Shown here piece after piece: positions 1 through 59,696 of a stretch of DNA of 59,696 bases. Origin of the DNA: Actinomycetota bacterium (GTDB lineage: Bacteria; Actinomycetota; Acidimicrobiia; Spongiisociales; UBA5794); assembly GCA_030123765.1 (NCBI GenBank), contig JASJXX010000006.1, positions 1 through 59,696 on the forward strand, given 5' to 3'. The position numbers were made by a program, and so were the translations under genes. The notes below the pieces were generated by a model. It made no database searches. It worked only from the letters and a program-made list of their open reading frames with translations, and was not told where the DNA came from. The number at the start of each line of letters is the position of its first letter. Position 1 is the stretch's first letter.

Positions 1-51
1 AACGCACTCGTAATGCGTAGGTCGCGGGTTCAAATCCCGCCTCCGGCTCCA
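1..51 (+). tRNA. tRNA-Thr (anticodon CGT), 3' part
   Basis: The window opens inside this tRNA. The anticodon stem ACGCA/TGCGT encloses the loop CTCGTAA, which gives anticodon CGT (Thr, codon ACG). A T-arm GCGGG-TTCAAAT-CCCGC, the 3' acceptor strand, discriminator T and an encoded CCA (49-51) follow. The D-arm and 5' acceptor lie outside the window. Confidence 0.93.
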
Positions 52-58
52 CGATGAA

Positions 59-80
59 CCGCACGGTCGCCGCCGTGCGG
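59..80. terminator. Hairpin downstream of tRNA-Thr
   Basis: An 8-bp perfect stem (CCGCACGG/CCGTGCGG) with a 6-nt loop starts 8 nt after the tRNA CCA end. It also lies just past the stop codon of the convergent small ORF at 82-216. There is no clear T-run on either side, so termination is inferred from position and stem strength. Confidence 0.5.
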
Positions 81-81
81 A

Positions 82-216
82 TCATCTGTCTCTGGGGAGG
101 TTGTGCGGCCGTCCTACACGCTCGCGGATCGCTCGTGTCGCGAACCACGCCAGGTAGACCGCGTAGCCTCCGGCAACGAGCCAGAACAGGGATGTGAATA
201 CTTCGTGTGCTGTCAT
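82..216 (-). CDS. Small single-span membrane protein (44 aa)
   Basis: This ORF is too short for the supplied track. Read from ATG at 216 it gives a 44-residue protein with a hydrophobic segment (about residues 6-27, rich in F, L, W, A and Y) and then a basic tail. That is the architecture of a one-pass small membrane protein, N-out or tail-anchored. A GGAGG sits 7 nt upstream of the ATG, which is the best reason to believe it. It runs convergent to the tRNA and ends at the shared hairpin. Size and composition recall CcmD-like proteins, but the real ccmD is in the ccm operon at 36.4 kb, so no function is assigned. Confidence 0.5.
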
Positions 217-372
217 GAGGCGCCTCCAGTGCAGACAACGTACCGCGCGGCTACGACACGAAAGGCCTCCACAGCGTGTGCTTTCGCCCGAGAGAGAGAT
301 TGTTCAGATAGGAACCTGCGCGCTACCCGACGGCTGGTGCCTCGTGGCCGGTTTCCACTAATCTGTCGCCCT

Positions 373-936
373 ATGGCGGACCAGGCGGATTTCGAGAGTG
401 ATGCGATGCAGTTCGCGCCGCAGCTGTATTCGGCAGCGCTGCGAATGACGCGCAATCCCGCGGATGCAGAGGACGTCGTCCAGGAGACGTTTCTCAAGGC
501 CTACCGCGCCTATGACTCCTTTGAGGCAGGCACGAATCTAAAGGCCTGGCTCTACCGCATTCTCACCAACGCCTACATCAACAAGTACCGCAAGGCTCGA
601 CGTCGACCGAGCGAGGTTGAGCTCGGCGAACTTCAGGATCTGTATCTCTTCAAGCGTCTCGGTGAGCAGTCCGGCGCCCGGGAGAGTGCTGAGAAGGAGG
701 CGCTTGACATGTTCGTCGATGAGGACATCATCGAAGCGATCGAGTCGCTGCCGGAGAACTTCAGGCTCGCCGTTCTCTACGCAGATGTTGACGGCTTCTC
801 GTACAAGGAGATAGCCGCGATCCTTGACGTTCCGATCGGAACGGTGATGTCGCGGCTCCATCGGGGAAGAAAACTGCTCCAAAAGAAGTTATGGAACCTA
901 GCAGTCGAACACGGATTAGTAGAGCCGAGCCCATGA
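373..936 (+). CDS. sigR: ECF RNA polymerase sigma factor, SigR/SigH type
   Basis: 187 aa from ATG 373; the longer track ORF has a non-conserved upstream extension. Region 2 (about residues 10-75) has the [20 protein letters not shown] and [11 protein letters not shown] signatures typical of actinobacterial SigR/SigH. Region 4 (about residues 125-175) has a clear helix-turn-helix ([20 protein letters not shown]). It overlaps the RsrA-like gene by 4 bp (ATGA), implying translational coupling. Known family role: directs transcription of thiol-stress genes (thioredoxin, thioredoxin reductase, Clp, mycothiol genes) from GGAAT-N18-GTT promoters when its zinc anti-sigma is oxidised. A perfect match to that promoter lies ahead of a thioredoxin gene at 38.6 kb in this window. 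Confidence 0.9.
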
Positions 937-1181
937 GTGGATGCGAGAGCGCCGTCGAGTATGTGTACCAGTACATCGACGATGAGTTGACCTACACCCG
1001 CAGAGAGCGGATCAAATGGCACCTGAGGCGGTGCGGTCACTGCATGAGCGCGTTCGAGTTCGAGGAGTTGCTCAAGGCCAAAATTGCTGAAGCAGGAAAA
1101 TCTGAACCACCCGCGGAACTTTTTGACACCCTGCGAGCGTTGATAGAGCAAGAACGTAAAACGGGGGACTCTGGCTGTTGA
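933..1181 (+). CDS. rsrA: Zinc-binding redox anti-sigma factor, RsrA family
   Basis: 82 aa; ATG 933 overlaps the sigR stop. It carries the ZAS motif H-x3-C-x2-C (HLRRCGHC, about residues 29-36) plus an upstream Cys near residue 4, the arrangement that binds zinc in RsrA. On disulfide stress these Cys form a disulfide, zinc leaves and SigR is released. This is known for Streptomyces RsrA and inferred here from motif and gene order. A final Cys ends the protein. The gene immediately downstream (31 nt gap) is a small CxxxxC-type protein in the same direction, so the three may form one transcript. Confidence 0.87.
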
Positions 1182-1211
1182 CGTGCCGAGGGTCCGCCTC
1201 TGGAGGTCAGT

Positions 1212-1409
1212 ATGCAAGACACCGCCGTGAAGGGTCGCAAGTTCACAGGTTCGAGCCGCGCCCCGAAGACGTATTCGACGACCCGAACCTGCATAGAGAA
1301 GGGCTGTGACACCCGGCTCTCCCAGTACAACAAGCGGGAGCACTGTTTCCCTCACGCCCCAACGAGGTATCCGCGTCTGCGAGGCCGGATCATCAAGGCT
1401 GAATCCTAA
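1212..1409 (+). CDS. Small Cys/His-rich basic protein (putative zinc finger)
   Basis: 65 aa; GGAGG lies 5 nt before ATG 1212. The central part has a C-x4-C ... C-x2-H pattern (TCIEKGCDTRLSQYN then EHCFPHA) between a basic N-terminus and a basic C-terminus. Four such ligands suggest a single zinc knuckle and possible nucleic-acid or RNA-polymerase binding. I do not recognise a named family, although similar CxxxGCxTxLSxYN segments occur in actinobacterial regulators. It sits 31 nt after rsrA, so it may be cotranscribed, and it ends before a strong terminator at 1434. Function unknown. Confidence 0.7.
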   Translation: MQDTAVKGRKFTGSSRAPKTYSTTRTCIEKGCDTRLSQYNKREHCFPHAPTRYPRLRGRIIKAES

Positions 1410-1433
1410 ACGAGCGCGACATGCACAACGGAA

Positions 1434-1458
1434 GATGCGCCGGTAACACCGGCGCATC
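1434..1458 (+). terminator. Rho-independent terminator of the sigR operon
   Basis: A perfect 11-bp inverted repeat (GATGCGCCGGT/ACCGGCGCATC) with a 3-nt loop is followed by TCTCGTTT. It lies 25 nt after the small zinc-finger gene and separates the sigR transcript from the next gene. Confidence 0.8.
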
Positions 1459-1512
1459 TCTCGTTTGGGCATGGATGGTCGTGGTGCCGACAGGTTGTCT
1501 AACCTGTGGTGC

Positions 1513-1824
1513 ATGAACCGGACATACCGACTGATTCCTGTTGCGCTCACCGCTGTGTTCGTATTCGTTCTCACGGTCCCTGCCTTCGCTGGCGAAAACA
1601 CCGTCACAGACGACGCAACGTCAGCCGAGGTCCCTGCCGTGCCGATCTTCGTTGGCGACAAGCCTGCTGTTGAGGTGGCCCCGCTCGAGGTCGCCGAAGT
1701 CGAACATCCGTGGACGACGAGGTACATCATTCCGTTATTCGTCGTAACTGCCGTGTTGCTGGTCGCCGGAGTCGCCATCGGTTACAACCGATCGATTCAC
1801 AGGCGCTACAAAGTCGTCGGCTGA
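1513..1824 (+). CDS. Exported protein with C-terminal membrane anchor, unknown function
   Basis: 103 aa from ATG 1513; the track ORF starts earlier, inside the terminator tail. It has a clear Sec signal peptide (basic MNRTYR, hydrophobic core, cleavage after AFA near residue 23). A Pro/Val/Glu-rich acidic extracytoplasmic stretch follows, then one transmembrane helix (about residues 70-93) and a short basic tail. The layout is signal peptide, linker, TM, cytoplasmic basic end, like a small type I membrane protein. I recognise no family, and the neighbours do not suggest a role. Confidence 0.65.
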   Translation: MNRTYRLIPVALTAVFVFVLTVPAFAGENTVTDDATSAEVPAVPIFVGDKPAVEVAPLEVAEVEHPWTTRYIIPLFVVTAVLLVAGVAIGYNRSIHRRYKVVG

Positions 1825-1884
1825 CGAGCTCCATCACACTTCTCAAGAGCCGGTGGTACGCGACGACGCGCTTAGGCTGATGGC

Positions 1885-2919
1885 ATGAGCAAGGTCGATT
1901 GGGATATGGCGGCACGAGTCGCCCGCCGGTTCTCCGGTTCGTATCCGCTTGCGGGCACCTACCACGAACGGAAGTTCGAGTTGCAGGCCCCGGAGCTTGT
2001 CGCTCGCGCCTCTGACCTGGTTTCGAACGAGACGGGTCTCGCGATGACGGGCACTCCCGTCGTCAGGGTCATCTCGCGATCGGAGTGGGTCGAAACGAAC
2101 GCGAAGGCGTTCGGTGCTCTCCTCGCGCCCCTCGAAGAGCGCCTCGCGAGTAACAATGGCATCGGCTCAGCTCTCGCAGCCAAGGTGATGGGCGCCGAAC
2201 TGGGCGCGGTGCTCGGCTTCATGTCAAAGCGGGTGCTCGGCCAGTACGAACTTGTCCTCCCAACCGGGGACGCGGACTACGGCGACACGGTTCTTTTCGT
2301 CGGAGCCAACATCCTGTCGATGGAGCGCCAGTACGAGTTCAGGCCGTCCAAGTTTCGGTTCTGGGTCGCGTTACACGAGTGTGCTCACCGCGCCCAGTTC
2401 ACCGCCGTTGACTGGATGCGGGACTACTTCCTCTCACTTGTCGAAGAGCTCATCGATACTTCGAAGCCGGAGAGAGGCCGGCTCATCCGCATCGCGTCTG
2501 AGCTTCGCACGGCGATCGAGACCGGTACCGACCCGCTCGGCGACGCAGGACTCATTGGACTGCTCGCGTCACCGGATCAGCGTGGTGTGCTCGACCGGGT
2601 GCAGGCGCTGATGTCGCTGCTCGAGGGCCACGGCCATGTGGTCATGGACCGCATCGGCGAACGTGAGATCGTCGACGTCCGGCGCATGTCAGATGTGCTC
2701 ACCGCGCGGCGGAAGGATCCGAAGTCCGCTGCATTCATGAAGCTCATCGGTATCGAGATGAAGATGAGACAGTACGAGACAGGTGCGGCGTTCATCCGCA
2801 AGGTGGAAGAACAGGCATCGTGGGGGACGTTGGCGATGGCGTGGGAGTCGCCTGAGGCGCTCCCCACGCTCGATGAGATCGAGGACGCGTCGCTGTGGCT
2901 GGACCGGATGGCGGGATGA
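1885..2919 (+). CDS. Zinicin-like metallopeptidase (DUF2342 / F420-biosynthesis-associated family)
   Basis: 344 aa. It contains the zinc motif HECAH (HExxH, about residue 165) in an ALHECAHRAQF context, with a helical domain of mostly Ala, Leu and Arg around it. This matches the actinobacterial family annotated as coenzyme F420 biosynthesis-associated protein or zinicin-like metallopeptidase. The actual substrate is unknown. Location directly before tilS with a 4-bp ATGA overlap is the arrangement seen in mycobacteria, where the homologue also neighbours tilS (mesJ). No signal peptide is visible, so it is likely cytoplasmic. Confidence 0.82.
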   Translation: MSKVDWDMAARVARRFSGSYPLAGTYHERKFELQAPELVARASDLVSNETGLAMTGTPVVRVISRSEWVETNAKAFGALLAPLEERLASNNGIGSALAAKVMGAELGAVLGFMSKRVLGQYELVLPTGDADYGDTVLFVGANILSMERQYEFRPSKFRFWVALHECAHRAQFTAVDWMRDYFLSLVEELIDTSKPERGRLIRIASELRTAIETGTDPLGDAGLIGLLASPDQRGVLDRVQALMSLLEGHGHVVMDRIGEREIVDVRRMSDVLTARRKDPKSAAFMKLIGIEMKMRQYETGAAFIRKVEEQASWGTLAMAWESPEALPTLDEIEDASLWLDRMAG

Positions 2920-4214
2920 CAGACGAGATCCTGCGCTCGGTCGCCGCCGACATCGGCAGCGGGCCCTGCCTCGTTGCATTGGGGGGAGGCGCGGACTCCG
3001 CGGTCCTGCTCTGGGCGGCTGTTGAGGCCCTCGGCGTCGAGGGTGTCCGTGGCGTGTTCATCTATCACGGGCTGGCAGGCTCCGACATGCTGCGCAGCGC
3101 AGCACGCGCGAATGCCGAACACATCGGTGTGCGATGTGAAGTTGTCATGCGGATCGTGCCCGACGGGAGCAACCTGGAAGCCAGGGCGAGAGACGCCAGG
3201 TATGAGGCGATCGAGGGCATGCTCAGCGACGGCGAGGTTGCTTTGACCGGACACACGGCTGACGACCAGGCGGAGACCGCCATGATGCGGTTCCTCCGCG
3301 GATCCGGTTCGGGGGCCATTGGCGGCATCGCGCGTAGCCGGGGACCGTGGCGCAGACCGCTCCTGGAGGCCTCGCGGGCCGAGCTGCGGGCACTGGCTGA
3401 GGAACTCGGACTTCCGTTCGCTGACGATCCAGCGAACGAGGATCAGCGGTTCATGCGGGCAAGGATACGGCACAGCGTCATGCCGGTGGCCGAAGCCAAG
3501 TGCGGGCCGGACGTTGCCGCACGTATCCGGAAGTCTGCCTCGCTCCTCGCTGCGGATGACGCCCTGCTCGAGACCCAGGCCGCGGGCGTGCCTGTTCTCT
3601 GCATCCCTGAGGGGCTTCTGATACCGGCTGCTGCTCTCGTCACGGTTGCCGGCCCGGTGGCCTCTCGCGTCGTGCGTCGTGCTCTGCGAGTCCTCCTTGA
3701 CGGCGATGCAGGAACAATGGCTGACGTCGAAGCGGTGATCTCCGTCGCGAGAGGTGGCCCGGCGATCTCCATCTCGAACGGATGGCAGGTAAGCGCGGAG
3801 CCTCCCTTTGTGGCCCTCCACACACCGGAGCCTCCCGAGCCCGCGTCTGGGTTCGGCGTGATTGTGGGGGAATCGTTCATCTGGGATCGATCCACGTACA
3901 CGGTATCTCACAGGGAGCCCTGGGAGCCGATCGTGTCGGGTGGCAGGTTCATCGTGCTTGCTGCACGGATTGCGAGAGACGGCTTCGCAGTTCGAGGGCT
4001 TCAGCCAGGTGACCGGATTGCCATCGAAGCGGGATCAACACCGGTCAGAGAGCTGCTACGAGCTGCTGGAGTGCCCCCACGGCGGAGGCCGGGTTGGCTC
4101 GCCGTCACGGTTGATGGCAAGATTGCGGCTCTCATGGGTGTGCGAGTCGCGCCCTGGGCACGAGCAATACACGGCGAACCGGCCGTGGTCATCGAACGGG
4201 AAGTCGGCACGTGA
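2916..4214 (+). CDS. tilS: tRNA(Ile)-lysidine synthase
   Basis: 432 aa from ATG 2916, which overlaps the previous stop. TilS adds lysine to C34 of tRNA-Ile(CAU), changing its codon from AUG to AUA. The ATP-pyrophosphatase loop is LGGGADSAVLL (about residues 24-34). The usual SGGxDS begins with Gly rather than Ser here, a conservative but noticeable deviation. Further family marks are GHTADDQAETAMMRFLRGSG (about residues 110-129) and the region around PWRRPLLEASRAELR. A C-terminal TilS domain is present (about 350-425). It is followed by hpt with a GTGA overlap, the conserved tilS-hpt-ftsH order. Confidence 0.92.
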   Translation: MTDEILRSVAADIGSGPCLVALGGGADSAVLLWAAVEALGVEGVRGVFIYHGLAGSDMLRSAARANAEHIGVRCEVVMRIVPDGSNLEARARDARYEAIEGMLSDGEVALTGHTADDQAETAMMRFLRGSGSGAIGGIARSRGPWRRPLLEASRAELRALAEELGLPFADDPANEDQRFMRARIRHSVMPVAEAKCGPDVAARIRKSASLLAADDALLETQAAGVPVLCIPEGLLIPAAALVTVAGPVASRVVRRALRVLLDGDAGTMADVEAVISVARGGPAISISNGWQVSAEPPFVALHTPEPPEPASGFGVIVGESFIWDRSTYTVSHREPWEPIVSGGRFIVLAARIARDGFAVRGLQPGDRIAIEAGSTPVRELLRAAGVPPRRRPGWLAVTVDGKIAALMGVRVAPWARAIHGEPAVVIEREVGT

Positions 4215-4735
4215 GAATCGGGAAAGTACTGATCACAGCTGAACAGATCGACGCGAAATTGGCGGAGATGGGTGCAGCCATCACCGAGGACTATCGAGAT
4301 AAGGACGTCCTCCTCGTCGGCATCCTGAAAGGTGCCTTCGTCGTGATGGCTGACCTCGCCCGCCACATCGATCTACCCGTGGAACTCGACTTTATGGCGG
4401 TAGCGTCGTACGGGTCGGCGACGAAGAGCTCAGGTGTTGTGCGCATCCTGAAGGATCTCGATCAGGAGATCACCGGGCGCCACGTCCTTCTCGTCGAGGA
4501 CATCGTCGACACAGGTCTGACGCTCCAGTACCTCTTGAAGAACCTCCAGGTCCGTAAGCCGGCAAGCCTCTCGCTCGCTGCGCTGGTGATCAAGGACGGC
4601 ATCGACCGGGCGCCGCTGGAGATCAAATACGAGGGTTTCCACATCCCTCCCGTGTTCGTCGTCGGATACGGCCTCGATTTCGAGGGAAAATATCGGAACC
4701 TCCCGTACATTGCGGTGGTTGAAGACACAGAGTGA
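4211..4735 (+). CDS. hpt: Hypoxanthine-guanine phosphoribosyltransferase
   Basis: 174 aa from GTG 4211, overlapping the tilS stop by 4 bp. It salvages hypoxanthine and guanine with PRPP to IMP and GMP. The PRPP-binding loop VLLVEDIVDTGLTL (about residues 92-105) is intact. Other family signatures are LLVGILKGAFVVMADL near residue 35 and the VVGYGLDFEGKYRNLPYI region near the C-terminus. Length is normal for bacterial Hpt. It forms the conserved tilS-hpt unit upstream of ftsH. Confidence 0.95.
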   Translation: MRIGKVLITAEQIDAKLAEMGAAITEDYRDKDVLLVGILKGAFVVMADLARHIDLPVELDFMAVASYGSATKSSGVVRILKDLDQEITGRHVLLVEDIVDTGLTLQYLLKNLQVRKPASLSLAALVIKDGIDRAPLEIKYEGFHIPPVFVVGYGLDFEGKYRNLPYIAVVEDTE

Positions 4736-4839
4736 GTGTCAACCGCCGGCAACTTTGACGGAGGTTCGGCGTACCATGTGTGGAAGGGGTTCTGCCCTTT
4801 CTGAGAACCAGCCCGCCCCACGAGCCAAAGAGGAGCACC

Positions 4840-6747
4840 GTGAATCGCACCGCGAGAACCATTCTCGTGTACCTCGCTGTCATCTTCCTCGTGGCGATGA
4901 CCTTCCAGATGGTGTTCAACGGGGCAACCCAGCCGCAGGAGTTGACCCTCACCGAGTTCACCGCGCAACTCGAAGCAGGTGATGTCACGGGCGAAATCGT
5001 GATGAAGGACAAGTCGAACGAGCTCAGCGGAACGATTGGGTCTGGCAGCGACGAGACAAAGTTCGTCGTCATATACCCGGCGGAGTATTCGGCAACACTC
5101 ACCGAACAGTTGCAAGCTGCCGGAGTCGACTTCCGCGTCGACGCGGAGAAGCCCACGGTCTTCGACTTTCTGCTCAGCTTCCTCCCCTACGTCCTGATTT
5201 TTGGTCTGTTCTTCTTCTTCATCATGCGGATGCAGGGCGGGGGGAATCGCATCATGCAGTTCGGGAAGTCTCGAGCGAAGCTGGTCACGAAAGACACTCC
5301 GAAGGTGCTGTTCTCCGACGTCGCAGGGGCAGAAGAGGCAGTTGAGGAGCTCCACGAGATCAAAGAGTTTCTCTCCCACCCTGAGAAGTTCCGCGCAATG
5401 GGGGCGAAGATCCCGAAGGGCATTCTGCTCTACGGCCCTCCGGGGACAGGCAAGACGCTCATCGCACGGGCAGTCGCAGGTGAAGCCGACGTACCCTTCT
5501 TCTCGATCTCCGGATCAGACTTCGTTGAGATGTTCGTCGGCGTCGGTGCTTCTCGAGTACGCGACCTCTTTGAGCAGGCGAAACAGAACGCTCCGTCGAT
5601 CATCTTCATCGATGAGATCGACGCAGTGGGTAGGCATCGCGGTGCAGGACTCGGGGGCGGGCACGATGAGCGCGAACAGACGCTCAACCAGCTGCTCGTG
5701 GAACTCGACGGCTTCGATCCCAATACCGGTGTCATCGTTATCGCGTCGACGAACCGTCCCGACATTCTCGACCCCGCACTCTTGAGGCCCGGGCGCTTTG
5801 ATCGGCAAGTCGTCGTTGACCGCCCCGATCTCAAGGGCAGGGAGGCGATCCTTGAGGTGCATGCGAAAGGTAAGCCGATGGCCGAGGGTGTTGATCTCAC
5901 CGTGCTTGCTCGCCAGACACCCGGTTTCACCGGAGCTGATCTCGCGAATCTCATCAACGAAGCTGCGCTGCTCTCCGCCCGGATCGACGACGACGTGATC
6001 TCAATGTCGTCTCTCGAGGAGGCTATCGAGAGGGTCATCGCCGGGCCACAGCGCAAGAGTCGTGTGATGTCCGACAAGGAGAGGAAAATCACTGCCTACC
6101 ACGAAGGTGGGCATGCTCTCGTCGGGCACGCCTTACCGAACGCGGATCCGATCCACAAGGTGACGATCATCCCGCGCGGCCGCGCAGGTGGGTACACCCT
6201 GTCACTCCCTGTCGAGGACAATTTCTACGTCAGGCGATCTGAGATGATCGACCAGCTCGCGATGCTCCTGGGTGGTCGTACGGCCGAAGAGCTCATCTTC
6301 CTCGACCCATCGACCGGTGCTGCGAACGACATCGAGAAAGCGACAGACATCGCCAGAAAGATGGTGATGGAGTACGGCATGAGCGAAAATCTCGGTCCGC
6401 TCCATTACGGAAAGCCTGACGGCGAGGTCTTCCTCGGCCGCGACTACACCAAGCAGAATAACCTCTCGAACGAGGTTGCGGCTGCGATCGACCATGAGAT
6501 CCGTCTGCTCATCACCCAGGCGCATGAGGAGGCACGACTCATCCTGTCGACTCATGAAGATGCTCTGCATCGCATAGCTGCGGAACTCCTTGAAAAGGAG
6601 TCTCTCGACGCAGGTGCCGTGATTGACATACTCAGCGACGTGCCGAAATGGAAACACGTGGGGAACGGAACCATCAGGTTGGAGGCGCCGAAGGGCGTCG
6701 AGAGTGTCCAGGGCAGTGTCGCCGCAAGCAGCGACACCGGCACCTGA
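4840..6747 (+). CDS. ftsH: ATP-dependent zinc metalloprotease FtsH
   Basis: 635 aa from GTG 4840, chosen because AAAGAGGAG precedes it; the track ORF extends 20 codons upstream. A membrane-anchored hexameric AAA+ protease. N-terminal TM (about residues 7-26), periplasmic/extracytoplasmic domain, second TM (about 108-130), Walker A GPPGTGKT (about 198), Walker [10 protein letters not shown], second region of homology, and zinc site HEGGH (about residue 420). The C-terminal tail is Ser/Gly-rich and somewhat shorter than in mycobacterial FtsH. The gene follows tilS-hpt as in other actinobacteria; folE, often found next, is absent and folP follows directly. Confidence 0.96.
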
Positions 6748-6755
6748 GCAGGGGC

Positions 6756-7634
6756 GTGTTGCAACACGCCGTCTGGCAGCTTCGAGGGTCGTCGATCACC
6801 CTCGATCAACCCATCGTGATGGGAATCCTCAACGTCACACCGGACTCGTTCTCCGACGGAGGTAAGCAGGCAACGATCGGTGCTGCGGTGAGGGCAGGCG
6901 TGACCATGGTGAGAGACGGCGCAGCCCTTGTCGATGTGGGAGGGGAGTCGACTCGCCCCGGTGCTGCACCCATCCCGGTCGCCGAGGAGCTCGCGAGGGT
7001 CATTCCGGTCGTTGAGCGACTTGTGGGCGAAGGCGTTGTCGTGTCGATCGACACATCCAAGCCGGAAGTAGCTCGTCGTGGCATCAAGGCGGGGGCGGCG
7101 GTGATCAACGACGTGACCGGACTTGCGGCTCCTGAGATGCGCGACATCTGTGCACAGGCTGGCGTCGGTGTCGTGATCATGCACATGCAGGGAACGCCGG
7201 AGACGATGCAGGCTGACCCCGAGTACCACGATGTCGTGGCTGAGATCTGCTCGTACCTCTCTGAGCGTGCCACAACCGCCCGGGATGCCGGGATTGGCAG
7301 GGACTCGATCGTTGTCGATCCTGGTATCGGGTTCGGGAAGACTCTTGCGCACAACATCGAGATCCTGAGACACCTCGATGCGTTCACTCCGCTCGGATAT
7401 CCAGTTCTTGTCGGTACAAGCAGAAAAGGGTTCCTTGGAGCGATTCTTGAACCGATACGTGGCGCGACGCGGCCAGATGAACGAGATGGAGCGACGGTTG
7501 CAACGGTCGCGCTCTCGGTCGCGAGCGGCGTGCAGATCGTTCGGGTCCATAATGTTCCCCTTGCGGTTGAGGTAGCGTATACCGCTAACGCTATGGTGCC
7601 CGCAGAGCATGATAAAGAAATCGACAGGACTTGA
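6756..7634 (+). CDS. folP: Dihydropteroate synthase
   Basis: 292 aa from GTG 6756, just after the ftsH stop; the longer track ORF would overlap ftsH. It condenses p-aminobenzoate with hydroxymethyl-dihydropterin pyrophosphate. Signatures: MGILNVTPDSFSDGG (about residues 22-36), DVGGESTRPGA, the VINDVTG segment and the C-terminal VRVHNVPL. Length is normal. It starts the folate segment folP - phosphatase-like - folK. The usual folB (and folE) are not in this cluster. Confidence 0.94.
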   Translation: MLQHAVWQLRGSSITLDQPIVMGILNVTPDSFSDGGKQATIGAAVRAGVTMVRDGAALVDVGGESTRPGAAPIPVAEELARVIPVVERLVGEGVVVSIDTSKPEVARRGIKAGAAVINDVTGLAAPEMRDICAQAGVGVVIMHMQGTPETMQADPEYHDVVAEICSYLSERATTARDAGIGRDSIVVDPGIGFGKTLAHNIEILRHLDAFTPLGYPVLVGTSRKGFLGAILEPIRGATRPDERDGATVATVALSVASGVQIVRVHNVPLAVEVAYTANAMVPAEHDKEIDRT

Positions 7635-8091
7635 ACCGAGAAGTTTTTGCTGGGTGATCAAGGATCGCCTTGCCGTGGCGGAGCGGATCGGGGGGTACGG
7701 CTTCCAGCATCGGCGAGTTCGCCGCGAGGAAGAGATCATCTGGCTCAAGGAACACGGTGTCAACACGGTGATGAGCCTGCTCGGATCCAACCAGAACCTG
7801 TTCGCGTACACAGGCGCAGGGCTGTCGTTCTCCTCGTTCGAGGTACCTGAAGACATCACCCCTGAGGATGCTGTGGCGGTCTTCAACGTCCTCGCGGATG
7901 CTCTCGCGCCCGAGGACGCGATCGTTCTCGTTCACCGTGACACGATTGACGACACTCTCTGCGGGCTACTCGCGGGATACCTCATGCACGCAGAGTTGGT
8001 TGACGATCCGATCGTTGCTACCGATGTCATTCAGCGCATTCTGGGCCGTGCAATCGGCCCGGAGGGTCGACGACTGATCCCTAAGCCTTAG
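7609..8091 (+). CDS. Protein-tyrosine-phosphatase-like protein lacking the catalytic Cys
   Basis: 160 aa; ATG 7609 overlaps folP by 26 nt and the gene ends 2 nt before folK. The N-terminal half reads like a dual-specificity phosphatase fold (PRSFCWVIKDRLAVAERIGG, then WLKEHGVNTVMSLL). At the place where the P-loop HCx5R should follow a beta strand it has VLVHRDTIDDTLCGLLAGYLM, so the catalytic Cys and the Arg are missing. It is therefore probably a pseudo-phosphatase with a binding or scaffold role. It occupies the slot where folB stands in related folate operons, but nothing in it resembles dihydroneopterin aldolase. Fold assignment is by eye. Confidence 0.55.
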   Translation: MIKKSTGLEPRSFCWVIKDRLAVAERIGGYGFQHRRVRREEEIIWLKEHGVNTVMSLLGSNQNLFAYTGAGLSFSSFEVPEDITPEDAVAVFNVLADALAPEDAIVLVHRDTIDDTLCGLLAGYLMHAELVDDPIVATDVIQRILGRAIGPEGRRLIPKP

Positions 8092-8093
8092 CC

Positions 8094-9437
8094 ATGCCGA
8101 TCGCGTACGTTGGCATCGGGTCGAACCTTGGTGATCGCCACGGGCATCTCAAGCATGCAATGCGAGGCATCGAGGCTCTGGGAACGATCGTTGCTGGTTC
8201 GCCGATGTATGAGACCGCACCCGTCGGCGGACCGGACCAGGGTCCGTTTCTCAACGCGGTCGCTGCTCTGGACACCGACCTCAGCCCGTACGCGTTGCTT
8301 CACGAAGTGCTCGGCATCGAGAGGGAGACCGGACGTGTCCGTCGTGAACGGTGGGGGCCCCGAACGCTCGACCTCGACATCCTGTGGTATGACGGGAAGA
8401 CGATCGATGAGGACGGTCTCACGATCCCCCACCCCGGGATCCGCGATCGGAGATTCGTGCTCGCGCCGCTCGCCGACGTCGTCCCGGGTCTCGCCGACTC
8501 CGATGGGCCCTACGCGGACGCGCTGGGCCAGGTAGCCGACCAGACGATCCAGCGAATCTCGGGGCCGTACGATACGCAGGAGCAACGTTGGATGGTCGGC
8601 ATCGAGGCAGCAACGGTGCTGACCGGTGACGGTGGTACGTTCCAGGTCGATACGCCAGCGGACTGGGAGAACCCGACCGGCGATATGTTCGGCGCGTTCC
8701 TATCGGCCGTTGTTCTCCGTGCCGTCGGCGAGGTCGCTGTCGGCCACCAGCCGTCTTCACTCACGTACCGCTTTGTGCATGGCGTCCCCCAGGGCGCTCA
8801 GATCGAGGTCGTTCCTGTCAAGGTCCGAGGGTCCGGGCGCTCCGCCGATTACGTCGTGTCGCTTCTGGTTGACGGGCGTGAGATGGGGCGAGCGTCCGTC
8901 TCTACCGTCACTGAGTCGAGGGCGGTCACGATCGCCCCGGAGATGCCGGGTGTCGTGCCACTCTCGAGGTGCACTCCCGTGGATGAGCTCTTCGCTCCAG
9001 TCGGCCGGCTGACCGGAGCTTCTATGCGAAGCTGGCGCCCGCTCGAACGATGGGACATCCCGGACCTCGTCGACGGCACAAGCGGAGTGTTCCGTGCGTG
9101 GAGCCCGAACCTGACCCTCGGCACGGAGGACCGATTTCTGCGAGCCGCGGCGATTCTAATGCCGATCGACGCGCTGATCTGGACGTCGACCATGCACCAA
9201 CTAGGGTTTCTCGGAAGCCGAAAGGTGGTTGTGACGCCGACCCTCGAATTCTCCGGACGGTTCCCTGACCTGGAACACGATCCCGGGTGGCATCTCAGTG
9301 AGGTGCACATCGAGCACATGACGGACCGATCCGTCTCCGGCACGATCCGCGTCTGGAGCGAAGACGGAAGCTACCTCTCTGTCGGCGCGTCCCACAACCT
9401 CGTGATCAGCGGCGAGAACCTGCTGGAGATCGTCTAG
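8094..9437 (+). CDS. folK: HPPK (FolK) fused to a TesB-like double-hotdog thioesterase domain
   Basis: 447 aa in a single open frame. Residues 1-160 are 6-hydroxymethyl-7,8-dihydropterin pyrophosphokinase: GIGSNLGDR, ETAPVGGPDQGPFLNAVAAL and RWGPRTLDLDILWY are all present. Residues about 170-447 look like an acyl-CoA thioesterase of the TesB-like double-hotdog type (GAFLSAVVLRAVGEV, HQPSSLTYRFVHG, VSLLVDGREMGRASVSTV). An internal ATG at 8592 (residue 167) has AGGAG 9 nt upstream, so a free thioesterase could also be made by reinitiation. No stop or frameshift separates the domains. The FolK half is certain. The thioesterase call is a fold-level judgement and its substrate is unknown. Confidence 0.85.
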   Translation: MPIAYVGIGSNLGDRHGHLKHAMRGIEALGTIVAGSPMYETAPVGGPDQGPFLNAVAALDTDLSPYALLHEVLGIERETGRVRRERWGPRTLDLDILWYDGKTIDEDGLTIPHPGIRDRRFVLAPLADVVPGLADSDGPYADALGQVADQTIQRISGPYDTQEQRWMVGIEAATVLTGDGGTFQVDTPADWENPTGDMFGAFLSAVVLRAVGEVAVGHQPSSLTYRFVHGVPQGAQIEVVPVKVRGSGRSADYVVSLLVDGREMGRASVSTVTESRAVTIAPEMPGVVPLSRCTPVDELFAPVGRLTGASMRSWRPLERWDIPDLVDGTSGVFRAWSPNLTLGTEDRFLRAAAILMPIDALIWTSTMHQLGFLGSRKVVVTPTLEFSGRFPDLEHDPGWHLSEVHIEHMTDRSVSGTIRVWSEDGSYLSVGASHNLVISGENLLEIV

Positions 9438-9540
9438 CAAGAGGGCGTGGGCTGTCCACTCTCGGTCGTGATGGTGCCGGGGGCACGCCCGCCGGAGACC
9501 CGACAGCCTGTCGAGCTACATCTCGATAGCCTACGGAGCC

Positions 9541-10578
9541 ATGCCCGACACGCAACCTACCGGCGTGCTGCTGCTTCAACTCGGCACTCCTGATTCCACC
9601 TCGACTAGAGATGTCCGTCGGTTCCTCGCCGAGTTTCTCTCCGATCCTCGTGTCATGGATGTGGCGACACCCATTCGCTGGCTGATCCTCAACGCTGTGA
9701 TACTGCCCTTCCGGCCGCGTCGCATAGCCGAGGCGTACCGGATGATCTGGTCAGAGGAGGGCTCCCCGCTCCTCCAGCACACCGAGGCTCTCACCAGCGA
9801 ACTCCGATCGAATCTTGGTGACGGCTACCTCGTCGACTTCGGGATGCGGTATGGCTCGCCATCGATCGCCGACGCACTCGAGAGGCTCATCGCCGGCGGC
9901 GCCACCGACATCCGAATCCTCCCGCTCTTCCCTCATTACGCTTCCTCCGCAGGTGGCTCCGCTACAGCGAAGACGATGGAGCTCCTCGCCGAGCGTTGGA
10001 ACGTCCCGGCAGTCTCGTTTCTCCCGGAGTTCTACGATCACCCGGGTTTCATCGCCGCTGTCGCCGGTGCAGCGAGTCGAGAGCTGGATCGATTCTCTCC
10101 CGACCACGTGCTCTTCTCCTACCACGGGTTACCGGAGCGTCAGGTGAGGAAGGCCGACTCGAGCGGAGGTCACTGCTTCGCTACCGATAACTGTTGCGAC
10201 GCCGTTGGGCCGGCGAACCGCAACTGCTACCGGGCACAGTGCTTCGCGACGACGAGAGCGGTCGTGTCCGAACTGAGTCTCTCGTCCGACTCGCACTCCA
10301 CGGCGTTCCAGTCGCGCCTTGCAGGCACGCCCTGGATCACGCCGCACACGGATCGCGTTCTTTACGACCTGTATGACTCAGGGATTCGCAGGCTCGCGGT
10401 ATTTACCCCTTCGTTCGTAGCCGACTGCCTCGAGACGCTCGAAGAGATCGGGATTCGGCTCCGCAAGCAGTGGATCGATCTCGGTGGTGAGGATCTGCTT
10501 CTTCTCCCGTGCGTCAACGAGACCCCCGTCTGGGTGGATGCAGTCTCCTCCATGGTGTCCACAGTGGAGCGGTCATGA
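9541..10578 (+). CDS. hemH: Ferrochelatase with internal Cys cluster
   Basis: 345 aa; inserts Fe2+ into protoporphyrin IX (or coproporphyrin in the alternative pathway). Conserved VLLLQLGTPDS start, catalytic His in FSYHGLPER (about residue 195), and FVADCLETLEEI with the catalytic Glu. Between about residues 208 and 230 there is a dense cysteine group (HC, CC, NCYRAQC; five Cys in 22 residues). That matches the known class of [2Fe-2S] protoporphyrin ferrochelatases whose four ligands sit in one short internal segment. First gene of the heme operon; hemF starts on its stop codon (ATGA). Confidence 0.94.
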   Translation: MPDTQPTGVLLLQLGTPDSTSTRDVRRFLAEFLSDPRVMDVATPIRWLILNAVILPFRPRRIAEAYRMIWSEEGSPLLQHTEALTSELRSNLGDGYLVDFGMRYGSPSIADALERLIAGGATDIRILPLFPHYASSAGGSATAKTMELLAERWNVPAVSFLPEFYDHPGFIAAVAGAASRELDRFSPDHVLFSYHGLPERQVRKADSSGGHCFATDNCCDAVGPANRNCYRAQCFATTRAVVSELSLSSDSHSTAFQSRLAGTPWITPHTDRVLYDLYDSGIRRLAVFTPSFVADCLETLEEIGIRLRKQWIDLGGEDLLLLPCVNETPVWVDAVSSMVSTVERS

Positions 10579-11459
10579 GCGTCGACCGGGACGAGCTCGT
10601 TGCTTTCTATACACAGCTCCAGACGGATCTCTGCACGAGATTCGCAGCACTCGACGGCACGGCGTCGTTCGGGACCGAGCGATGGGAGCGCAGCGGGGGC
10701 GGTGGCGGGACAACCCGGGTGCTCCAGGGCGACGGGCGACTTGAGAAGGCCGCCATCAATGTCTCTACGGTGTGGGGGCCGGTGCCCTCCAAGCTCTCCG
10801 AACGACTCGCCTCACGGGCGAGCGAGTTCTTCGCGACAGGGATCTCGATGATCTTCCATCCCCTCAACCCGCACGCGCCGACGATGCACGCCAACCTCAG
10901 ATACTTCGAGACCGACACCGGAGAGAGCTGGTTCGGCGGAGGCACCGATCTGACGCCGTACTACCTCTATGAGGATGACGCGACGCTATTTCACACCGCG
11001 CTCAGCGACGTCTGCGAACGCCACGGGATTGCGGATTATCCAGGTTGGAAGCAGCGCTGCGACGAGTATTTCTTCCTACCTCATCGCGGGGAAGCGAGGG
11101 GGGTTGGCGGGATCTTCTACGACCATCTCACCGAGGACATGGATGCGGTCGACACATTCCAGCGGGAACTCGGGTCTGCCATTGCGGATGTGTACACAGA
11201 GATCGTAGATCGGCGCGCCGACACGCCATACGGACCCGACCAGGAGCGTTGGCACCTCCAGAGACGGGGGCGGTACGCCGAGTTCAACCTCGCCATCGAT
11301 CAAGGGACGAAGTTTGGGCTCGAGACAGGAGCGCGGACCGAGAGTGTGTTGGCGTCGCTGCCTCCGCGCGTCCGATGGGACCACTCCGCGACGCCAGAGT
11401 CCGGCACACCCGAGGCCGACCTCGTCAAGGTGCTGCAACGACCGAGGGAGTGGACATGA
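10575..11459 (+). CDS. hemF: Oxygen-dependent coproporphyrinogen III oxidase
   Basis: 294 aa from ATG 10575, overlapping the hemH stop. Uses O2 to decarboxylate coproporphyrinogen III to protoporphyrinogen IX. Signatures: GGGTTRVLQGDG, NPHAPTMHANLRYFE and WFGGGTDLTPYYLYEDD (about residues 95-140), and RRGRYAEFNLAIDQGTKFGL. A coproporphyrinogen-to-protoporphyrinogen step is expected only in the protoporphyrin-dependent branch, so this gene helps define the pathway. The oxygen-independent partner HemN is in the same operon, suggesting use across oxygen levels. Confidence 0.96.
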   Translation: MSVDRDELVAFYTQLQTDLCTRFAALDGTASFGTERWERSGGGGGTTRVLQGDGRLEKAAINVSTVWGPVPSKLSERLASRASEFFATGISMIFHPLNPHAPTMHANLRYFETDTGESWFGGGTDLTPYYLYEDDATLFHTALSDVCERHGIADYPGWKQRCDEYFFLPHRGEARGVGGIFYDHLTEDMDAVDTFQRELGSAIADVYTEIVDRRADTPYGPDQERWHLQRRGRYAEFNLAIDQGTKFGLETGARTESVLASLPPRVRWDHSATPESGTPEADLVKVLQRPREWT

Positions 11460-11526
11460 TCACCACACTGCCGACTTGCTGTCGACGTCCACCGTCACAA
11501 GTCTTCGGTGGTATCTACAGGAGGGC

Positions 11527-12711
11527 ATGCTGAACGACTCACAGATCAGCTCAGTGTCATACGCCTATCCGGTGGTCCCTGGCGACGTTCGGGCAGGTCT
11601 GGTGACCGCGCTCGGAACGGTCGAGGCGGCGTTGGCCCGTTCTGCCGACGCGGGGATCCCGGCATTTGTGCTCTCCACGTGCCTACGGATCGAGATTGCT
11701 GTACCCGCGCCGATGGACCGGCTTGACGAGGCCTTGTCGCTCATCTTCCGTGAGACGCCGGCTGTGGACGGCTCTGTCCGCCGCTCGGGCACCGATGCGG
11801 TGGAACACCTCTTCCGGATCGTCTCCGGTCTCGAATCGCCGGTGGTAGGCGAACGAGAGATCCTCGTCCAGTTTCGTCAGGCGACGGCTGCTGCGGGCAA
11901 GCACGGAATGGCGAACGGTGCGTTCCGAAGCCTCTTTGACGCCGCTATCGCCACGGCACGGTCCGTACGCAGCGAGCTGCCTACCGATCCGCGGCGATCA
12001 ATGGCGTCGATCGCCGCCGGCCTCACCGCTCCTGCGGATCGCGTCGGCGTGCTCGGGCACGGGTCTATGGGCAGATCTGTCGCTGAGGCGCTGCTCGCGT
12101 TACCTCACCGGCCAGTCGTCGAGGTCTTCGTCCGTCGTCCGGAAGCGATCGAGATGGAGGGGGTCATTGTTCGGTCCCTGGGTGAAGCGCCTTCGGCGCT
12201 GGTGACCCTGCCAGCGGTCATCTCAGCGACCTCTGCCAAGACTCGATTGATCCCCGCTGTCGAGCTAGCCAGAATTTTCGCCGATCGCACCGAGCCCCTG
12301 ACGCTGATCGATATGGCCATGCCGCCAGACTTCTCTCCCACGGAGGAGACTGCGGTTCGCTATTACGACATCGACGACCTGGCTGGCCTGTCGCGCGACC
12401 GCAACTCGAGAGGTCGAGCAGATCGCATGGTCGCGGAATCAGCCGCCGAATTCGCGCATAAGATCTGGGCGAGCAAGCATACGGGAAGCCTCATCGAGCA
12501 TCTCTTCGACCAGGCGGACGATGCTGTTGCTGAGGTCGTTGAGCGGCTCGCCGGGAAGCTCACCTCCCCTCAGGACCGGGCGCTCCTCGAACAGGCAGCT
12601 CACACAGCGACGAGGAAGATTCTCCACAGGCCCGTCCACTACCTATCAGGTGACGGTGCCAAGGAGGCGGCCACGGTCGCTGCAGCGTTCGGAATCGACC
12701 TTGACGACTGA
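11527..12711 (+). CDS. hemA: Glutamyl-tRNA reductase
   Basis: 394 aa from ATG 11527, preceded by AGGAGGG. First committed step of C5 tetrapyrrole synthesis: Glu-tRNA(Glu) to glutamate-1-semialdehyde with NADPH. Catalytic Cys in LSTCLRIEI (about residue 50; the usual STCNR has Leu in place of Asn). SGLESPVVGEREILVQ and the NADP-binding GHGSMGRSVAEALL (about residue 180) are present, with a C-terminal dimerisation helix region. A 67-nt gap separates it from hemF, the largest in the operon, so an extra promoter there is possible. Confidence 0.94.
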   Translation: MLNDSQISSVSYAYPVVPGDVRAGLVTALGTVEAALARSADAGIPAFVLSTCLRIEIAVPAPMDRLDEALSLIFRETPAVDGSVRRSGTDAVEHLFRIVSGLESPVVGEREILVQFRQATAAAGKHGMANGAFRSLFDAAIATARSVRSELPTDPRRSMASIAAGLTAPADRVGVLGHGSMGRSVAEALLALPHRPVVEVFVRRPEAIEMEGVIVRSLGEAPSALVTLPAVISATSAKTRLIPAVELARIFADRTEPLTLIDMAMPPDFSPTEETAVRYYDIDDLAGLSRDRNSRGRADRMVAESAAEFAHKIWASKHTGSLIEHLFDQADDAVAEVVERLAGKLTSPQDRALLEQAAHTATRKILHRPVHYLSGDGAKEAATVAAAFGIDLDD

Positions 12712-13561
12712 CCTCACTCTTGCAACCCGGGGCTCGAAGCTCGCGCTCGTCCAATCCCAACATGTGGCAGCCGCCATCACGCAATCCTTCCCCGACGTCA
12801 CCGTTCGGCTCCTGACCATCGAGACCACAGGTGATCAGGATCGCACGACAGCAGTGACCGAGCTCACCGAGCTCGGCGCATTCGTCCGGTCGGTGCAAGC
12901 CGCTGTCCTCGACGGCCGCGCCGACCTGGCCGTGCACTCGGCGAAGGACCTCCCCGTGGCTGGACCCGACGGCCTGATCAGTTTTTATCCGACGCGCGGA
13001 GACGCTGCAGACGCGCTCGTCGGAGCATCTCTCGAGGGGCTGCCGACAGGGGCGACGGTCGGGACAGGCAGCCCGCGCAGGGAGGCCCAACTTCGCGACC
13101 TACGAGCCGATCTTCATGTTGTCCCGATCCGAGGCAACGTCGACACGCGTGTCTCGCTCGCTACAGGCGGATCGCTCGACGCTGTCGTCCTCGCCGTCGC
13201 CGGCCTGGACCGGGTCGGGCTCTCAGGTCATATCTCCCACCGGTTCTCCACGCAGGAGATGGTCCCGGCCCCCGCACAGGGAGCCCTGAGCATCGAGACT
13301 CGGCCAGCAACGCTTGCTGCGGAGATCGCAGCCAGTCTTGAGGACGGGGAGACGAGGGCAGCGGTCGATGCCGAGAGGTCACTGCTGGAGATCACGGGTG
13401 CGGGTTGCCGCTCTGCACTGGGTGCCTTCGCCAGAGTGAAGGGGGACCGGCTCGCAATGGATGCCTTCGTGTCTGACGAACGCGGATGTCGGCGAACATT
13501 CGTCGAAGCAGACGATCCCATTGCTCTCGCGAAGATGGCGATGCAGGAACTGGGTCTGTGA
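12701..13561 (+). CDS. hemC: Hydroxymethylbilane synthase (porphobilinogen deaminase)
   Basis: 286 aa from TTG 12701, which overlaps the end of hemA by 11 nt; no ATG or GTG fits the conserved LTLATRGSKLALVQSQ start. Polymerises four porphobilinogens into hydroxymethylbilane. The dipyrromethane-cofactor Cys lies in ITGAGCRSALGAFA (about residue 232). HSAKDLP, VGTGSPRREAQL and VPIRGNVDTR are present. The TTG has no strong ribosome site of its own, so translation is probably coupled to hemA. Confidence 0.93.
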   Translation: MTTDLTLATRGSKLALVQSQHVAAAITQSFPDVTVRLLTIETTGDQDRTTAVTELTELGAFVRSVQAAVLDGRADLAVHSAKDLPVAGPDGLISFYPTRGDAADALVGASLEGLPTGATVGTGSPRREAQLRDLRADLHVVPIRGNVDTRVSLATGGSLDAVVLAVAGLDRVGLSGHISHRFSTQEMVPAPAQGALSIETRPATLAAEIAASLEDGETRAAVDAERSLLEITGAGCRSALGAFARVKGDRLAMDAFVSDERGCRRTFVEADDPIALAKMAMQELGL

Positions 13562-13563
13562 CG

Positions 13564-14247
13564 ATGCGCCTCGGACTCACCTCAACGCCGGATCGGATCG
13601 ACGCCCTCACCGTGGAGGCCGCGAGGCTAGATTTCGATGCAGTCCCGCTTCCGTGCATTCGCGTCGATGTGACTCCAGGAGGTGTTGCGAGCCTCGCTGC
13701 AGCCGTGTCAGATGCTGATGTACTCGTCATCACCTCTGCCCGCACCGTGGAGTTACTCGGATCCGCCGGTCTTCCGCAACTCCCGATCGTCGCTGTCGGC
13801 CCCGCAACAGCGAACGCGGTTGAGGATGCAGGAGGCGATGTCGTGTGGACCGGATCGGATGGGATCCACCGCCTCGCCGACGAAGCACAGGGCCTTCTCG
13901 TTGGCCGGAGGATCATCGTCGCGGGGGCGTCGAACACCGCGAGCGAGAGTGTGGAGCAGCTGGGGCGAACGGCGCGCTCCATCGTGTCGGTTCCGCTCTA
14001 CGTCACGGTGCCCGTCGCACCAGCCGACGATCCCGTTGATGCGGTCATCTTCGGATCACCGACCGCTGTCGTCGGATGGCTCATGTCACGCGAGCTCTCC
14101 CACCTCATGATTGGAGCGATCGGGGGGACCACAGCTGCAGCGCTGCGGGAGCGAGGCGTTGAACCCGACGTCGTCCCCGAAGGACCGGGGTTCACGAACA
14201 CGATTGAAGGCATGGCCGCCCGGCGGCTCGAGAGGAGCGCACCGTGA
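13564..14247 (+). CDS. hemD: Uroporphyrinogen-III synthase
   Basis: 227 aa from ATG 13564; an in-frame GTG at 13558 overlapping the hemC stop is an alternative. Closes hydroxymethylbilane with D-ring inversion. HemD is poorly conserved; the evidence is the two-lobed alpha/beta pattern ([12 protein letters not shown] in lobe one, [16 protein letters not shown] in lobe two), the [22 protein letters not shown]-terminal segment, and its place between hemC and hemB. Shorter than typical HemD by a little. hemB starts with a GTGA overlap. Confidence 0.88.
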
Positions 14248-15227
14248 GCAGTTACCCGGCAGCACGGTCCCGGCGGTTGCGCCGCACTCCTGCGCTGCGC
14301 CGGCAGGTCACCGAGACCCGGCTCGACGCTTCCATGTTCGTACTACCCGTCTTCGTCGTCCCTGGGAACGGTATCCGCAAGGAGATCTCGTCGATGCCGG
14401 GAAACTATCAGCTCTCAGTCGACGAGCTCATTCCACTCGCCCAGGAGGCCGAGGCCCTGGGTGTGGGCGGGATGCTCTTCTTCGGGATCCCGGAGACGAA
14501 GGATGAAGAGGGCACGCCCGCGTGGGATCCCGAGGGGCCCGTGCCACAAGGCATCGCCGCGATCAAGGAACACGCTCCAGACCTCGTGACATGGGCTGAC
14601 GTCTGTCTGTGTGAATACACGAGCCATGGGCACTGTGGGATCGTCAAGGGTGGCGTCGTGGACAACGACGCCACGCTCCCGCTTCTTGCCAGGGCAGCGC
14701 TCGCCTACGCCGCCGCCGGCGCTGACGTCATCGCTCCCTCAGATATGATGGATGGACGTGTCGGCGTGATACGGAGTGTCCTCGACGCGGCTGGCTTCAC
14801 TGATCGTGCCATCTGTTCGTACTCCGTGAAGTACGCATCGGCCTTCTACGGCCCATTCCGCGACGCCGCCGACTCTGCCCCCGCGTTCGGAGACAGGCGC
14901 ACCCACCAGATGGACCCACCGAACGTTCGAGAGGCCCGTCGCGAAGTCGAGCTCGACATCCTCGAAGGTGCCGACATGGTCATGGTCAAGCCCGCAGGTC
15001 CCTACCTCGACGTCATCAGAGAGGTCAGGGGGATGGTCGACCTCCCCGTCGTTGCCTACCAGGTATCCGGAGAGTTCTCGATGGTGAAGGCCGCAGCAGA
15101 GCGAGGTTGGATCGACGGTGAAAGGGTCATGATGGAGTCCCTCACGGGGATTGTCCGGGCAGGGGCTGACATCGTGCTCACCTACTTTGCCATAGACGCC
15201 GCCCGTGTCCTGAAGGAGAACCGGTGA
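14244..15227 (+). CDS. hemB: Delta-aminolevulinic acid dehydratase (porphobilinogen synthase)
   Basis: 327 aa from GTG 14244. Condenses two 5-aminolevulinates into porphobilinogen. The zinc-type cysteine triad is visible in [13 protein letters not shown] (about residue 120), so this is a zinc rather than Mg-only enzyme. The two active-site lysines lie in [16 protein letters not shown] and [12 protein letters not shown]. Normal length. Stop-start overlaps at both ends (hemD and hemL) indicate a tightly coupled operon. Confidence 0.96.
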
Positions 15228-16489
15228 GCAGCGCCTGGGATCGAGCGAACGAGCTGATGCCCGGCGGGGTGAACTCCCCCGTGCGAGCATTCGGAGCCGT
15301 TGGCGGTGTGCCCCCGTTCATTGCATCCGCCCGCGGCCCGTATCTGCGAACCACGGACGGCGACGAACTCATCGACTTCATCGCATCGTGGGGCGCGATC
15401 GTATTTGGCCACGCCGACCCTGACGTGGTCGACGCCATCGCGAAGGCGGCGGCCAGGGGCACGACGTACGGTCTCCCCACGCTCGGGGAAGTGGAGTTCG
15501 CTGAGCAGGTGACGACGATGGTCCCGTCGATACAGATGTTGCGCATGGTCAACTCAGGGACGGAGGCGACAGCGTCGGCGCTTCGGCTCGCCCGCGGGGC
15601 CACCGGCCGGGACGTCCTCATCAAATTTGAGGGCTGCTACCACGGGCACGCCGACGCGTTTCTCGTGAAGGCCGGCTCGGGATTAGCGACCTTCGGCGAG
15701 CCCGACAGCCCGGGTGTTCCTGAAGGGACTGCAGCCACGACCCGGACGGTCCGGTTCAACGATCTTGACTCCGTAGCCGCCGCCATGACGCCCGGCGACG
15801 TCGCCGCGGTGATCGTCGAGCCGGTCGCCGGCAACATGGGCGTCGTGCCACCCGAGTCAGGCTTTCTCGAAGGGCTCCGCAGACTCACCGAACGCAACGG
15901 TGCGCTGCTCATCTTCGATGAGGTCATGACCGGTTTCCGAGTTGGTCCCCAAGGGGCGCAAGGTCGCTACAACATCGACCCCGACCTGACGACGCTCGGC
16001 AAGATCGTTGCCGGGGGAATGCCTGCGGCCGTCTTCGGCGGACGCCGCGACCTGATGTCACAGATGGCGCCCTCAGGGCCGGTGTACCAGGCCGGCACAC
16101 TTGCAGGGAACCCGATCGCGGTGGCTTCGGGATTGGTGACGTTGCGGCGCATCACGTCGGACCCGGCGTTGTATGACCGACTCGAGGCAGCGGGTCAGGA
16201 ACTTGAGACCCGTCTGACGCGCGCGATGCGAAGGCACGGCATCGACGGAACCGTGCAACGCGTCGGGGCGATGCTCACCTTGTTCTTCGGCCCGACCGTC
16301 GTACGGTCGTGGGACGACGCAGCCGTTGTCGACCGCGAACGCTTTACCCGCTACTTCCAGGGGGCGTTGCGACGCGGTGTGATGCTGCCACCGTCGCCGT
16401 TCGAAGCGATGTTCCTGATGGACGCTCACACCGACGTGCTCGAGACCGCCGCAGCTGCCCTCGAATCGGCGATCGGAGATGCCGCGTGA
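15224..16489 (+). CDS. hemL: Glutamate-1-semialdehyde 2,1-aminomutase
   Basis: 421 aa from GTG 15224. PLP enzyme converting glutamate-1-semialdehyde to 5-aminolevulinate. Signatures: [13 protein letters not shown] (start), [38 protein letters not shown] and the PLP lysine in [18 protein letters not shown] (about residue 262). Length is typical. Together with hemA it shows the C5 route; no ALA synthase is present. Confidence 0.96.
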
Positions 16490-17481
16490 CAAGGCTTCTC
16501 GACACTCTCGCGTTGCGACCGACCGATCGCAGACCCATCTGGGTAATGCGTCAGGCGGGAAGATACCTACCCGAGTATCTCGAGCTGCGGAGCCGCCACG
16601 CGTTCCAGGACGCTATCCGCGATCCGAAGGTCGCCTCCGAGATCACGCTCCAACCCATCCGCCGCTTTGGCTTCGATGGGGCAGTCATCTTCGCCGACAT
16701 CATGACTCCGCTCGAGGCCATGGGGGTCGACGTGACGTTCGACCCTGGCCCGAGGCTCACACCTATGAGTCTGGCGGAGATCGCCGACCTCCCCGATCTC
16801 GATCCCGACCGGATCGCACACGTTGCAGAGACACTCCGGCTCGTAAGGAGAGAGGTACCAGAGGACGTGACCGTCATCGGATTTGCGGGCGCACCGACGA
16901 CGCTCCTCGCGTACCTTCTGGAGGGGAGCGGCTCCAAGGAGTACCTCGTCCTGAGAAGAGCGATGCATGAGGAGACTCCCGAGTTGGAGGCGGCCATCGC
17001 GAAGCTCGCCACCAGCATGCACGCCTACCTCGGGATGCAGATCGAGGCGGGAGCCCAGGTCGTGCAACTCTTCGATTCGTGGGCGGGGACACTCCCCCGG
17101 AGCATCCTCGAGGAGAGGGTGTTCCCGGCGGCCCGAGACACCCTCTCCGACCTCGAGGCTCCCACGATCTACTTCGCTCCAGGTGCAGGTCACGCGCTCG
17201 GATCCATGAGGGATGTCGGTGCGTCGGGGTACGGTGTCGACTGGCGCATTCCGATCGATGAGGCGTGGGACCAGCTCGGACCCGCCGTCGCGGTCCAGGG
17301 CAATCTCGACCCCGCGGTACTCCTCACGAGCCCCGATCGTGTCCATGCCGCCGTCCGTGCGCTGATAGAGCGCACCGCCGGACGCCCCGGCCACATCGTC
17401 AATCTTGGCCATGGCATCGACCGTCGGACACCCCTCGAGAACGTCGCCGCACTCGTCGCTGCTGTCAAGGAGTCGAGCTGA
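16486..17481 (+). CDS. hemE: Uroporphyrinogen decarboxylase
   Basis: 331 aa from GTG 16486, overlapping the hemL stop. Removes four acetate carboxyls from uroporphyrinogen III. Conserved RRPIWVMRQAGRYLPEY (about residues 15-31), FADIMTPLEAMG, GFAGAPTTLLAYLLEG, and the C-terminal NLGHGIDRRTPLENV. Length is slightly short but within the family range. hemN starts on the last base of its stop (TGATG). Confidence 0.96.
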   Translation: MTRLLDTLALRPTDRRPIWVMRQAGRYLPEYLELRSRHAFQDAIRDPKVASEITLQPIRRFGFDGAVIFADIMTPLEAMGVDVTFDPGPRLTPMSLAEIADLPDLDPDRIAHVAETLRLVRREVPEDVTVIGFAGAPTTLLAYLLEGSGSKEYLVLRRAMHEETPELEAAIAKLATSMHAYLGMQIEAGAQVVQLFDSWAGTLPRSILEERVFPAARDTLSDLEAPTIYFAPGAGHALGSMRDVGASGYGVDWRIPIDEAWDQLGPAVAVQGNLDPAVLLTSPDRVHAAVRALIERTAGRPGHIVNLGHGIDRRTPLENVAALVAAVKESS

Positions 17482-18860
17482 TGGACCTCTCCCCGGCACT
17501 GCTTGAACGTTATGACCGGCCGGGACCCCGCTACACGTCCTACCCGACGGCGATCGAGTTCACCGAAGACTTCCAGGCCGATGCCTACGCCGACCGCCTC
17601 TCGGCGTACTCCGCCAACCCCGGCGCTCCTCTCTCGCTCTACGTCCACATCCCCTTCTGCGAGTCGCGTTGTTCGTTCTGTGCATGTCACGTGGTAGTGA
17701 CCAAACGTGGATCGATCGCCGATGCCTACCTGATCCGGCTGGAGCGTGAGGCGGAGATCGTTGCGCAGCATCTCGGCGAGGGGCGTCCCCTTCTTCAGTA
17801 CCACTGGGGTGGTGGAACTCCCACGTACTACCCGCCAGAAACGCTTGTTCGGCTCCACAGGTCGCTGACCCGGTGGTTCGACATCCAGCCGGGGGCAGAG
17901 ATAGCCGCAGAGGTGGATCCAAGGGTCACGACGCCCGAGCACCTCGCAACCATGCGAGACCTCGGTTTCAACCGACTCTCATTCGGAGTCCAGGACTTCG
18001 ACCCCACAGTCCAAGAACTGATCGGACGCGGTCAGACAGCAGAGGAGACGATCGAGCTCTACAACACGGCTCGCGAATTGGGCTACACGTCGATCAACCT
18101 CGATCTCGTGTACGGCCTACCGGGGCAGACAGAAGACACCATGACGGCGACGCTCGACACGGTGATCGCTCTGCGCCCCGACCGGCTCGCCATCTACTCC
18201 TTCGCCTACGTCCCGTGGATGCGGCCACACCAGCGGAGAATCCCTGAGCAGGATGTGCCGAGCCGCGAACTGAAGTTCCAGCTCCTCTCGATGATCACCG
18301 CGCAGCTGACCTCTGCGGGGTACCGGTCGATCGGCATGGACCACTTTGCTCTCCCCGAAGACGAGCTCTCTACTGCTGCGGACGCGGGGACGCTCACACG
18401 AAACTTCATGGGGTATTCGACACAGAGCGGGGCCGGCGTCGTAGCTCTCGGAACTTCAGGGATCAGTGACATATCCGGCGCGTACGCGCAGAACCACAGG
18501 CGACTCGCGGACTACTACACAGCGGTCGATGCGGGTGAGCTCCCCGTTGAGCGGGGGTACCGTCTCACTGATGACGACCTCATGCGCCGCTACATCATCA
18601 CGGAGCTGATGTGCAACGGAAGGGTGTGTTACACCGATGTTGCAGAACGCTTCGACGTTGACTTTGCTACGACGTTCGCAACCGAGCTCGATGTGTTGAA
18701 CGCACCTGACGGCCTTGTCCGTGAAGGAATGGTCGAGCTTCGAGACGGTGCGATAGAGGCCACGGATCTCGGCCGGATGTTCATTCGCAGCGTGGCACGG
18801 GTCTTTGATGCCCATACCAAGAACCGGAGTGACAAGCCGATGTTCTCGAAATCGATCTGA
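17481..18860 (+). CDS. hemN: Oxygen-independent coproporphyrinogen III dehydrogenase (radical SAM)
   Basis: 459 aa from ATG 17481. Radical-SAM enzyme doing the HemF reaction without O2. The cluster motif CESRCSFCAC is C-x3-C-x2-C-x-C, the genuine HemN pattern that separates it from HemW-type proteins. GPRYTSYPTA at the N-terminus, YVHIPFC, HWGGGTPTYY and a complete C-terminal HemN domain also support true HemN. Presence beside HemF suggests heme synthesis under both oxic and anoxic conditions, fitting the nosZ gene later in the window. Confidence 0.95.
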   Translation: MDLSPALLERYDRPGPRYTSYPTAIEFTEDFQADAYADRLSAYSANPGAPLSLYVHIPFCESRCSFCACHVVVTKRGSIADAYLIRLEREAEIVAQHLGEGRPLLQYHWGGGTPTYYPPETLVRLHRSLTRWFDIQPGAEIAAEVDPRVTTPEHLATMRDLGFNRLSFGVQDFDPTVQELIGRGQTAEETIELYNTARELGYTSINLDLVYGLPGQTEDTMTATLDTVIALRPDRLAIYSFAYVPWMRPHQRRIPEQDVPSRELKFQLLSMITAQLTSAGYRSIGMDHFALPEDELSTAADAGTLTRNFMGYSTQSGAGVVALGTSGISDISGAYAQNHRRLADYYTAVDAGELPVERGYRLTDDDLMRRYIITELMCNGRVCYTDVAERFDVDFATTFATELDVLNAPDGLVREGMVELRDGAIEATDLGRMFIRSVARVFDAHTKNRSDKPMFSKSI

Positions 18861-18869
18861 GCGGAGAGA

Positions 18870-20195
18870 GTGAACAGCATCACGGATGTAGTCGTCATCG
18901 GTGGCGGATTTAGCGGGCTATTCCACGCAACCCATCTGGATCGAGTCAACCGCGACGTGTTGCTCGTCGAAGCTTCCCCCCAGCCGGGCGGCATTGCCGG
19001 GACAATCATCGAGGACGGATTCGTCCTGGAGCCCGGCGCAGGAACGTTCATGCTGCCTCACCGGGCCCTGACTCCCATCCTCGACGCCGCGGGCGTCGCC
19101 ATCGAGGAGACGAGTCAGGCCGCCGAGCTCCGATACGTCTGGATGAGAGGGGGCCTGGTCGCTATCCCGTACTCACCCAGAGCGATGCTGACGGCGGCGA
19201 TATCGATCCGCGGCAAGGCCAGAATGGCGGTGGAACCACTCATCCGCCGAAGATCCGACGACGACAGCGAAGAGTCGTTGCACGGATTCCTCTCGAGGCG
19301 CCTGGGCAGAGAGGCAGGCAGACTGCTCGCCCACGTCGCAGCGTCCGGCGTCTACGCAGGCGATCCAGACAACATGTCAGCCGCGGCAACCTTCCCTCTC
19401 TTCAGTGATCTTGAGGCCGAAGCCGGAAGCATCATGCGGGGAGGGATCCGGCGTCTGAGGGCGCTCCCCAAGCCGAGACCGCCCAAGCCGAAGAGTCACG
19501 TGCCCGTTGGCGGGATGTCCGCAGCAGCCAGAACAATGGCAGCATCGCTCGGTGAGCGGTACCGCGCCGATTTCCCCGTGACGACCGTCGTCAAGGAGGG
19601 AGACCACTTCCGCATCGAGGGTCCCGAGACGCTGCGTGCTCGGTCCGTCGTCATCGCCCTACGGCCCGATGTGGCGGCGGCCATCCTGCCCGGCATCGAC
19701 ACAGAAGGCCTACATGGGTGGCCTTCGTCTCCGGTGGTTGTCATCGGCATCGGAGGCACCGTCAGCGAAGTGCCTCTCCCCGACGGCTTCGGGTTCCTGA
19801 CCGGTCCCGACGTCGAGGCCACGATCCTTGGGTGTCTCTTCGAGTCCTCCTTCAGCCCGCGGAGGGCAGCCCCCGGCCACGCGCTCGCCAAGGTCATTGT
19901 GGGCGGTGCTCGAAATCCGCAGATCATCGACCAGCCGGACGATGAGATCGTCGCGGCCGTCGTCTCCGAGATGGAGCGAGCACTCGGCACGGCAGTCACG
20001 CCGTCATGGGTCAAGGTTGTGAGGAACAGGGAGGGAATCCCCCAATACGATCTCGAGCATCGTCGACGCCTCGCATCGCTCGAGAACGTCGAAGCTGCGA
20101 ACCGGGGGCTCGTGTTCGTCGGATGGGGTTATCGAGGAATCGGTGTGGCCCACCTCGCTACCGAGGCGCTGAAGATCACCGACAGGATCGAATAG
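18870..20195 (+). CDS. hemY: Protoporphyrinogen oxidase (HemY/HemG1 flavoprotein type)
   Basis: 441 aa from GTG 18870, with GGAGAGA upstream. FAD-dependent amine-oxidase-like protein: dinucleotide fold VVVIGGGFSGLFHATHL at the start, EASPQPGGIAG, and a C-terminal FAD segment RGLVFVGWGYRGIGVAHLATEAL. Position at the end of a complete heme operon makes it the oxidase giving protoporphyrin IX. In coproporphyrin-dependent bacteria the same family acts on coproporphyrinogen, but HemF, HemN and the HemH type all argue for protoporphyrinogen here. A strong hairpin follows. Confidence 0.9.
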   Translation: MNSITDVVVIGGGFSGLFHATHLDRVNRDVLLVEASPQPGGIAGTIIEDGFVLEPGAGTFMLPHRALTPILDAAGVAIEETSQAAELRYVWMRGGLVAIPYSPRAMLTAAISIRGKARMAVEPLIRRRSDDDSEESLHGFLSRRLGREAGRLLAHVAASGVYAGDPDNMSAAATFPLFSDLEAEAGSIMRGGIRRLRALPKPRPPKPKSHVPVGGMSAAARTMAASLGERYRADFPVTTVVKEGDHFRIEGPETLRARSVVIALRPDVAAAILPGIDTEGLHGWPSSPVVVIGIGGTVSEVPLPDGFGFLTGPDVEATILGCLFESSFSPRRAAPGHALAKVIVGGARNPQIIDQPDDEIVAAVVSEMERALGTAVTPSWVKVVRNREGIPQYDLEHRRRLASLENVEAANRGLVFVGWGYRGIGVAHLATEALKITDRIE

Positions 20196-20226
20196 CGCGA
20201 CGAAGAGCACGGTGTCCGAGACCGAG

Positions 20227-20254
20227 AGAGTCCGGGCTGTAAAGCCCGGACTCT
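20227..20254. terminator. Bidirectional terminator between the heme operon and the ECF operon
   Basis: A perfect 12-bp stem (AGAGTCCGGGCT/AGCCCGGACTCT) with a GTAA loop sits 31 nt after hemY and 24 nt before the end of the convergent minus-strand gene. There is no long T-run, but stem length and position support a shared terminator. Confidence 0.75.
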
Positions 20255-20278
20255 TCGTCAGATGGTCGGAGGAGGGTC

Positions 20279-21058
20279 TCAGGGACGGTCGCCGTCTGCC
20301 TGGCTCCCGGCACCGTCCGTGGAGCTGTCTGCCTGGCTCCCGGCACCATCTGTGTAGTCGTCTGCCTGGCTCCCGGCACCATCTGTGTAGTCGTCTTCCT
20401 GGCTCCCGGCGTCGCCTGTGTCGCTGACATCGGCGGCACCGTCTGACGCCACGCCAGCGACCTTGTCGCCGAAGTCCTGGCCGTCGGTCGTCGGGTTTTC
20501 GTCGCCAGTCGTACCGAACACCGTGCCGACGACGTCCTTGGCGGTCTTGGAGGCGTCCTCAGGGAGGTCCTCAGGGAGGACGGGAGCATCCGGCATCTCA
20601 ACGTCGCCGGGTGCTGGGATCCCGATCCCGATGTTGGCGCCCAGATCGGACACCCACTGCTGGACCGGTTCCGGCAGGTTGTCGGTAGCGGCGAGACCGC
20701 CGCCGGTTGCGGCGATCGCCATCGTGGCGACAGCGAACTTCCCGAGAAGGGTTGAGAGGAAGGTACTGATCATGGTGCGTCTTCTCCATTTTCTGGCCAG
20801 AGGCTGTGTCGTACGACTCCTGGCCAACAGTGGTGTCGTACGACTGCCCGACCTGGTTCGGGCTGGAGAGTTCTCGGCAACCGACCTCGCCTCTGCGGCC
20901 AGCAGGCCGGGCAACGCTTCGTTGACCGGTTCGCTGACTGCAGAGTCTGATCCGAGTCGATCGATGAAAGCCGCTACCGCGTCTCCGTCTCCGGATTCAC
21001 GATCACCGGCGGCCAACCGATCGATCCACTCATCAAGGTGTTGCTTTGAACGTCTCAT
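20279..21058 (-). CDS. Putative membrane anti-sigma factor with repetitive acidic tail
   Basis: 259 aa from ATG 21058 (AGGGGTGAG upstream); an ATG at 21103 overlapping the sigma stop (ATGA) is an alternative. N-terminal about 100 residues are soluble and charged, then a TM segment (about residues 98-122), then a Pro/Asp-rich extracytoplasmic part. It ends in a tandem repeat of the 11-residue unit DGAGSQADDYT (about four copies). Location directly downstream of an ECF sigma gene and the single-span layout suggest an anti-sigma factor. No zinc-finger HxxxCxxC motif is present. Function is inferred from context only. Confidence 0.6.
   Translation of the reverse strand: MRRSKQHLDEWIDRLAAGDRESGDGDAVAAFIDRLGSDSAVSEPVNEALPGLLAAEARSVAENSPARTRSGSRTTPLLARSRTTQPLARKWRRRTMISTFLSTLLGKFAVATMAIAATGGGLAATDNLPEPVQQWVSDLGANIGIGIPAPGDVEMPDAPVLPEDLPEDASKTAKDVVGTVFGTTGDENPTTDGQDFGDKVAGVASDGAADVSDTGDAGSQEDDYTDGAGSQADDYTDGAGSQADSSTDGAGSQADGDRP
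20293..20424. repeat. 33-bp tandem repeat, four units
   Basis: Four consecutive 33-bp units start at about 20293, 20326, 20359 and 20392. Each begins with CGTCTGCCTGGCTCCCGGC or a close variant. Units two and three are nearly identical, the outer ones diverge. The period is a multiple of three, so copy-number changes keep the frame of the anti-sigma-like protein and only change the length of its acidic tail. Confidence 0.9.
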
Positions 21059-21099
21059 CTCACCCCTGTTACCGACGCGTCGCCACCAGAACGTACTTC

Positions 21100-21642
21100 T
21101 CATCGAAGATTCCTCTCCAGCCGTCTGAACGCTCTGCGTTGCAACGCCTGTACGGCCCCCGGCTTCTTGCCCACGATCCCCGCGATCTCCTTGATTCCGA
21201 ATCCGGCGCCGAAGCGCAGGAGGAGAACCTCCCGCTGGTCCGGAGAGAGCTGCTCGAGTGTGTGGATGAACTCCTCGTCGCCAAAGCGTTCCATGGCCGC
21301 AGACTCCGCCGAATGGGTCGAGGGGCTGACCCGATCCAGCACCACCTCTTCGGTGAGGTCCGTCGGCTTACGTCGCCGTCTGCGGCGCTCATCGATGATC
21401 CGGTGGTGGGCGATCATGAATACCCAAGAACGGAACGCGTTCCCGTCCCCCTGGAACTTCCGGAGACCCCGCACCACATGCAGCCAGGTCTCACCTACGA
21501 GATCGTCTATGTCTACGCCCCCCTGGCCCCGCACGTACCCACGCAGAGTCGCGTCGATGTCGTCGACGAGGCGCGCCCAGGCCCACTCGGCACCAGACCG
21601 GGCGGCGTCAAGCACAGATTCGAAAGGGCCCTCTACCGGCAT
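21100..21642 (-). CDS. ECF-type RNA polymerase sigma factor
   Basis: 180 aa from ATG 21642, chosen because AGAGGA precedes it; an upstream ATG at 21702 would add 20 poorly conserved residues. Region 2: DIDDLVGETWLHVVRGLRKF and FRSWVFMIAHHRIIDERRRR (about residues 40-85). Region 4: LSPDQREVLLLRFGAGFGIKEIAGIVGKKPGAVQALQRRAFRRL, a clear helix-turn-helix. Unlike SigR it has no zinc anti-sigma neighbour; the downstream gene is a membrane protein that probably holds it. Target promoters cannot be predicted from the window. Confidence 0.87.
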   Translation of the reverse strand: MPVEGPFESVLDAARSGAEWAWARLVDDIDATLRGYVRGQGGVDIDDLVGETWLHVVRGLRKFQGDGNAFRSWVFMIAHHRIIDERRRRRRKPTDLTEEVVLDRVSPSTHSAESAAMERFGDEEFIHTLEQLSPDQREVLLLRFGAGFGIKEIAGIVGKKPGAVQALQRRAFRRLERNLR

Positions 21643-21815
21643 TGCATCCTCTACGTCAGCGACATCGCTCTCCGCTCTTCTATCGGTAACCGAACCAGCC
21701 ATCTGAAAACATACGTCCACTCTGTTTCTCGGATCGCCCCGCGGAGGATGCCTCACTGCACCAGGGCGGAGGGCGATGACGCGTACCCCGCTGGTAGAGG
21801 AGGCGGCCGGGTGTG

Positions 21816-22472
21816 TTACTCCGGGACGTTGGTGACGCGGCGGGTAAGGATCCACGCGACGGTGAGTACCACGGCAGTGCCGAGGATCAGGCCGCCAGCG
21901 ACGTCGGTGAGCCAGTGAGCCCGCAGGTACAAGCGGCTCCACGCCATCGCGACAGCGTACGCGACGCCGAGACCGAGGAAGAGACGGTACCGACCCGGCC
22001 ACAGAATCGCGAGGAGAATGGCAGCCCCGATCGCCATCGCGGCTCCCGACACCATCGAGTGGCCGGAAGGGAAGGCAGCGGATGACTCATGTACGAGAGT
22101 GTTCATTGGCCTGGACCGCCCGACCATCGCCTTGATGGATATCGAGAGGATCTGTGAGCCACCGACCATCGCGACCCAGGCTACCGCTGTCCGCCGATTC
22201 GCTAATACGGCGAACGCGATTGTGACGACGACAGCAGTCGGGAGAGCGATCGTGATCGCTCCTACATGATGGAAGAGCTCAGCAACAGCGACGAGCCACG
22301 CCACCTCTCCATCCTCCATGATGATGTTCAACGCGTCATCGAGCGGTTGGGTCCATCCCGTGACGACGAGCAGCGTGAGAGTCGCGAACGCGACGAAGAG
22401 CGCGACCGCGAACCGGATCCAGCCACTGCTCCGTCGCGTCTCAGGTCCTGTGCTATGTGCGTCTGTTGTCAT
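21816..22472 (-). CDS. PAP2-superfamily membrane phosphatase
   Basis: 218 aa from ATG 22472; the track's GTG at 22523 lacks a ribosome site. Five to six TM helices. The three phosphatase motifs are complete: KAMVGRSRP (K-x6-R-P), PSGHSM (with catalytic His) and SRLYLRAHWLTDV (S-R-x5-H-x3-D). Typical substrates are undecaprenyl pyrophosphate or lipid phosphates with the active site facing outward. The exact substrate cannot be told. It lies upstream of the ECF sigma gene with about a 170-nt gap. Confidence 0.88.
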   Translation of the reverse strand: MTTDAHSTGPETRRSSGWIRFAVALFVAFATLTLLVVTGWTQPLDDALNIIMEDGEVAWLVAVAELFHHVGAITIALPTAVVVTIAFAVLANRRTAVAWVAMVGGSQILSISIKAMVGRSRPMNTLVHESSAAFPSGHSMVSGAAMAIGAAILLAILWPGRYRLFLGLGVAYAVAMAWSRLYLRAHWLTDVAGGLILGTAVVLTVAWILTRRVTNVPE

Positions 22473-22652
22473 GACATCTGGCCCGCTCGCCGATTCTGCC
22501 GGCCTCTCCCACCGCTGATTCACGACACCATATCAGCCGTGATCGGCCAAGCGAGAGGTCCGGATCGAGTCTGATCAACGGCAGCGACGCGGAGAGGTAA
22601 CAGTTAGCACGCACCCTTCCACTTCTCGGTGGAGCTTCCTCACGCTGCGGAC

Positions 22653-23507
22653 TCAACGCGTAGCGTCGGAACCGAGGTGTGATGTGAGGAAGGCGACTAC
22701 TTTCGGGAAGAAGGGCGCGAAGAGTGTGAGGTCGCTGTGACCAGCATCGGGCACGATGACAAGCTCCGCCTGCGGGAGAAGCCCGCTGAGTTCGTAGGCC
22801 TCCTCAACGGGGACCACAGCGTCGTCTTCGCCGTGGATGAAGAGCACAGGTATAGAGACGTGCGTGATCCGGCTCCGCGGCGCAATGTCGTCGAACCGTT
22901 TCCCGATCATGGCCTGGATCACTGCCAGCACCGCCCATCGGACCGGCCGCGGGAGGGGCAGGTTCGCGTTCATGAGATCCCCAGGATGCGCGAAGGAGGC
23001 CACGGCCACGACCGCTGAGAGGCCATCTGAATACGAGGCGCGATAGATCGCGGCGGCGGCACCCACGGAGTGACCGATGACCGCGACATCCGTCACGTCG
23101 CTGCGCCCATGGAGATAGTCGACCCCGGCGCCGAGGTCCTCGGCAAAGCGCAGCATCGAGACATGATCGTCATGTTCGGAGAGGCCGTGGTTCCGTGCGT
23201 CAAGGAAGAACGCGTGGAATCCCGCATCGTGAAGCGCCGGTGCAAGCTCGAGCATGTCTGCGGCATTTCCTCCCCACCCGTGAAGGACGATCACCGCCGG
23301 AGCGACACCCGCGACGGGCACAAGCCAGGCGTGGAGTTGAAGGCTCCTCACGCCCGAGATCCACATCTCCTCCCCAGGAAGACCGAAGTCCGCCGGAGAG
23401 CGGTCCGTGTCGCGCTGTGGCGGGCGCCACGCACGCTTGAACAGGCGGGGAGCCGCCGCGACGACTCCCGCAATCAACACGAACGACAGGATGATGCTCT
23501 TACGCAT
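22653..23507 (-). CDS. Membrane-anchored alpha/beta hydrolase
   Basis: 284 aa. N-terminal signal anchor (MRKSIILSFVLIAGVVAAA). Alpha/beta-hydrolase core: oxyanion HGWGGNAADM (about residue 75), nucleophile elbow GHSVGAAAA (about residue 145), acid in PVLFIHGEDDAVVP and catalytic His in DAGHSDL (near residue 260). All three triad positions are visible. Likely an exported or membrane-tethered esterase/acylhydrolase. Substrate unknown; a separate single-gene unit. Confidence 0.83.
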   Translation of the reverse strand: MRKSIILSFVLIAGVVAAAPRLFKRAWRPPQRDTDRSPADFGLPGEEMWISGVRSLQLHAWLVPVAGVAPAVIVLHGWGGNAADMLELAPALHDAGFHAFFLDARNHGLSEHDDHVSMLRFAEDLGAGVDYLHGRSDVTDVAVIGHSVGAAAAIYRASYSDGLSAVVAVASFAHPGDLMNANLPLPRPVRWAVLAVIQAMIGKRFDDIAPRSRITHVSIPVLFIHGEDDAVVPVEEAYELSGLLPQAELVIVPDAGHSDLTLFAPFFPKVVAFLTSHLGSDATR

Positions 23508-23651
23508 GCCGAAACAATAGGTGTCGTGCCAGCCGAGCGAGACGATGCGTAGATCGCGACGGAATGCAACTCACGGAGAATCGTTGCAACAGCAATGACT
23601 ACGAAGCGCCATCCGATCCTTGCCGAGCGTAGGGATCCAGGCTGATCCACC

Positions 23652-23828
23652 GTGCTCGACATCCTTCTCCCTGCTACGGATGGTGTGGTCGCTCTCCAAT
23701 TCGCTGCCGCGGCGACTGCCGTAGTGGTCGGGGTGTGGCTCACTCGCAAGGACAGGGACTCTCGTCGGCTCGTCGTCGGGTTGGGACTTCTCGCGTCTGG
23801 TCTGATGGCGATCCGAGCTATCCACTGA
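23652..23828 (+). CDS. Small two-span membrane protein (58 aa)
   Basis: Too short for the track. GTG 23652 to TGA 23826-23828 gives 58 residues with two hydrophobic segments (about 9-28 and 38-55) separated by a charged turn (TRKDRDSRR), the pattern of a small hairpin membrane protein. The ribosome site is weak. It ends 27 nt before the AhpD-like gene in the same direction, so the two may share a transcript. No family recognised. Confidence 0.5.
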   Translation: MLDILLPATDGVVALQFAAAATAVVVGVWLTRKDRDSRRLVVGLGLLASGLMAIRAIH

Positions 23829-23855
23829 TCGGTCTGCCCGATTAGGCTGTCGCCG

Positions 23856-24842
23856 ATGTTCGAATTTGATGGTTCGCCTGTACCGGTTCGCGACGGGCTG
23901 AAGAACGCGTACGCCGCTATCTGGGGTCATCTCGGGGCGTCCGGCCCGACCATGATCAGTGACGAGCGCATCGGGCTCGCTCGTCACGCTCGGGCGACCC
24001 GCAGAGGGGAGCCGTTGCCATCTGTTGACCTCCCGGAATCTGTCCTGGCTCTCGCTAGCACTCTCTTCGTGCATCCGGGGCGCGTCAACGAGGAAATCGT
24101 CCGCTGCGCAGCGGACGAGGCGGGTGATGCGGCAGCTGTCGAGGCGATCTCGATCGTGTCCATGCTCTCCGCAGTTGACGGCACGCACCGGGCTCTCGGT
24201 GCAGAGCTGGAGCCACTCCCCGAGCCGTCTCCTGGGCGAGCGACGGGGAACATTGCCCGCGGGTTGAAGCGCCGCAGAACCTATCTGCCGATGCCACCGG
24301 GAGCGATCCCGGTCGCGTTCGACCTGTTGCCGGATGTTGGGGAGGTGTACCGGGAGAGCTACGGTCCGCAGTACATGACCGAGGCCGAGATGGCGTTCAG
24401 CGGGTTCCGCCGCAGCCCGGGCCTCAACCGCGCACAGATCGAGACCATCGCATCGCGTACGTCGCTTCTCAATGAGTGTTTCTATTGAACTCTCAGCCAT
24501 GTGCGGATGCTCCGTGAGAGCGCCACTGCTTTCGGCTACGACGTCGACATCGCTGCCGTCGGAGACCCTTCTCGGGCGCTCGGGATCCCGGGCGGGGACG
24601 AGCTCCTCCGATTCGTTGACACGATCATGACTGGTTCCCCTGATGAACTGGACAGCGCCCGTAGCGCGATCATCGACCATCTCGGACCCGAGAGCCTGGT
24701 GGACGCAGCGAGTGTCTTCGGGAACTTCGAGATGATGAACCGGGTGGCGGAGGGCACAGGAATCCAGATTCCCCGCCAGTCGATCGAACGAATGAGGGAC
24801 ACCATCGACGTTCTCGGGCTCGAACGTCTCCTAAGATCCTGA
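23856..24842 (+). CDS. AhpD-like (carboxymuconolactone decarboxylase fold) protein with in-frame UGA, probable selenoprotein
   Basis: Two track ORFs (23856-24488 and 24501-24842) are in the same frame, separated only by TGA at 24486-24488. Read through, they give one 328-residue protein. The UGA falls in CFY-UGA-TLSH. Counting residues, C208-x2-(211)-x3-H215 and E196 align with the AhpD relay Glu118, Cys130, Cys133, His137. So UGA sits exactly at the second active-site cysteine, the CxxU pattern known from AhpD-like selenoproteins. Codon use and protein-like sequence continue for 117 codons after it. A candidate SECIS hairpin lies right after the UGA. The protein has two AhpD-like halves; the N-terminal one lacks CxxC. 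Alternative: nonsense mutation or base error. Confidence 0.72.
24490..24520 (+). promoter_or_regulatory. Candidate bacterial SECIS element
   Basis: Starting 2 nt after the UGA, CTCTCA (24490-24495) pairs with TGAGAG (24515-24520). Inside it, CGGA/TCCG (24504-24507 and 24511-24514) forms an upper stem with the 3-nt loop TGC. The loop starts 19 nt after the UGA and has G at its second position. This fits the general bacterial SECIS model (short apical loop, G among its first two bases, roughly 16-37 nt downstream). An 8-nt bulge lies on the 5' side. Drawn by hand, not folded computationally. Confidence 0.5.
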
Positions 24843-24917
24843 GAAGGCAACTAACCGATTCGTCATGGCGCTGGTAAAGCGCGAGAATCAGGGTGCTTAG
24901 CAACCCAGGAGGTAGAT

Positions 24918-26879
24918 GTGGCCGACTCCGGTATCGAGAACCTGCTCCACGAGGATCGCCTCTTCCCCCCCTCAGAGGAGTTCGCGGCGCAAGCTACCGC
25001 ACAGGCCGCTCTCTACGACGAAGGCGAAGCGGACTTCGTCGCGTACTGGAAGCGCCAGGCTCTCGAACGGATTACCTGGTACAAGGAACCGACCGAAGGT
25101 CTGGACGACTCCAACGCTCCCTTCTACAAGTGGTTCGCCGACGGCGAGTTGAATGTCACGTTCAACTGCATCGACCGACATCTCGAGAAGGGGGGTGACA
25201 AGGTCGCTTTCCACTGGGTCGGGGAGCCTGGAGACACCCGCACGATCACCTATCGGGAACTGTACGAAGACGTCAACCGTTTGGCGAACGGCCTCCGTTC
25301 GCTCGGTATCGAGAAGGGCGACCGGGTCGCCATTTACATGGGCATGGTGCCCGAACTTGCTGTGGCGATGCTCGCGTGCGCAAGGATTGGGGCGGTGCAC
25401 TCGGTGATCTTCGGCGGGTTCAGCGCCGAGTCGATCATCGACAGAGTCGAGGACATGAAGTCGAAGCTTCTCATCACCTGCGACGGGGCCTGGCGCCGAG
25501 GTTCGGTTGTCCCGTTGAAGGAGAACTGCGACATCGCCATGGAATCGACACCCTCCGTTGAACACTGTGTCGTGTACAAGCGGACGAATCAGGCCGTGTC
25601 CATGACCGAGGGTCGCGATATCTGGTGGCATGACCTTGTCGCAGGCGAGTCGAGTGAGTGCGAACCGGAGGTAATGGGGGCCGAGGATCTGCTGTACGTC
25701 CTGTACACCTCAGGGACGACCGCGAAGCCGAAGGGGATCATGCACACGACCGCCGGCTACCTCACCGGTGTCGCCACAACGCATGCGCTCGTCTTCGATA
25801 TCAAGTCCGAGACCGACGTCTACTGGTGTGCAGCGGACATCGGATGGGTCACCGGGCACTCCTACATCGTCTATGGGCCACTTGCGAACCATACGACGAG
25901 CGTCATCTATGAGGGGACACCCGACTACCCGGAGAAGGATCGGCTGTGGTCGATTATCGAGGAGTATGGCGTGACCATCCTGTACACGGCACCGACCGCG
26001 ATCAGGGCGTTCATGAAGTGGGGCGTCGAGTATCCCGAACGCCACGACCTCACCTCGCTCCGCCTCCTCGGATCGGTCGGTGAGCCGATCAACCCCGAAG
26101 CGTGGATCTGGTACCACGAGAACATCGGTGGGACGGTCTGTCCGATCGTTGACACGTGGTGGCAGACCGAGACAGGGAGCATCATGATCTCGCCACTCCC
26201 GGGTGTGACGACGACCAAGCCCGGCTCCGCGACTAAAGCGATTCCGGGTATCACTGCAGCCGTGGTCAACGAGGAGGGCGAACCGGTCGACCCCGGCAGC
26301 GGCGGGTTCCTGACGATTACGGAGCCGTGGCCTGCCATGCTGCGGTCGATCTATGGAGACGACGAACGTTACGTCGAGACATACTGGTCCCAGCATGCCG
26401 GTCTGTACTGGGCGGGTGACGGAGCGAAGCTCGACGAAGACAACTACTTGTGGATCCTCGGCCGAATCGACGACGTGATGAACATAGCTGGTCATCGCAT
26501 CTCCACGATGGAGGTCGAGTCGGCTCTCGTGTCACACGCCGCGGTCGCCGAGGCAGCTGTAGTCGGGGCCACTGACGACTTGACAGGACAGGCGATCGTC
26601 TCTTTCGTGACTCTGCGCAGCGGAGTCGACGAGAGCGATGAGCTCAACGATGAGCTCAGGAAGCATGTCGCGACGAAGATCGGTCCGATCGCACGGCCAA
26701 AGTCGATCATCTTCACCCCTGACCTGCCCAAGACGCGGTCAGGCAAGATCATGCGAAGGCTGCTGCGCGACATCTGCGACAACCGATCACTCGGCGACAT
26801 CACGACGCTCGCCGACGCGGACGTCGTTGCGACGATCACCGCCCAGCAGGCAGAAGCCCGGAGGTCAGACGAGGAGTAA
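24918..26879 (+). CDS. acs: Acetyl-CoA synthetase
   Basis: 653 aa from GTG 24918, with GGAGGT upstream. Activates acetate with ATP and CoA to acetyl-CoA via acetyl-AMP. Signatures: ATP loop YTSGTTAKPKG (about residue 265), YWCAADIGWVTGHSYIVYGPL, the DTWWQTETGS segment, and the catalytic/acetylatable lysine in PKTRSGKIMRRLLR (about Lys 609). Length and N-terminal ACS extension match true Acs rather than a generic acyl-CoA ligase. It stands alone, 75 nt after the AhpD-like gene. Confidence 0.96.
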   Translation: MADSGIENLLHEDRLFPPSEEFAAQATAQAALYDEGEADFVAYWKRQALERITWYKEPTEGLDDSNAPFYKWFADGELNVTFNCIDRHLEKGGDKVAFHWVGEPGDTRTITYRELYEDVNRLANGLRSLGIEKGDRVAIYMGMVPELAVAMLACARIGAVHSVIFGGFSAESIIDRVEDMKSKLLITCDGAWRRGSVVPLKENCDIAMESTPSVEHCVVYKRTNQAVSMTEGRDIWWHDLVAGESSECEPEVMGAEDLLYVLYTSGTTAKPKGIMHTTAGYLTGVATTHALVFDIKSETDVYWCAADIGWVTGHSYIVYGPLANHTTSVIYEGTPDYPEKDRLWSIIEEYGVTILYTAPTAIRAFMKWGVEYPERHDLTSLRLLGSVGEPINPEAWIWYHENIGGTVCPIVDTWWQTETGSIMISPLPGVTTTKPGSATKAIPGITAAVVNEEGEPVDPGSGGFLTITEPWPAMLRSIYGDDERYVETYWSQHAGLYWAGDGAKLDEDNYLWILGRIDDVMNIAGHRISTMEVESALVSHAAVAEAAVVGATDDLTGQAIVSFVTLRSGVDESDELNDELRKHVATKIGPIARPKSIIFTPDLPKTRSGKIMRRLLRDICDNRSLGDITTLADADVVATITAQQAEARRSDEE

Positions 26880-26949
26880 TAACGAAAAGCTAGTCTCGGA
26901 GAACTCTCCGGCGGCGGTGGGCGTTGGCCGAAGGTGGATCGACGGTGCG

Positions 26950-27306
26950 TTACGCTCCAGCCAGCGGGTCGGGGCCGTACCGGTTCTCTCCCTGCGTACC
27001 TGTAAGGAAGCGTGTCTCGATCAAGGCCCAGAATCCGCCGATGATCGGCACAAGCCCGATCAGAATCCACCACCCTGACTTGTCACGGTCATGCCATCGC
27101 TTGATCGCGATCGCGAGCCCCGCCCAAAGCGTTCCGAGATACATGATGGCGAGCAGTATTCAGCCGATCGTCGAGTTCAACGACGCGAGAAGCCCGCCCA
27201 CTAGCAGGCTGAAGAGCCACAGCGCGACTGAGCCGAGCCAGAACTCTCCGCGGTTGATCCGCCCATCGAACGCGAACAGTAGACGTCTCCAGTCGATGTT
27301 TTCCAT
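26950..27306 (-). pseudogene. DUF805 membrane protein interrupted by an in-frame TGA
   Basis: Two short same-frame ORFs (27306-27160 and 27159-26950) together spell a DUF805 protein. The N-terminal part is WRRLLFAFDGRINRGEFWLG. The C-terminal part is IKRWHDRDKSGWWILIGLVPIIGG, ending in NRYGPDP. TGA at 27162-27160 (codon 49) interrupts a TM helix where a Trp (TGG) would fit. ATG 27306 has a GGGGAGACAGGGG upstream. No selenocysteine logic applies, because there is no redox motif and no hairpin. It is either a recent pseudogene or a G-to-A base error. Convergent with acs. Confidence 0.75.
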
Positions 27307-27379
27307 CCCCTGTCTCCCCTCGGTACGCCACCGCATCCTGCAGCCCACCCCTCACCCGATGGGGTATGGTGAGGCGACC

Positions 27380-28018
27380 ATGACGCGTACTGACCGCGAT
27401 CCATACCGGCGCATCGCCAGGTTCTACGATGGGATTCTGGAGCCCGTCAACGCGCCGCTCCGAGCCATCGGCCTCAAGATGCACCCCCCAGACAACTCGA
27501 TGTCTGTGCTCGACGTCGGATGCGGCACCGGGGCCCACCTTGCAGCGTACGTTGAGGCTGGCGCAGACTGTCACGGCATCGATACCTCCCCTGCGATGCT
27601 CGAACGTGCTCACGCGAGGATCGGCGATCGTGCCAACCTCCAGCTCGGGGATGCAGTGGCGCTCCCTCACGAGGAGTCGTCGTTCGATCTTGTCGTCACG
27701 TCGCTCTTCCTGCATGAACTCGACGTGCGCACCCGGGACGCAGCGCTCGCAGAGATGGCGCGCGTTGTGAAGCCCGATGGCCGGGTTCTGGTCATCGACT
27801 ACCGCGCAGGGCCGCTCCGCATGAAGGGGCGCGTGACGCGCACGCTCGTGACCGTCGCCGAGCGCGTTGCGGGGCGCGACCATTACCGCAACTGGCGCGT
27901 GTACCTCGGCCAGGGTGGTCTTCCGGCGGTCGCGTCGAAGGCTGGCCTCATCGTCGAGCGCGAGAAGATCGTCTCGGGCGGCAACCTCGCGCTCTGGCTC
28001 TTGAAGGCTGCACGTTGA
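27380..28018 (+). CDS. Class I SAM-dependent methyltransferase
   Basis: 212 aa from ATG 27380. Rossmann methyltransferase of the UbiE/Methyltransf_11 type: motif I VLDVGCGTGAHLAAY (about residue 44), acidic motif II at GIDTSPAMLERA, motif LGDAVALPHEESSFDLVVTSLFLHEL, and post-motif VVKPDGRVLVIDYR. The starting DPYRRIARFYDGILEP is typical of UbiE-like quinone or lipid methyltransferases. Substrate cannot be assigned and there are no quinone genes nearby. It runs toward the convergent pepN gene. Confidence 0.85.
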   Translation: MTRTDRDPYRRIARFYDGILEPVNAPLRAIGLKMHPPDNSMSVLDVGCGTGAHLAAYVEAGADCHGIDTSPAMLERAHARIGDRANLQLGDAVALPHEESSFDLVVTSLFLHELDVRTRDAALAEMARVVKPDGRVLVIDYRAGPLRMKGRVTRTLVTVAERVAGRDHYRNWRVYLGQGGLPAVASKAGLIVEREKIVSGGNLALWLLKAAR

Positions 28019-28031
28019 CAGACAGAATTGC

Positions 28032-30539
28032 TTAGCCGTCCAGGGCCTGGCCGAGACGGGTCCGCTCGCGTGCACGGAGGGCAACGCGTACCTGAAGCTG
28101 TTCCATCTTCTGAGCTACGTGCTTCTCACCGCTCGGGACCTCATGGGCCTCGAACCACTCCATGATGGAAGCTGCGACGTCGGGCTCGGACCGGTACTGC
28201 ACGAGGTCAAGCATCCGGCGTACGTTCAGGACGGGCATCGCTGCGACCGTGGCATCCCAGTTCGTTGTGATGAGATCCCACACGTAGGCACCGGTCTCGC
28301 TGTTGCCCAGGAGCATCGCGACTACCCAGAACGCGTCCTGGGACCGGATCTCTCCCCTGAGTACCATCTGGAACATGCGCTCGGCTGCCTCGCGATCCGG
28401 GATCTGAGTCGCGGCACGCAGATATCTGATCTTCGTCTGGGGGTTGCTTGCAGCATTGGAGGCACGGATGAACCCCCCAAAGTCGTCCGCGGAACCGTTC
28501 CCAGCAACGATCATCAGCGCTGCATCTGCGACTTCGGGGTCTCTGTCCCCATCAGAGCTGTAGACGGCACGTGCTCTCTCAATAGTCTCCTGATCCTTCC
28601 CGAGGATCCCCATCGACTTGAGCAGCAGGCCGCGCATCGCCCGCGTACGTTCAGACTCCCCCTCGTCAACCCGCCATCCGAGTTCATTAGCCTTCTCTGA
28701 CACAAGTCCGACGACGAAGTCCTGCAGAGCGCTGCGGTCCGCTGAGGAGACCACCCTGTCGAGTTCGTCGAGTCCTGAGAGCGTGACGGCCCACACGTCG
28801 AGTTCACTCTCGTCGGCGAGGGTTGACACCAGTGACAGGAAGTCGCTCCCCATCGCGTCACCTGCGAGCACGCTCGCGAAAGTGTCCGAGACCACCGAGT
28901 ACCGCTCGATCGGATCAAGATCCGAGAGGCGCCCGACGATCTCCTCACGCAAGTCGCCTTCGTAGTTCACCCGGTAGAAGCCCTCGCCGCCGGCATTGAT
29001 GACGAGCCCCTCACCAGATTCGATTGTGACCGGATCTTCTCCAAGCAGGATCCTTCCGTCGCCGCTTGCTGATCGGTACAGGACCGGTATCTGCCAGGTC
29101 TTGTCCCCCTTACCGAGGAAGCGGAAGTGTTCCTGAGAGAGCCGGTAACCACTGTTGTCGGTCGATACCGTGACCAGCGGGTAGCCGCCCTGGAAGATCC
29201 ATGTATCCATGATCTCTCCGACAGGCTGGCCGGATTCCGCCTCGAGCGCGGCCCACAAGTCGGGCGTGTCCGTGTTCGCATACGCGTGCGTCTTGAGATA
29301 TCGGATCACACCGGCGCGGAAGGTGTCCTCACCCAGGTACTGCTCCAACATGCGCAGCACTGCCGAACCCTTCTGATAGGTGAGGACGTCGAACATGGCA
29401 TTCGCCTCTTCAGGCGAGACAACTTCCAACTCGACTGGCCTGGTTGCCTGGAGCGCGTCGGTCTCCTGGCTCATGGCGCGGAAGCCGGAGAACGCGAGCC
29501 ACCGCTTCCACCCAGGCTTATACGCGTCGACGCATTTCATCTCTGCGAAGGTTGCGAACGCCTCGTTGAGCCAGATGCCGTTCCACCACTTCATCGTGAC
29601 GAGATCACCGAACCACATGTGCGCGATCTCGTGGGCGATCACATCGGCAACTCGTTGCGTCTCGGCCTGGGTGGCCTTCTCCGCGTCGAGGAGCAGCGCA
29701 GTCTCTCGGTAGGTGATACATCCGAGGTTCTCCATTGCACCGAACGAGAAGTCGGGGATGGCGACCATGTCGAGCTTGTCCCCTGGATACGGGATGTCGT
29801 AGTACTTCGAGTAGTACCGAAGCGAGTGGGCGCCTATGTCGAGAGCGAAGGCGGTGAGATGCTTGTTGCCCGGTGGGGCGATGATCCGCAACGGCGTGCC
29901 ATCAACGTCGAGGGGCTCTGTGGCTTCGAGCTCACCGACGATGAACGCCACGAGGTAGGTAGACATTTTCATCGTCTCGGCGAAGCTCACCTTGACCCTG
30001 CCTGAACTGAGCGTCTCGCGCGATGTCTCGGCGGCATTTGACAGAGCCATAAGACCCTCGTCGACGATCAGGGTCACCGTGTAGGTGGCTTTGAAGTCGG
30101 GTTGGTCCCAACACGGGAAGGCACGGCGAGCGTCGGTCGCCTCGAACTGTGTCGTTGCGATCGTCTTCTCAACACCTTCATCGGTGGTGTAGCGGGACCG
30201 GTAGAAGCCACGCAGATCGTCGTTGAGTGTTCCCTTGAACGTGATCGTGACGCGTGCGGGGCCGACAGGGAGTTCCGTGTCGAGCGTCAACGTTGCACGC
30301 TCGCTCTTCTCGTCGAGCGAGACCGTTGCTCTGTGAAGAGTGTCGCCAACGGTCACCGTTGCCTCGCTCAGCTCGAGCTCGATGGCGTTCAGGATCACCT
30401 TGTCGGTTGCTTCAGCAACATCGATCTCGATGCCTACGGAGCCGACGAAGGACGCGCCTTCGATGTCCGGCTCGATCTCAATGTCGTAGTGGAACGGGAC
30501 GACGGTACGTGGCAATCGATAGTCGGCGTCAGACGCCAT
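28032..30539 (-). CDS. pepN: Aminopeptidase N (M1 family)
   Basis: 835 aa from ATG 30539, preceded by GGAGGATCCT. Zinc aminopeptidase removing N-terminal residues from peptides. Exopeptidase motif GAMEN (about residue 268), zinc motif HEIAHMWFGDLVTMKWWNG with the distal Glu in WLNEAFATF (HEIAH about residue 303), and a complete ERAP1-like helical C-terminal domain (about 500-830). No signal peptide, so cytoplasmic. Slightly shorter than E. coli PepN and close in size to actinobacterial PepN. Confidence 0.95.
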   Translation of the reverse strand: MASDADYRLPRTVVPFHYDIEIEPDIEGASFVGSVGIEIDVAEATDKVILNAIELELSEATVTVGDTLHRATVSLDEKSERATLTLDTELPVGPARVTITFKGTLNDDLRGFYRSRYTTDEGVEKTIATTQFEATDARRAFPCWDQPDFKATYTVTLIVDEGLMALSNAAETSRETLSSGRVKVSFAETMKMSTYLVAFIVGELEATEPLDVDGTPLRIIAPPGNKHLTAFALDIGAHSLRYYSKYYDIPYPGDKLDMVAIPDFSFGAMENLGCITYRETALLLDAEKATQAETQRVADVIAHEIAHMWFGDLVTMKWWNGIWLNEAFATFAEMKCVDAYKPGWKRWLAFSGFRAMSQETDALQATRPVELEVVSPEEANAMFDVLTYQKGSAVLRMLEQYLGEDTFRAGVIRYLKTHAYANTDTPDLWAALEAESGQPVGEIMDTWIFQGGYPLVTVSTDNSGYRLSQEHFRFLGKGDKTWQIPVLYRSASGDGRILLGEDPVTIESGEGLVINAGGEGFYRVNYEGDLREEIVGRLSDLDPIERYSVVSDTFASVLAGDAMGSDFLSLVSTLADESELDVWAVTLSGLDELDRVVSSADRSALQDFVVGLVSEKANELGWRVDEGESERTRAMRGLLLKSMGILGKDQETIERARAVYSSDGDRDPEVADAALMIVAGNGSADDFGGFIRASNAASNPQTKIRYLRAATQIPDREAAERMFQMVLRGEIRSQDAFWVVAMLLGNSETGAYVWDLITTNWDATVAAMPVLNVRRMLDLVQYRSEPDVAASIMEWFEAHEVPSGEKHVAQKMEQLQVRVALRARERTRLGQALDG

Positions 30540-30651
30540 AGGATCCTCCGAAGGTTTGACGCGGATCGGGGAAGAGTACAATGCCGGGCCACGGAGCACA
30601 ACGGAGCACAGAGGTCAAGCCTCAGCCGTGGCACGTCTCGGCGCCTACCCC

Positions 30652-31752
30652 TTACCGCCTGCCATCTGCTGGTATCCGCCCACGCTTCTGGATCTGCCCG
30701 CGGATCACCGTCACGATGACCGTGACCAGGAAGAGGGCCAGCGCGATGGCGTTCAGCATCGCTCCCCACTTGCGTAGTTCGAAGAGTCCAGCGAGCCCCC
30801 CCACCACCCTCGTCAGCACCGAGATCTGGAAGAGCGCGACAGGAATCCACATCTCAGCTCTGAAGGGGAAGGGAATCCCGGCGAGCGCGGGGATCATGAT
30901 GGGGGCGTGAGCCATGATCATCGACATGACGAACCCCAGAAAGAGCGTGTGCAGGGCAGCGTCGTACGTCGGCGAGGCGACGTTGAGACCCGAGGCCATC
31001 CACAGGGCCCCGGACACTGCCAGCCACGCGTATCCGACCAGGAGCCCCGTGGCCATATACCGCGTGATTCCTGCGACGCGGATCGTGCGACGTGCAATGT
31101 CGTGTCGAATGAGCCAGATCGCGACGAGAAGGTTCCCGAGACCAGCGATCCGCACACCGATCCACGGTGATGTCCAGGCGATGACCGATCCGATGAGTAC
31201 CACTGCTACGGCGCCGGCGAGCTGTCTCCTCATCTTCTGAGTGATCGCGATCATGCGGGCAAGCTCGAGGCGTTCGCCGGCGATGGTGAGTACGAGGAAT
31301 GCAGCAAGCCACGGGACGAGGGATGCGACCGGTCCACCCGTCAGCCAGGTGAGGGCGGCAAACACCCACGCGACAGCGCCGATGCCCATCATCACGATGT
31401 GCGATTCGGGCTGCATGCGGTACGCCGTGACGAAGAGAGCGACGAGTACCGCTCCGCCGGCGAGGAGCAGCGCTCCCGACAGCTCATGTGGCGATCCGGT
31501 GAGCATGGAGACCACCGCGCTGGCAGTGAAGATCGGTGTGATCCACGTCCATGCTCTGTTCATAGCGACGGCGCGCTCCATCCCGATCACGGTGCCGAGA
31601 AAACCAAGGACGAGGATGGGTCCGTGTGTGCCTGGCGCAGGGGGAGCGCCGAGTACCCAACCGATCTTGACGAGTCCCATCCAGACTCCCAGGACGAAGG
31701 ATGCGAGCGCGATGACTGCGATGACCGCTCGAACGGGTGTGGGAATCGTCAT
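30652..31752 (-). CDS. NnrS-like polytopic membrane protein
   Basis: 366 aa from ATG 31752; the longer track start is non-conserved. About ten to twelve TM helices. Histidines sit inside helices in HGPILVLGFLGTVIGMERA (about residue 42) and ALHTLFLGFVMSMIMAHAPIM (about residue 265). The second block resembles the GF-containing helix of NnrS, a heme/copper membrane protein linked to nitric oxide tolerance and denitrification. The likeness is by eye and distant. The gene stands alone, divergent from the MIP18-like gene with 65 bp between starts. A role in NO handling would fit nosZ. Confidence 0.45.
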   Translation of the reverse strand: MTIPTPVRAVIAVIALASFVLGVWMGLVKIGWVLGAPPAPGTHGPILVLGFLGTVIGMERAVAMNRAWTWITPIFTASAVVSMLTGSPHELSGALLLAGGAVLVALFVTAYRMQPESHIVMMGIGAVAWVFAALTWLTGGPVASLVPWLAAFLVLTIAGERLELARMIAITQKMRRQLAGAVAVVLIGSVIAWTSPWIGVRIAGLGNLLVAIWLIRHDIARRTIRVAGITRYMATGLLVGYAWLAVSGALWMASGLNVASPTYDAALHTLFLGFVMSMIMAHAPIMIPALAGIPFPFRAEMWIPVALFQISVLTRVVGGLAGLFELRKWGAMLNAIALALFLVTVIVTVIRGQIQKRGRIPADGRR

Positions 31753-31817
31753 TCGGGAAGGATACTGAGGCTCTCGACCGCGAAGCGAGACGCGCCATTC
31801 TCGATAGTCTCCACGAC

Positions 31818-32141
31818 ATGGACACCACACGTTCTGCCGACGAACACGTATCGGCCGCATGGGAAGCGCTCTCTCAAGTAATCGACCCCGAACTCGGGTT
31901 GTCCATAACGGATCTTGGACTCATCTACAGGGTCGAGGTTGGTGGATCGACGGTCCAGGTTGATATGACCACGACCACTCCCGTCTGCCCTCTCAGCTCG
32001 TACTTGACGCAGATGGCGGAGTCCAAGCTGGCGGAGATCCCCGGCATCGATTTCGTCGTCGTCGAGCTCGTTCACGCTCCACTGTGGTCACCTGAGATGA
32101 TGACCGATCACGCCAGGGAAGTGCTCGGCGTCTCTTCGTGA
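31818..32141 (+). CDS. MIP18/DUF59 family Fe-S assembly protein (SufT/PaaD-like)
   Basis: 107 aa from ATG 31818. Single DUF59 domain: AWEALSQVIDPELGLSITDLGLIYRVEV, then MTTTTPVCPLSSYLTQMAE with the conserved reactive Cys (about residue 62). Stand-alone members of this family help mature Fe-S proteins. There are no suf genes beside it. Here the gene is monocistronic and divergent from the NnrS-like gene. The Fe-S carrier gene nfuA is 12 kb away. Confidence 0.85.
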   Translation: MDTTRSADEHVSAAWEALSQVIDPELGLSITDLGLIYRVEVGGSTVQVDMTTTTPVCPLSSYLTQMAESKLAEIPGIDFVVVELVHAPLWSPEMMTDHAREVLGVSS

Positions 32142-32174
32142 CGCGCCGGGAGCTCGACGGTCTGGCCGGGCCCC

Positions 32175-32780
32175 TTACCGATTCTCGACTTCGCCGGTCT
32201 CGATGTCGCCTATGGATCTTCCGAGGATGATCTGGTCGATCGTCTGAGATAGGAGCTCGTAGCTCACAGGCCCGGAGACTTTGCCGACTACGACGCCCTC
32301 CCTGTCGACGAAGAAGGTCTCCGGCAGCCCGAGGACTCCCCACTGGAAAGCAGTCCTAGATCGCTCATCGACGGTGTAGACCGTGAAGGAGCTCCAGCCG
32401 AGCTCGTCGAGGAACGATTGAGCGTTGGCCGGGGTGTCCTGGTAATTGACAGCGATGAACGTGACACCGAACTCCGCGTACTCCTGCGCGCCGCGCGCGA
32501 GCGCCGCGTGTTCTGTCCGGCAGGAGAGGCACCATGAGGCCCAGAAGTTGATGACTCGTATGTCGCCCGCGTAGTCATCGATCGTGATTCTCCCCGAACC
32601 ATCCATCAGGGCGATCTCTGTAACCGGTGCAGGCTTCCCCATGAGCGGCGAAGACGAGATGCTCGGGTCAGTGCCGAAACGTCCGGCGAAAACCATGGCG
32701 AAGGCGAAGAACACAAGACCCGCTGCGATGACGACCCACACCATACGGGATCCGAGCCGCTCTACTTCCGGTTCGCTCAT
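32175..32780 (-). CDS. ccmG: Thiol:disulfide interchange protein CcmG/DsbE
   Basis: 201 aa, last gene of the ccm operon. N-terminal membrane anchor (about residues 13-32) and an extracytoplasmic thioredoxin-like domain with FWASWCLSCRTEH (CxxC about residues 83-86). The TlpA-like insert and LPETFFVDREGVVV with cis-Pro are typical of CcmG. It reduces the CxxCH cysteines of apocytochromes before heme ligation. Its start overlaps the ccmI-like stop (ATGA). Confidence 0.9.
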   Translation of the reverse strand: MSEPEVERLGSRMVWVVIAAGLVFFAFAMVFAGRFGTDPSISSSPLMGKPAPVTEIALMDGSGRITIDDYAGDIRVINFWASWCLSCRTEHAALARGAQEYAEFGVTFIAVNYQDTPANAQSFLDELGWSSFTVYTVDERSRTAFQWGVLGLPETFFVDREGVVVGKVSGPVSYELLSQTIDQIILGRSIGDIETGEVENR

Positions 32781-33559
32781 CTGCCTTCCATCTCAACCAG
32801 GAGCAACTCGGCAGACGCCTTTACGTCCTCGGGTACGCCCTCGGAGGTGACGATCACGAGAAGAGCAACGGCGGCGTCGTCGTAGTTCCCGAGCGCGAAT
32901 TGGATATTTCCGAGGAACCACGTCGCGGCGAGCGATCCGGGCTGACGCTGAAGCGAGGCTTCAACGTAGCCGAGCGCGATGTCTGGCCGCCCGGAGAGGT
33001 ACGTCATCCATCCGACGTTTGCGAGCGCCTCGGGGTGTTTCTCACGTTCAAGCACTTCCATGTAGTGGTCGAGTGCCAGGTCGAAGTCGGTCGCTTCGAA
33101 GTATCGTCGAGCAAGAGCGAGGCGCATGCCTATCACGTCAGGGTTCGCCGCTACCACGTCCTCCATCTCTTCGTTTGACACGGTGTCGAGATCGATGAGG
33201 CGCTCTCCGATCAGAACGTCGCCAGCAACGCCCTCGGCCCCGGCCGCGGATGGCCCGGTCAGGGAGTTGACGGCGTACACGCCGATGATGGTGATGGCGA
33301 TCGCAACGATCGCTGTTCCCGCGACTGCCCGTCGAGAGATCCTCCTGTATTCTCCACCCGTTCCGGGCGAAGGGTGAGTTCGCGAATCAGGGCTGGCCTC
33401 TCCGGTCCGTTCAGCCATGAGCCCGTCGAGTTCGGCAATGTATCTCTCGCGAAGCCGCTCGGCCGTCACCTCGTCGAGGTCACCGATCTCGACCTGACGC
33501 GTGAGGTCTGCAAGCTCCTCGGTGACGAGTTCTATCTGTTCCAGATTGCGGTTGGTCAT
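32777..33559 (-). CDS. ccmI: CcmI/CycH-like TPR protein
   Basis: 260 aa from ATG 33559. N-terminal predicted coiled coil (about residues 3-40), one TM helix (about 75-98) and C-terminal TPR-like helical repeats (about 145-255). CcmI presents apocytochrome c to the CcmF/H ligase. Compared with proteobacterial CcmI the first TM is missing and the coiled coil is N-terminal, so the topology differs. The name rests on the TPR domain and on the position between ccmH and ccmG. Start overlaps the ccmH stop by 4 bp. Confidence 0.7.
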   Translation of the reverse strand: MTNRNLEQIELVTEELADLTRQVEIGDLDEVTAERLRERYIAELDGLMAERTGEASPDSRTHPSPGTGGEYRRISRRAVAGTAIVAIAITIIGVYAVNSLTGPSAAGAEGVAGDVLIGERLIDLDTVSNEEMEDVVAANPDVIGMRLALARRYFEATDFDLALDHYMEVLEREKHPEALANVGWMTYLSGRPDIALGYVEASLQRQPGSLAATWFLGNIQFALGNYDDAAVALLVIVTSEGVPEDVKASAELLLVEMEGR

Positions 33560-33972
33560 GGCGCCGCCTGGCGTGTGGCGGACTTCCGCTTCATGGCAAA
33601 CAGCACGCCACCGCCGCCGAGCAAGGCAGCGATGGGGATGACCCACAGTGCAACGGACCACACCGACGTTGAGGTGTCAAGGATGTAGGAGTCTCCGAAC
33701 TTCGCAGCGAAATCAGCGATGATCTCTTCATCGGTGGCACCAGCCGCTACGCGCTCAGCAATGAGCGCCCTGTAGTCCGCAGCGACGCCCGCCTGGGAGT
33801 TTGCTATCGATTCGCCGCTGCAGAAGGGGCACTTGATGGCTCCAGAGAGTGTTGCGATGCGGTCCTCAGCGGTTGGCGCGCTCGCGGGCGCTGAAGAGAA
33901 CCCGAGAACGATCACCGCGACAGCAACCGCGGACACCGAGACGGCAACGATGGATCTGAACCGTTCAGACAT
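33556..33972 (-). CDS. ccmH: Cytochrome c maturation protein CcmH
   Basis: 138 aa from ATG 33972. Signal anchor (about residues 8-27), the redox motif IKCPFCSGESIANSQAGVAADYR (CxxC about residues 47-50) and a C-terminal TM helix (about 108-127). The region ALIAERVAAGATDEEII with DSYIL is the standard CcmH three-helix domain. It keeps apocytochrome thiols reduced and works with CcmF. Overlaps ccmF by 8 bp. Confidence 0.93.
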   Translation of the reverse strand: MSERFRSIVAVSVSAVAVAVIVLGFSSAPASAPTAEDRIATLSGAIKCPFCSGESIANSQAGVAADYRALIAERVAAGATDEEIIADFAAKFGDSYILDTSTSVWSVALWVIPIAALLGGGGVLFAMKRKSATRQAAP

Positions 33973-35992
33973 TCGATACCCCTGAATCTGCTGCCCGAAC
34001 CTCATCTGACGACGGCTCTCGCCTCCTGGGTCTCCTTCCGAGAGCGATAGCGCCGCCGGCCACGACGACAGAGCCACCGACCCACAGCAGCCACTGCAGG
34101 GGGAAGATGAACACGGCGAGTTCGATGCGTTCCGCTGACCCGCCTGCAATGCTGATGTAGACGTCGTCGACCAACCCGGTCCATACGTCAGGCGTCCCTA
34201 TCGGCTGAGGGAACCCGTCATACGTGTTCAAACGAGGCGAGAGCACGGTCCTGGCGGTGGAGCATGACTCGTCCATGACCGCGACCCGGACCCCCTGGAC
34301 GACGCGGCTCGGCTCAATCATTGAGAAGGGTTCGAGGTACTTGATGCAGTAGCCCGCGACGGTGGCGGAGTCACCGGGGGAGAGGGCGATCGTCTCGCGC
34401 ACCGCGAGACCGTTGGTGGTCGCAAGAGCGATAGCGACGAGAACTATCCCCACGTGGGCCACCTGGCCACCCCAATACCCTGAATCGTGAGTGAACACCT
34501 TCCGAGATCCAACGATGAAGCCTTCGGGTCTCTTTCGTGCGAGTTCGACGAAGCGGAGGGTAATTGCAGCGCCCACAAAGAGAGCGAGTCCAATGGTGAT
34601 GATCACCGCCACGCTCTGGACACCAAGCGCCACCGTGCCTGCGGCTGCGACGAGACCGATGGCGAGAGCGGATCGGAGGCGCCTCCAGAGAAGCTCGGGC
34701 GACGCGACTCGCCACGGCGAGATGCATCCGATGCCGAGCACAAGGAGGAGCAGCAACGAGAGCGGCACCGCTGCCCGGTCGAAGAACGGTCGACCAACCG
34801 CGACTTCGTCCCCTGACACGGCCTGGATCATGATCGGATACAGCGTCCCGAAGAGCACGGTGAACGCGAACACTGTGAGGAGCAGGTTGTTCGCAAGGAT
34901 GTATCCCTCACGAGATGACAGCGAGTCGAGGCGCGGTGCCTGCGCGACGCTCTGTGCTCTCATGGCGAAGAGGGTGAGCGAGCCGATGACGATGACCGCC
35001 AGGAACATGAGAAGGATCGGGCCGATCGTCGACTGGGAGAAGGCGTGTACCGAGGCGATGATGCCCGAGCGAGTGAGGAAGGTGCCGAAGATCGTCAACG
35101 CGAACGTTGTGATGACGAGGATGAAGTTCCATGCCTGGAGCATCCCGCGTTTCCGTTGCACGATTGCCGAGTGGATGAATGCGGTAGCGGTGAGCCAGGG
35201 AAGGAGTGCTGCATTCTCCACCGGATCCCACGCCCAGTAACCGCCCCACCCCAACACCTCATAAGACCACCAGGCGCCGAGAAGAATACCGAAGAGAAGG
35301 AACCCCCACGAGATCAGCGACCAACGATGGGTCACGTCGAGCCACGTCCGGCCGCTGTCGCGCCTCCAGAGCGCAGCGATAGCGAAGCTGAAGGGCACCG
35401 TGAACCCGACATAACCGACGTAAAGCATGGGTGGGTGCACCGCCATCAGGATGTGGTTCTGGAGCAGCGGGTTCGGCCCGGCTCCCTCGGCAGGGGCGAC
35501 TGACGCCGCGAGCGGCCACCAGGAAGAATCTGAGCAGAAGCCGTTCGCGACGGCGGTGCAGACAGCGAACGGGTTCGCGACGGTCGCCATGAGGCCGAAC
35601 CAGAAGATCGAAGTCATCCCCATCACTCCGAGGGCGAGCACGCCGAGGCCATCCGTTGTATCGAGGCTGCGCCAGACAAGATAGGTGAATATCGCAAGCA
35701 GAAGACCCCAGAGCAAGATCGAACCTTCAAGAGCAGCCCAGGCGCCGGCGAAGAGGAAGAGGAACGGGGTTGTAGTAGCGGTGTTGTTCGCGACGTAGGC
35801 GATCGAGAAGTCGTGGGTGAGAATGGCGATCTCAAGGAATACGAACGCGGCTACGGATGCACCGACGAACACCAGCACCGGCAGCCTGAGAGCTTCCTTT
35901 GATCCGCTACGGGTGCTTCGAAGGCTCTGGATGACAAGGACGGCCGCTGCCACTAGAGCGACAACGACCGCGAGGTATCCCGCGAACGCCAT
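33965..35992 (-). CDS. ccmF: Heme lyase CcmF
   Basis: 675 aa from ATG 35992 (GTG one codon upstream is an alternative; both overlap the ccmE stop). About fifteen TM helices. The WWD heme-binding domain WGGYWAWDPVENAALLPWL (about residue 250) is intact, as are flanking histidines in HPPMLYVGYVGF and FIHSAI. CcmF takes heme from holo-CcmE and ligates it to apocytochrome. A long extracytoplasmic loop near the C-terminus is normal for the family. Confidence 0.95.
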   Translation of the reverse strand: MAFAGYLAVVVALVAAAVLVIQSLRSTRSGSKEALRLPVLVFVGASVAAFVFLEIAILTHDFSIAYVANNTATTTPFLFLFAGAWAALEGSILLWGLLLAIFTYLVWRSLDTTDGLGVLALGVMGMTSIFWFGLMATVANPFAVCTAVANGFCSDSSWWPLAASVAPAEGAGPNPLLQNHILMAVHPPMLYVGYVGFTVPFSFAIAALWRRDSGRTWLDVTHRWSLISWGFLLFGILLGAWWSYEVLGWGGYWAWDPVENAALLPWLTATAFIHSAIVQRKRGMLQAWNFILVITTFALTIFGTFLTRSGIIASVHAFSQSTIGPILLMFLAVIVIGSLTLFAMRAQSVAQAPRLDSLSSREGYILANNLLLTVFAFTVLFGTLYPIMIQAVSGDEVAVGRPFFDRAAVPLSLLLLLVLGIGCISPWRVASPELLWRRLRSALAIGLVAAAGTVALGVQSVAVIITIGLALFVGAAITLRFVELARKRPEGFIVGSRKVFTHDSGYWGGQVAHVGIVLVAIALATTNGLAVRETIALSPGDSATVAGYCIKYLEPFSMIEPSRVVQGVRVAVMDESCSTARTVLSPRLNTYDGFPQPIGTPDVWTGLVDDVYISIAGGSAERIELAVFIFPLQWLLWVGGSVVVAGGAIALGRRPRRREPSSDEVRAADSGVSNV

Positions 35993-36402
35993 CACGACTC
36001 AGAGCAGGTATGGAGATCTTGGTCGTAGTCCCCGGCGTCTGCCCGGTACTGCTCATCGTGCATCACGAGCATCGTGTCGGACACGAACATCTCTCCGTTC
36101 CAGGTACCTTCAACGACTACGCCGATTCCCTCGCTGAAGAGTTGCGGCGGTGTACCCGTGTGGATTACGGAGACGGCGATGTCACAATCCTGGACGGTGA
36201 ACACGACGGTGGTGTCCTCTTCGATGACGGATCCGGCGACAACCTGGCCTGCGAGCCGCAGACGGGACTCCCCCGCCTCGCGCGTCTGCACCTCTGCTGG
36301 CGTGTTGTAGTACACGAGTGCAGAGGAGAGGTTGACCATGAGCACTCCGAGAACACCGATGATTACGACGGCGGGAATCACGAACTTGGCGTACCACTTC
36401 AT
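35992..36402 (-). CDS. ccmE: Heme chaperone CcmE
   Basis: 136 aa from ATG 36402. N-terminal TM anchor (about residues 8-28) and a beta-barrel (OB-fold) domain. The heme-attachment motif is MHDEQY, corresponding to HDENY in E. coli CcmE, so this is the His-type rather than the CxxxY type. ALVYYNTPAEV and VVVEGTWNGEMFVSDTMLV are family signatures. It carries heme from CcmC to CcmF. Shorter than E. coli CcmE, with an acidic C-terminal tail. Confidence 0.92.
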   Translation of the reverse strand: MKWYAKFVIPAVVIIGVLGVLMVNLSSALVYYNTPAEVQTREAGESRLRLAGQVVAGSVIEEDTTVVFTVQDCDIAVSVIHTGTPPQLFSEGIGVVVEGTWNGEMFVSDTMLVMHDEQYRADAGDYDQDLHTCSES

Positions 36403-36530
36403 GACAGTTCGTCGAGCTTCTTGTGAGCCCGCGTGATGCGGATCGCGATCGAAGCCGTATGCGCGATGAGAGCGAAGTAGGTGATCCCATATGCCAGAGC
36501 GACCCAGTTCCACTGGGCTGCGTACTCCAT
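36399..36530 (-). CDS. ccmD: Heme exporter subunit CcmD
   Basis: 43 aa, not in the ORF track. Frame from ATG 36530 to the TGA overlapping the ccmE ATG. Start WNWVALAYGITYFALIAHT gives one TM helix, followed by a basic tail (RITRAHKKLDEL). This is the size, topology and operon slot of CcmD, which helps CcmABC release holo-CcmE. It overlaps ccmC by 1 bp (TGATG) and ccmE by 4 bp. Confidence 0.85.
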   Translation of the reverse strand: MEYAAQWNWVALAYGITYFALIAHTASIAIRITRAHKKLDELS

Positions 36531-37264
36531 CAGCTACCTCCCGTCAGATCAGGGGAGGTGATACCGTGCCCTGCGATGGGGCCCGAACTGGTCTGTTCCG
36601 AGACGAGCACCGCGTCTTCCAGACGGCTGAGCTCGATCCGTTTGAACATCATCGCCACGTACATCACCGTGAAGCCGGAGACGGCGATGAGGAGCGTGAT
36701 CACCATGGAGGTGTCCATGGAGGGGCCCTCAGGATTCAGGAGGGTGGGGGCCTGGTGGAGGGAGCGCCACCAGATGACAGAGAAGTGGACAAGGGGTACC
36801 TGGACGATGGCGAGTACCCCGAGGATCGCTGATCGTTTCGCACGCATATCGAGATTGTCGGTCGTGCGCCGCAGCGCCAGGTAGCCGAGGTAGACGAAGA
36901 ACATGATCGCAGTGAGCGTGAGCCGAGCGTCCCACGTCCACCACACACCCCAGGTCGGTTTCGCCCAGACCATGCCGAGCACGATGGTCATTCCGGTGAA
37001 CATGACACCGATCTCGGCAGAGGCGTGGGCACGTCGATCCCATTTGAGATCCTTCTTCCACAGGTACATCGCCGATCCAAGCATGGTGATGCCGAACGCA
37101 AGATACGCGAGCCACGCAGCGGGCACATGCACGTACATGATCCGCGACAGTTGACCCTGGAGGGCGTCAGGCGGGACCGTCATCGACGCGACGAAGACGT
37201 GGAATCCGGCGACCGCCATGACGATCCACGGCCAGACGGTGGTGCGATGTTCGTTGGCGGTCAT
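36530..37264 (-). CDS. ccmC: Heme exporter/handling protein CcmC
   Basis: 244 aa. Six TM helices, WWD motif WGVWWTWDARLT (about residues 106-117) and flanking histidines (MYVHVPAAW and LVHFSVIWW) that bind heme. CcmC loads heme onto CcmE. The extended C-terminus after the last helix (ELSRLEDAVLVSEQ onward) is longer than in E. coli CcmC. Start overlaps the ccmB stop by 4 bp. Confidence 0.94.
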   Translation of the reverse strand: MTANEHRTTVWPWIVMAVAGFHVFVASMTVPPDALQGQLSRIMYVHVPAAWLAYLAFGITMLGSAMYLWKKDLKWDRRAHASAEIGVMFTGMTIVLGMVWAKPTWGVWWTWDARLTLTAIMFFVYLGYLALRRTTDNLDMRAKRSAILGVLAIVQVPLVHFSVIWWRSLHQAPTLLNPEGPSMDTSMVITLLIAVSGFTVMYVAMMFKRIELSRLEDAVLVSEQTSSGPIAGHGITSPDLTGGS

Positions 37265-37941
37265 GCAGTCTCCTGTAGGGGGCGGGCTGAGAGGACACCG
37301 ACAACAGCGAGGAGCAGTCCAACGATGGCCATCAGCAGCACCCAGGGAAGGCTACTGCGGCCCAGGCGTAGCGCTTCCCATGCCTGGGTCGCGCCAAGGA
37401 GGAGCGGCACCGAGAGTGGCGCGACGAGCAGAGGGACGAGTGCTGTTGCCGACCGGCCTGTCGAGACGATGCTGGCAGCGAGCGTGCTGAGCAGCGCGAG
37501 GCCCGCTGCCGCGAGAACGAGCACAGTGGGAAGGGCGACCCATCCGGTCGGTGTGATGTCGTAGAGCACGATCGTGACGATGCCGAGAATCGTCTCGAAC
37601 ACCAGAAGAAGCATGAAGCTTGCGGTCGTGCTGCCAACGAAGATAGCTGCCGGATCGAGGCCTGTGAGGGCGACCATGTCGCGTTGTGCCTGGGTTCCGG
37701 CATTGGTCTGGCGGATGGCGATGAGGACTCCGAAGAGCATCACGATCACCCAGAACATCCCTGGACCGATTCTCTGCAGCGTGGGAGCATCCGTGCCGAT
37801 CGCGAGTGGGACGAGGAGCAGAGCGATCGCGCCGAACGGGAGTGTTACCCACAGTACCTCTCCGGAGCGACGCTCACGAAGCAGGTCGCGCCGCACGATC
37901 GTCATTACCTGAGCAAGGAAACTGGGGGCGTCGGTTCTCAC
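37261..37941 (-). CDS. ccmB: Heme exporter membrane protein CcmB
   Basis: 226 aa from GTG 37941, overlapping the ccmA stop (GTGA). Six TM helices. Typical CcmB features: VRRDLLRERRSGEVLWVTLPFG at the N-terminus and a central ERDxxx-like segment here reading AQRDMVALTGLDPAAIF. Membrane partner of the CcmA ATPase; the complex releases holo-CcmE from CcmC rather than simply exporting heme. Confidence 0.92.
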   Translation of the reverse strand: MRTDAPSFLAQVMTIVRRDLLRERRSGEVLWVTLPFGAIALLLVPLAIGTDAPTLQRIGPGMFWVIVMLFGVLIAIRQTNAGTQAQRDMVALTGLDPAAIFVGSTTASFMLLLVFETILGIVTIVLYDITPTGWVALPTVLVLAAAGLALLSTLAASIVSTGRSATALVPLLVAPLSVPLLLGATQAWEALRLGRSSLPWVLLMAIVGLLLAVVGVLSARPLQETA

Positions 37942-38582
37942 AGCAGTGTCCCGTTCTTGATCTCGTGAGTTCTTGTAGTGAGCGTGTTCATACGGTCCCG
38001 GTCATGGGAGACGAGTACCGCTGCGCCCCCCCGATCGACCGTCCGATGCACAAGCGTATCCACGAGATTGATGGCATCCGCGTCGAGAGCCGAGTGCGGT
38101 TCATCGAGGAGCAGCAACTCGGGCCCGGTCATGAGAATTCTGGCGAACTCGGTGCGTCGCTGCATCCCGTGGCTGGAGTGGTCGGCTCTCCTGTCAGCCG
38201 CACCGCCGAGCCCTACGAGCTCGAGTGACCGGAGGGCTTCAGACGTTGGAAGACCCTGTGCGTCAGCAACGAACGCGAGGTTTTCGAGGAGTGTGAGTTC
38301 AGGGTACAGGCCTGGCGTGTGCCCCACGTAGCCAATTCGGTGGCGGACGTCGTAGCGGGCCACGGAGTACATATCTGCGCCGAAGACGGAACAGCGACCG
38401 CCCTGGGGCGGCTGCAGTGTGGCGATCAGGCGAAGCAGCGTCGTCTTACCCGCACCGTTCGACCCGAAGATGCCGACAGCCTCTCCAGCGCGAACGGTGA
38501 GCGACACGTCGTCGAGGATGCGGACTGCACCGGCACGCACCGAGACCCCCTCAAGATCTACGAGCACCGCACCATCAGACAT
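37938..38582 (-). CDS. ccmA: Cytochrome c biogenesis ATP-binding protein CcmA
   Basis: 214 aa from ATG 38582, the first gene of the ccmABCDEFHIG operon. ABC ATPase: Walker A GSNGAGKTT (about residue 42), signature SHGMQRRTEFARIL, Walker B LLLLDEPHSALD, switch His in LVSHDRD. The SxGMxxR signature is the CcmA variant of the ABC signature. Its start is 50 bp from the SigR-type promoter of the divergent thioredoxin gene, so both promoters share this region. Confidence 0.94.
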   Translation of the reverse strand: MSDGAVLVDLEGVSVRAGAVRILDDVSLTVRAGEAVGIFGSNGAGKTTLLRLIATLQPPQGGRCSVFGADMYSVARYDVRHRIGYVGHTPGLYPELTLLENLAFVADAQGLPTSEALRSLELVGLGGAADRRADHSSHGMQRRTEFARILMTGPELLLLDEPHSALDADAINLVDTLVHRTVDRGGAAVLVSHDRDRMNTLTTRTHEIKNGTLL

Positions 38583-38631
38583 AGCGGGGAGTGTACGACG
38601 ACGAGACGCAACTATGGAACTGGTGCGCAAC

Positions 38632-38657
38632 GGAATAGGATACCCCTGGGGGTAGTT
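38632..38657 (+). promoter_or_regulatory. SigR/SigH-type promoter GGAAT-N18-GTT
   Basis: GGAAT (38632-38636), exactly 18 nt, then GTT (38655-38657). This is a perfect match to the SigR consensus known from Streptomyces and Mycobacterium. It lies 54 nt upstream of the thioredoxin start, a classical SigR target, and the window encodes a SigR-RsrA pair at 0.4-1.2 kb. Confidence 0.8.
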
Positions 38658-38711
38658 GGAACTCTTGTTACCCTATCGATCCATCGACGGACAAAACGGA
38701 GAATCACCCTC

Positions 38712-39089
38712 ATGGCCACAGTAGACCTCGCGCTCGACACGATCGAGTCCACGATTGAAGACAATGACATCGTGCTCATCGACTTCTGGGCAGATTGGTG
38801 CGGACCATGCAAGATGTTCGCCCCCACCTTCGAGAAGGTGTCCGAGGAGTATCCAAAAATCGTCTTCGCCAAGGTTGACACCGAGGCCCATCAGGAGCTC
38901 GCCGCACAGTTCCAGATCCGTTCCATCCCCACACTCGTTGTCTTCCGCGACCAGATCGGCATCTTCAGCCAGCCGGGCGCGCTGCCAGAGGAAGGCCTAC
39001 GCGACTTGATCGTTCAGATCGAAGGACTCGACATGGATGGCGTCCGGGCGGAGATCGCGAAGGAGAAATCTGAAGCTGCGGCCATGTGA
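38712..39089 (+). CDS. trxA: Thioredoxin
   Basis: 125 aa from ATG 38712; the track ORF runs upstream into ccmA. Cytosolic thiol-disulfide oxidoreductase with active site FWADWCGPCKMF (about residues 26-37), cis-Pro in RSIPTLVVF, and a full thioredoxin fold. The C-terminal extension after the last helix (about residues 107-125, charged, Ala/Glu-rich) is longer than in E. coli Trx. Probably transcribed by SigR from the promoter just upstream, linking it to disulfide stress. Confidence 0.93.
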   Translation: MATVDLALDTIESTIEDNDIVLIDFWADWCGPCKMFAPTFEKVSEEYPKIVFAKVDTEAHQELAAQFQIRSIPTLVVFRDQIGIFSQPGALPEEGLRDLIVQIEGLDMDGVRAEIAKEKSEAAAM

Positions 39090-39145
39090 AAGTGAGCTGT
39101 TGCCACTCCGAGTACCGCTACTCCGTCTCCATCATTCGCTCAGGC

Positions 39146-40177
39146 TCAGTCTGAGGTGAGGCCCCACTCCGAGAAGGTGGCGACCTCCGTGACAGACGCG
39201 GCGGCGAGCTTGACGATGGGGAGAGCGGCGAGCGCACCCGATCCCTCCCCCAGGCGCATGTGAAGGTCCAGGATGGGCTTCCGCCCAAGCTTCTCCAGGA
39301 GCAGTCGGTGTCCCGGCTCCGAAGAAACATGGGCCGGCCAGCAGTGGTCCAGCGCACCGGGTCGTGCACATTCGAGAGGCATCAGCGATGAAGCGACCAC
39401 ATACCCGTCGAGAAGCACCGGTATTGATCGGTGGCGAGCTTCGATCGCAGCACCTGCCATTGCGACCATTTCGGATCCACCAAGATGTCTGAGCGCCTCG
39501 ATTGGTTGCACGTCACCTGTCCGTTGCACACTCTCGCTGACGACCGATGCCTTGTGTGCGATGCCGGCTTCGTTGACTCCCGTCCCTGGACCAACCCACT
39601 TGGTGGCCGGAGAGCCGAAGAGTGATGTCGCTATTGCTGCCGCTGGCGTTGTGTTCCCTATGCCCATCTCACCGAGAATGAGGAGATCGGTGTCAAGCTC
39701 GGCGACTGCTCTTCTTCCTGCGAGGAGAGCTTGCTCGAATTCGTCGGGATCGAGGGCTGGCTCGATCCGAATGTTGCCTGTGGGTCGCCCTACTCCAACA
39801 TCGACGACGACGAGGTCCACCTCGAGATGTCTCGCCATCACTGCCGCGGTCGCGACTCCTGCATTCAGGGCGTCCAACATTGCTCGGGTGATTGACTGGT
39901 CGTACGCGCTGACACCCTCCGAAGCGACTCCGTGATCGGCGACGAAGATCACCGCTGCCGGTCGTTCCACGATGGGTCGGGGGCTCCTCTGCCACTCCGC
40001 TAGCCAGACCGCGATCTCGTCGAGTCGCGACAGCGCCCCCGCGGGGCGCAGCACGTTGAGAGACCGTTGCCGAACAGCCTCTCCCGACGCAGTGTCCGGT
40101 CCTGGTAGGTCGCTGAGACCGAGTAGGTCAGCCACGCTTAAAATCCATCTTGTGGGCTCCACGCGGCTGCTGGACAT
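39146..40177 (-). CDS. cobT: Nicotinate-nucleotide-dimethylbenzimidazole phosphoribosyltransferase
   Basis: 343 aa. Activates the lower ligand of cobalamin, forming alpha-ribazole phosphate. Signatures: VIFVADHGVASEGVSAYDQSIT (about residue 75), LGEMGIGNTTPAAAI, WVGPGTGVNEAG and the catalytic Glu in LRLGEGSGAL near residue 310. Other cobalamin genes are not in the window and no cobalamin riboswitch is visible upstream. It is the last of a possible minus-strand run after tldD-tldE-DUF2007, separated by 82 nt. Confidence 0.93.
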   Translation of the reverse strand: MSSSRVEPTRWILSVADLLGLSDLPGPDTASGEAVRQRSLNVLRPAGALSRLDEIAVWLAEWQRSPRPIVERPAAVIFVADHGVASEGVSAYDQSITRAMLDALNAGVATAAVMARHLEVDLVVVDVGVGRPTGNIRIEPALDPDEFEQALLAGRRAVAELDTDLLILGEMGIGNTTPAAAIATSLFGSPATKWVGPGTGVNEAGIAHKASVVSESVQRTGDVQPIEALRHLGGSEMVAMAGAAIEARHRSIPVLLDGYVVASSLMPLECARPGALDHCWPAHVSSEPGHRLLLEKLGRKPILDLHMRLGEGSGALAALPIVKLAAASVTEVATFSEWGLTSD

Positions 40178-40259
40178 GGTTCCACATACTGCTTCCTAGG
40201 TTGCGTTCAAGGGGCTCTGCTGCGATCCACTCTCGGCGGCCATCTCCTGCCTCCTGCCC

Positions 40260-40481
40260 TCACCTATCCGGCGGGGGAGAGAAGAGGGGGGCGAGCAGCT
40301 CCTGGGCCCGCTCCAGGTCGTCACGTTCCACCATCACGGAGAGCTCATACCCGCCGAGCAGTCCCGGGTCGGTGATGAGTGAGGCGGGGACTCCCTCATC
40401 GACCAACAGTCCCCATGCTTCTTCGGCCTTGCTGCGATCGTCAAAAAGTGCTGCGACTACGAGGTTGCCAAGGATGGACAT
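40260..40481 (-). CDS. DUF2007-like small protein
   Basis: 73 aa from ATG 40481, which shares its A with the tldE stop (TGATG). The pattern is a ferredoxin-like/GlnB-like fold: VVAALFDDRSKAEEAWGLLVDEGVPASLI, then YELSVMVERDDLERAQELLAPL. This resembles the DUF2007 putative signal-transducing family. The role is unknown. Tight coupling to tldE implies coordinated expression. Confidence 0.6.
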   Translation of the reverse strand: MSILGNLVVAALFDDRSKAEEAWGLLVDEGVPASLITDPGLLGGYELSVMVERDDLERAQELLAPLFSPPPDR

Positions 40482-41812
40482 CAGCCGCCCGCTCCGCCTG
40501 TGAAGTTCCATTGCGCGAGGCGCATGGAAGGGGCGTGGATGAAGGTCGGCCCGAACTCCGAATCGGCGAACCGAGCATCACTGCCGATTCCCTCAACTCT
40601 CCCGGGTGCCATCGCGTCAACGAAGGACTGCGTGAACCGCATGTCTGTGACGGGGTGTGTGATTTCGCCGTTCTCGATCATGAACGTCCCGTTCCGTGTC
40701 AGTCCGGTGACTACAAGCGTCTTCGGGTCGAGCACTCTGCAGTAGTTGAAGGTCGATACGTAGATGCCGCGGTCGATCCCTGCGATCAGCTCCTCGACAG
40801 AGTTGTTGCCTTCGTCGAGGAACAGGTTTTCGGCGAACGGCCCCCACATCGCCGAATCCGGTGCCGCGTGGCCCGTGGAGACCGTCGCGGCTTTGCGTGC
40901 CGTCCTGCGGGTATGGAGCAGCGATGTCGACACACCACTCCGCACGAGGTCGACGCGGCTCTTGGATGTGCCCTCGCTATCGAAGGGGAGATAGAGCGCC
41001 CGCGAGTCCGTCGGATCGTCCCAGATGCTGATCGTCTCATCGAACTGCTGTTCACCGAGGTTGACGAACGACATCTCTTCCTCAGACATCTTCGCGTTGA
41101 ACCCGTAGACGTTCAGGAACACCGCGATGGTCGCTATGCACTCTGGCGAGAGCACTACCCGGTACTTGCCGGGTTTCGTGTCGATGGCACCGATACCGTC
41201 GCGTGCTCGTTGTGCTGCAAGCGCACCGACCGCGCCAGCATCGATGCTGGAGAGCGCCATGGCAGCTGCGTGTCCCGAGCCTGCGGAGGAGGGTGTCTGG
41301 TGGATGCCGTCGACTACCGCAGTCGTGAAGCGCCCGTGCACTTGACGCCCTGCGGTGTTCCCGTAGGCGCGTCGACGGGCCTCCGTCTGGCAGTAACCCG
41401 CGCCGAGGAGACCCTCTCCCGCATCTACGAACGCTCTGACGGCTTCAGCCCGTGCTGTCGGATCGGCCGAGGCTGTGGTGTGATCCCAGTGGTCGATAGC
41501 GGTGAACCCCGTCGGGCCACCGAGACCAGCCCAGTCCTCATCCACCGGCTGGCCTGCAGCGGTCTCGATCGTCGCGTCCACGAAGCGAGTCAACCCCTCG
41601 TGAGTGGTAGCCGTGGTGGTTGAGCTGGCAACTCTGCCTTCCAATGCGACCCTGAGGGTCACCTGTTCGACATCCTCAGAGACGTTCTGGTGGATGAAGG
41701 AGTTTGCGAACCGGGTGAGGGAGGTCACGCCAACGTCGGCAAGCACTTCCGCTTCGGCGCGGCCACCGACAATCTCAAGCGTCTCGTTTACGAGATTCTG
41801 TTCCCTGTTCAT
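40481..41812 (-). CDS. tldE: TldE/PmbA family metalloprotease subunit
   Basis: 443 aa from ATG 41812, overlapping the tldD stop by 4 bp. TldD/TldE form a heterodimeric protease that trims unfolded or modified peptides, with the active zinc in TldD. This subunit lacks HExxxH, as expected for TldE. Family marks: a central VVLSPECIATIAVFLNVYGFNA, FLDEGNNSVEELIAGIDRGIYVSTFNYCRVLDPKT and the C-terminal VEGIGSDAR. Upstream track residues before ATG 41812 are not conserved. Confidence 0.9.
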   Translation of the reverse strand: MNREQNLVNETLEIVGGRAEAEVLADVGVTSLTRFANSFIHQNVSEDVEQVTLRVALEGRVASSTTTATTHEGLTRFVDATIETAAGQPVDEDWAGLGGPTGFTAIDHWDHTTASADPTARAEAVRAFVDAGEGLLGAGYCQTEARRRAYGNTAGRQVHGRFTTAVVDGIHQTPSSAGSGHAAAMALSSIDAGAVGALAAQRARDGIGAIDTKPGKYRVVLSPECIATIAVFLNVYGFNAKMSEEEMSFVNLGEQQFDETISIWDDPTDSRALYLPFDSEGTSKSRVDLVRSGVSTSLLHTRRTARKAATVSTGHAAPDSAMWGPFAENLFLDEGNNSVEELIAGIDRGIYVSTFNYCRVLDPKTLVVTGLTRNGTFMIENGEITHPVTDMRFTQSFVDAMAPGRVEGIGSDARFADSEFGPTFIHAPSMRLAQWNFTGGAGG

Positions 41813-43248
41813 GCCCTCACCCCCACGCGTATGTTGGCGAACCGCCCTGGCGATGCCGAGTGGCCGGTGTGGGCGACCTGCATCGGTTGGCCCTTTCCAC
41901 AGTTCGGGGTACCCCAGTGCACCCACTCTGCCTCTCCGGCGAGGCGGTCGAGCGAACCCCAGAACTGTGGCGTGATACCTGTATACGTCGGATTCTTGAG
42001 CATCCTGCCGAGTCTGCCGTTCTTGACTTCCCAGGCGATCTCCGTTCCGAACTGGAAGTTGAGCCGTCGATCGTCGATCGACCATGACCGGTTCGTTGAC
42101 ATGTACACGCCGTCATCGGTGTCGGCGATGATGTCGTCAAGAGTTCCTTCTCCAGGGAGGAGGCCGACGTTGGTCATACGCACCATCGGCAGACGGTTGA
42201 AGCCATCGGCCCTGACCATGCCACCAGGTGGCAGGCCGGCGATCGCTGCGGAGTCTCTCCCCGAGAGCACGCCGACCCAGGTTCCGTTCCTAACGATGTC
42301 AACCGACTGAGCGGGCGTGCCCTCGTCGTCATACCCGAACGTCCCGAGGGCACCAGGCAACGTCGCGTCAGCGGTGATGTTCATCAGGTCTGATCCGTAC
42401 CGGTGACTGTGGAGCTTCGACAACTGGAGGTGGCTGGTACCGGCGAACGCGGCTTCCCATCCAAGGATTCGATCAAGTTCGATCGCGTGACCAACCGACT
42501 CGTGGATCTGGAGAGCGAGCTGTGACGCCTCAAGAATGAGGCTGGTCTCGCGTTCCTCCATCTCATCCGCGGTGAGGAGCGCTACGGCCTCTTCGGCGAT
42601 CCTCTGCGCATTCTCTTCGTAGTCCCATGCACGGATCGTCTCGAAACCGCCGGTCTCATACTGGCCGAAGGACTGGGGGTAGGAGCGCCGTTGCGTCTCA
42701 CGCTCCCCGATCGCAGTGGCATCGTATCCCCCTCCCGACTCGATGATGTGCTGGTGGATGCGGTGCCCCTGGGAGGAGACGAACCACTTGTTCGTGTCAT
42801 AGAAAGTCAGGCTTCCGACCGCAATGGCGACGCCCTCGACGCTCTGCAGCGTCTTGGTGACGTTGATGAGCATGTCGACCTTCTCCGACGTCGCGACGAG
42901 GAAGGGGTCCTCTTCGTACGGCGTCTCCCAGAAGTCTTCCACAACGGGGACATCGGCGAACTCCATCGGAGGACCGGGCACGATCGCCGATGCTTTCGCG
43001 ATCGCTGACGCACGCTCCCCGGCCGACCGAATGCTCTCATTCGACAGGTCCGCGGTTGCTGCGAACCCCCAGGACGATCCGATGAGCGCGCGGACACCGA
43101 CTCCAACGGTCTCGGATCGATCCATCTGGTCAAGGTTCTGATTGCGGACGTTGATGGACTCCGTCTTCGTTATGACCACTCGTGCATCTGCGTAGGTGGC
43201 TCCTGCATCGAGAGCCCCTTGGGCGGCAAGACTTGCTTCGTCGAACAC
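41809..43248 (-). CDS. tldD: TldD metalloprotease
   Basis: 479 aa from GTG 43248. Catalytic subunit: zinc motif HESVGHAIELDRILGWE (HExxxH about residues 249-254) is intact. Other marks are LPGALGTFGYDDEGTPAQ, the DGVYMSTNRSWSIDDRRLNFQFG segment and the C-terminal GTPNCGKGQPMQVAHTGH with a conserved Cys. Known roles of the family are maturation of some peptide natural products and degradation of stray peptides. Preceded by an ATP-grasp gene (86-nt gap) in the same direction. Confidence 0.93.
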   Translation of the reverse strand: MFDEASLAAQGALDAGATYADARVVITKTESINVRNQNLDQMDRSETVGVGVRALIGSSWGFAATADLSNESIRSAGERASAIAKASAIVPGPPMEFADVPVVEDFWETPYEEDPFLVATSEKVDMLINVTKTLQSVEGVAIAVGSLTFYDTNKWFVSSQGHRIHQHIIESGGGYDATAIGERETQRRSYPQSFGQYETGGFETIRAWDYEENAQRIAEEAVALLTADEMEERETSLILEASQLALQIHESVGHAIELDRILGWEAAFAGTSHLQLSKLHSHRYGSDLMNITADATLPGALGTFGYDDEGTPAQSVDIVRNGTWVGVLSGRDSAAIAGLPPGGMVRADGFNRLPMVRMTNVGLLPGEGTLDDIIADTDDGVYMSTNRSWSIDDRRLNFQFGTEIAWEVKNGRLGRMLKNPTYTGITPQFWGSLDRLAGEAEWVHWGTPNCGKGQPMQVAHTGHSASPGRFANIRVGVRA

Positions 43249-43334
43249 TCTTCCTCCGTACCGGTTGACGACGTCAGCCTACGTGCGATGTGCAGAGTAC
43301 GAGCAGCGGCTCGCGCGGAGAGATCAGTGAACTT

Positions 43335-44657
43335 CTACGAACAGCTTTCGACGGTCTCACCTGTGCGTCCGGGCTGTATAACGATCTTGAGTGCTGCGTG
43401 TGCCGAGCGGAGGGAGTTCTCGACGTCGCGTGGTGTGCGGCCTTGCGCGAAGAGGAATCCGAGGTAGCGGTTCCCTTCAGGGAGTGGGATTGCCTGCTTT
43501 CCGATGGGGATCGTCTGGTCGAACCCGGTAACGCCGGGCACAGCGAGAGCCTCGTCTACGCCCTCGATCGAGACAAGGATCCCAGCCTCAGGAATGGGCA
43601 GCATGAGCGCGCCGGTCGCGGCCCAAGCGGCATCCAGCCCGGAGCCCGGCAGCCCGAGAGCGCTACGAAGGATCACAGACTCGAGCGATTCACCGAGGAG
43701 GCCGAAGATGAGCGCTCGCCCGCACAGGCCGCCGATGGAGCGTGCAGCGAGCTCGATGAGGACGACTCCATCGGGCCCGCATCTCACCTCGGCGTGGATA
43801 GGTCCCGTTACCAGGCCCAAGGCGATCGCAGCATCCTGGGCGACCGAGATGATCTCGGCCTGTACCGCCTCGTCGTGACGAGAGGGTGTGACGAACATGG
43901 TCTCCTCGAAGAAGGGGCCATCGAGGGGGTCCGGCTTATCGAGGAGCGCGAGAACCGAGAGGCTGCCGCGGTTGAGCATCCCCTCAACCGCTACCTCGGG
44001 GCCGGGTACGAAGGACTCCACTAGGAGCTTCCCTTCAGGGTCACCGCCCGCGTTCTGCACGATGTTCCGTATGCGAATCTCGGCTTGAGAAGCGGCCTCA
44101 TCGTTATCGACCCGGATCACGCCTTGGCTCGCGGATAGGCCCCTCGGCTTCACAACACAGGGGTACCCCAGTGCCGACGCTTCCCGAGGCACGCGGCCGT
44201 GGGCAGCGAGCCGGAACGCCGGTTGGGGAACGCCCGCACTGGCGAGCAGCCCGCGCATATGCGCCTTGTCCCTGGTTGCCTGCACGGCGGCAACAGGGTT
44301 CGCATCCATGCCGAGCATGTTCGACGCCAGCGCAGCGATGACTACACCGCGGTCATCGGCAGCGACCACAGCATCAGAAGATGGCCTGAGATTCGCGATG
44401 CGCGATGCAGACCACTCTGGGCGTGCGAAGTCGATTCCCAGAGTGCGGGACCGTCCGAGATTGCTCATCGGAACTTCACCGTCGGACGCGACGACGAGGT
44501 CGACGCGCAGGGAGCGAGCCGCCGCGACGAAGTCCGCGGTGCGGTAACTCCCCGCAGGCAGAACGAGAACAACGAGAAGATGTCGCCTTTTACGCGGTGG
44601 CGCGTCCGTATCATCAAGATCCCAAAGATGTCCACCGGGCGATAGGTTTGCTGTCAT
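43335..44657 (-). CDS. ATP-grasp domain protein (biotin-carboxylase/PurK-like)
   Basis: 440 aa from ATG 44657 (TCAGGA upstream). N-terminal pre-ATP-grasp domain (LVVLVLPAGSYRTADFVAAARSL), then the ATP-grasp fold: YPCVVKPRGLSASQGVIRV (P-loop), LLVESFVPGPEVAVEG, and the metal-binding AEVRCGPDGVVLIELAARSIGG. The C-terminal region is a lid-like domain. Such enzymes ligate a carboxylate to an amine using ATP, but the substrate is not predictable. It could share a transcript with tldD/tldE. The start codon overlaps that of the divergent nfuA. Confidence 0.82.
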   Translation of the reverse strand: MTANLSPGGHLWDLDDTDAPPRKRRHLLVVLVLPAGSYRTADFVAAARSLRVDLVVASDGEVPMSNLGRSRTLGIDFARPEWSASRIANLRPSSDAVVAADDRGVVIAALASNMLGMDANPVAAVQATRDKAHMRGLLASAGVPQPAFRLAAHGRVPREASALGYPCVVKPRGLSASQGVIRVDNDEAASQAEIRIRNIVQNAGGDPEGKLLVESFVPGPEVAVEGMLNRGSLSVLALLDKPDPLDGPFFEETMFVTPSRHDEAVQAEIISVAQDAAIALGLVTGPIHAEVRCGPDGVVLIELAARSIGGLCGRALIFGLLGESLESVILRSALGLPGSGLDAAWAATGALMLPIPEAGILVSIEGVDEALAVPGVTGFDQTIPIGKQAIPLPEGNRYLGFLFAQGRTPRDVENSLRSAHAALKIVIQPGRTGETVESCS

Positions 44658-45288
44658 GAATCCTGATTCTCGCATCCTGACGATCACTGAAGGTGCGCTC
44701 AAGAAGATCCTTGAGATCCGCTCGACAGAGAACGACGCCGAGACTCTCGCTCTTGTCCTCGCGATCGCCGGTGCCCAGGGAACCGAGTTCAGCTACTCCA
44801 TGCACATGACGAGAGTCGACATGCTAGACGCGGACGATGTCGTCGAGTACCACGGAGAACTCCCCGTCGCGATACCCGCGGGGAGCGTCGGGAACCTGAC
44901 CGGAGCGACACTCGAGGTATCAAGGAATCTGCTGAAGCCAGGACTGAGCATCGAGAATCCGAACTCGCCTTCGCCGAAGATCCTCGGCGATGGGCCGCCA
45001 CTGGATCTCTCGGGCCCCGTCGCCGAACAGGTTGATCAGGTGATCCAGACGCAGATCAACCCATCGATCGCCTCCCACGGAGGGGTGGCTGAGCTGGTCG
45101 CGGTGGAGGAGGGCGTCGCGTACGTGCGCCTCGGAGGTGCCTGCCAGGGCTGCGGACTTGCGGACGTGACGTTGTCACAAGGCATCGAGACGACGATCGT
45201 TGCATCGGTACCCGAGGTGCATCAGGTCATTGACGTGACCGATCACAACTCGGGCGAGAACCCTTACTACGAACAGTCCAAGAAGTAG
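44656..45288 (+). CDS. nfuA: Fe-S biogenesis protein NfuA (A-type-like domain + NifU domain)
   Basis: 210 aa. N-terminal degenerate A-type (HesB/IscA-like) domain (about residues 7-110), lacking the cysteine triad. C-terminal NifU domain (about 120-195) with the cluster-binding GACQGCGLADVTLS (CxxC about residues 166-169). Carries [4Fe-4S] clusters to client enzymes; here candidates include HemN and the ferrochelatase. ATG 44656 overlaps the ATG of the divergent ATP-grasp gene (CATG), so no intergenic space exists between the two. Confidence 0.9.
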   Translation: MNPDSRILTITEGALKKILEIRSTENDAETLALVLAIAGAQGTEFSYSMHMTRVDMLDADDVVEYHGELPVAIPAGSVGNLTGATLEVSRNLLKPGLSIENPNSPSPKILGDGPPLDLSGPVAEQVDQVIQTQINPSIASHGGVAELVAVEEGVAYVRLGGACQGCGLADVTLSQGIETTIVASVPEVHQVIDVTDHNSGENPYYEQSKK

Positions 45289-45305
45289 CGAGCGCCTCGC
45301 ACGTG

Positions 45306-45968
45306 CTACGTGCGGGGTGCTGCGTGGATCTCTGCGGCTACCTCGGCGACGACGTGCACGGCCCCGGCCGGGCCCCGCACGAGGATCGATCCGTCGGCTC
45401 CGACGCCGAGGATCGTCAAATCGGTGCCTTCGACGATTCGCTGCGATCGTAGAAACGACGCGCTCTCCCTCCCGACTCCGGCGACCACAACCATCTCACC
45501 AACGTCGAACTCTGTCAGCGGAGTTGTATCCACGGGCTTCAACCCTGACCCGCCCGGTATCGGTCTACCTCTCGGCCCGGTCTTCGGGTCTCCGAGGAAG
45601 GAGGCGAGCCGGTCAGCGACCACTTCGGGTGTGACGTGCTCCATCTCACACGCCACCTCGTCAGCTTTCACAGGAGTGAGCCCGAGATGGTCGGCGAGAA
45701 AGCGTCCCCACAGGCGCCGGTTACGTAACACGATGTTGGCGAGGTCCTCGCCTGCGTCGGTCAACGTCACTCCCTTGTACGGCGTGTAGCTCAGGAGTCC
45801 GAAGCCCTCGAGTTTCTTGATCATCTGGTTCGCAGAGACGGATGAGACCTCAAGGGCACTCGCGATCTCGGAGACGGGGATCGGGGGTGCGGTCCCGTCC
45901 TCAGCGGCGCGGGCGACCGTGATGAGGTACATCTCCTCAGCTTCAGATGTCACATGGGTGCCCGGCAT
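45306..45968 (-). CDS. DtxR/MntR-family metal-dependent regulator
   Basis: 220 aa from ATG 45968 (the upstream GTG codon is an alternative). Winged helix at about residues 5-65 (SEIASALEVSSVSANQMIKKLEGFGLLSYTPYKGVTL), dimerisation/metal domain with CEMEHVTPEVVADRL (about residues 97-111, Cys/Glu/His ligands) and a C-terminal FeoA-like SH3 domain (about 145-215). It senses Fe2+ or Mn2+ and represses uptake genes. Which metal it uses cannot be decided. It is the third gene after two exported proteins of unknown function (23-nt gap). Confidence 0.85.
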   Translation of the reverse strand: MPGTHVTSEAEEMYLITVARAAEDGTAPPIPVSEIASALEVSSVSANQMIKKLEGFGLLSYTPYKGVTLTDAGEDLANIVLRNRRLWGRFLADHLGLTPVKADEVACEMEHVTPEVVADRLASFLGDPKTGPRGRPIPGGSGLKPVDTTPLTEFDVGEMVVVAGVGRESASFLRSQRIVEGTDLTILGVGADGSILVRGPAGAVHVVAEVAAEIHAAPRT

Positions 45969-45991
45969 CACAGAGAGCTTATCGCCAAGAG

Positions 45992-46915
45992 CTACGGCGC
46001 GACGACGGAGACGACCGGAACCTCGACGGAGACGCCCGGTTCGGTTACCACCGAGACGAAGAACTCGACCGTGATACCTGTCGGCGCACTCGACTCTGAG
46101 AGCGCCTGACCGGTGGGTGCGAGCAGTGCCTGGCCGCGAGTGTTCCACAACGGCGGAAGTGGCGATCCGATAGGAGCGTCGAGAGGCGCCGCATGTGAGG
46201 AGGTGAGGACGGTCGGGTCAGTGGTGCCATCCAATGTCACAACGACCTCCACTTTCGCAGCGATACCACCCTCCAGGTGCCATCGTATCGACCCCCAGGT
46301 GTCGCCGATCACCAGCTCATCGATGACGATCGTGTGATCCCCCACGGTGATCGTGTAGCTGCTGAGCGTTCCAGGGAGGCTCCCAGGGAGCAACACCCGG
46401 TCCGTCACATGCTCGACGGTGCCCGGAAGAATCGCGTTCAACACCACGCTATCGGGGAGGAGCATCTGGTCGAATTCAATGGTGACACTGCCAGGAACCC
46501 CCACCGCCGCATACTGGTGCACCATTCCTGCTTCGTCGCCCGGCACTCGGAGTGACCAGGCAGCTACCTCGGGAAGCGTCACCGACGCGGGGTCCCTCCC
46601 ACCAATCACAGCGGATGAGACGAAGATGATCACTCGATCTGATCCAGCCTTTATCACGTCGGCACGGAACGCCACGGTCCCGGTGACTGCCGCGTAGCCA
46701 TCCGGGAATCCGGTTGCCTGCTGTGCAGTGGCGGGCAGGGCTGTGGGGACCGTCCCGGCCTCACCGGGTCCGGTGACGACGGAGAAGATGACGAAAGACG
46801 CCATGAGCAGTGCACCAAGGATCGTCGCAGCTACCGGCGCCCCCCATGGAATGACATCGGACGCGTCGTCTTGGGAGCGAGAACGTGACGGCTCTTGGAG
46901 ACTCGGGTCACTCAT
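45992..46915 (-). CDS. Membrane-anchored exported protein, unknown function
   Basis: 307 aa. Short cytoplasmic Ser/Arg/Asp N-terminus, one TM helix (about residues 29-48), then an extracytoplasmic Val/Thr/Pro-rich region of beta-strand-like segments without Cys. No catalytic motif seen. The start overlaps the upstream gene's stop (ATGA), and the DtxR-like gene follows after 23 nt, so all three probably share a transcript. That context hints at metal-related surface function, but this is weak inference. Confidence 0.65.
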   Translation of the reverse strand: MSDPSLQEPSRSRSQDDASDVIPWGAPVAATILGALLMASFVIFSVVTGPGEAGTVPTALPATAQQATGFPDGYAAVTGTVAFRADVIKAGSDRVIIFVSSAVIGGRDPASVTLPEVAAWSLRVPGDEAGMVHQYAAVGVPGSVTIEFDQMLLPDSVVLNAILPGTVEHVTDRVLLPGSLPGTLSSYTITVGDHTIVIDELVIGDTWGSIRWHLEGGIAAKVEVVVTLDGTTDPTVLTSSHAAPLDAPIGSPLPPLWNTRGQALLAPTGQALSESSAPTGITVEFFVSVVTEPGVSVEVPVVSVVAP

Positions 46916-47703
46916 CCGAATTTCCCGATGGAGACGCGGTATCTACCTTCGATCTCGATCCACTGCGTTCCGTGCGCTCTCAGCCGGATCGTCTCAGGCA
47001 GGTCTCCTCCGACCCACGTGAGATCCACGCGGAGTCGCCCTGCCTCGCGCACTGCCGGGCGCCACCCCGGACCTGCACCCTCGATCCAGATCATGGGGAT
47101 CGCTGGATCACCGACATCGATGCGGATGTGCACGATCGTGTTGGCACCCTCTTCGGAGACGCGGAGCAACTCGATCGAGACGCCATCGATGATCTCTACC
47201 CTCGGATTCGTCTCCGAGAGACCGAAGAAGACATTGAGCGGGTACGCCGCGAGTGGATTGATGATCTCCACCACATCGATCTCGGCCGCTCGAGCGCCTT
47301 GCGGCAGATCGAAGAGAGCGACGCGTGTGTCGGGATCTGCAGGCCCGCCCTCGATCATTGTTGACCCGATCCGCAGCACCCATTTCGAGGGGAGCAGGAA
47401 GGGTCCTGTGTCAGGCATGCCTGCGATCGGGGAGCGAGAGACGAGGTCGTATCTGATCGAGAGCGAGGAACCGTCCTGTCGCACGGAGAGCGGAATCACT
47501 GCGGTCGACGCGATGAGTGTCTCGTCAGGGTCGACGAAGTACCCACTCGAGGGGTAGGTCGGCGCGGTGATGCTCGATCCAGGCAGGGAGCGGGTGACGT
47601 CATCCGTCCGCACCTCGCGGATCACACGTACACCGATGCCCCCCGCAGCGAGTACACCGATGAGGAACGCGACGATAGTGAGCGAGACGGTTTGAGCCTT
47701 CAC
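46912..47703 (-). CDS. Exported beta-rich protein, unknown function
   Basis: 263 aa. N-terminal uncleaved signal or TM (about residues 4-26), then a beta-strand-rich extracytoplasmic domain (VEIIDGVSIELLRVSEEG, TIVHIRIDVGDPAIPMIWI, ending in RYRVSIGKFG). No Cys and no recognised motif. The overall style matches the next gene, so the two may be diverged partners of one surface structure. First gene of the three-gene unit ending with the DtxR-like regulator. Confidence 0.65.
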   Translation of the reverse strand: MKAQTVSLTIVAFLIGVLAAGGIGVRVIREVRTDDVTRSLPGSSITAPTYPSSGYFVDPDETLIASTAVIPLSVRQDGSSLSIRYDLVSRSPIAGMPDTGPFLLPSKWVLRIGSTMIEGGPADPDTRVALFDLPQGARAAEIDVVEIINPLAAYPLNVFFGLSETNPRVEIIDGVSIELLRVSEEGANTIVHIRIDVGDPAIPMIWIEGAGPGWRPAVREAGRLRVDLTWVGGDLPETIRLRAHGTQWIEIEGRYRVSIGKFG

Positions 47704-47789
47704 GACGCCCGAGGGTACGCCGCCCCGCCGTTTGTGCGTATCCGGGCCGCGCAGGGACTCAGCTACGCACAGACGGATAGGGTGAAGCG

Positions 47790-48236
47790 ATGCACAACCT
47801 CATCGGGACATGGAAGTTGATCGACTGGATCGTTGAGTTGGAGGGTGGGCGCGTCATCAGGCCGTTTCGTGGCAGAGCAACAGGTCTCCTCACGTATACG
47901 GACGAGGGGCGCATGATCGCGTCGCTGATGCGCACGGACCGCGACCTGATCGGAACCCGCTCCTTCGCCGAGGCGAAGGCACTTGAGCGGGCGTCGGCGG
48001 CAGCGGGTTATCTCTCGTACGCCGGTCGGTTCGAGGTCATCGGCGACCTGGTGCATCATCACGTCGAGCTGAGCCTCTTTCCTGACTGGGTTGGCGGGGT
48101 ACAGGTGCGCCACATCGATTGGATCACCAACAAGGACGGCACGACGGACCTGGAACTCTCAACCGCCCATGAGCCGCAGGAGCGGTCGGCAGTGAACAGG
48201 CTTCGGTGGCGTCGGATAGGAGACGGAGAACAATGA
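47790..48236 (+). CDS. Lipocalin-like domain protein
   Basis: 148 aa. Starts MHNLIGTWKLIDW, the G-x-W motif of lipocalin-like (Lipocalin_5) domains. LLTYTDEGRMIASLMR, AAGYLSYAGRFEVIGDLVHHHVELSLFPDW and a C-terminal RLRWRRI complete the beta-barrel pattern. Cytoplasmic small-molecule binding is likely; the ligand is unknown. Its stop overlaps the aldehyde dehydrogenase start (ATGA), suggesting the two act on the same compound. Confidence 0.75.
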   Translation: MHNLIGTWKLIDWIVELEGGRVIRPFRGRATGLLTYTDEGRMIASLMRTDRDLIGTRSFAEAKALERASAAAGYLSYAGRFEVIGDLVHHHVELSLFPDWVGGVQVRHIDWITNKDGTTDLELSTAHEPQERSAVNRLRWRRIGDGEQ

Positions 48237-49741
48237 CGCGAACTCTCAGCGAATGGTCCGAGGCGGCAGCAGCCGTTGATGCGCCGAGTCAGCTTTTCAT
48301 CGACGGAGAACACGTCGATGCTCTCTCGGGCGAGCGATTCGCTGCCGTGAACCCGGCAACGGGGGAGACCATCACCGAGGTGGCGCTGGGCGGCGCAGCA
48401 GACATCGACGCTGCGGTCGATTCCGCCCGGACGGCTTTCGAGGATGGCCGTTGGGCGAACCTCGCGCCGCGCGACCGCGGCCAGGTGCTCATCAAGCTAG
48501 CGGGTTGCATAGAGGACAATGCAGAGGAGTTGCAACTTCTCGAGACACTCGACGTCGGCAAACCGATTCGCTATTCGCGCAGAGTTGACGTCGCTCAGAC
48601 GGTGAACACCTATGCGTGGTACGGGGAGGCGGCAGACAAGCTGTACGGCGAGATCGCGCCAACCGGTCCACATGCTCTCGGAATGATCACGAAGGAGCCG
48701 ATCGGGGTCGTCGGCGCGGTGACGCCGTGGAACTTCCCGATGATGATGAATAGCTGGAAGCTTGCTCCGGCTCTCATGGCAGGCAACTCGGTCGTGCTCA
48801 AGCCGGCAGAGCAGTCACCGCTCACGGCGTTGCGCATCGGAGAACTTGCGCTCGAGGCCGGCATTCCGCCAGGCGTGCTCAACGTTGTGCCCGGCTACGG
48901 CGAGACCGCGGGACGTGCACTTGGAAGGCACCCCTTCGTTGATGGCATTACGTTCACCGGGTCGACCGAGGTGGGGAAACTCTTCCTCGAGTACTCGGCG
49001 AAGTCGAACATGAAGCGGGTGTCGGCAGAGACAGGTGGCAAGACACCGAACATCATCTTCGCCGACGCTCCCGACCTCGACTTCGCGATTGGAGCGGTCG
49101 GCTTCTCGATCTTCTGGAACACGGGCGAGATGTGCATTGCCGGATCCCGCCTGCTCGTGGAGAGGCCGATCTATGACCAGGTCGTCGAACGGGTCGGGGA
49201 GGTAGCAGACTCGTGGGCGCCGGGAAATCCGCTTGACCCTGCAACCAAAGCAGGTCCGGTCGTTGACGACGCGCAGCTCCAGAAGATCATCGGCTACATC
49301 GAGCGCGGCACCGAAGAAGGTGCTCGCCTGGTCGTCGGCGGCAGCCGCACACTCACCGAGACGGGGGGCTACTTCGTTGAGCCGACGGTCTTCGCCGACG
49401 TCCGCAATGACATGACGATCGCTCGGGAGGAGATTTTCGGGCCCGTCTTGAGCATCATCCCCTTTGACACACAGCAAGAGGCGCTCGAGATCGCGAACGA
49501 CACCCGCTACGGCCTCTCGGCCGCCGTGTGGACGTCAAACCTCGCGAGAGCCCACACCATGGCCGCCGGTCTACGAGCCGGAACCGTGTGGATAAACAAC
49601 TTCGACACCTCTGACATCACCGTGCCGTTCGGTGGGTACAAGGAGTCCGGATTCGGTGGCAAGGACAAATCGCTCCACGCTCTCGACAAGTACACCCACA
49701 CCAAGACGACGTGGATCAATCTCGGTCGCGGCGGCGTCTGA
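48233..49741 (+). CDS. NAD(P)-dependent aldehyde dehydrogenase
   Basis: 502 aa from ATG 48233. Full ALDH fold: VTPWNFPMMMNSWKLAPALMAGN, FTGSTEVGKLF, catalytic Glu in SAETGGKTPNII (about residue 266), catalytic Cys in NTGEMCIAGSRLLVE (about 301) and C-terminal PFGGYKESGFGGKDKSLHALDKYTHTKTTWI. The last segment and overall pattern resemble betaine-aldehyde or gamma-aminobutyraldehyde dehydrogenases (BetB/PuuC type). Exact aldehyde unknown. Confidence 0.9.
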   Translation: MTRTLSEWSEAAAAVDAPSQLFIDGEHVDALSGERFAAVNPATGETITEVALGGAADIDAAVDSARTAFEDGRWANLAPRDRGQVLIKLAGCIEDNAEELQLLETLDVGKPIRYSRRVDVAQTVNTYAWYGEAADKLYGEIAPTGPHALGMITKEPIGVVGAVTPWNFPMMMNSWKLAPALMAGNSVVLKPAEQSPLTALRIGELALEAGIPPGVLNVVPGYGETAGRALGRHPFVDGITFTGSTEVGKLFLEYSAKSNMKRVSAETGGKTPNIIFADAPDLDFAIGAVGFSIFWNTGEMCIAGSRLLVERPIYDQVVERVGEVADSWAPGNPLDPATKAGPVVDDAQLQKIIGYIERGTEEGARLVVGGSRTLTETGGYFVEPTVFADVRNDMTIAREEIFGPVLSIIPFDTQQEALEIANDTRYGLSAAVWTSNLARAHTMAAGLRAGTVWINNFDTSDITVPFGGYKESGFGGKDKSLHALDKYTHTKTTWINLGRGGV

Positions 49742-49786
49742 CGGAAGAGATGTTGCTCGGCTGACTCGTGGAACTAGCCTCCAGCC

Positions 49787-51154
49787 ATGGATCTCGAAGC
49801 TGTTAGGGGGCGCATCGCTGAGGTACATCGCGGCAAGAAGTGGATTCTCGCAGGGGAGGCCGCGGCGGGTTGGACACCCGTTGTCGATCAGCTCAGGGAG
49901 TGGGACGTAGCGGGCGTCATGATCGTCGCCGGTATCGCCGGTGTCGGGGACCTGCCCAACGCAGACAGCACCTTCCTCACCAACACCTCTGGTGAGACGA
50001 TGATGCTGGGGTTCCGTGCCTTCCTCAGGTCCGTTGAACACCCATCAGCTGAACTCCTAGCGGCTATCGACGCGTTCGATCCCGAAGGCGAGGCTCTGGT
50101 CCTCAATCCTGGCTTCAGTCGGGAGGATCACATCGCCGGCCGGTTTGTGTATGGGGCCAGGCCTAGAGAGTGGCGTGACCTCGAAGACAAGATGATCGTC
50201 GACGAACTCTGGGATGCATCTGGCGTGAGCCGTGCACCATCTGAGGTTCTACCCGTAGCCGAGGCTTCGGCTGCGGCGGATCGTCTCGCGGGCGACCTCG
50301 GGACGATCTGGGTCGCGGACAACCTCGAGGGTTGGCACGGCGGAGGTGAGTACGTACGGTGGGTGCGCAACCCCGAGGACGTCCCGCCCGCGGTGGACTG
50401 GTTTAGGCAACACGCGCGTCTCGTGCGTGTGATGCCATTCCTTGACGGCCTGCCATGCTCGATACACGGGTTCGTGACTCGCGACGGTGTCGCGGTCTTC
50501 AATCCTGTAGAGCTCTTCATCTTCCGCGTCGCTAAGCGATCCTCGCTCTTCTACGCACAGGGAGGGAACTTCTGGAATCCGCCAGGTGACCTGCGCGATG
50601 AGATGCGGAGTGCAGCGAGTTCGGTCGGGGCGCTCCTTCACGACCGGTACGGGTACCTCGGCGGATTCGGCATCGACGGGATCTGTACCGCTGACGGATT
50701 CCGCCCCACGGAGCTCAATCCTCGATTGAGCCTCGGCCACACTGTGCATGCACGGGCTGCTGACCTTCCTCTGGGCAGCATCGAACGACTCATGATCGAA
50801 GGCGACATCGAGATAGGGGCTCCCGATCTAGAGGAAGCGGTCTTGTCTGCTGCCGAGGCCAGACGACGTGGCGGAGCAATCTTCGCGGCGCGCGGCGACT
50901 ACGCAACAGCGAAGACCGGCGTCGTGTTCAACGACGATCGGGCAACAGCCGTCGATCCCGAAGAGCCGAGCGACGCGACGATGGAGATCGGTCCCGCCAT
51001 GTTCGGAACGATCGTCATCGTGCGTTTCGACTCCGACCGGACGCCGATCGGTCCTTCCATGGCACCCCGCGCGCTCCAGACTCTCGACCTCGCCAGGGAG
51101 CTGTGGAACGTCGATGTCCCCGATCTCGAACCTGCCCCGGACCTGTACTCGTAA
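49787..51154 (+). CDS. ATP-grasp-like protein of unknown function
   Basis: 455 aa. The middle and C-terminal parts follow an ATP-grasp layout: KMIVDELWDASGVSRAPSEVLPV (lid entry), WVADNLEGWHGGGEYVRWV (glycine-rich loop), RVMPFLDGLPCSIHGFV and GGFGIDGICTADGFRPTELNPRLS, where TELNPR is the metal-binding motif. The N-terminal region (GKKWILAGEAAAGWTPVV) is unlike common ATP-grasp families. 45 nt after the aldehyde dehydrogenase in the same direction. Product unknown; a ligase forming an amide is the default guess. Confidence 0.7.
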   Translation: MDLEAVRGRIAEVHRGKKWILAGEAAAGWTPVVDQLREWDVAGVMIVAGIAGVGDLPNADSTFLTNTSGETMMLGFRAFLRSVEHPSAELLAAIDAFDPEGEALVLNPGFSREDHIAGRFVYGARPREWRDLEDKMIVDELWDASGVSRAPSEVLPVAEASAAADRLAGDLGTIWVADNLEGWHGGGEYVRWVRNPEDVPPAVDWFRQHARLVRVMPFLDGLPCSIHGFVTRDGVAVFNPVELFIFRVAKRSSLFYAQGGNFWNPPGDLRDEMRSAASSVGALLHDRYGYLGGFGIDGICTADGFRPTELNPRLSLGHTVHARAADLPLGSIERLMIEGDIEIGAPDLEEAVLSAAEARRRGGAIFAARGDYATAKTGVVFNDDRATAVDPEEPSDATMEIGPAMFGTIVIVRFDSDRTPIGPSMAPRALQTLDLARELWNVDVPDLEPAPDLYS

Positions 51155-51157
51155 CGG

Positions 51158-51643
51158 CTACCGCGCCACCTTCGCGAATCCGCGGTCGTGCCATACAAGC
51201 GGCATGGATCCGTCTTTAGGCAACCCGACGGCGGTGACCTCGCCGAAAATCACCCAGTGGTCGCCGATCTCAGTGCGCTTGACGGTGGCGCACGCGAAGT
51301 ACGCGAACGCAGACGCGAGTACGGGCCCGGCCTCAGGTGACCTTGCATCTTGCCACTTCGTCGAGCCGAAGCGGTCGGCTCCATGGGTCGCGAACAGCAT
51401 GGCCTCGTCCTCCGAGTCCTCCGGCATCATGTTCACGGTGAACCCCGGTGCCTCGAGCATCGCCTCGATCGTTCCGACGACTTTGTCGATGCAGACCAAC
51501 ACGATGGGCGGATCAACGGAGACTGACGTGAACGCGGATACGGTGAGACCGATCGGTCCGTCGGAACTTTTCGCGGTCACGACGGTAACGGTTGTGGCGA
51601 CCTGCGCCATCACATCCTTGAAGTCATTAGCCGATACGGACAT
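51158..51643 (-). CDS. Flavin reductase-like (FMN-binding split barrel) protein
   Basis: 161 aa from ATG 51643; the track extension is not conserved. Flavin-reductase domain: DVMAQVATTVTVVTAKSSDGPIGLTVSAFTSVSVDPPIVLVCIDK near the N-terminus and DHWVIFGEVTAV near the C-terminus are typical of the short-chain flavin reductase/HpaC-like family. It supplies reduced FMN/FAD to a monooxygenase or acts alone. No partner oxygenase is in the window. Convergent with the ATP-grasp-like gene. Confidence 0.85.
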   Translation of the reverse strand: MSVSANDFKDVMAQVATTVTVVTAKSSDGPIGLTVSAFTSVSVDPPIVLVCIDKVVGTIEAMLEAPGFTVNMMPEDSEDEAMLFATHGADRFGSTKWQDARSPEAGPVLASAFAYFACATVKRTEIGDHWVIFGEVTAVGLPKDGSMPLVWHDRGFAKVAR

Positions 51644-51737
51644 CGGAGTCTCTCTTTCAGCATTGGGGCCGTCATCATATGGCCCGCTGTCGCGGCACTT
51701 GACGCACTCGTTTACTGTGAAGCACCCAAGGAGGATC

Positions 51738-52649
51738 ATGACCCGGCATGTGCAGATCGTTGAAGTCGGTCCGAGGGACGGACTCCAGAACGAGTCCCTC
51801 ATCCTGACAACCGACCAGAAGGTTGACATGATCACCCGGCTCGGTGATGCAGGGCTCAGCCGTATCGAGGCGGTGTCGTTCGCGCATCCAGACCTCGTGC
51901 CTCAGATGGCGGATGCCGAAGCGGTCATGGAGTTGCTCCCGGCGCGAGATGACGTCAGCTATATCGGGCTGATCCTCAATTGGCGCGGATGGCGCCGTGC
52001 CCAGGAGACCGGTGTCGACGAGATCAACATGAATGTCTCGGCGTCGAACACTTTCAATCAGGAGAACCAGGGAGCAGGGACGGACGACACGATCGACGTG
52101 CTTGGCCAGATCGTTCGAGATGCCTCGACCGCGGGGCTCCCTGTTACGGCCACCATCGCAACCGCCTGGGGCTGCCCCTTCGAAGGTGAGATGCTGATCG
52201 ATCGGCTGCTGTTCGTAGCGGAGGCTGTCGCCGGCACCGGCGTGCAGGAGATCGTGCTCGCAGACACGATCGGGGTTGCGGACCCCTGGACGGTGACGGA
52301 CCGTATCGGCGCGGTGAAGGAGGTTGTTGGTGGAATCGCGCTGCGAGCCCACTTCCACAACACCCGCAACACAGGGATCGCCAACGCGTACGCTGCGATC
52401 CAGGCGGGAGTTACGACGCTTGACGCGTCGGTCGGAGGCCTCGGAGGCTGCCCGTTCGCCCCGGCTGCGACCGGGAACATACCGACAGACGATCTCATCT
52501 ACATGCTCGACCGGGCGGGGATAACGACAGGCGTCTCGTTGCAGGAGGTGATCGACGTGTCTCGTCACATGGCCGGTCTGGTCGGTAGGTCCCTTGAGGC
52601 GATGCTTCCGAAGGCAGGGCCGTTCCCCGACATTTCAGGCACCGGGTGA
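51738..52649 (+). CDS. HMG-CoA lyase-like protein (DRE-TIM metallolyase)
   Basis: 303 aa from ATG 51738, preceded by AAGGAGGATC. The start reads VQIVEVGPRDGLQNES, the hallmark of hydroxymethylglutaryl-CoA lyases, and VGGLGGCPFAPAATGNIPTDDLIYML carries the conserved G-loop and Cys. ATAWGCPFEGE and the metal-binding HFHNTRNTGIANAYAA are intact. HMG-CoA lyase closes leucine degradation (acetyl-CoA + acetoacetate), though related lyases use other substrates. No leucine-degradation genes are adjacent. Confidence 0.88.
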   Translation: MTRHVQIVEVGPRDGLQNESLILTTDQKVDMITRLGDAGLSRIEAVSFAHPDLVPQMADAEAVMELLPARDDVSYIGLILNWRGWRRAQETGVDEINMNVSASNTFNQENQGAGTDDTIDVLGQIVRDASTAGLPVTATIATAWGCPFEGEMLIDRLLFVAEAVAGTGVQEIVLADTIGVADPWTVTDRIGAVKEVVGGIALRAHFHNTRNTGIANAYAAIQAGVTTLDASVGGLGGCPFAPAATGNIPTDDLIYMLDRAGITTGVSLQEVIDVSRHMAGLVGRSLEAMLPKAGPFPDISGTG

Positions 52650-53435
52650 GAACCACTTCGCGAATGCGGTGGCGACGAGGGCGCCAAGGACAGGGCTGAT
52701 TGACCAGAATCCGGCGACTCCTCCCATGAGTGCGGCCCACATCAGGAATGACCCTGCTGTCTTTCGCGCAAACCCGACACGCAACGGATCGACGTGACCC
52801 GACCCTGAATCCACGGGCGACACGACGGCACGGGGGCGCATCGCTGCCATCATCACGGCGCCCCCAACGGCGGCGAGGATGTAGGCGTTCTGCGTGATAT
52901 CGGCGGTGGCGAGCTCCGAGAGCACGGCACCTGCGACGATGCCTGCGACGAACGAAGCGAGGCCGACGTAGCGGAGCCTGCCTGCCTCAGGACCGGTGAC
53001 GAGCCACATCACCAGCGTGATGGCGACGATCCACAACACGGTTGTCGAACCTGACGCGTATCCCAGCAAGGAGAAGATGGCAACATCGAGCCAGGTGACA
53101 CGGGCGCCTACGGTTCCCGCCACGAGACGGATCGCGACGAGCGCGGCCGCCGCAGCGATTCCCGACGGAAGGATGTAGATCGATGCGGCAAAAGTAAGGA
53201 GCATCGACCAGGCTGCGACCTGAGGCCGGTCCGGATCGAGCTCTCTCCCGGTTGCCCATCCGAGAAATACCACGATGCCCGCGATCGGCGCGTCGAGAAG
53301 TCTCGCGTCGGTGACGAAGGTGAGCCCTGCGTACGTAGCCGTGGCCAGCGCTGTTCCGGCCAGAGCGATGCGGTTCGACCGCAGTTGCGAATCGAATCCC
53401 CTCCCGAGGCCGGTGACGGCGCTGAGCTGTGGCAT
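52635..53435 (-). CDS. Polytopic membrane protein, unknown function
   Basis: 266 aa with about seven to eight TM helices of mainly Ala/Val/Leu and few charged residues inside them. No recognised motif. It overlaps the 3' end of the convergent HMG-CoA-lyase-like gene by 15 bp. A charged linker (about residues 200-225, PRAVVSPVDSGSGHVDP) separates the last two helices. The family is unknown to me; transport or a membrane-shaping role cannot be judged. Confidence 0.65.
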   Translation of the reverse strand: MPQLSAVTGLGRGFDSQLRSNRIALAGTALATATYAGLTFVTDARLLDAPIAGIVVFLGWATGRELDPDRPQVAAWSMLLTFAASIYILPSGIAAAAALVAIRLVAGTVGARVTWLDVAIFSLLGYASGSTTVLWIVAITLVMWLVTGPEAGRLRYVGLASFVAGIVAGAVLSELATADITQNAYILAAVGGAVMMAAMRPRAVVSPVDSGSGHVDPLRVGFARKTAGSFLMWAALMGGVAGFWSISPVLGALVATAFAKWFSPGA

Positions 53436-53689
53436 GGGCCCGACGCTACAACGATCTGAGGAGTGTTGTCATCGTTGTGCGCCACGCTACGACGAGGGAG
53501 AAAAGTTCCTGAACATCGTTGGACATGGAGGTAGGGTGTCTACTGGCAGACGCAAGGATCCGGTTCCGAGCATCACGGGCCGGGTCGAGTTCGGCTGCAT
53601 AGACCAAGGGAGCCATGGGACGCAGAACTGGCAGCAGGAATCCATCTTCGACTCCGCAGTTCCACAGGGAGCGGCATTCGCTCGTTGGC
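53436..53689. other. Intergenic region, no gene seen
   Basis: 254 bp between divergent genes. Short open frames exist on both strands but lack ribosome sites and protein-like composition. It should hold promoters for the membrane protein (minus) and the hydrolase (plus). I cannot place them with confidence. Confidence 0.5.
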
Positions 53690-54844
53690 ATGCTCTTACG
53701 GTTCATCAGCGCCGTTGTCGTGGCGGGGGCCGCACTCCTTCTCCTCGGTGGTTTCTATTTCTCGGGTGAGCTGCGTGAGGGAGCGCTTGAGCCGGCCACG
53801 GCGACGGATCCGGTCTACGATCTCGAGATCACCAAAGTCACGGCTGACAGCGTCGCGATAGTTGCTGCGGTCTCGAGCGGTCAGATCGGTGAACTAGGGG
53901 TCGAAGGAATCGCGTGGGACGGCGGATACCTCCAGGCGACGGAGTTTGTCTCAAGCAGTGAGGGCGACTCGGGGCTCCGGACCGATCTGCGAATCACCGA
54001 CTCAGACGGCACGGTACCTCCCGTGGGCACGGCGGTACGGCTCGATCTGTTCGCGTATCCGGGAGACCCTCAGCAGGCCTTCGGGATCCCTTTTGAGACG
54101 GTCATCTACACCTCGGACGTCGGGAGTTTCCCGGCGTGGTTCATTCCGGGTGGCTCCGATACCTGGGCGATCATCGTCCACGGGAAGGGAGCGGATCTCA
54201 GAGAAGGTCTCCGGATCGTGCCTACGCTGCATGCCCTCGACTTTCCCATCCTGGTCATCCACTACCGAAACGATCCAGGTGTCGCAAGGGACCCGTCCGG
54301 CTATCACCGCTTTGGTGAGACCGAGTGGATCGATCTGGCTGCAGCCGTGAGGTATGCAGAGGAGAGTGGTGCTACCCAGCACCTCCTCGTCGGGTATTCG
54401 ATGGGTGGAGCGATCGTCACGAGCTATCTCACCCAGTCACCGCTGCGAAACCGGACGCGGGGAGCGATCCTCGACTCTCCCGCGTTGAGCTTCGAGGCGA
54501 TCGTTGACTTCCAGGCAGCGCAGACCGAGATCCCCTTCACCTCGATGAAGCTGCCGGGAGTAGTCACCGCGCTCGCGAAACAGATCTCGAGCTGGCGGTT
54601 CGACATCGATTGGGCAGCGACCGATTACCTGGCGAAGTCCAACGAGCTGCACACCCCGATGCTCATCTTCCACGGTACCGGCGACACCTCCGTGCCGTAT
54701 GAAACGAGCGCGGAGATGGCGCGACTCCGCCCGGATATCGTCACTCTTGTGACGACGGAGGCTGACCACACGCGTTCGTGGAACGAGTCGCCCGACGACT
54801 ATCGCCACGCGATCATCGAGTTCCTCGCCACACACCGTGGTTAG
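53690..54844 (+). CDS. Exported alpha/beta hydrolase (acylaminoacyl-peptidase/esterase-like)
   Basis: 384 aa from ATG 53690; an in-frame ATG at 53615 would add a Ser/Arg-rich lead. N-terminal TM or signal (about residues 3-22), then an N-terminal beta domain (about 30-150) and a hydrolase domain (about 155-384): oxyanion VHGKGADLREG, nucleophile elbow GYSMGGAIV (about residue 245), acid in MLIFHGTGDTSVP and His in EADHTRSW. All triad members are visible. Substrate unknown. Overlaps the convergent glycerate kinase by 4 bp. Confidence 0.82.
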   Translation: MLLRFISAVVVAGAALLLLGGFYFSGELREGALEPATATDPVYDLEITKVTADSVAIVAAVSSGQIGELGVEGIAWDGGYLQATEFVSSSEGDSGLRTDLRITDSDGTVPPVGTAVRLDLFAYPGDPQQAFGIPFETVIYTSDVGSFPAWFIPGGSDTWAIIVHGKGADLREGLRIVPTLHALDFPILVIHYRNDPGVARDPSGYHRFGETEWIDLAAAVRYAEESGATQHLLVGYSMGGAIVTSYLTQSPLRNRTRGAILDSPALSFEAIVDFQAAQTEIPFTSMKLPGVVTALAKQISSWRFDIDWAATDYLAKSNELHTPMLIFHGTGDTSVPYETSAEMARLRPDIVTLVTTEADHTRSWNESPDDYRHAIIEFLATHRG

Positions 54845-56091
54845 AACGGTCCCTTCGCCACGAGCCACAGATCAGCGACATTCGTCCCGCTCGGGCCTGT
54901 CACAACGGTCACACCGAGTGCATCAAGTGCCCTGTGGCTGTCGTTGCGGGCGAGCGCGTCCTCAAGGTCGATGCCAAGGTCGTGCGCCCTGGTCGCGGTG
55001 CCACCATCGACGATGGCACCTGCCGCGTCCGTAGGCCCGTCGATGCCGTCCGTGCCGAGCGCAGCGAAGAGGATGTCCCTGCCTTGGAGGTGACGCGCCG
55101 CGGCGAGGGCGGCCTCCTGATTTCGACCACCGAGGCCGTCACCACGGAGAGTGACGGTGGTCTCTCCTGCGGCGACGCCGACCGTGCCGCGAGGTGTCGC
55201 GTCGATCAGCGCGATTGCTGCATCGCGTGCTTCACCTCGGAGATCGGCTCCAAGCATCGACACCTTGAACCCTCGCTTCGTGAGGTAGGCGCCTGCCGAA
55301 TCTGCTGCGATCTCCGGCGATCCGATGACGTGCGAGTCGGGCTTGCGACGCGCCACGACAGGTTCGCTGTGGCGGATCGCGGAGGTAATTGCAGGGGGGA
55401 GGGAGGCGCGCACTCCGTAGGAGTCGATCACCGCGTCCGCTGCTGCTCCCAGCCCGAATCCGATGGTTGGACCGGAGGCGACATGCTCGGGGCCTGCCCC
55501 GACGACGTCGCTGAGCACAAGAGTGATGCTGCGATCGGCGCTGGTCGCGGCCTGTAGCCTGCCGCCCTTGATGCGCGACACTGCTGCTCGAACCTCGTTG
55601 ATGTCGTCGATGGGCATGCCGCTCTCGATGAGGACGCCGTTCATGACGGCGAGATCACCGATCGAGACCGCGTCGACGGGGAGGCTCGCGGTCGCTGATC
55701 CCCCGCCAGAGATCAGGAACAGCACCACATCGGAGGGTGCCGTTCCGGACACGAGACGAAGAAGCGCATCTGCGCACGCGAGGCTGCTTTCGTCCGGAAT
55801 CGGGTGCGAGCCGATGCACATCGCGTAGGGGCATTGCGAATCGGCATCGTTGGTCACGACGAGTCCACGTTCGGCGCGGGTTGCCTCGTAAGCCCCGGTC
55901 GCCATTGCGGGAGCTGCTTTGCCGAGGGCGACGACGACGATGTTATCCGGATCGACGTTCACGAACCGCGAGGGACCGACCTTGAGTGTGCCGCCTTCGT
56001 AAGAGATCGCGCGCACGACCGCGGCGCGTGGGTCGACGGCAACCAACGCGGCGTGGTAGGCGGCGAGAAGGTCATCGTTCGTGGGTTGCAT
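54841..56091 (-). CDS. Glycerate 2-kinase (GckA/MOFRL family)
   Basis: 416 aa from ATG 56091. Family features: VVVALGKAAPAMATGA near residue 60, LFLISGGGSATASLP (about 125), the LSDVVGAGPEHVASGPT segment and a MOFRL domain with GDGLGGRNQEAALAAA and ALGTDGIDGPTDAAGAIVDG (about 310-370). It phosphorylates D-glycerate at C2, linking serine-cycle, glyoxylate or Entner-Doudoroff-like routes to glycolysis. No serine-cycle genes are adjacent. Confidence 0.9.
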   Translation of the reverse strand: MQPTNDDLLAAYHAALVAVDPRAAVVRAISYEGGTLKVGPSRFVNVDPDNIVVVALGKAAPAMATGAYEATRAERGLVVTNDADSQCPYAMCIGSHPIPDESSLACADALLRLVSGTAPSDVVLFLISGGGSATASLPVDAVSIGDLAVMNGVLIESGMPIDDINEVRAAVSRIKGGRLQAATSADRSITLVLSDVVGAGPEHVASGPTIGFGLGAAADAVIDSYGVRASLPPAITSAIRHSEPVVARRKPDSHVIGSPEIAADSAGAYLTKRGFKVSMLGADLRGEARDAAIALIDATPRGTVGVAAGETTVTLRGDGLGGRNQEAALAAARHLQGRDILFAALGTDGIDGPTDAAGAIVDGGTATRAHDLGIDLEDALARNDSHRALDALGVTVVTGPSGTNVADLWLVAKGPF

Positions 56092-56237
56092 GGAACTCCA
56101 CGATACGGTCGTGGGACAGACTGCCGTCAACACTCTGTGAGTCAGGGTGAGCGATCGCCCACCTCCACCGTGACGTGGGGAGAAGGGGGGACACAGCTCC
56201 CCACTACATGCCTAGGGGAGACTCCGCGAGCGACCTC

Positions 56238-57287
56238 CTAGACCAGATCCTGTTCTCTGATCCCGAAGCTGGGATGTCGTAGACGACAGAGCGCGAGCTT
56301 CTCGAGCTGGCGGATACGTTCACGGGTGAGATTGAACTCATCGCCGATCTCCTCGAGTGTGCGAGGAATCCCGTCGTAGAAACCGTACCGCAGCGCAAGT
56401 ATCCGTCCCTCGCGCATCGGCAGCCGCTCGATAGACTTCCGAAGGGAGTTAGCGACGTCAAGTTCCTCCGTGACCTTCACCGGATCAGCAGTGTCCTCAT
56501 CCTCAATGAAGTCCCCGAGCTGCGCCCCGTCCTCCCCAACCGGTTGCTCAAGGGAGACCGTGTCGGCCACGGCGAGCGCGAGCTCAACTTTCGTGACCTC
56601 GACTCCGGCCTCCTCTGCGATCTCTTCAGGCCGCGGATCACGACCGAGTTCAGCCTTCAGCGACGCCTGTGCTGCTCGCACTGCAGCGAGTGTGTCATGG
56701 AGATGTACCGGGATACGCACCGTACGCGACTTGTCCGCGATGGCGCGGGTGATGGCCTGACGAATCCACCAAGTTGCATAGGTCGAGAACTTGAATCCCT
56801 TCCGCCAGTCAAATTTCTCGACCGCACGGATCAATCCGAGGTTGCCTTCCTGGATGAGGTCGAGAAAGTCGATGCCTGAGGTGTTCGCGTATCGCCTGGC
56901 GTTCGCCACGACAAGCCTCAGATTCGCGGTGAGGAACGCATCCTTGGCTTCACCCCCGCGTCTCACTTGCCGTTTCAGAAGAATCTCTTCGCTCTTGGTC
57001 TTGAAATCTCCCGCTTCAAGCCGCTCACGAGCCGACTGTCCTGCCTCGATCTTCTGGGCGTAGTCAACTTCATTCTCAGCAGTGAGCAGTTCGAACTCAC
57101 CGATTGACGTGAGATACTGGCTAACAAGGTCCGTAGTGAGGCGGCCTCGGTCGTCCGTCAACTTGGATCGATCCCGATCCTTGAGAGAGCGATTCAGCGT
57201 GTCGCGGCCCATCCGCTCCTTAGCTTCCTCGCGCTCTCTGACTGCGCGGCTGACGATGGCCTTACGCGGCTTCGGGCCGGTCGTCAT
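56238..57287 (-). CDS. RNA polymerase sigma-70 factor, group 1/2 (SigA/SigB-like)
   Basis: 349 aa. Region 1.2 ([22 protein letters not shown]), a complete region 2 ([40 protein letters not shown], then [17 protein letters not shown]), region 3 and region 4.2 ([30 protein letters not shown]). The long acidic 1.1 region of primary sigma factors is absent; the N-terminus is a short basic segment. It is therefore probably a group 2 factor, such as stationary-phase or stress SigB/HrdB paralogues, though a short primary sigma cannot be excluded. Confidence 0.9.
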
Positions 57288-57649
57288 CCTGTCTCCTCCA
57301 ACATGTTGACGGTCGTCTCCCAGAGCGGGCGCTCAGGTCGCACCGAAGCTTCGACGGACCTACGCATCGAGAATGTGTACCTCAATATCACACAGCTACC
57401 GGCATTTGTGAACCCTTTTTCTTCCTGGCTCGAAGGTAGGCAGTTCCTGCTGCTACCAGCACGTGTGGAGATTCACGGCGAGCGTTCGCGAACCCGCCGA
57501 AGCCTTGGACAATCCGAAATGTGCAAGGTCGATCTGCTTGACGGAGAGATCGGTCGCGGTACCCCTCCGCACGTGGAAGCCGCTGCCGGGGATCGCGGAA
57601 GTCAGCCGGTTCTCACGCCTGGACGTCGCGTCGTCAGATCTGTCTCCCG

Positions 57650-57681
57650 ATGTGCATCGGGATTTTCGTGCCGATGCACAT
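57650..57681. promoter_or_regulatory. Perfect 11-bp inverted repeat upstream of the Rrf2/nos promoter
   Basis: ATGTGCATCGG (57650-57660), a 10-nt spacer containing TTTTC, and CCGATGCACAT (57671-57681). It can form a stable hairpin or serve as a dimeric regulator site; half-site centre spacing is 21 bp, two helical turns. The -35 box is 45 bp further on. It could act as an FNR/Crp-like or other activator site, or as an attenuator for an upstream transcript. Confidence 0.5.
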
Positions 57682-57725
57682 AGCGCGCGACAACTGACGC
57701 AAGGACAAGGTAGCGGCGGTAGTGG

Positions 57726-57778
57726 GTGACAGACTACGGGACGCAAGCTATAATTACGGAGTCAGGAAATAAGTAACT
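57726..57778 (+). promoter_or_regulatory. Promoter and putative operator of the first Rrf2 gene
   Basis: -35 GTGACA (57726-57731), 17-nt spacer, -10 TATAAT (57749-57754). Six nucleotides later GTCAGGAAATAAGTAACT (57761-57778) covers the expected +1. The same element, at the same distance from the -10, precedes the second Rrf2 gene, so it is probably the operator through which these Rrf2 proteins regulate themselves and nosZ. Confidence 0.75.
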
Positions 57779-57794
57779 TTTCACGTGAGGCCGT

Positions 57795-58241
57795 ATGCGA
57801 CTCGAACTCACCAAGAAGACCGACCTCGCGTTCCAAGCGCTTGAGTTCATCACCGTATCTCGAGACGATAAGGCGACAGGTTCCGATCTGGCCGAGGCGC
57901 TGAGCATCACCACTCAATATCTGCCGCACGTGATGGCTCCGCTCACGAAGGCAGGGTGGGTTGTATCGACGTCTGGCCCGAGAGGTGGATACTCGATCGA
58001 GGCTGACCTTGCGTCCGTGTCTCTGCTCGACCTCGTTGAGGCCGTCGAAGGGCGCTTTGATGACTCTCGGTGTCTCCATCTTGGACCCAAGCACAATGGT
58101 GGCCATCGCTGCGCGCTTCACGATCCGTGGATGCGGGCGCGGTCCGCGCTGCTACGAGAACTCCGGGTAAGCGCGCTCGGTGACATGATCGTGGCCCATC
58201 GTTCGAATACACAACCTGCGGCACCGAAGACCGCAAGCTGA
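57795..58241 (+). CDS. Rrf2-family transcriptional regulator
   Basis: 148 aa from ATG 57795. Winged-helix N-terminus (KKTDLAFQALEFI, then DLAEALSITTQYLPHVMAPLTKAGWVVSTSGPRGGYSI) typical of Rrf2/NsrR/IscR. The cluster region has Cys93 and Cys106 (RCLHLGPKHNGGHRCALHDPW) but not the third, central Cys of NsrR/IscR; His95, His100, His104 and His109 surround them. Asp10 in the position of the NsrR Asp ligand is present. A 2-Cys/His/Asp-ligated Fe-S cluster or a redox thiol sensor is possible. Its place upstream of nosZ suggests NO, N2O or oxygen-related control. Confidence 0.85.
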   Translation: MRLELTKKTDLAFQALEFITVSRDDKATGSDLAEALSITTQYLPHVMAPLTKAGWVVSTSGPRGGYSIEADLASVSLLDLVEAVEGRFDDSRCLHLGPKHNGGHRCALHDPWMRARSALLRELRVSALGDMIVAHRSNTQPAAPKTAS

Positions 58242-58278
58242 CAACCACTCAACAGTGGCGCTATGTTCTCCCATTGGA

Positions 58279-58308
58279 TACTATTACGTAGTCCTAAAGT
58301 CAGTAACT
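58279..58308 (+). promoter_or_regulatory. Promoter -10 and putative operator of the second Rrf2 gene / nosZ
   Basis: -10 TACTAT (58279-58284), then GTCCTAAAGTCAGTAACT (58291-58308). Over the 30 bp from the -10 box, 22 match the first Rrf2 promoter. No good -35 is found at 16-18 bp, so activation or a different -35 contact may be needed. With only 18 bp between the second rrf2 and nosZ, this promoter probably drives both. Confidence 0.65.
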
Positions 58309-58324
58309 CAGACACTACGGGGTT

Positions 58325-58738
58325 GTGGTGCAGCTCGACGTAACACGAAAGTCGGAATTAGCTCTCTGCGCATTGGGCGTGATAGCGAGATCTCGCGACT
58401 CCATGGTGTCGGGCCCCGTAATTGCCTCGGCGCTGTCGATCTCGACTCACTACCTCACCACGGTGATGCGACCGTTGTCACGAGCCGGGTGGGTACGAGC
58501 CTCCACAGGCCCCAACGGTGGCTACCGACTCTCGTCAGACATGGGATGCCACAGCATCCTTGACCTCCTTGAGATTGTCGAGGGGGTCGTGGACCGAGAA
58601 AGCTGTATGCACGGAGACTTCGTGCGTCCGATCCAGGAGCCATGTGCTCTACATGAATCGTGGACCCGGGCGCGTGAAGCTCTATTGGAAGAACTGGCTT
58701 CCGAGAATCTCGCCGAGGTTCTCGGATGCCAGTCCTAA
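58325..58738 (+). CDS. Rrf2-family transcriptional regulator (paralogue)
   Basis: 137 aa from GTG 58325 (a second GTG follows directly). Same fold as the upstream Rrf2 (SELALCALGVIARS, IASALSISTHYLTTVMRPLSRAGWVRASTGPNGGYRLSSD). In the sensor region it has ESCMHGDFVRPIQEPCALHESW, again only two Cys with the same 12-residue spacing, plus an extra Cys15 in helix 1. The Asp ligand position is Ser/Glu here, so its cluster chemistry may differ from its neighbour. Clearly a tandem duplicate. It is most likely cotranscribed with nosZ. Confidence 0.85.
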   Translation: MVQLDVTRKSELALCALGVIARSRDSMVSGPVIASALSISTHYLTTVMRPLSRAGWVRASTGPNGGYRLSSDMGCHSILDLLEIVEGVVDRESCMHGDFVRPIQEPCALHESWTRAREALLEELASENLAEVLGCQS

Positions 58739-58756
58739 AGAAGGAGAATATAGAAC

Positions 58757-59696
58757 ATGAGTCGAAGATCCGAAACGCCCTGGTGGCGTAAGCGGTCGAT
58801 TCTGATGGCAATTGGGCTGTTTGCAGCGTTCGCATTGGTGCTCCAAGCCTGCACCAGCGGAGTTGACACAGGCGCTACAGACGACATCAACACACGAAGA
58901 GAAGCGGCGGGACTCCAACCGCTCTCAGATGACCAGTTACTCGCTGCAGGCTTAACGTATCTGCCATCGGGCGAACACGATCCTTACATCATGTTCGCTT
59001 CCGGCGGGCAGTCTGGCCAGATGTTCGTGATCGGGATTCCGTCGATGCGGATCCTGAAGACAATCGCGGTGTTCACACCGGAACCTTGGCAGGGATGGGG
59101 ATTCGGTAACAAGCACACCGAGGAGATCCTCGCCCAAGGCGACATCGACGGGAACCCAGTGCGCTGGGGCGACACGCATCACCCTGCGCTGTCAGAGACT
59201 GCGGGAGAGTATGACGGCGAGTGGATCTTTATCAATGATAAAGCGAACGCTCGCATCGCGGTCATCGATCTCAGGGACTTCGAGGTGAAACAGATCATCA
59301 AGAACCCCATTGCGGTAGTTGACCACGGTGGTGCCAAGGTGACGCCGGACACCGAGTGGGTGATCCAGGGCGGCCAGTACGGCACGCCACACGGCTGGGA
59401 GTACGCACCGACGTCGGTGTACGAATCCGAGTACAAGGGCATGATCACGTTCTGGAAGTTCGACCGCGCAAGTGGCCGCATTCTCGAGGACCAGTCATTC
59501 GCGATGGAGCTGCCGCCGTACTGGCAGGACCTCTGCGACGCGGGCAAGCTCGTTTCGGCAGGCTGGGTCTTCTGTGGGTCCTTCAATACCGAACTCGCGA
59601 CAGGAACGGGTCCAGACGGTACCGGTAAGAACTTCGAGGCCGGAGCCTCGGCTCGTGACCGTGACTATCTCCACATCATCAACATGGACAAGGCCA
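58757..59696 (+). CDS. nosZ: Clade II (Sec-type lipoprotein) nitrous oxide reductase, N-terminal part
   Basis: 313 complete codons from ATG 58757 (AAGAAGGAG 10 nt upstream), open at the window end; not in the track. NosZ reduces N2O to N2 outside the cytoplasmic membrane. N-terminal TM ends in a lipobox LQAC (Cys32), a Sec lipoprotein signal and not a Tat RR-motif, which is typical of clade II. GDTHHPALSET (CuZ histidines, about residues 138-142), FINDKANARIAVIDLRDFE and VDHGGAKVTPDTEWVIQGGQY are clade II-like beta-propeller segments. The CuA domain is expected downstream but lies outside. Other nos genes are not visible. Confidence 0.93.
   Translation, partial: MSRRSETPWWRKRSILMAIGLFAAFALVLQACTSGVDTGATDDINTRREAAGLQPLSDDQLLAAGLTYLPSGEHDPYIMFASGGQSGQMFVIGIPSMRILKTIAVFTPEPWQGWGFGNKHTEEILAQGDIDGNPVRWGDTHHPALSETAGEYDGEWIFINDKANARIAVIDLRDFEVKQIIKNPIAVVDHGGAKVTPDTEWVIQGGQYGTPHGWEYAPTSVYESEYKGMITFWKFDRASGRILEDQSFAMELPPYWQDLCDAGKLVSAGWVFCGSFNTELATGTGPDGTGKNFEAGASARDRDYLHIINMDKA

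Follow-up and report, generated by a model that had tools for sequence, protein, structure and literature searches.

The window, which is the whole 59,696-nucleotide stretch of DNA analysed, belongs to a genome of the UBA5794 family (Acidimicrobiia). The lineage consists of uncultured aquatic actinobacteria. Among the family's genomes is UBA5794 itself, which carries the label Acidimicrobiia, and the order has been described from sponges and from marine and inland waters (PMC12008989). At its folate locus, folK runs on in frame into a domain of predicted thioesterase fold. The features considered here are as follows.

6747–7634, plus strand: folP (dihydropteroate synthase), the upstream partner, start codon provisional (PF00809, 6.3e-82; conserved gene order)
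7609–8091, plus strand: conserved 160-aa protein between folP and folK (19 aligned orthologues; AlphaFold2 and Foldseek)
8094–9437, plus strand: folK-thioesterase fusion gene, 447 aa (open frame; full-length orthologues, 12 genomes)
8094–8567, plus strand: HPPK (FolK) domain, residues 1–158 (PF01288, 2.6e-38; Foldseek to HPPK structures; catalytic residues intact)
8578–8594, plus strand: AGGAG (8578–8582) with an in-frame ATG (8592–8594), a possible internal start by sequence, judged not functional
8592–9434, plus strand: predicted TesB-like double-hotdog domain, residues 167–447 (PF13622 and PF20789; model; Foldseek to 3rd7, 3rqb, 3cjy and TesB)
9541–10578, plus strand: hemH (ferrochelatase), a downstream neighbour peculiar to the window genome (PF00762, 5.9e-92)
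L161:8338–8362, minus strand: inverted repeat GGACCGATACC(N)GGATCGG, the window genome's copy; example in a relative at L045:6515–6538, minus strand
L062, L066, L071–L074, L020 and L057–L070: loci with other C-terminal additions to FolK

The gene order in relatives is metalloprotease, TilS, Hpt, FtsH, FolP, the 160-aa protein, FolK (with or without a partner), DUF2520, PanC, CoaX and LysS; DUF2520 was identified by Pfam, and the genes that we take to be TilS, Hpt, CoaX and LysS were named by eye from the sequence. The window follows this order through FolK and then continues with HemH. DUF2520-PanC-CoaX-LysS lie behind a tRNA gene on another contig (C42; L161), which places a rearrangement breakpoint at 9438–9541. 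In 18 genomes of the family the near-invariant inverted repeat occurs once per genome, directly 5' of the start codon of DUF2520-panC; in the window genome it has been relocated together with DUF2520-panC. It gave no Rfam match at gathering, only chance-level ones, and its folding was not clearly above that of shuffled sequences; it is possibly an operator or leader.

The 160-aa protein is 52–81% identical across the order (orthologues L045–L076), has no Pfam match and is kept even where folP is gone. Its model adopts the fold of dual-specificity/tyrosine phosphatases (best match in the PDB, E 1.7e-6), with HRDTIDDT-like residues in place of the catalytic Cys loop, and we predict a conserved pseudophosphatase. 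The genome encodes another HPPK, joined to GTP cyclohydrolase I (FolK-FolE; L002:799–1926, minus strand); it adjoins FolB-like and SDR genes and is found in most family genomes. FolK is known to occur fused and duplicated between folate and pantothenate loci, one copy with the folate genes and one with the pantothenate genes (PMC1971073), a habit that FolK-FolE fits.

The fusion gene is a single frame of 447 codons closed by TAG, with no internal stop or frameshift, and codon-position composition is even across the junction of the two domains. On base composition alone, the chance of 281 further stop-free codons is P ~2.6e-4. Residues 5–131 match HPPK well above curated cut-offs (PF01288, 2.6e-38, 131 bits against 25.7; TIGR01498, 8e-40, 136 bits against 54.1). 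The second half matches 4HBT_3 (PF13622, residues 188–270, E 3.5e-6) and 4HBT_3C (PF20789, residues 328–428, E 2.7e-5), both slightly over their curated cut-offs, and NCBIfam assigns it no family. So weak a Pfam match would be doubtful on its own, yet the predicted fold and the profile search agree with it. AlphaFold2, run with a 12-member family alignment, gave a model of the fusion with pLDDT 85.9 and pTM 0.87; its first half retrieved HPPK structures by Foldseek, including plant HPPK-DHPS 7mpy, and about 275 columns of its second half aligned with the Mycobacterium avium thioesterase 3rd7 (E 5.9e-18), with further matches to 3rqb, 3cjy and TesB of Yersinia pestis and E. coli. The original prediction of a complete FolK joined in frame to a TesB-like double hotdog is thus borne out by frame, Pfam, model and fold comparison.

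The source is a 2.2-Mb draft in 146 contigs (98.6% completeness), a state of assembly that could in principle hide a missed stop or frameshift near 8580. However, 12 genomes besides that of the window, whose public records stem from different projects, carry the same full-length architecture at 40–71% identity. Full-length orthologues lie in G001–G004 (the window's genus), G008, G011, G024, G025, G028, G031 and G036; in G019 the two parts of the gene lie at the ends of two contigs, which share the same 43 residues. Because these genomes encode the same fusion there is no missed stop: sequencing error is ruled out by the orthologues, and the probability of an artefact is close to nil. We conclude that the fusion is a real, vertically inherited two-domain protein.

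The AGGAG and ATG proposed as a separate start for the thioesterase are indeed present in the window, but the signals are not conserved, which leaves separate translation unsupported. None of the nine relatives compared has the AGGAG, and the codon matching ATG 8592 is CTG, CGT or CGG in G031, G028 and G036, so that a conserved internal start is ruled out.

The fusion is present in 13 of the 50 family genomes examined, spread over 6 of 20 genera. Sampling 395 genomes of the class and 397 of the phylum yielded no further fused copy; thioesterase matches beyond the family were weaker and came from frames without an HPPK part. A scan of contigs with the window protein as single query gave no match, and one with the thioesterase alignment returned 11 loci, all of them fused loci of the UBA5794 lineage. 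In a tree of the 13 fused thioesterase domains and 18 standalone relatives, all 13 formed one clade (100/99.9). The HPPK tree united ten of the fused-protein HPPKs (100/99) but did not resolve the position of the other three, from genera g5 and g16; a single clade of all 13 was not rejected (p-AU 0.35). Since the 13 thioesterase domains form one clade, the fusion most likely arose once and was then inherited. It would date to an ancestor shared by some members of the UBA5794 family, in which a 4HBT_3 gene was joined to the 3' end of folK.

The check originally suggested was whether related genomes have the domains fused or as adjacent genes. They are fused in the 12 genomes above, but the adjacent separate genes of the Rosetta-stone criterion were found in none of the unfused relatives, where DUF2520 or panC, and not a thioesterase gene, directly follows folK. 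Nor was a separate homologue of the fused-type thioesterase found in unfused family relatives. Other additions occupy the same slot at the FolK C-terminus. G005 and G014 have a uracil phosphoribosyltransferase there, families f2, f3 and f4 a PEMT/ICMT-like membrane methyltransferase, and G050 an APH-like kinase; of 45 FolK proteins compared, 17 end in a single hydrophobic helix. With the thioesterase this makes at least five different additions, and the FolK C-terminus is a fusion hotspot in the order. No established link with folate synthesis is known for any of these other partners. The unrelated partners, together with the missing separate thioesterase homologue in unfused family relatives, argue that domains are preferentially added at this slot, rather than that it marks a shared pathway.

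HPPK (FolK, EC 2.7.6.3) catalyses the ATP-dependent transfer of pyrophosphate to hydroxymethyl-dihydropterin. The window protein keeps the presumed equivalents of R82, W89, R92, D95, D97, H115, R121 and N55, in E. coli numbering transferred by motif. The active site is intact in 11 of 12 full-length fused proteins, the exception being G036. Residues 1–158 would thus act as an HPPK whose product, 6-hydroxymethyl-dihydropterin pyrophosphate, would pass to the FolP encoded next door.

TesB uses Asp204, Thr228 and Gln278 for catalysis (PMC4388271). The equivalents of the first two, Asp359 and Thr383, are invariant in 13/13 fused proteins; the nearby Trp363 is invariant as well. The counterpart of Gln278 is absent: none of the 13 has Gln at 433–435, although alignment puts a Gln at the catalytic position of nearly all standalone relatives (the correspondence comes from sequence alignment, not superposed structures, and leaves the Gln position ambiguous by one or two). 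For this reason we speak of a TesB-like fold, not of a TesB enzyme, and hydrolysis by this half is not assured; it may be an altered hydrolase or may instead serve in binding. The main rival to an active enzyme is a catalytically dead hotdog serving FolK as an oligomerisation or CoA/acyl-CoA-binding module, that is, as scaffold or sensor. The loss of Gln in all fused proteins fits this idea, as does the stable tetramer formed by TesB-type proteins, which comprises eight hotdog domains (PMC4388271). Asp359, Thr383 and Trp363 would not have to be invariant in a pure scaffold, however, and G036 retains this half although the HPPK to be scaffolded is degenerate; we regard a dead hotdog as a serious but rather unlikely alternative. 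As two of the three catalytic residues and Trp363 are strictly kept, we favour a hydrolase, in which residues 167–447 would form a TesB/4HBT_3-type double hotdog, most likely still able to bind and hydrolyse CoA (or ACP) thioesters, using Asp359 and Thr383 with the third catalytic position altered.

Two genomes bear on whether the halves depend on each other; both are drafts (93–94% complete; G036, 93%), and each statement of loss is limited by that completeness. FolP was not detected anywhere in G036, and folP is absent from its otherwise intact locus (L051) on a 41.8-kb contig. The FolK half is still in frame there, but its equivalents of W89, R92, H115, N55, R84 and Q50 are gone. With G028 as outgroup, the HPPK of G036 has accumulated 32 changes against 11 in its sister G011, about three times as many, whereas the thioesterase half has 17 against 34. 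The two proteins are 53% identical in the HPPK and 68% in the thioesterase half; in pairs without G036, the order is reversed and HPPK is the better conserved half. The halves are therefore separable in G036, where the thioesterase half appears to serve a role of its own, and this half seems to be under selection even without HPPK activity. In G016 (L160), by contrast, both halves have gone together with folP. What is left is a remnant of 44 residues from the thioesterase C-terminus, with a stop immediately ahead of DUF2520, so the thioesterase half does not always persist when FolK is lost. These apparently independent losses of folP and HPPK function suggest folate auxotrophy of G036 and G016. 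A loss of the gene proposed for G007 and G072 was withdrawn, as folP is truncated there, apparently at a contig end.

The degenerate HPPK, missing folP and kept thioesterase half of G036 argue against obligate coupling, in which the acyl-thioester reaction or the acyl-CoA level would act on pterin pyrophosphorylation through channelling or allostery and so link folate and CoA metabolism. The covalent link has been conserved since its one origin, and the locus joins folP and folK with panC-coaX in most relatives. Yet the panC-coaX cluster is not adjacent in the window genome, other genera have different partners in the slot, and we consider coupling improbable. The link between pterin pyrophosphokinase and acyl-thioester chemistry that had been proposed is possible but has found no positive support, G036 and the unrelated slot partners both speaking against it. 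Since relatives have folP on one side of folK and the panC-coaX cluster on the other, one may also imagine the hotdog half as an acyl-CoA/CoA sensor or variant thioesterase that links the CoA pool of UBA5794 with folate synthesis and was later freed of its folate role, for example in G036; this, too, we hold to be a long shot.

At the other extreme, the fusion could be a neutral read-through whose hotdog half has no present function. Many unrelated additions sit on FolK ends, and the whole gene was deleted in G016, as such a view would allow. However, the motifs are invariant over a deep clade and the thioesterase half of G036 evolves no faster than its sister's, which indicates purifying selection and makes neutrality highly improbable. 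We therefore prefer, with a probability of about 0.6, a bifunctional protein whose halves would be made together but act separately. The adjacent folP, the HPPK residues intact in 11/12 proteins and the invariant Asp and Thr support this reading, and substrate channelling would not be required to explain the data.

Fused enzymes usually share a pathway. A thioesterase-fold partner, apparently selected even beside a decayed HPPK, contradicts that rule and offers a clean test case. The slot cautions against reading function from a gene fusion by itself, and the at least five C-terminal additions to FolK in one order form a natural experiment that may show why certain proteins turn into fusion hubs; this broader pattern is of greater importance.

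The original prediction knew of no folate/thioesterase fusion, and we likewise found no description of a FolK-thioesterase or FolK-UPRT fusion in the open-access literature, which is weak evidence of absence as most subscription papers lie outside such a search. Hotdog domains occur in frame with another enzyme, as here, in LpxC-FabZ and HAD-4HBT; those partners belong to a single pathway and exist elsewhere as neighbouring genes, unlike FolK and the thioesterase, and the passages on these fusions do not mention HPPK as a partner (PMC516016). E. coli TesB and the structures 3rd7 (M. avium), 3cjy and 3rqb have in common with the fused half the double hotdog and the equivalents of Asp204 and Thr228; the fused half differs in its identity of 11–19% in the structural matches, the missing Gln278 equivalent and the HPPK attached at its N-terminus. 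Its nearest sequence relatives found are 4HBT_3 proteins that stand alone in other families of the Acidimicrobiia (L174, L175, L182 and others; E to 1.3e-30 over the whole domain), which share the W, Asp and Thr/Ser motifs but are unfused, nearly all carry the catalytic Gln and form a separate branch. Finally, like FolK and its known fusions (plant HPPK-DHPS, FolKE and Bifidobacterium FolB-FolK), the protein contains a complete HPPK with catalytic residues and is encoded beside folP; the partners known are other folate enzymes, whereas here the partner is a C-terminal domain of thioesterase fold.
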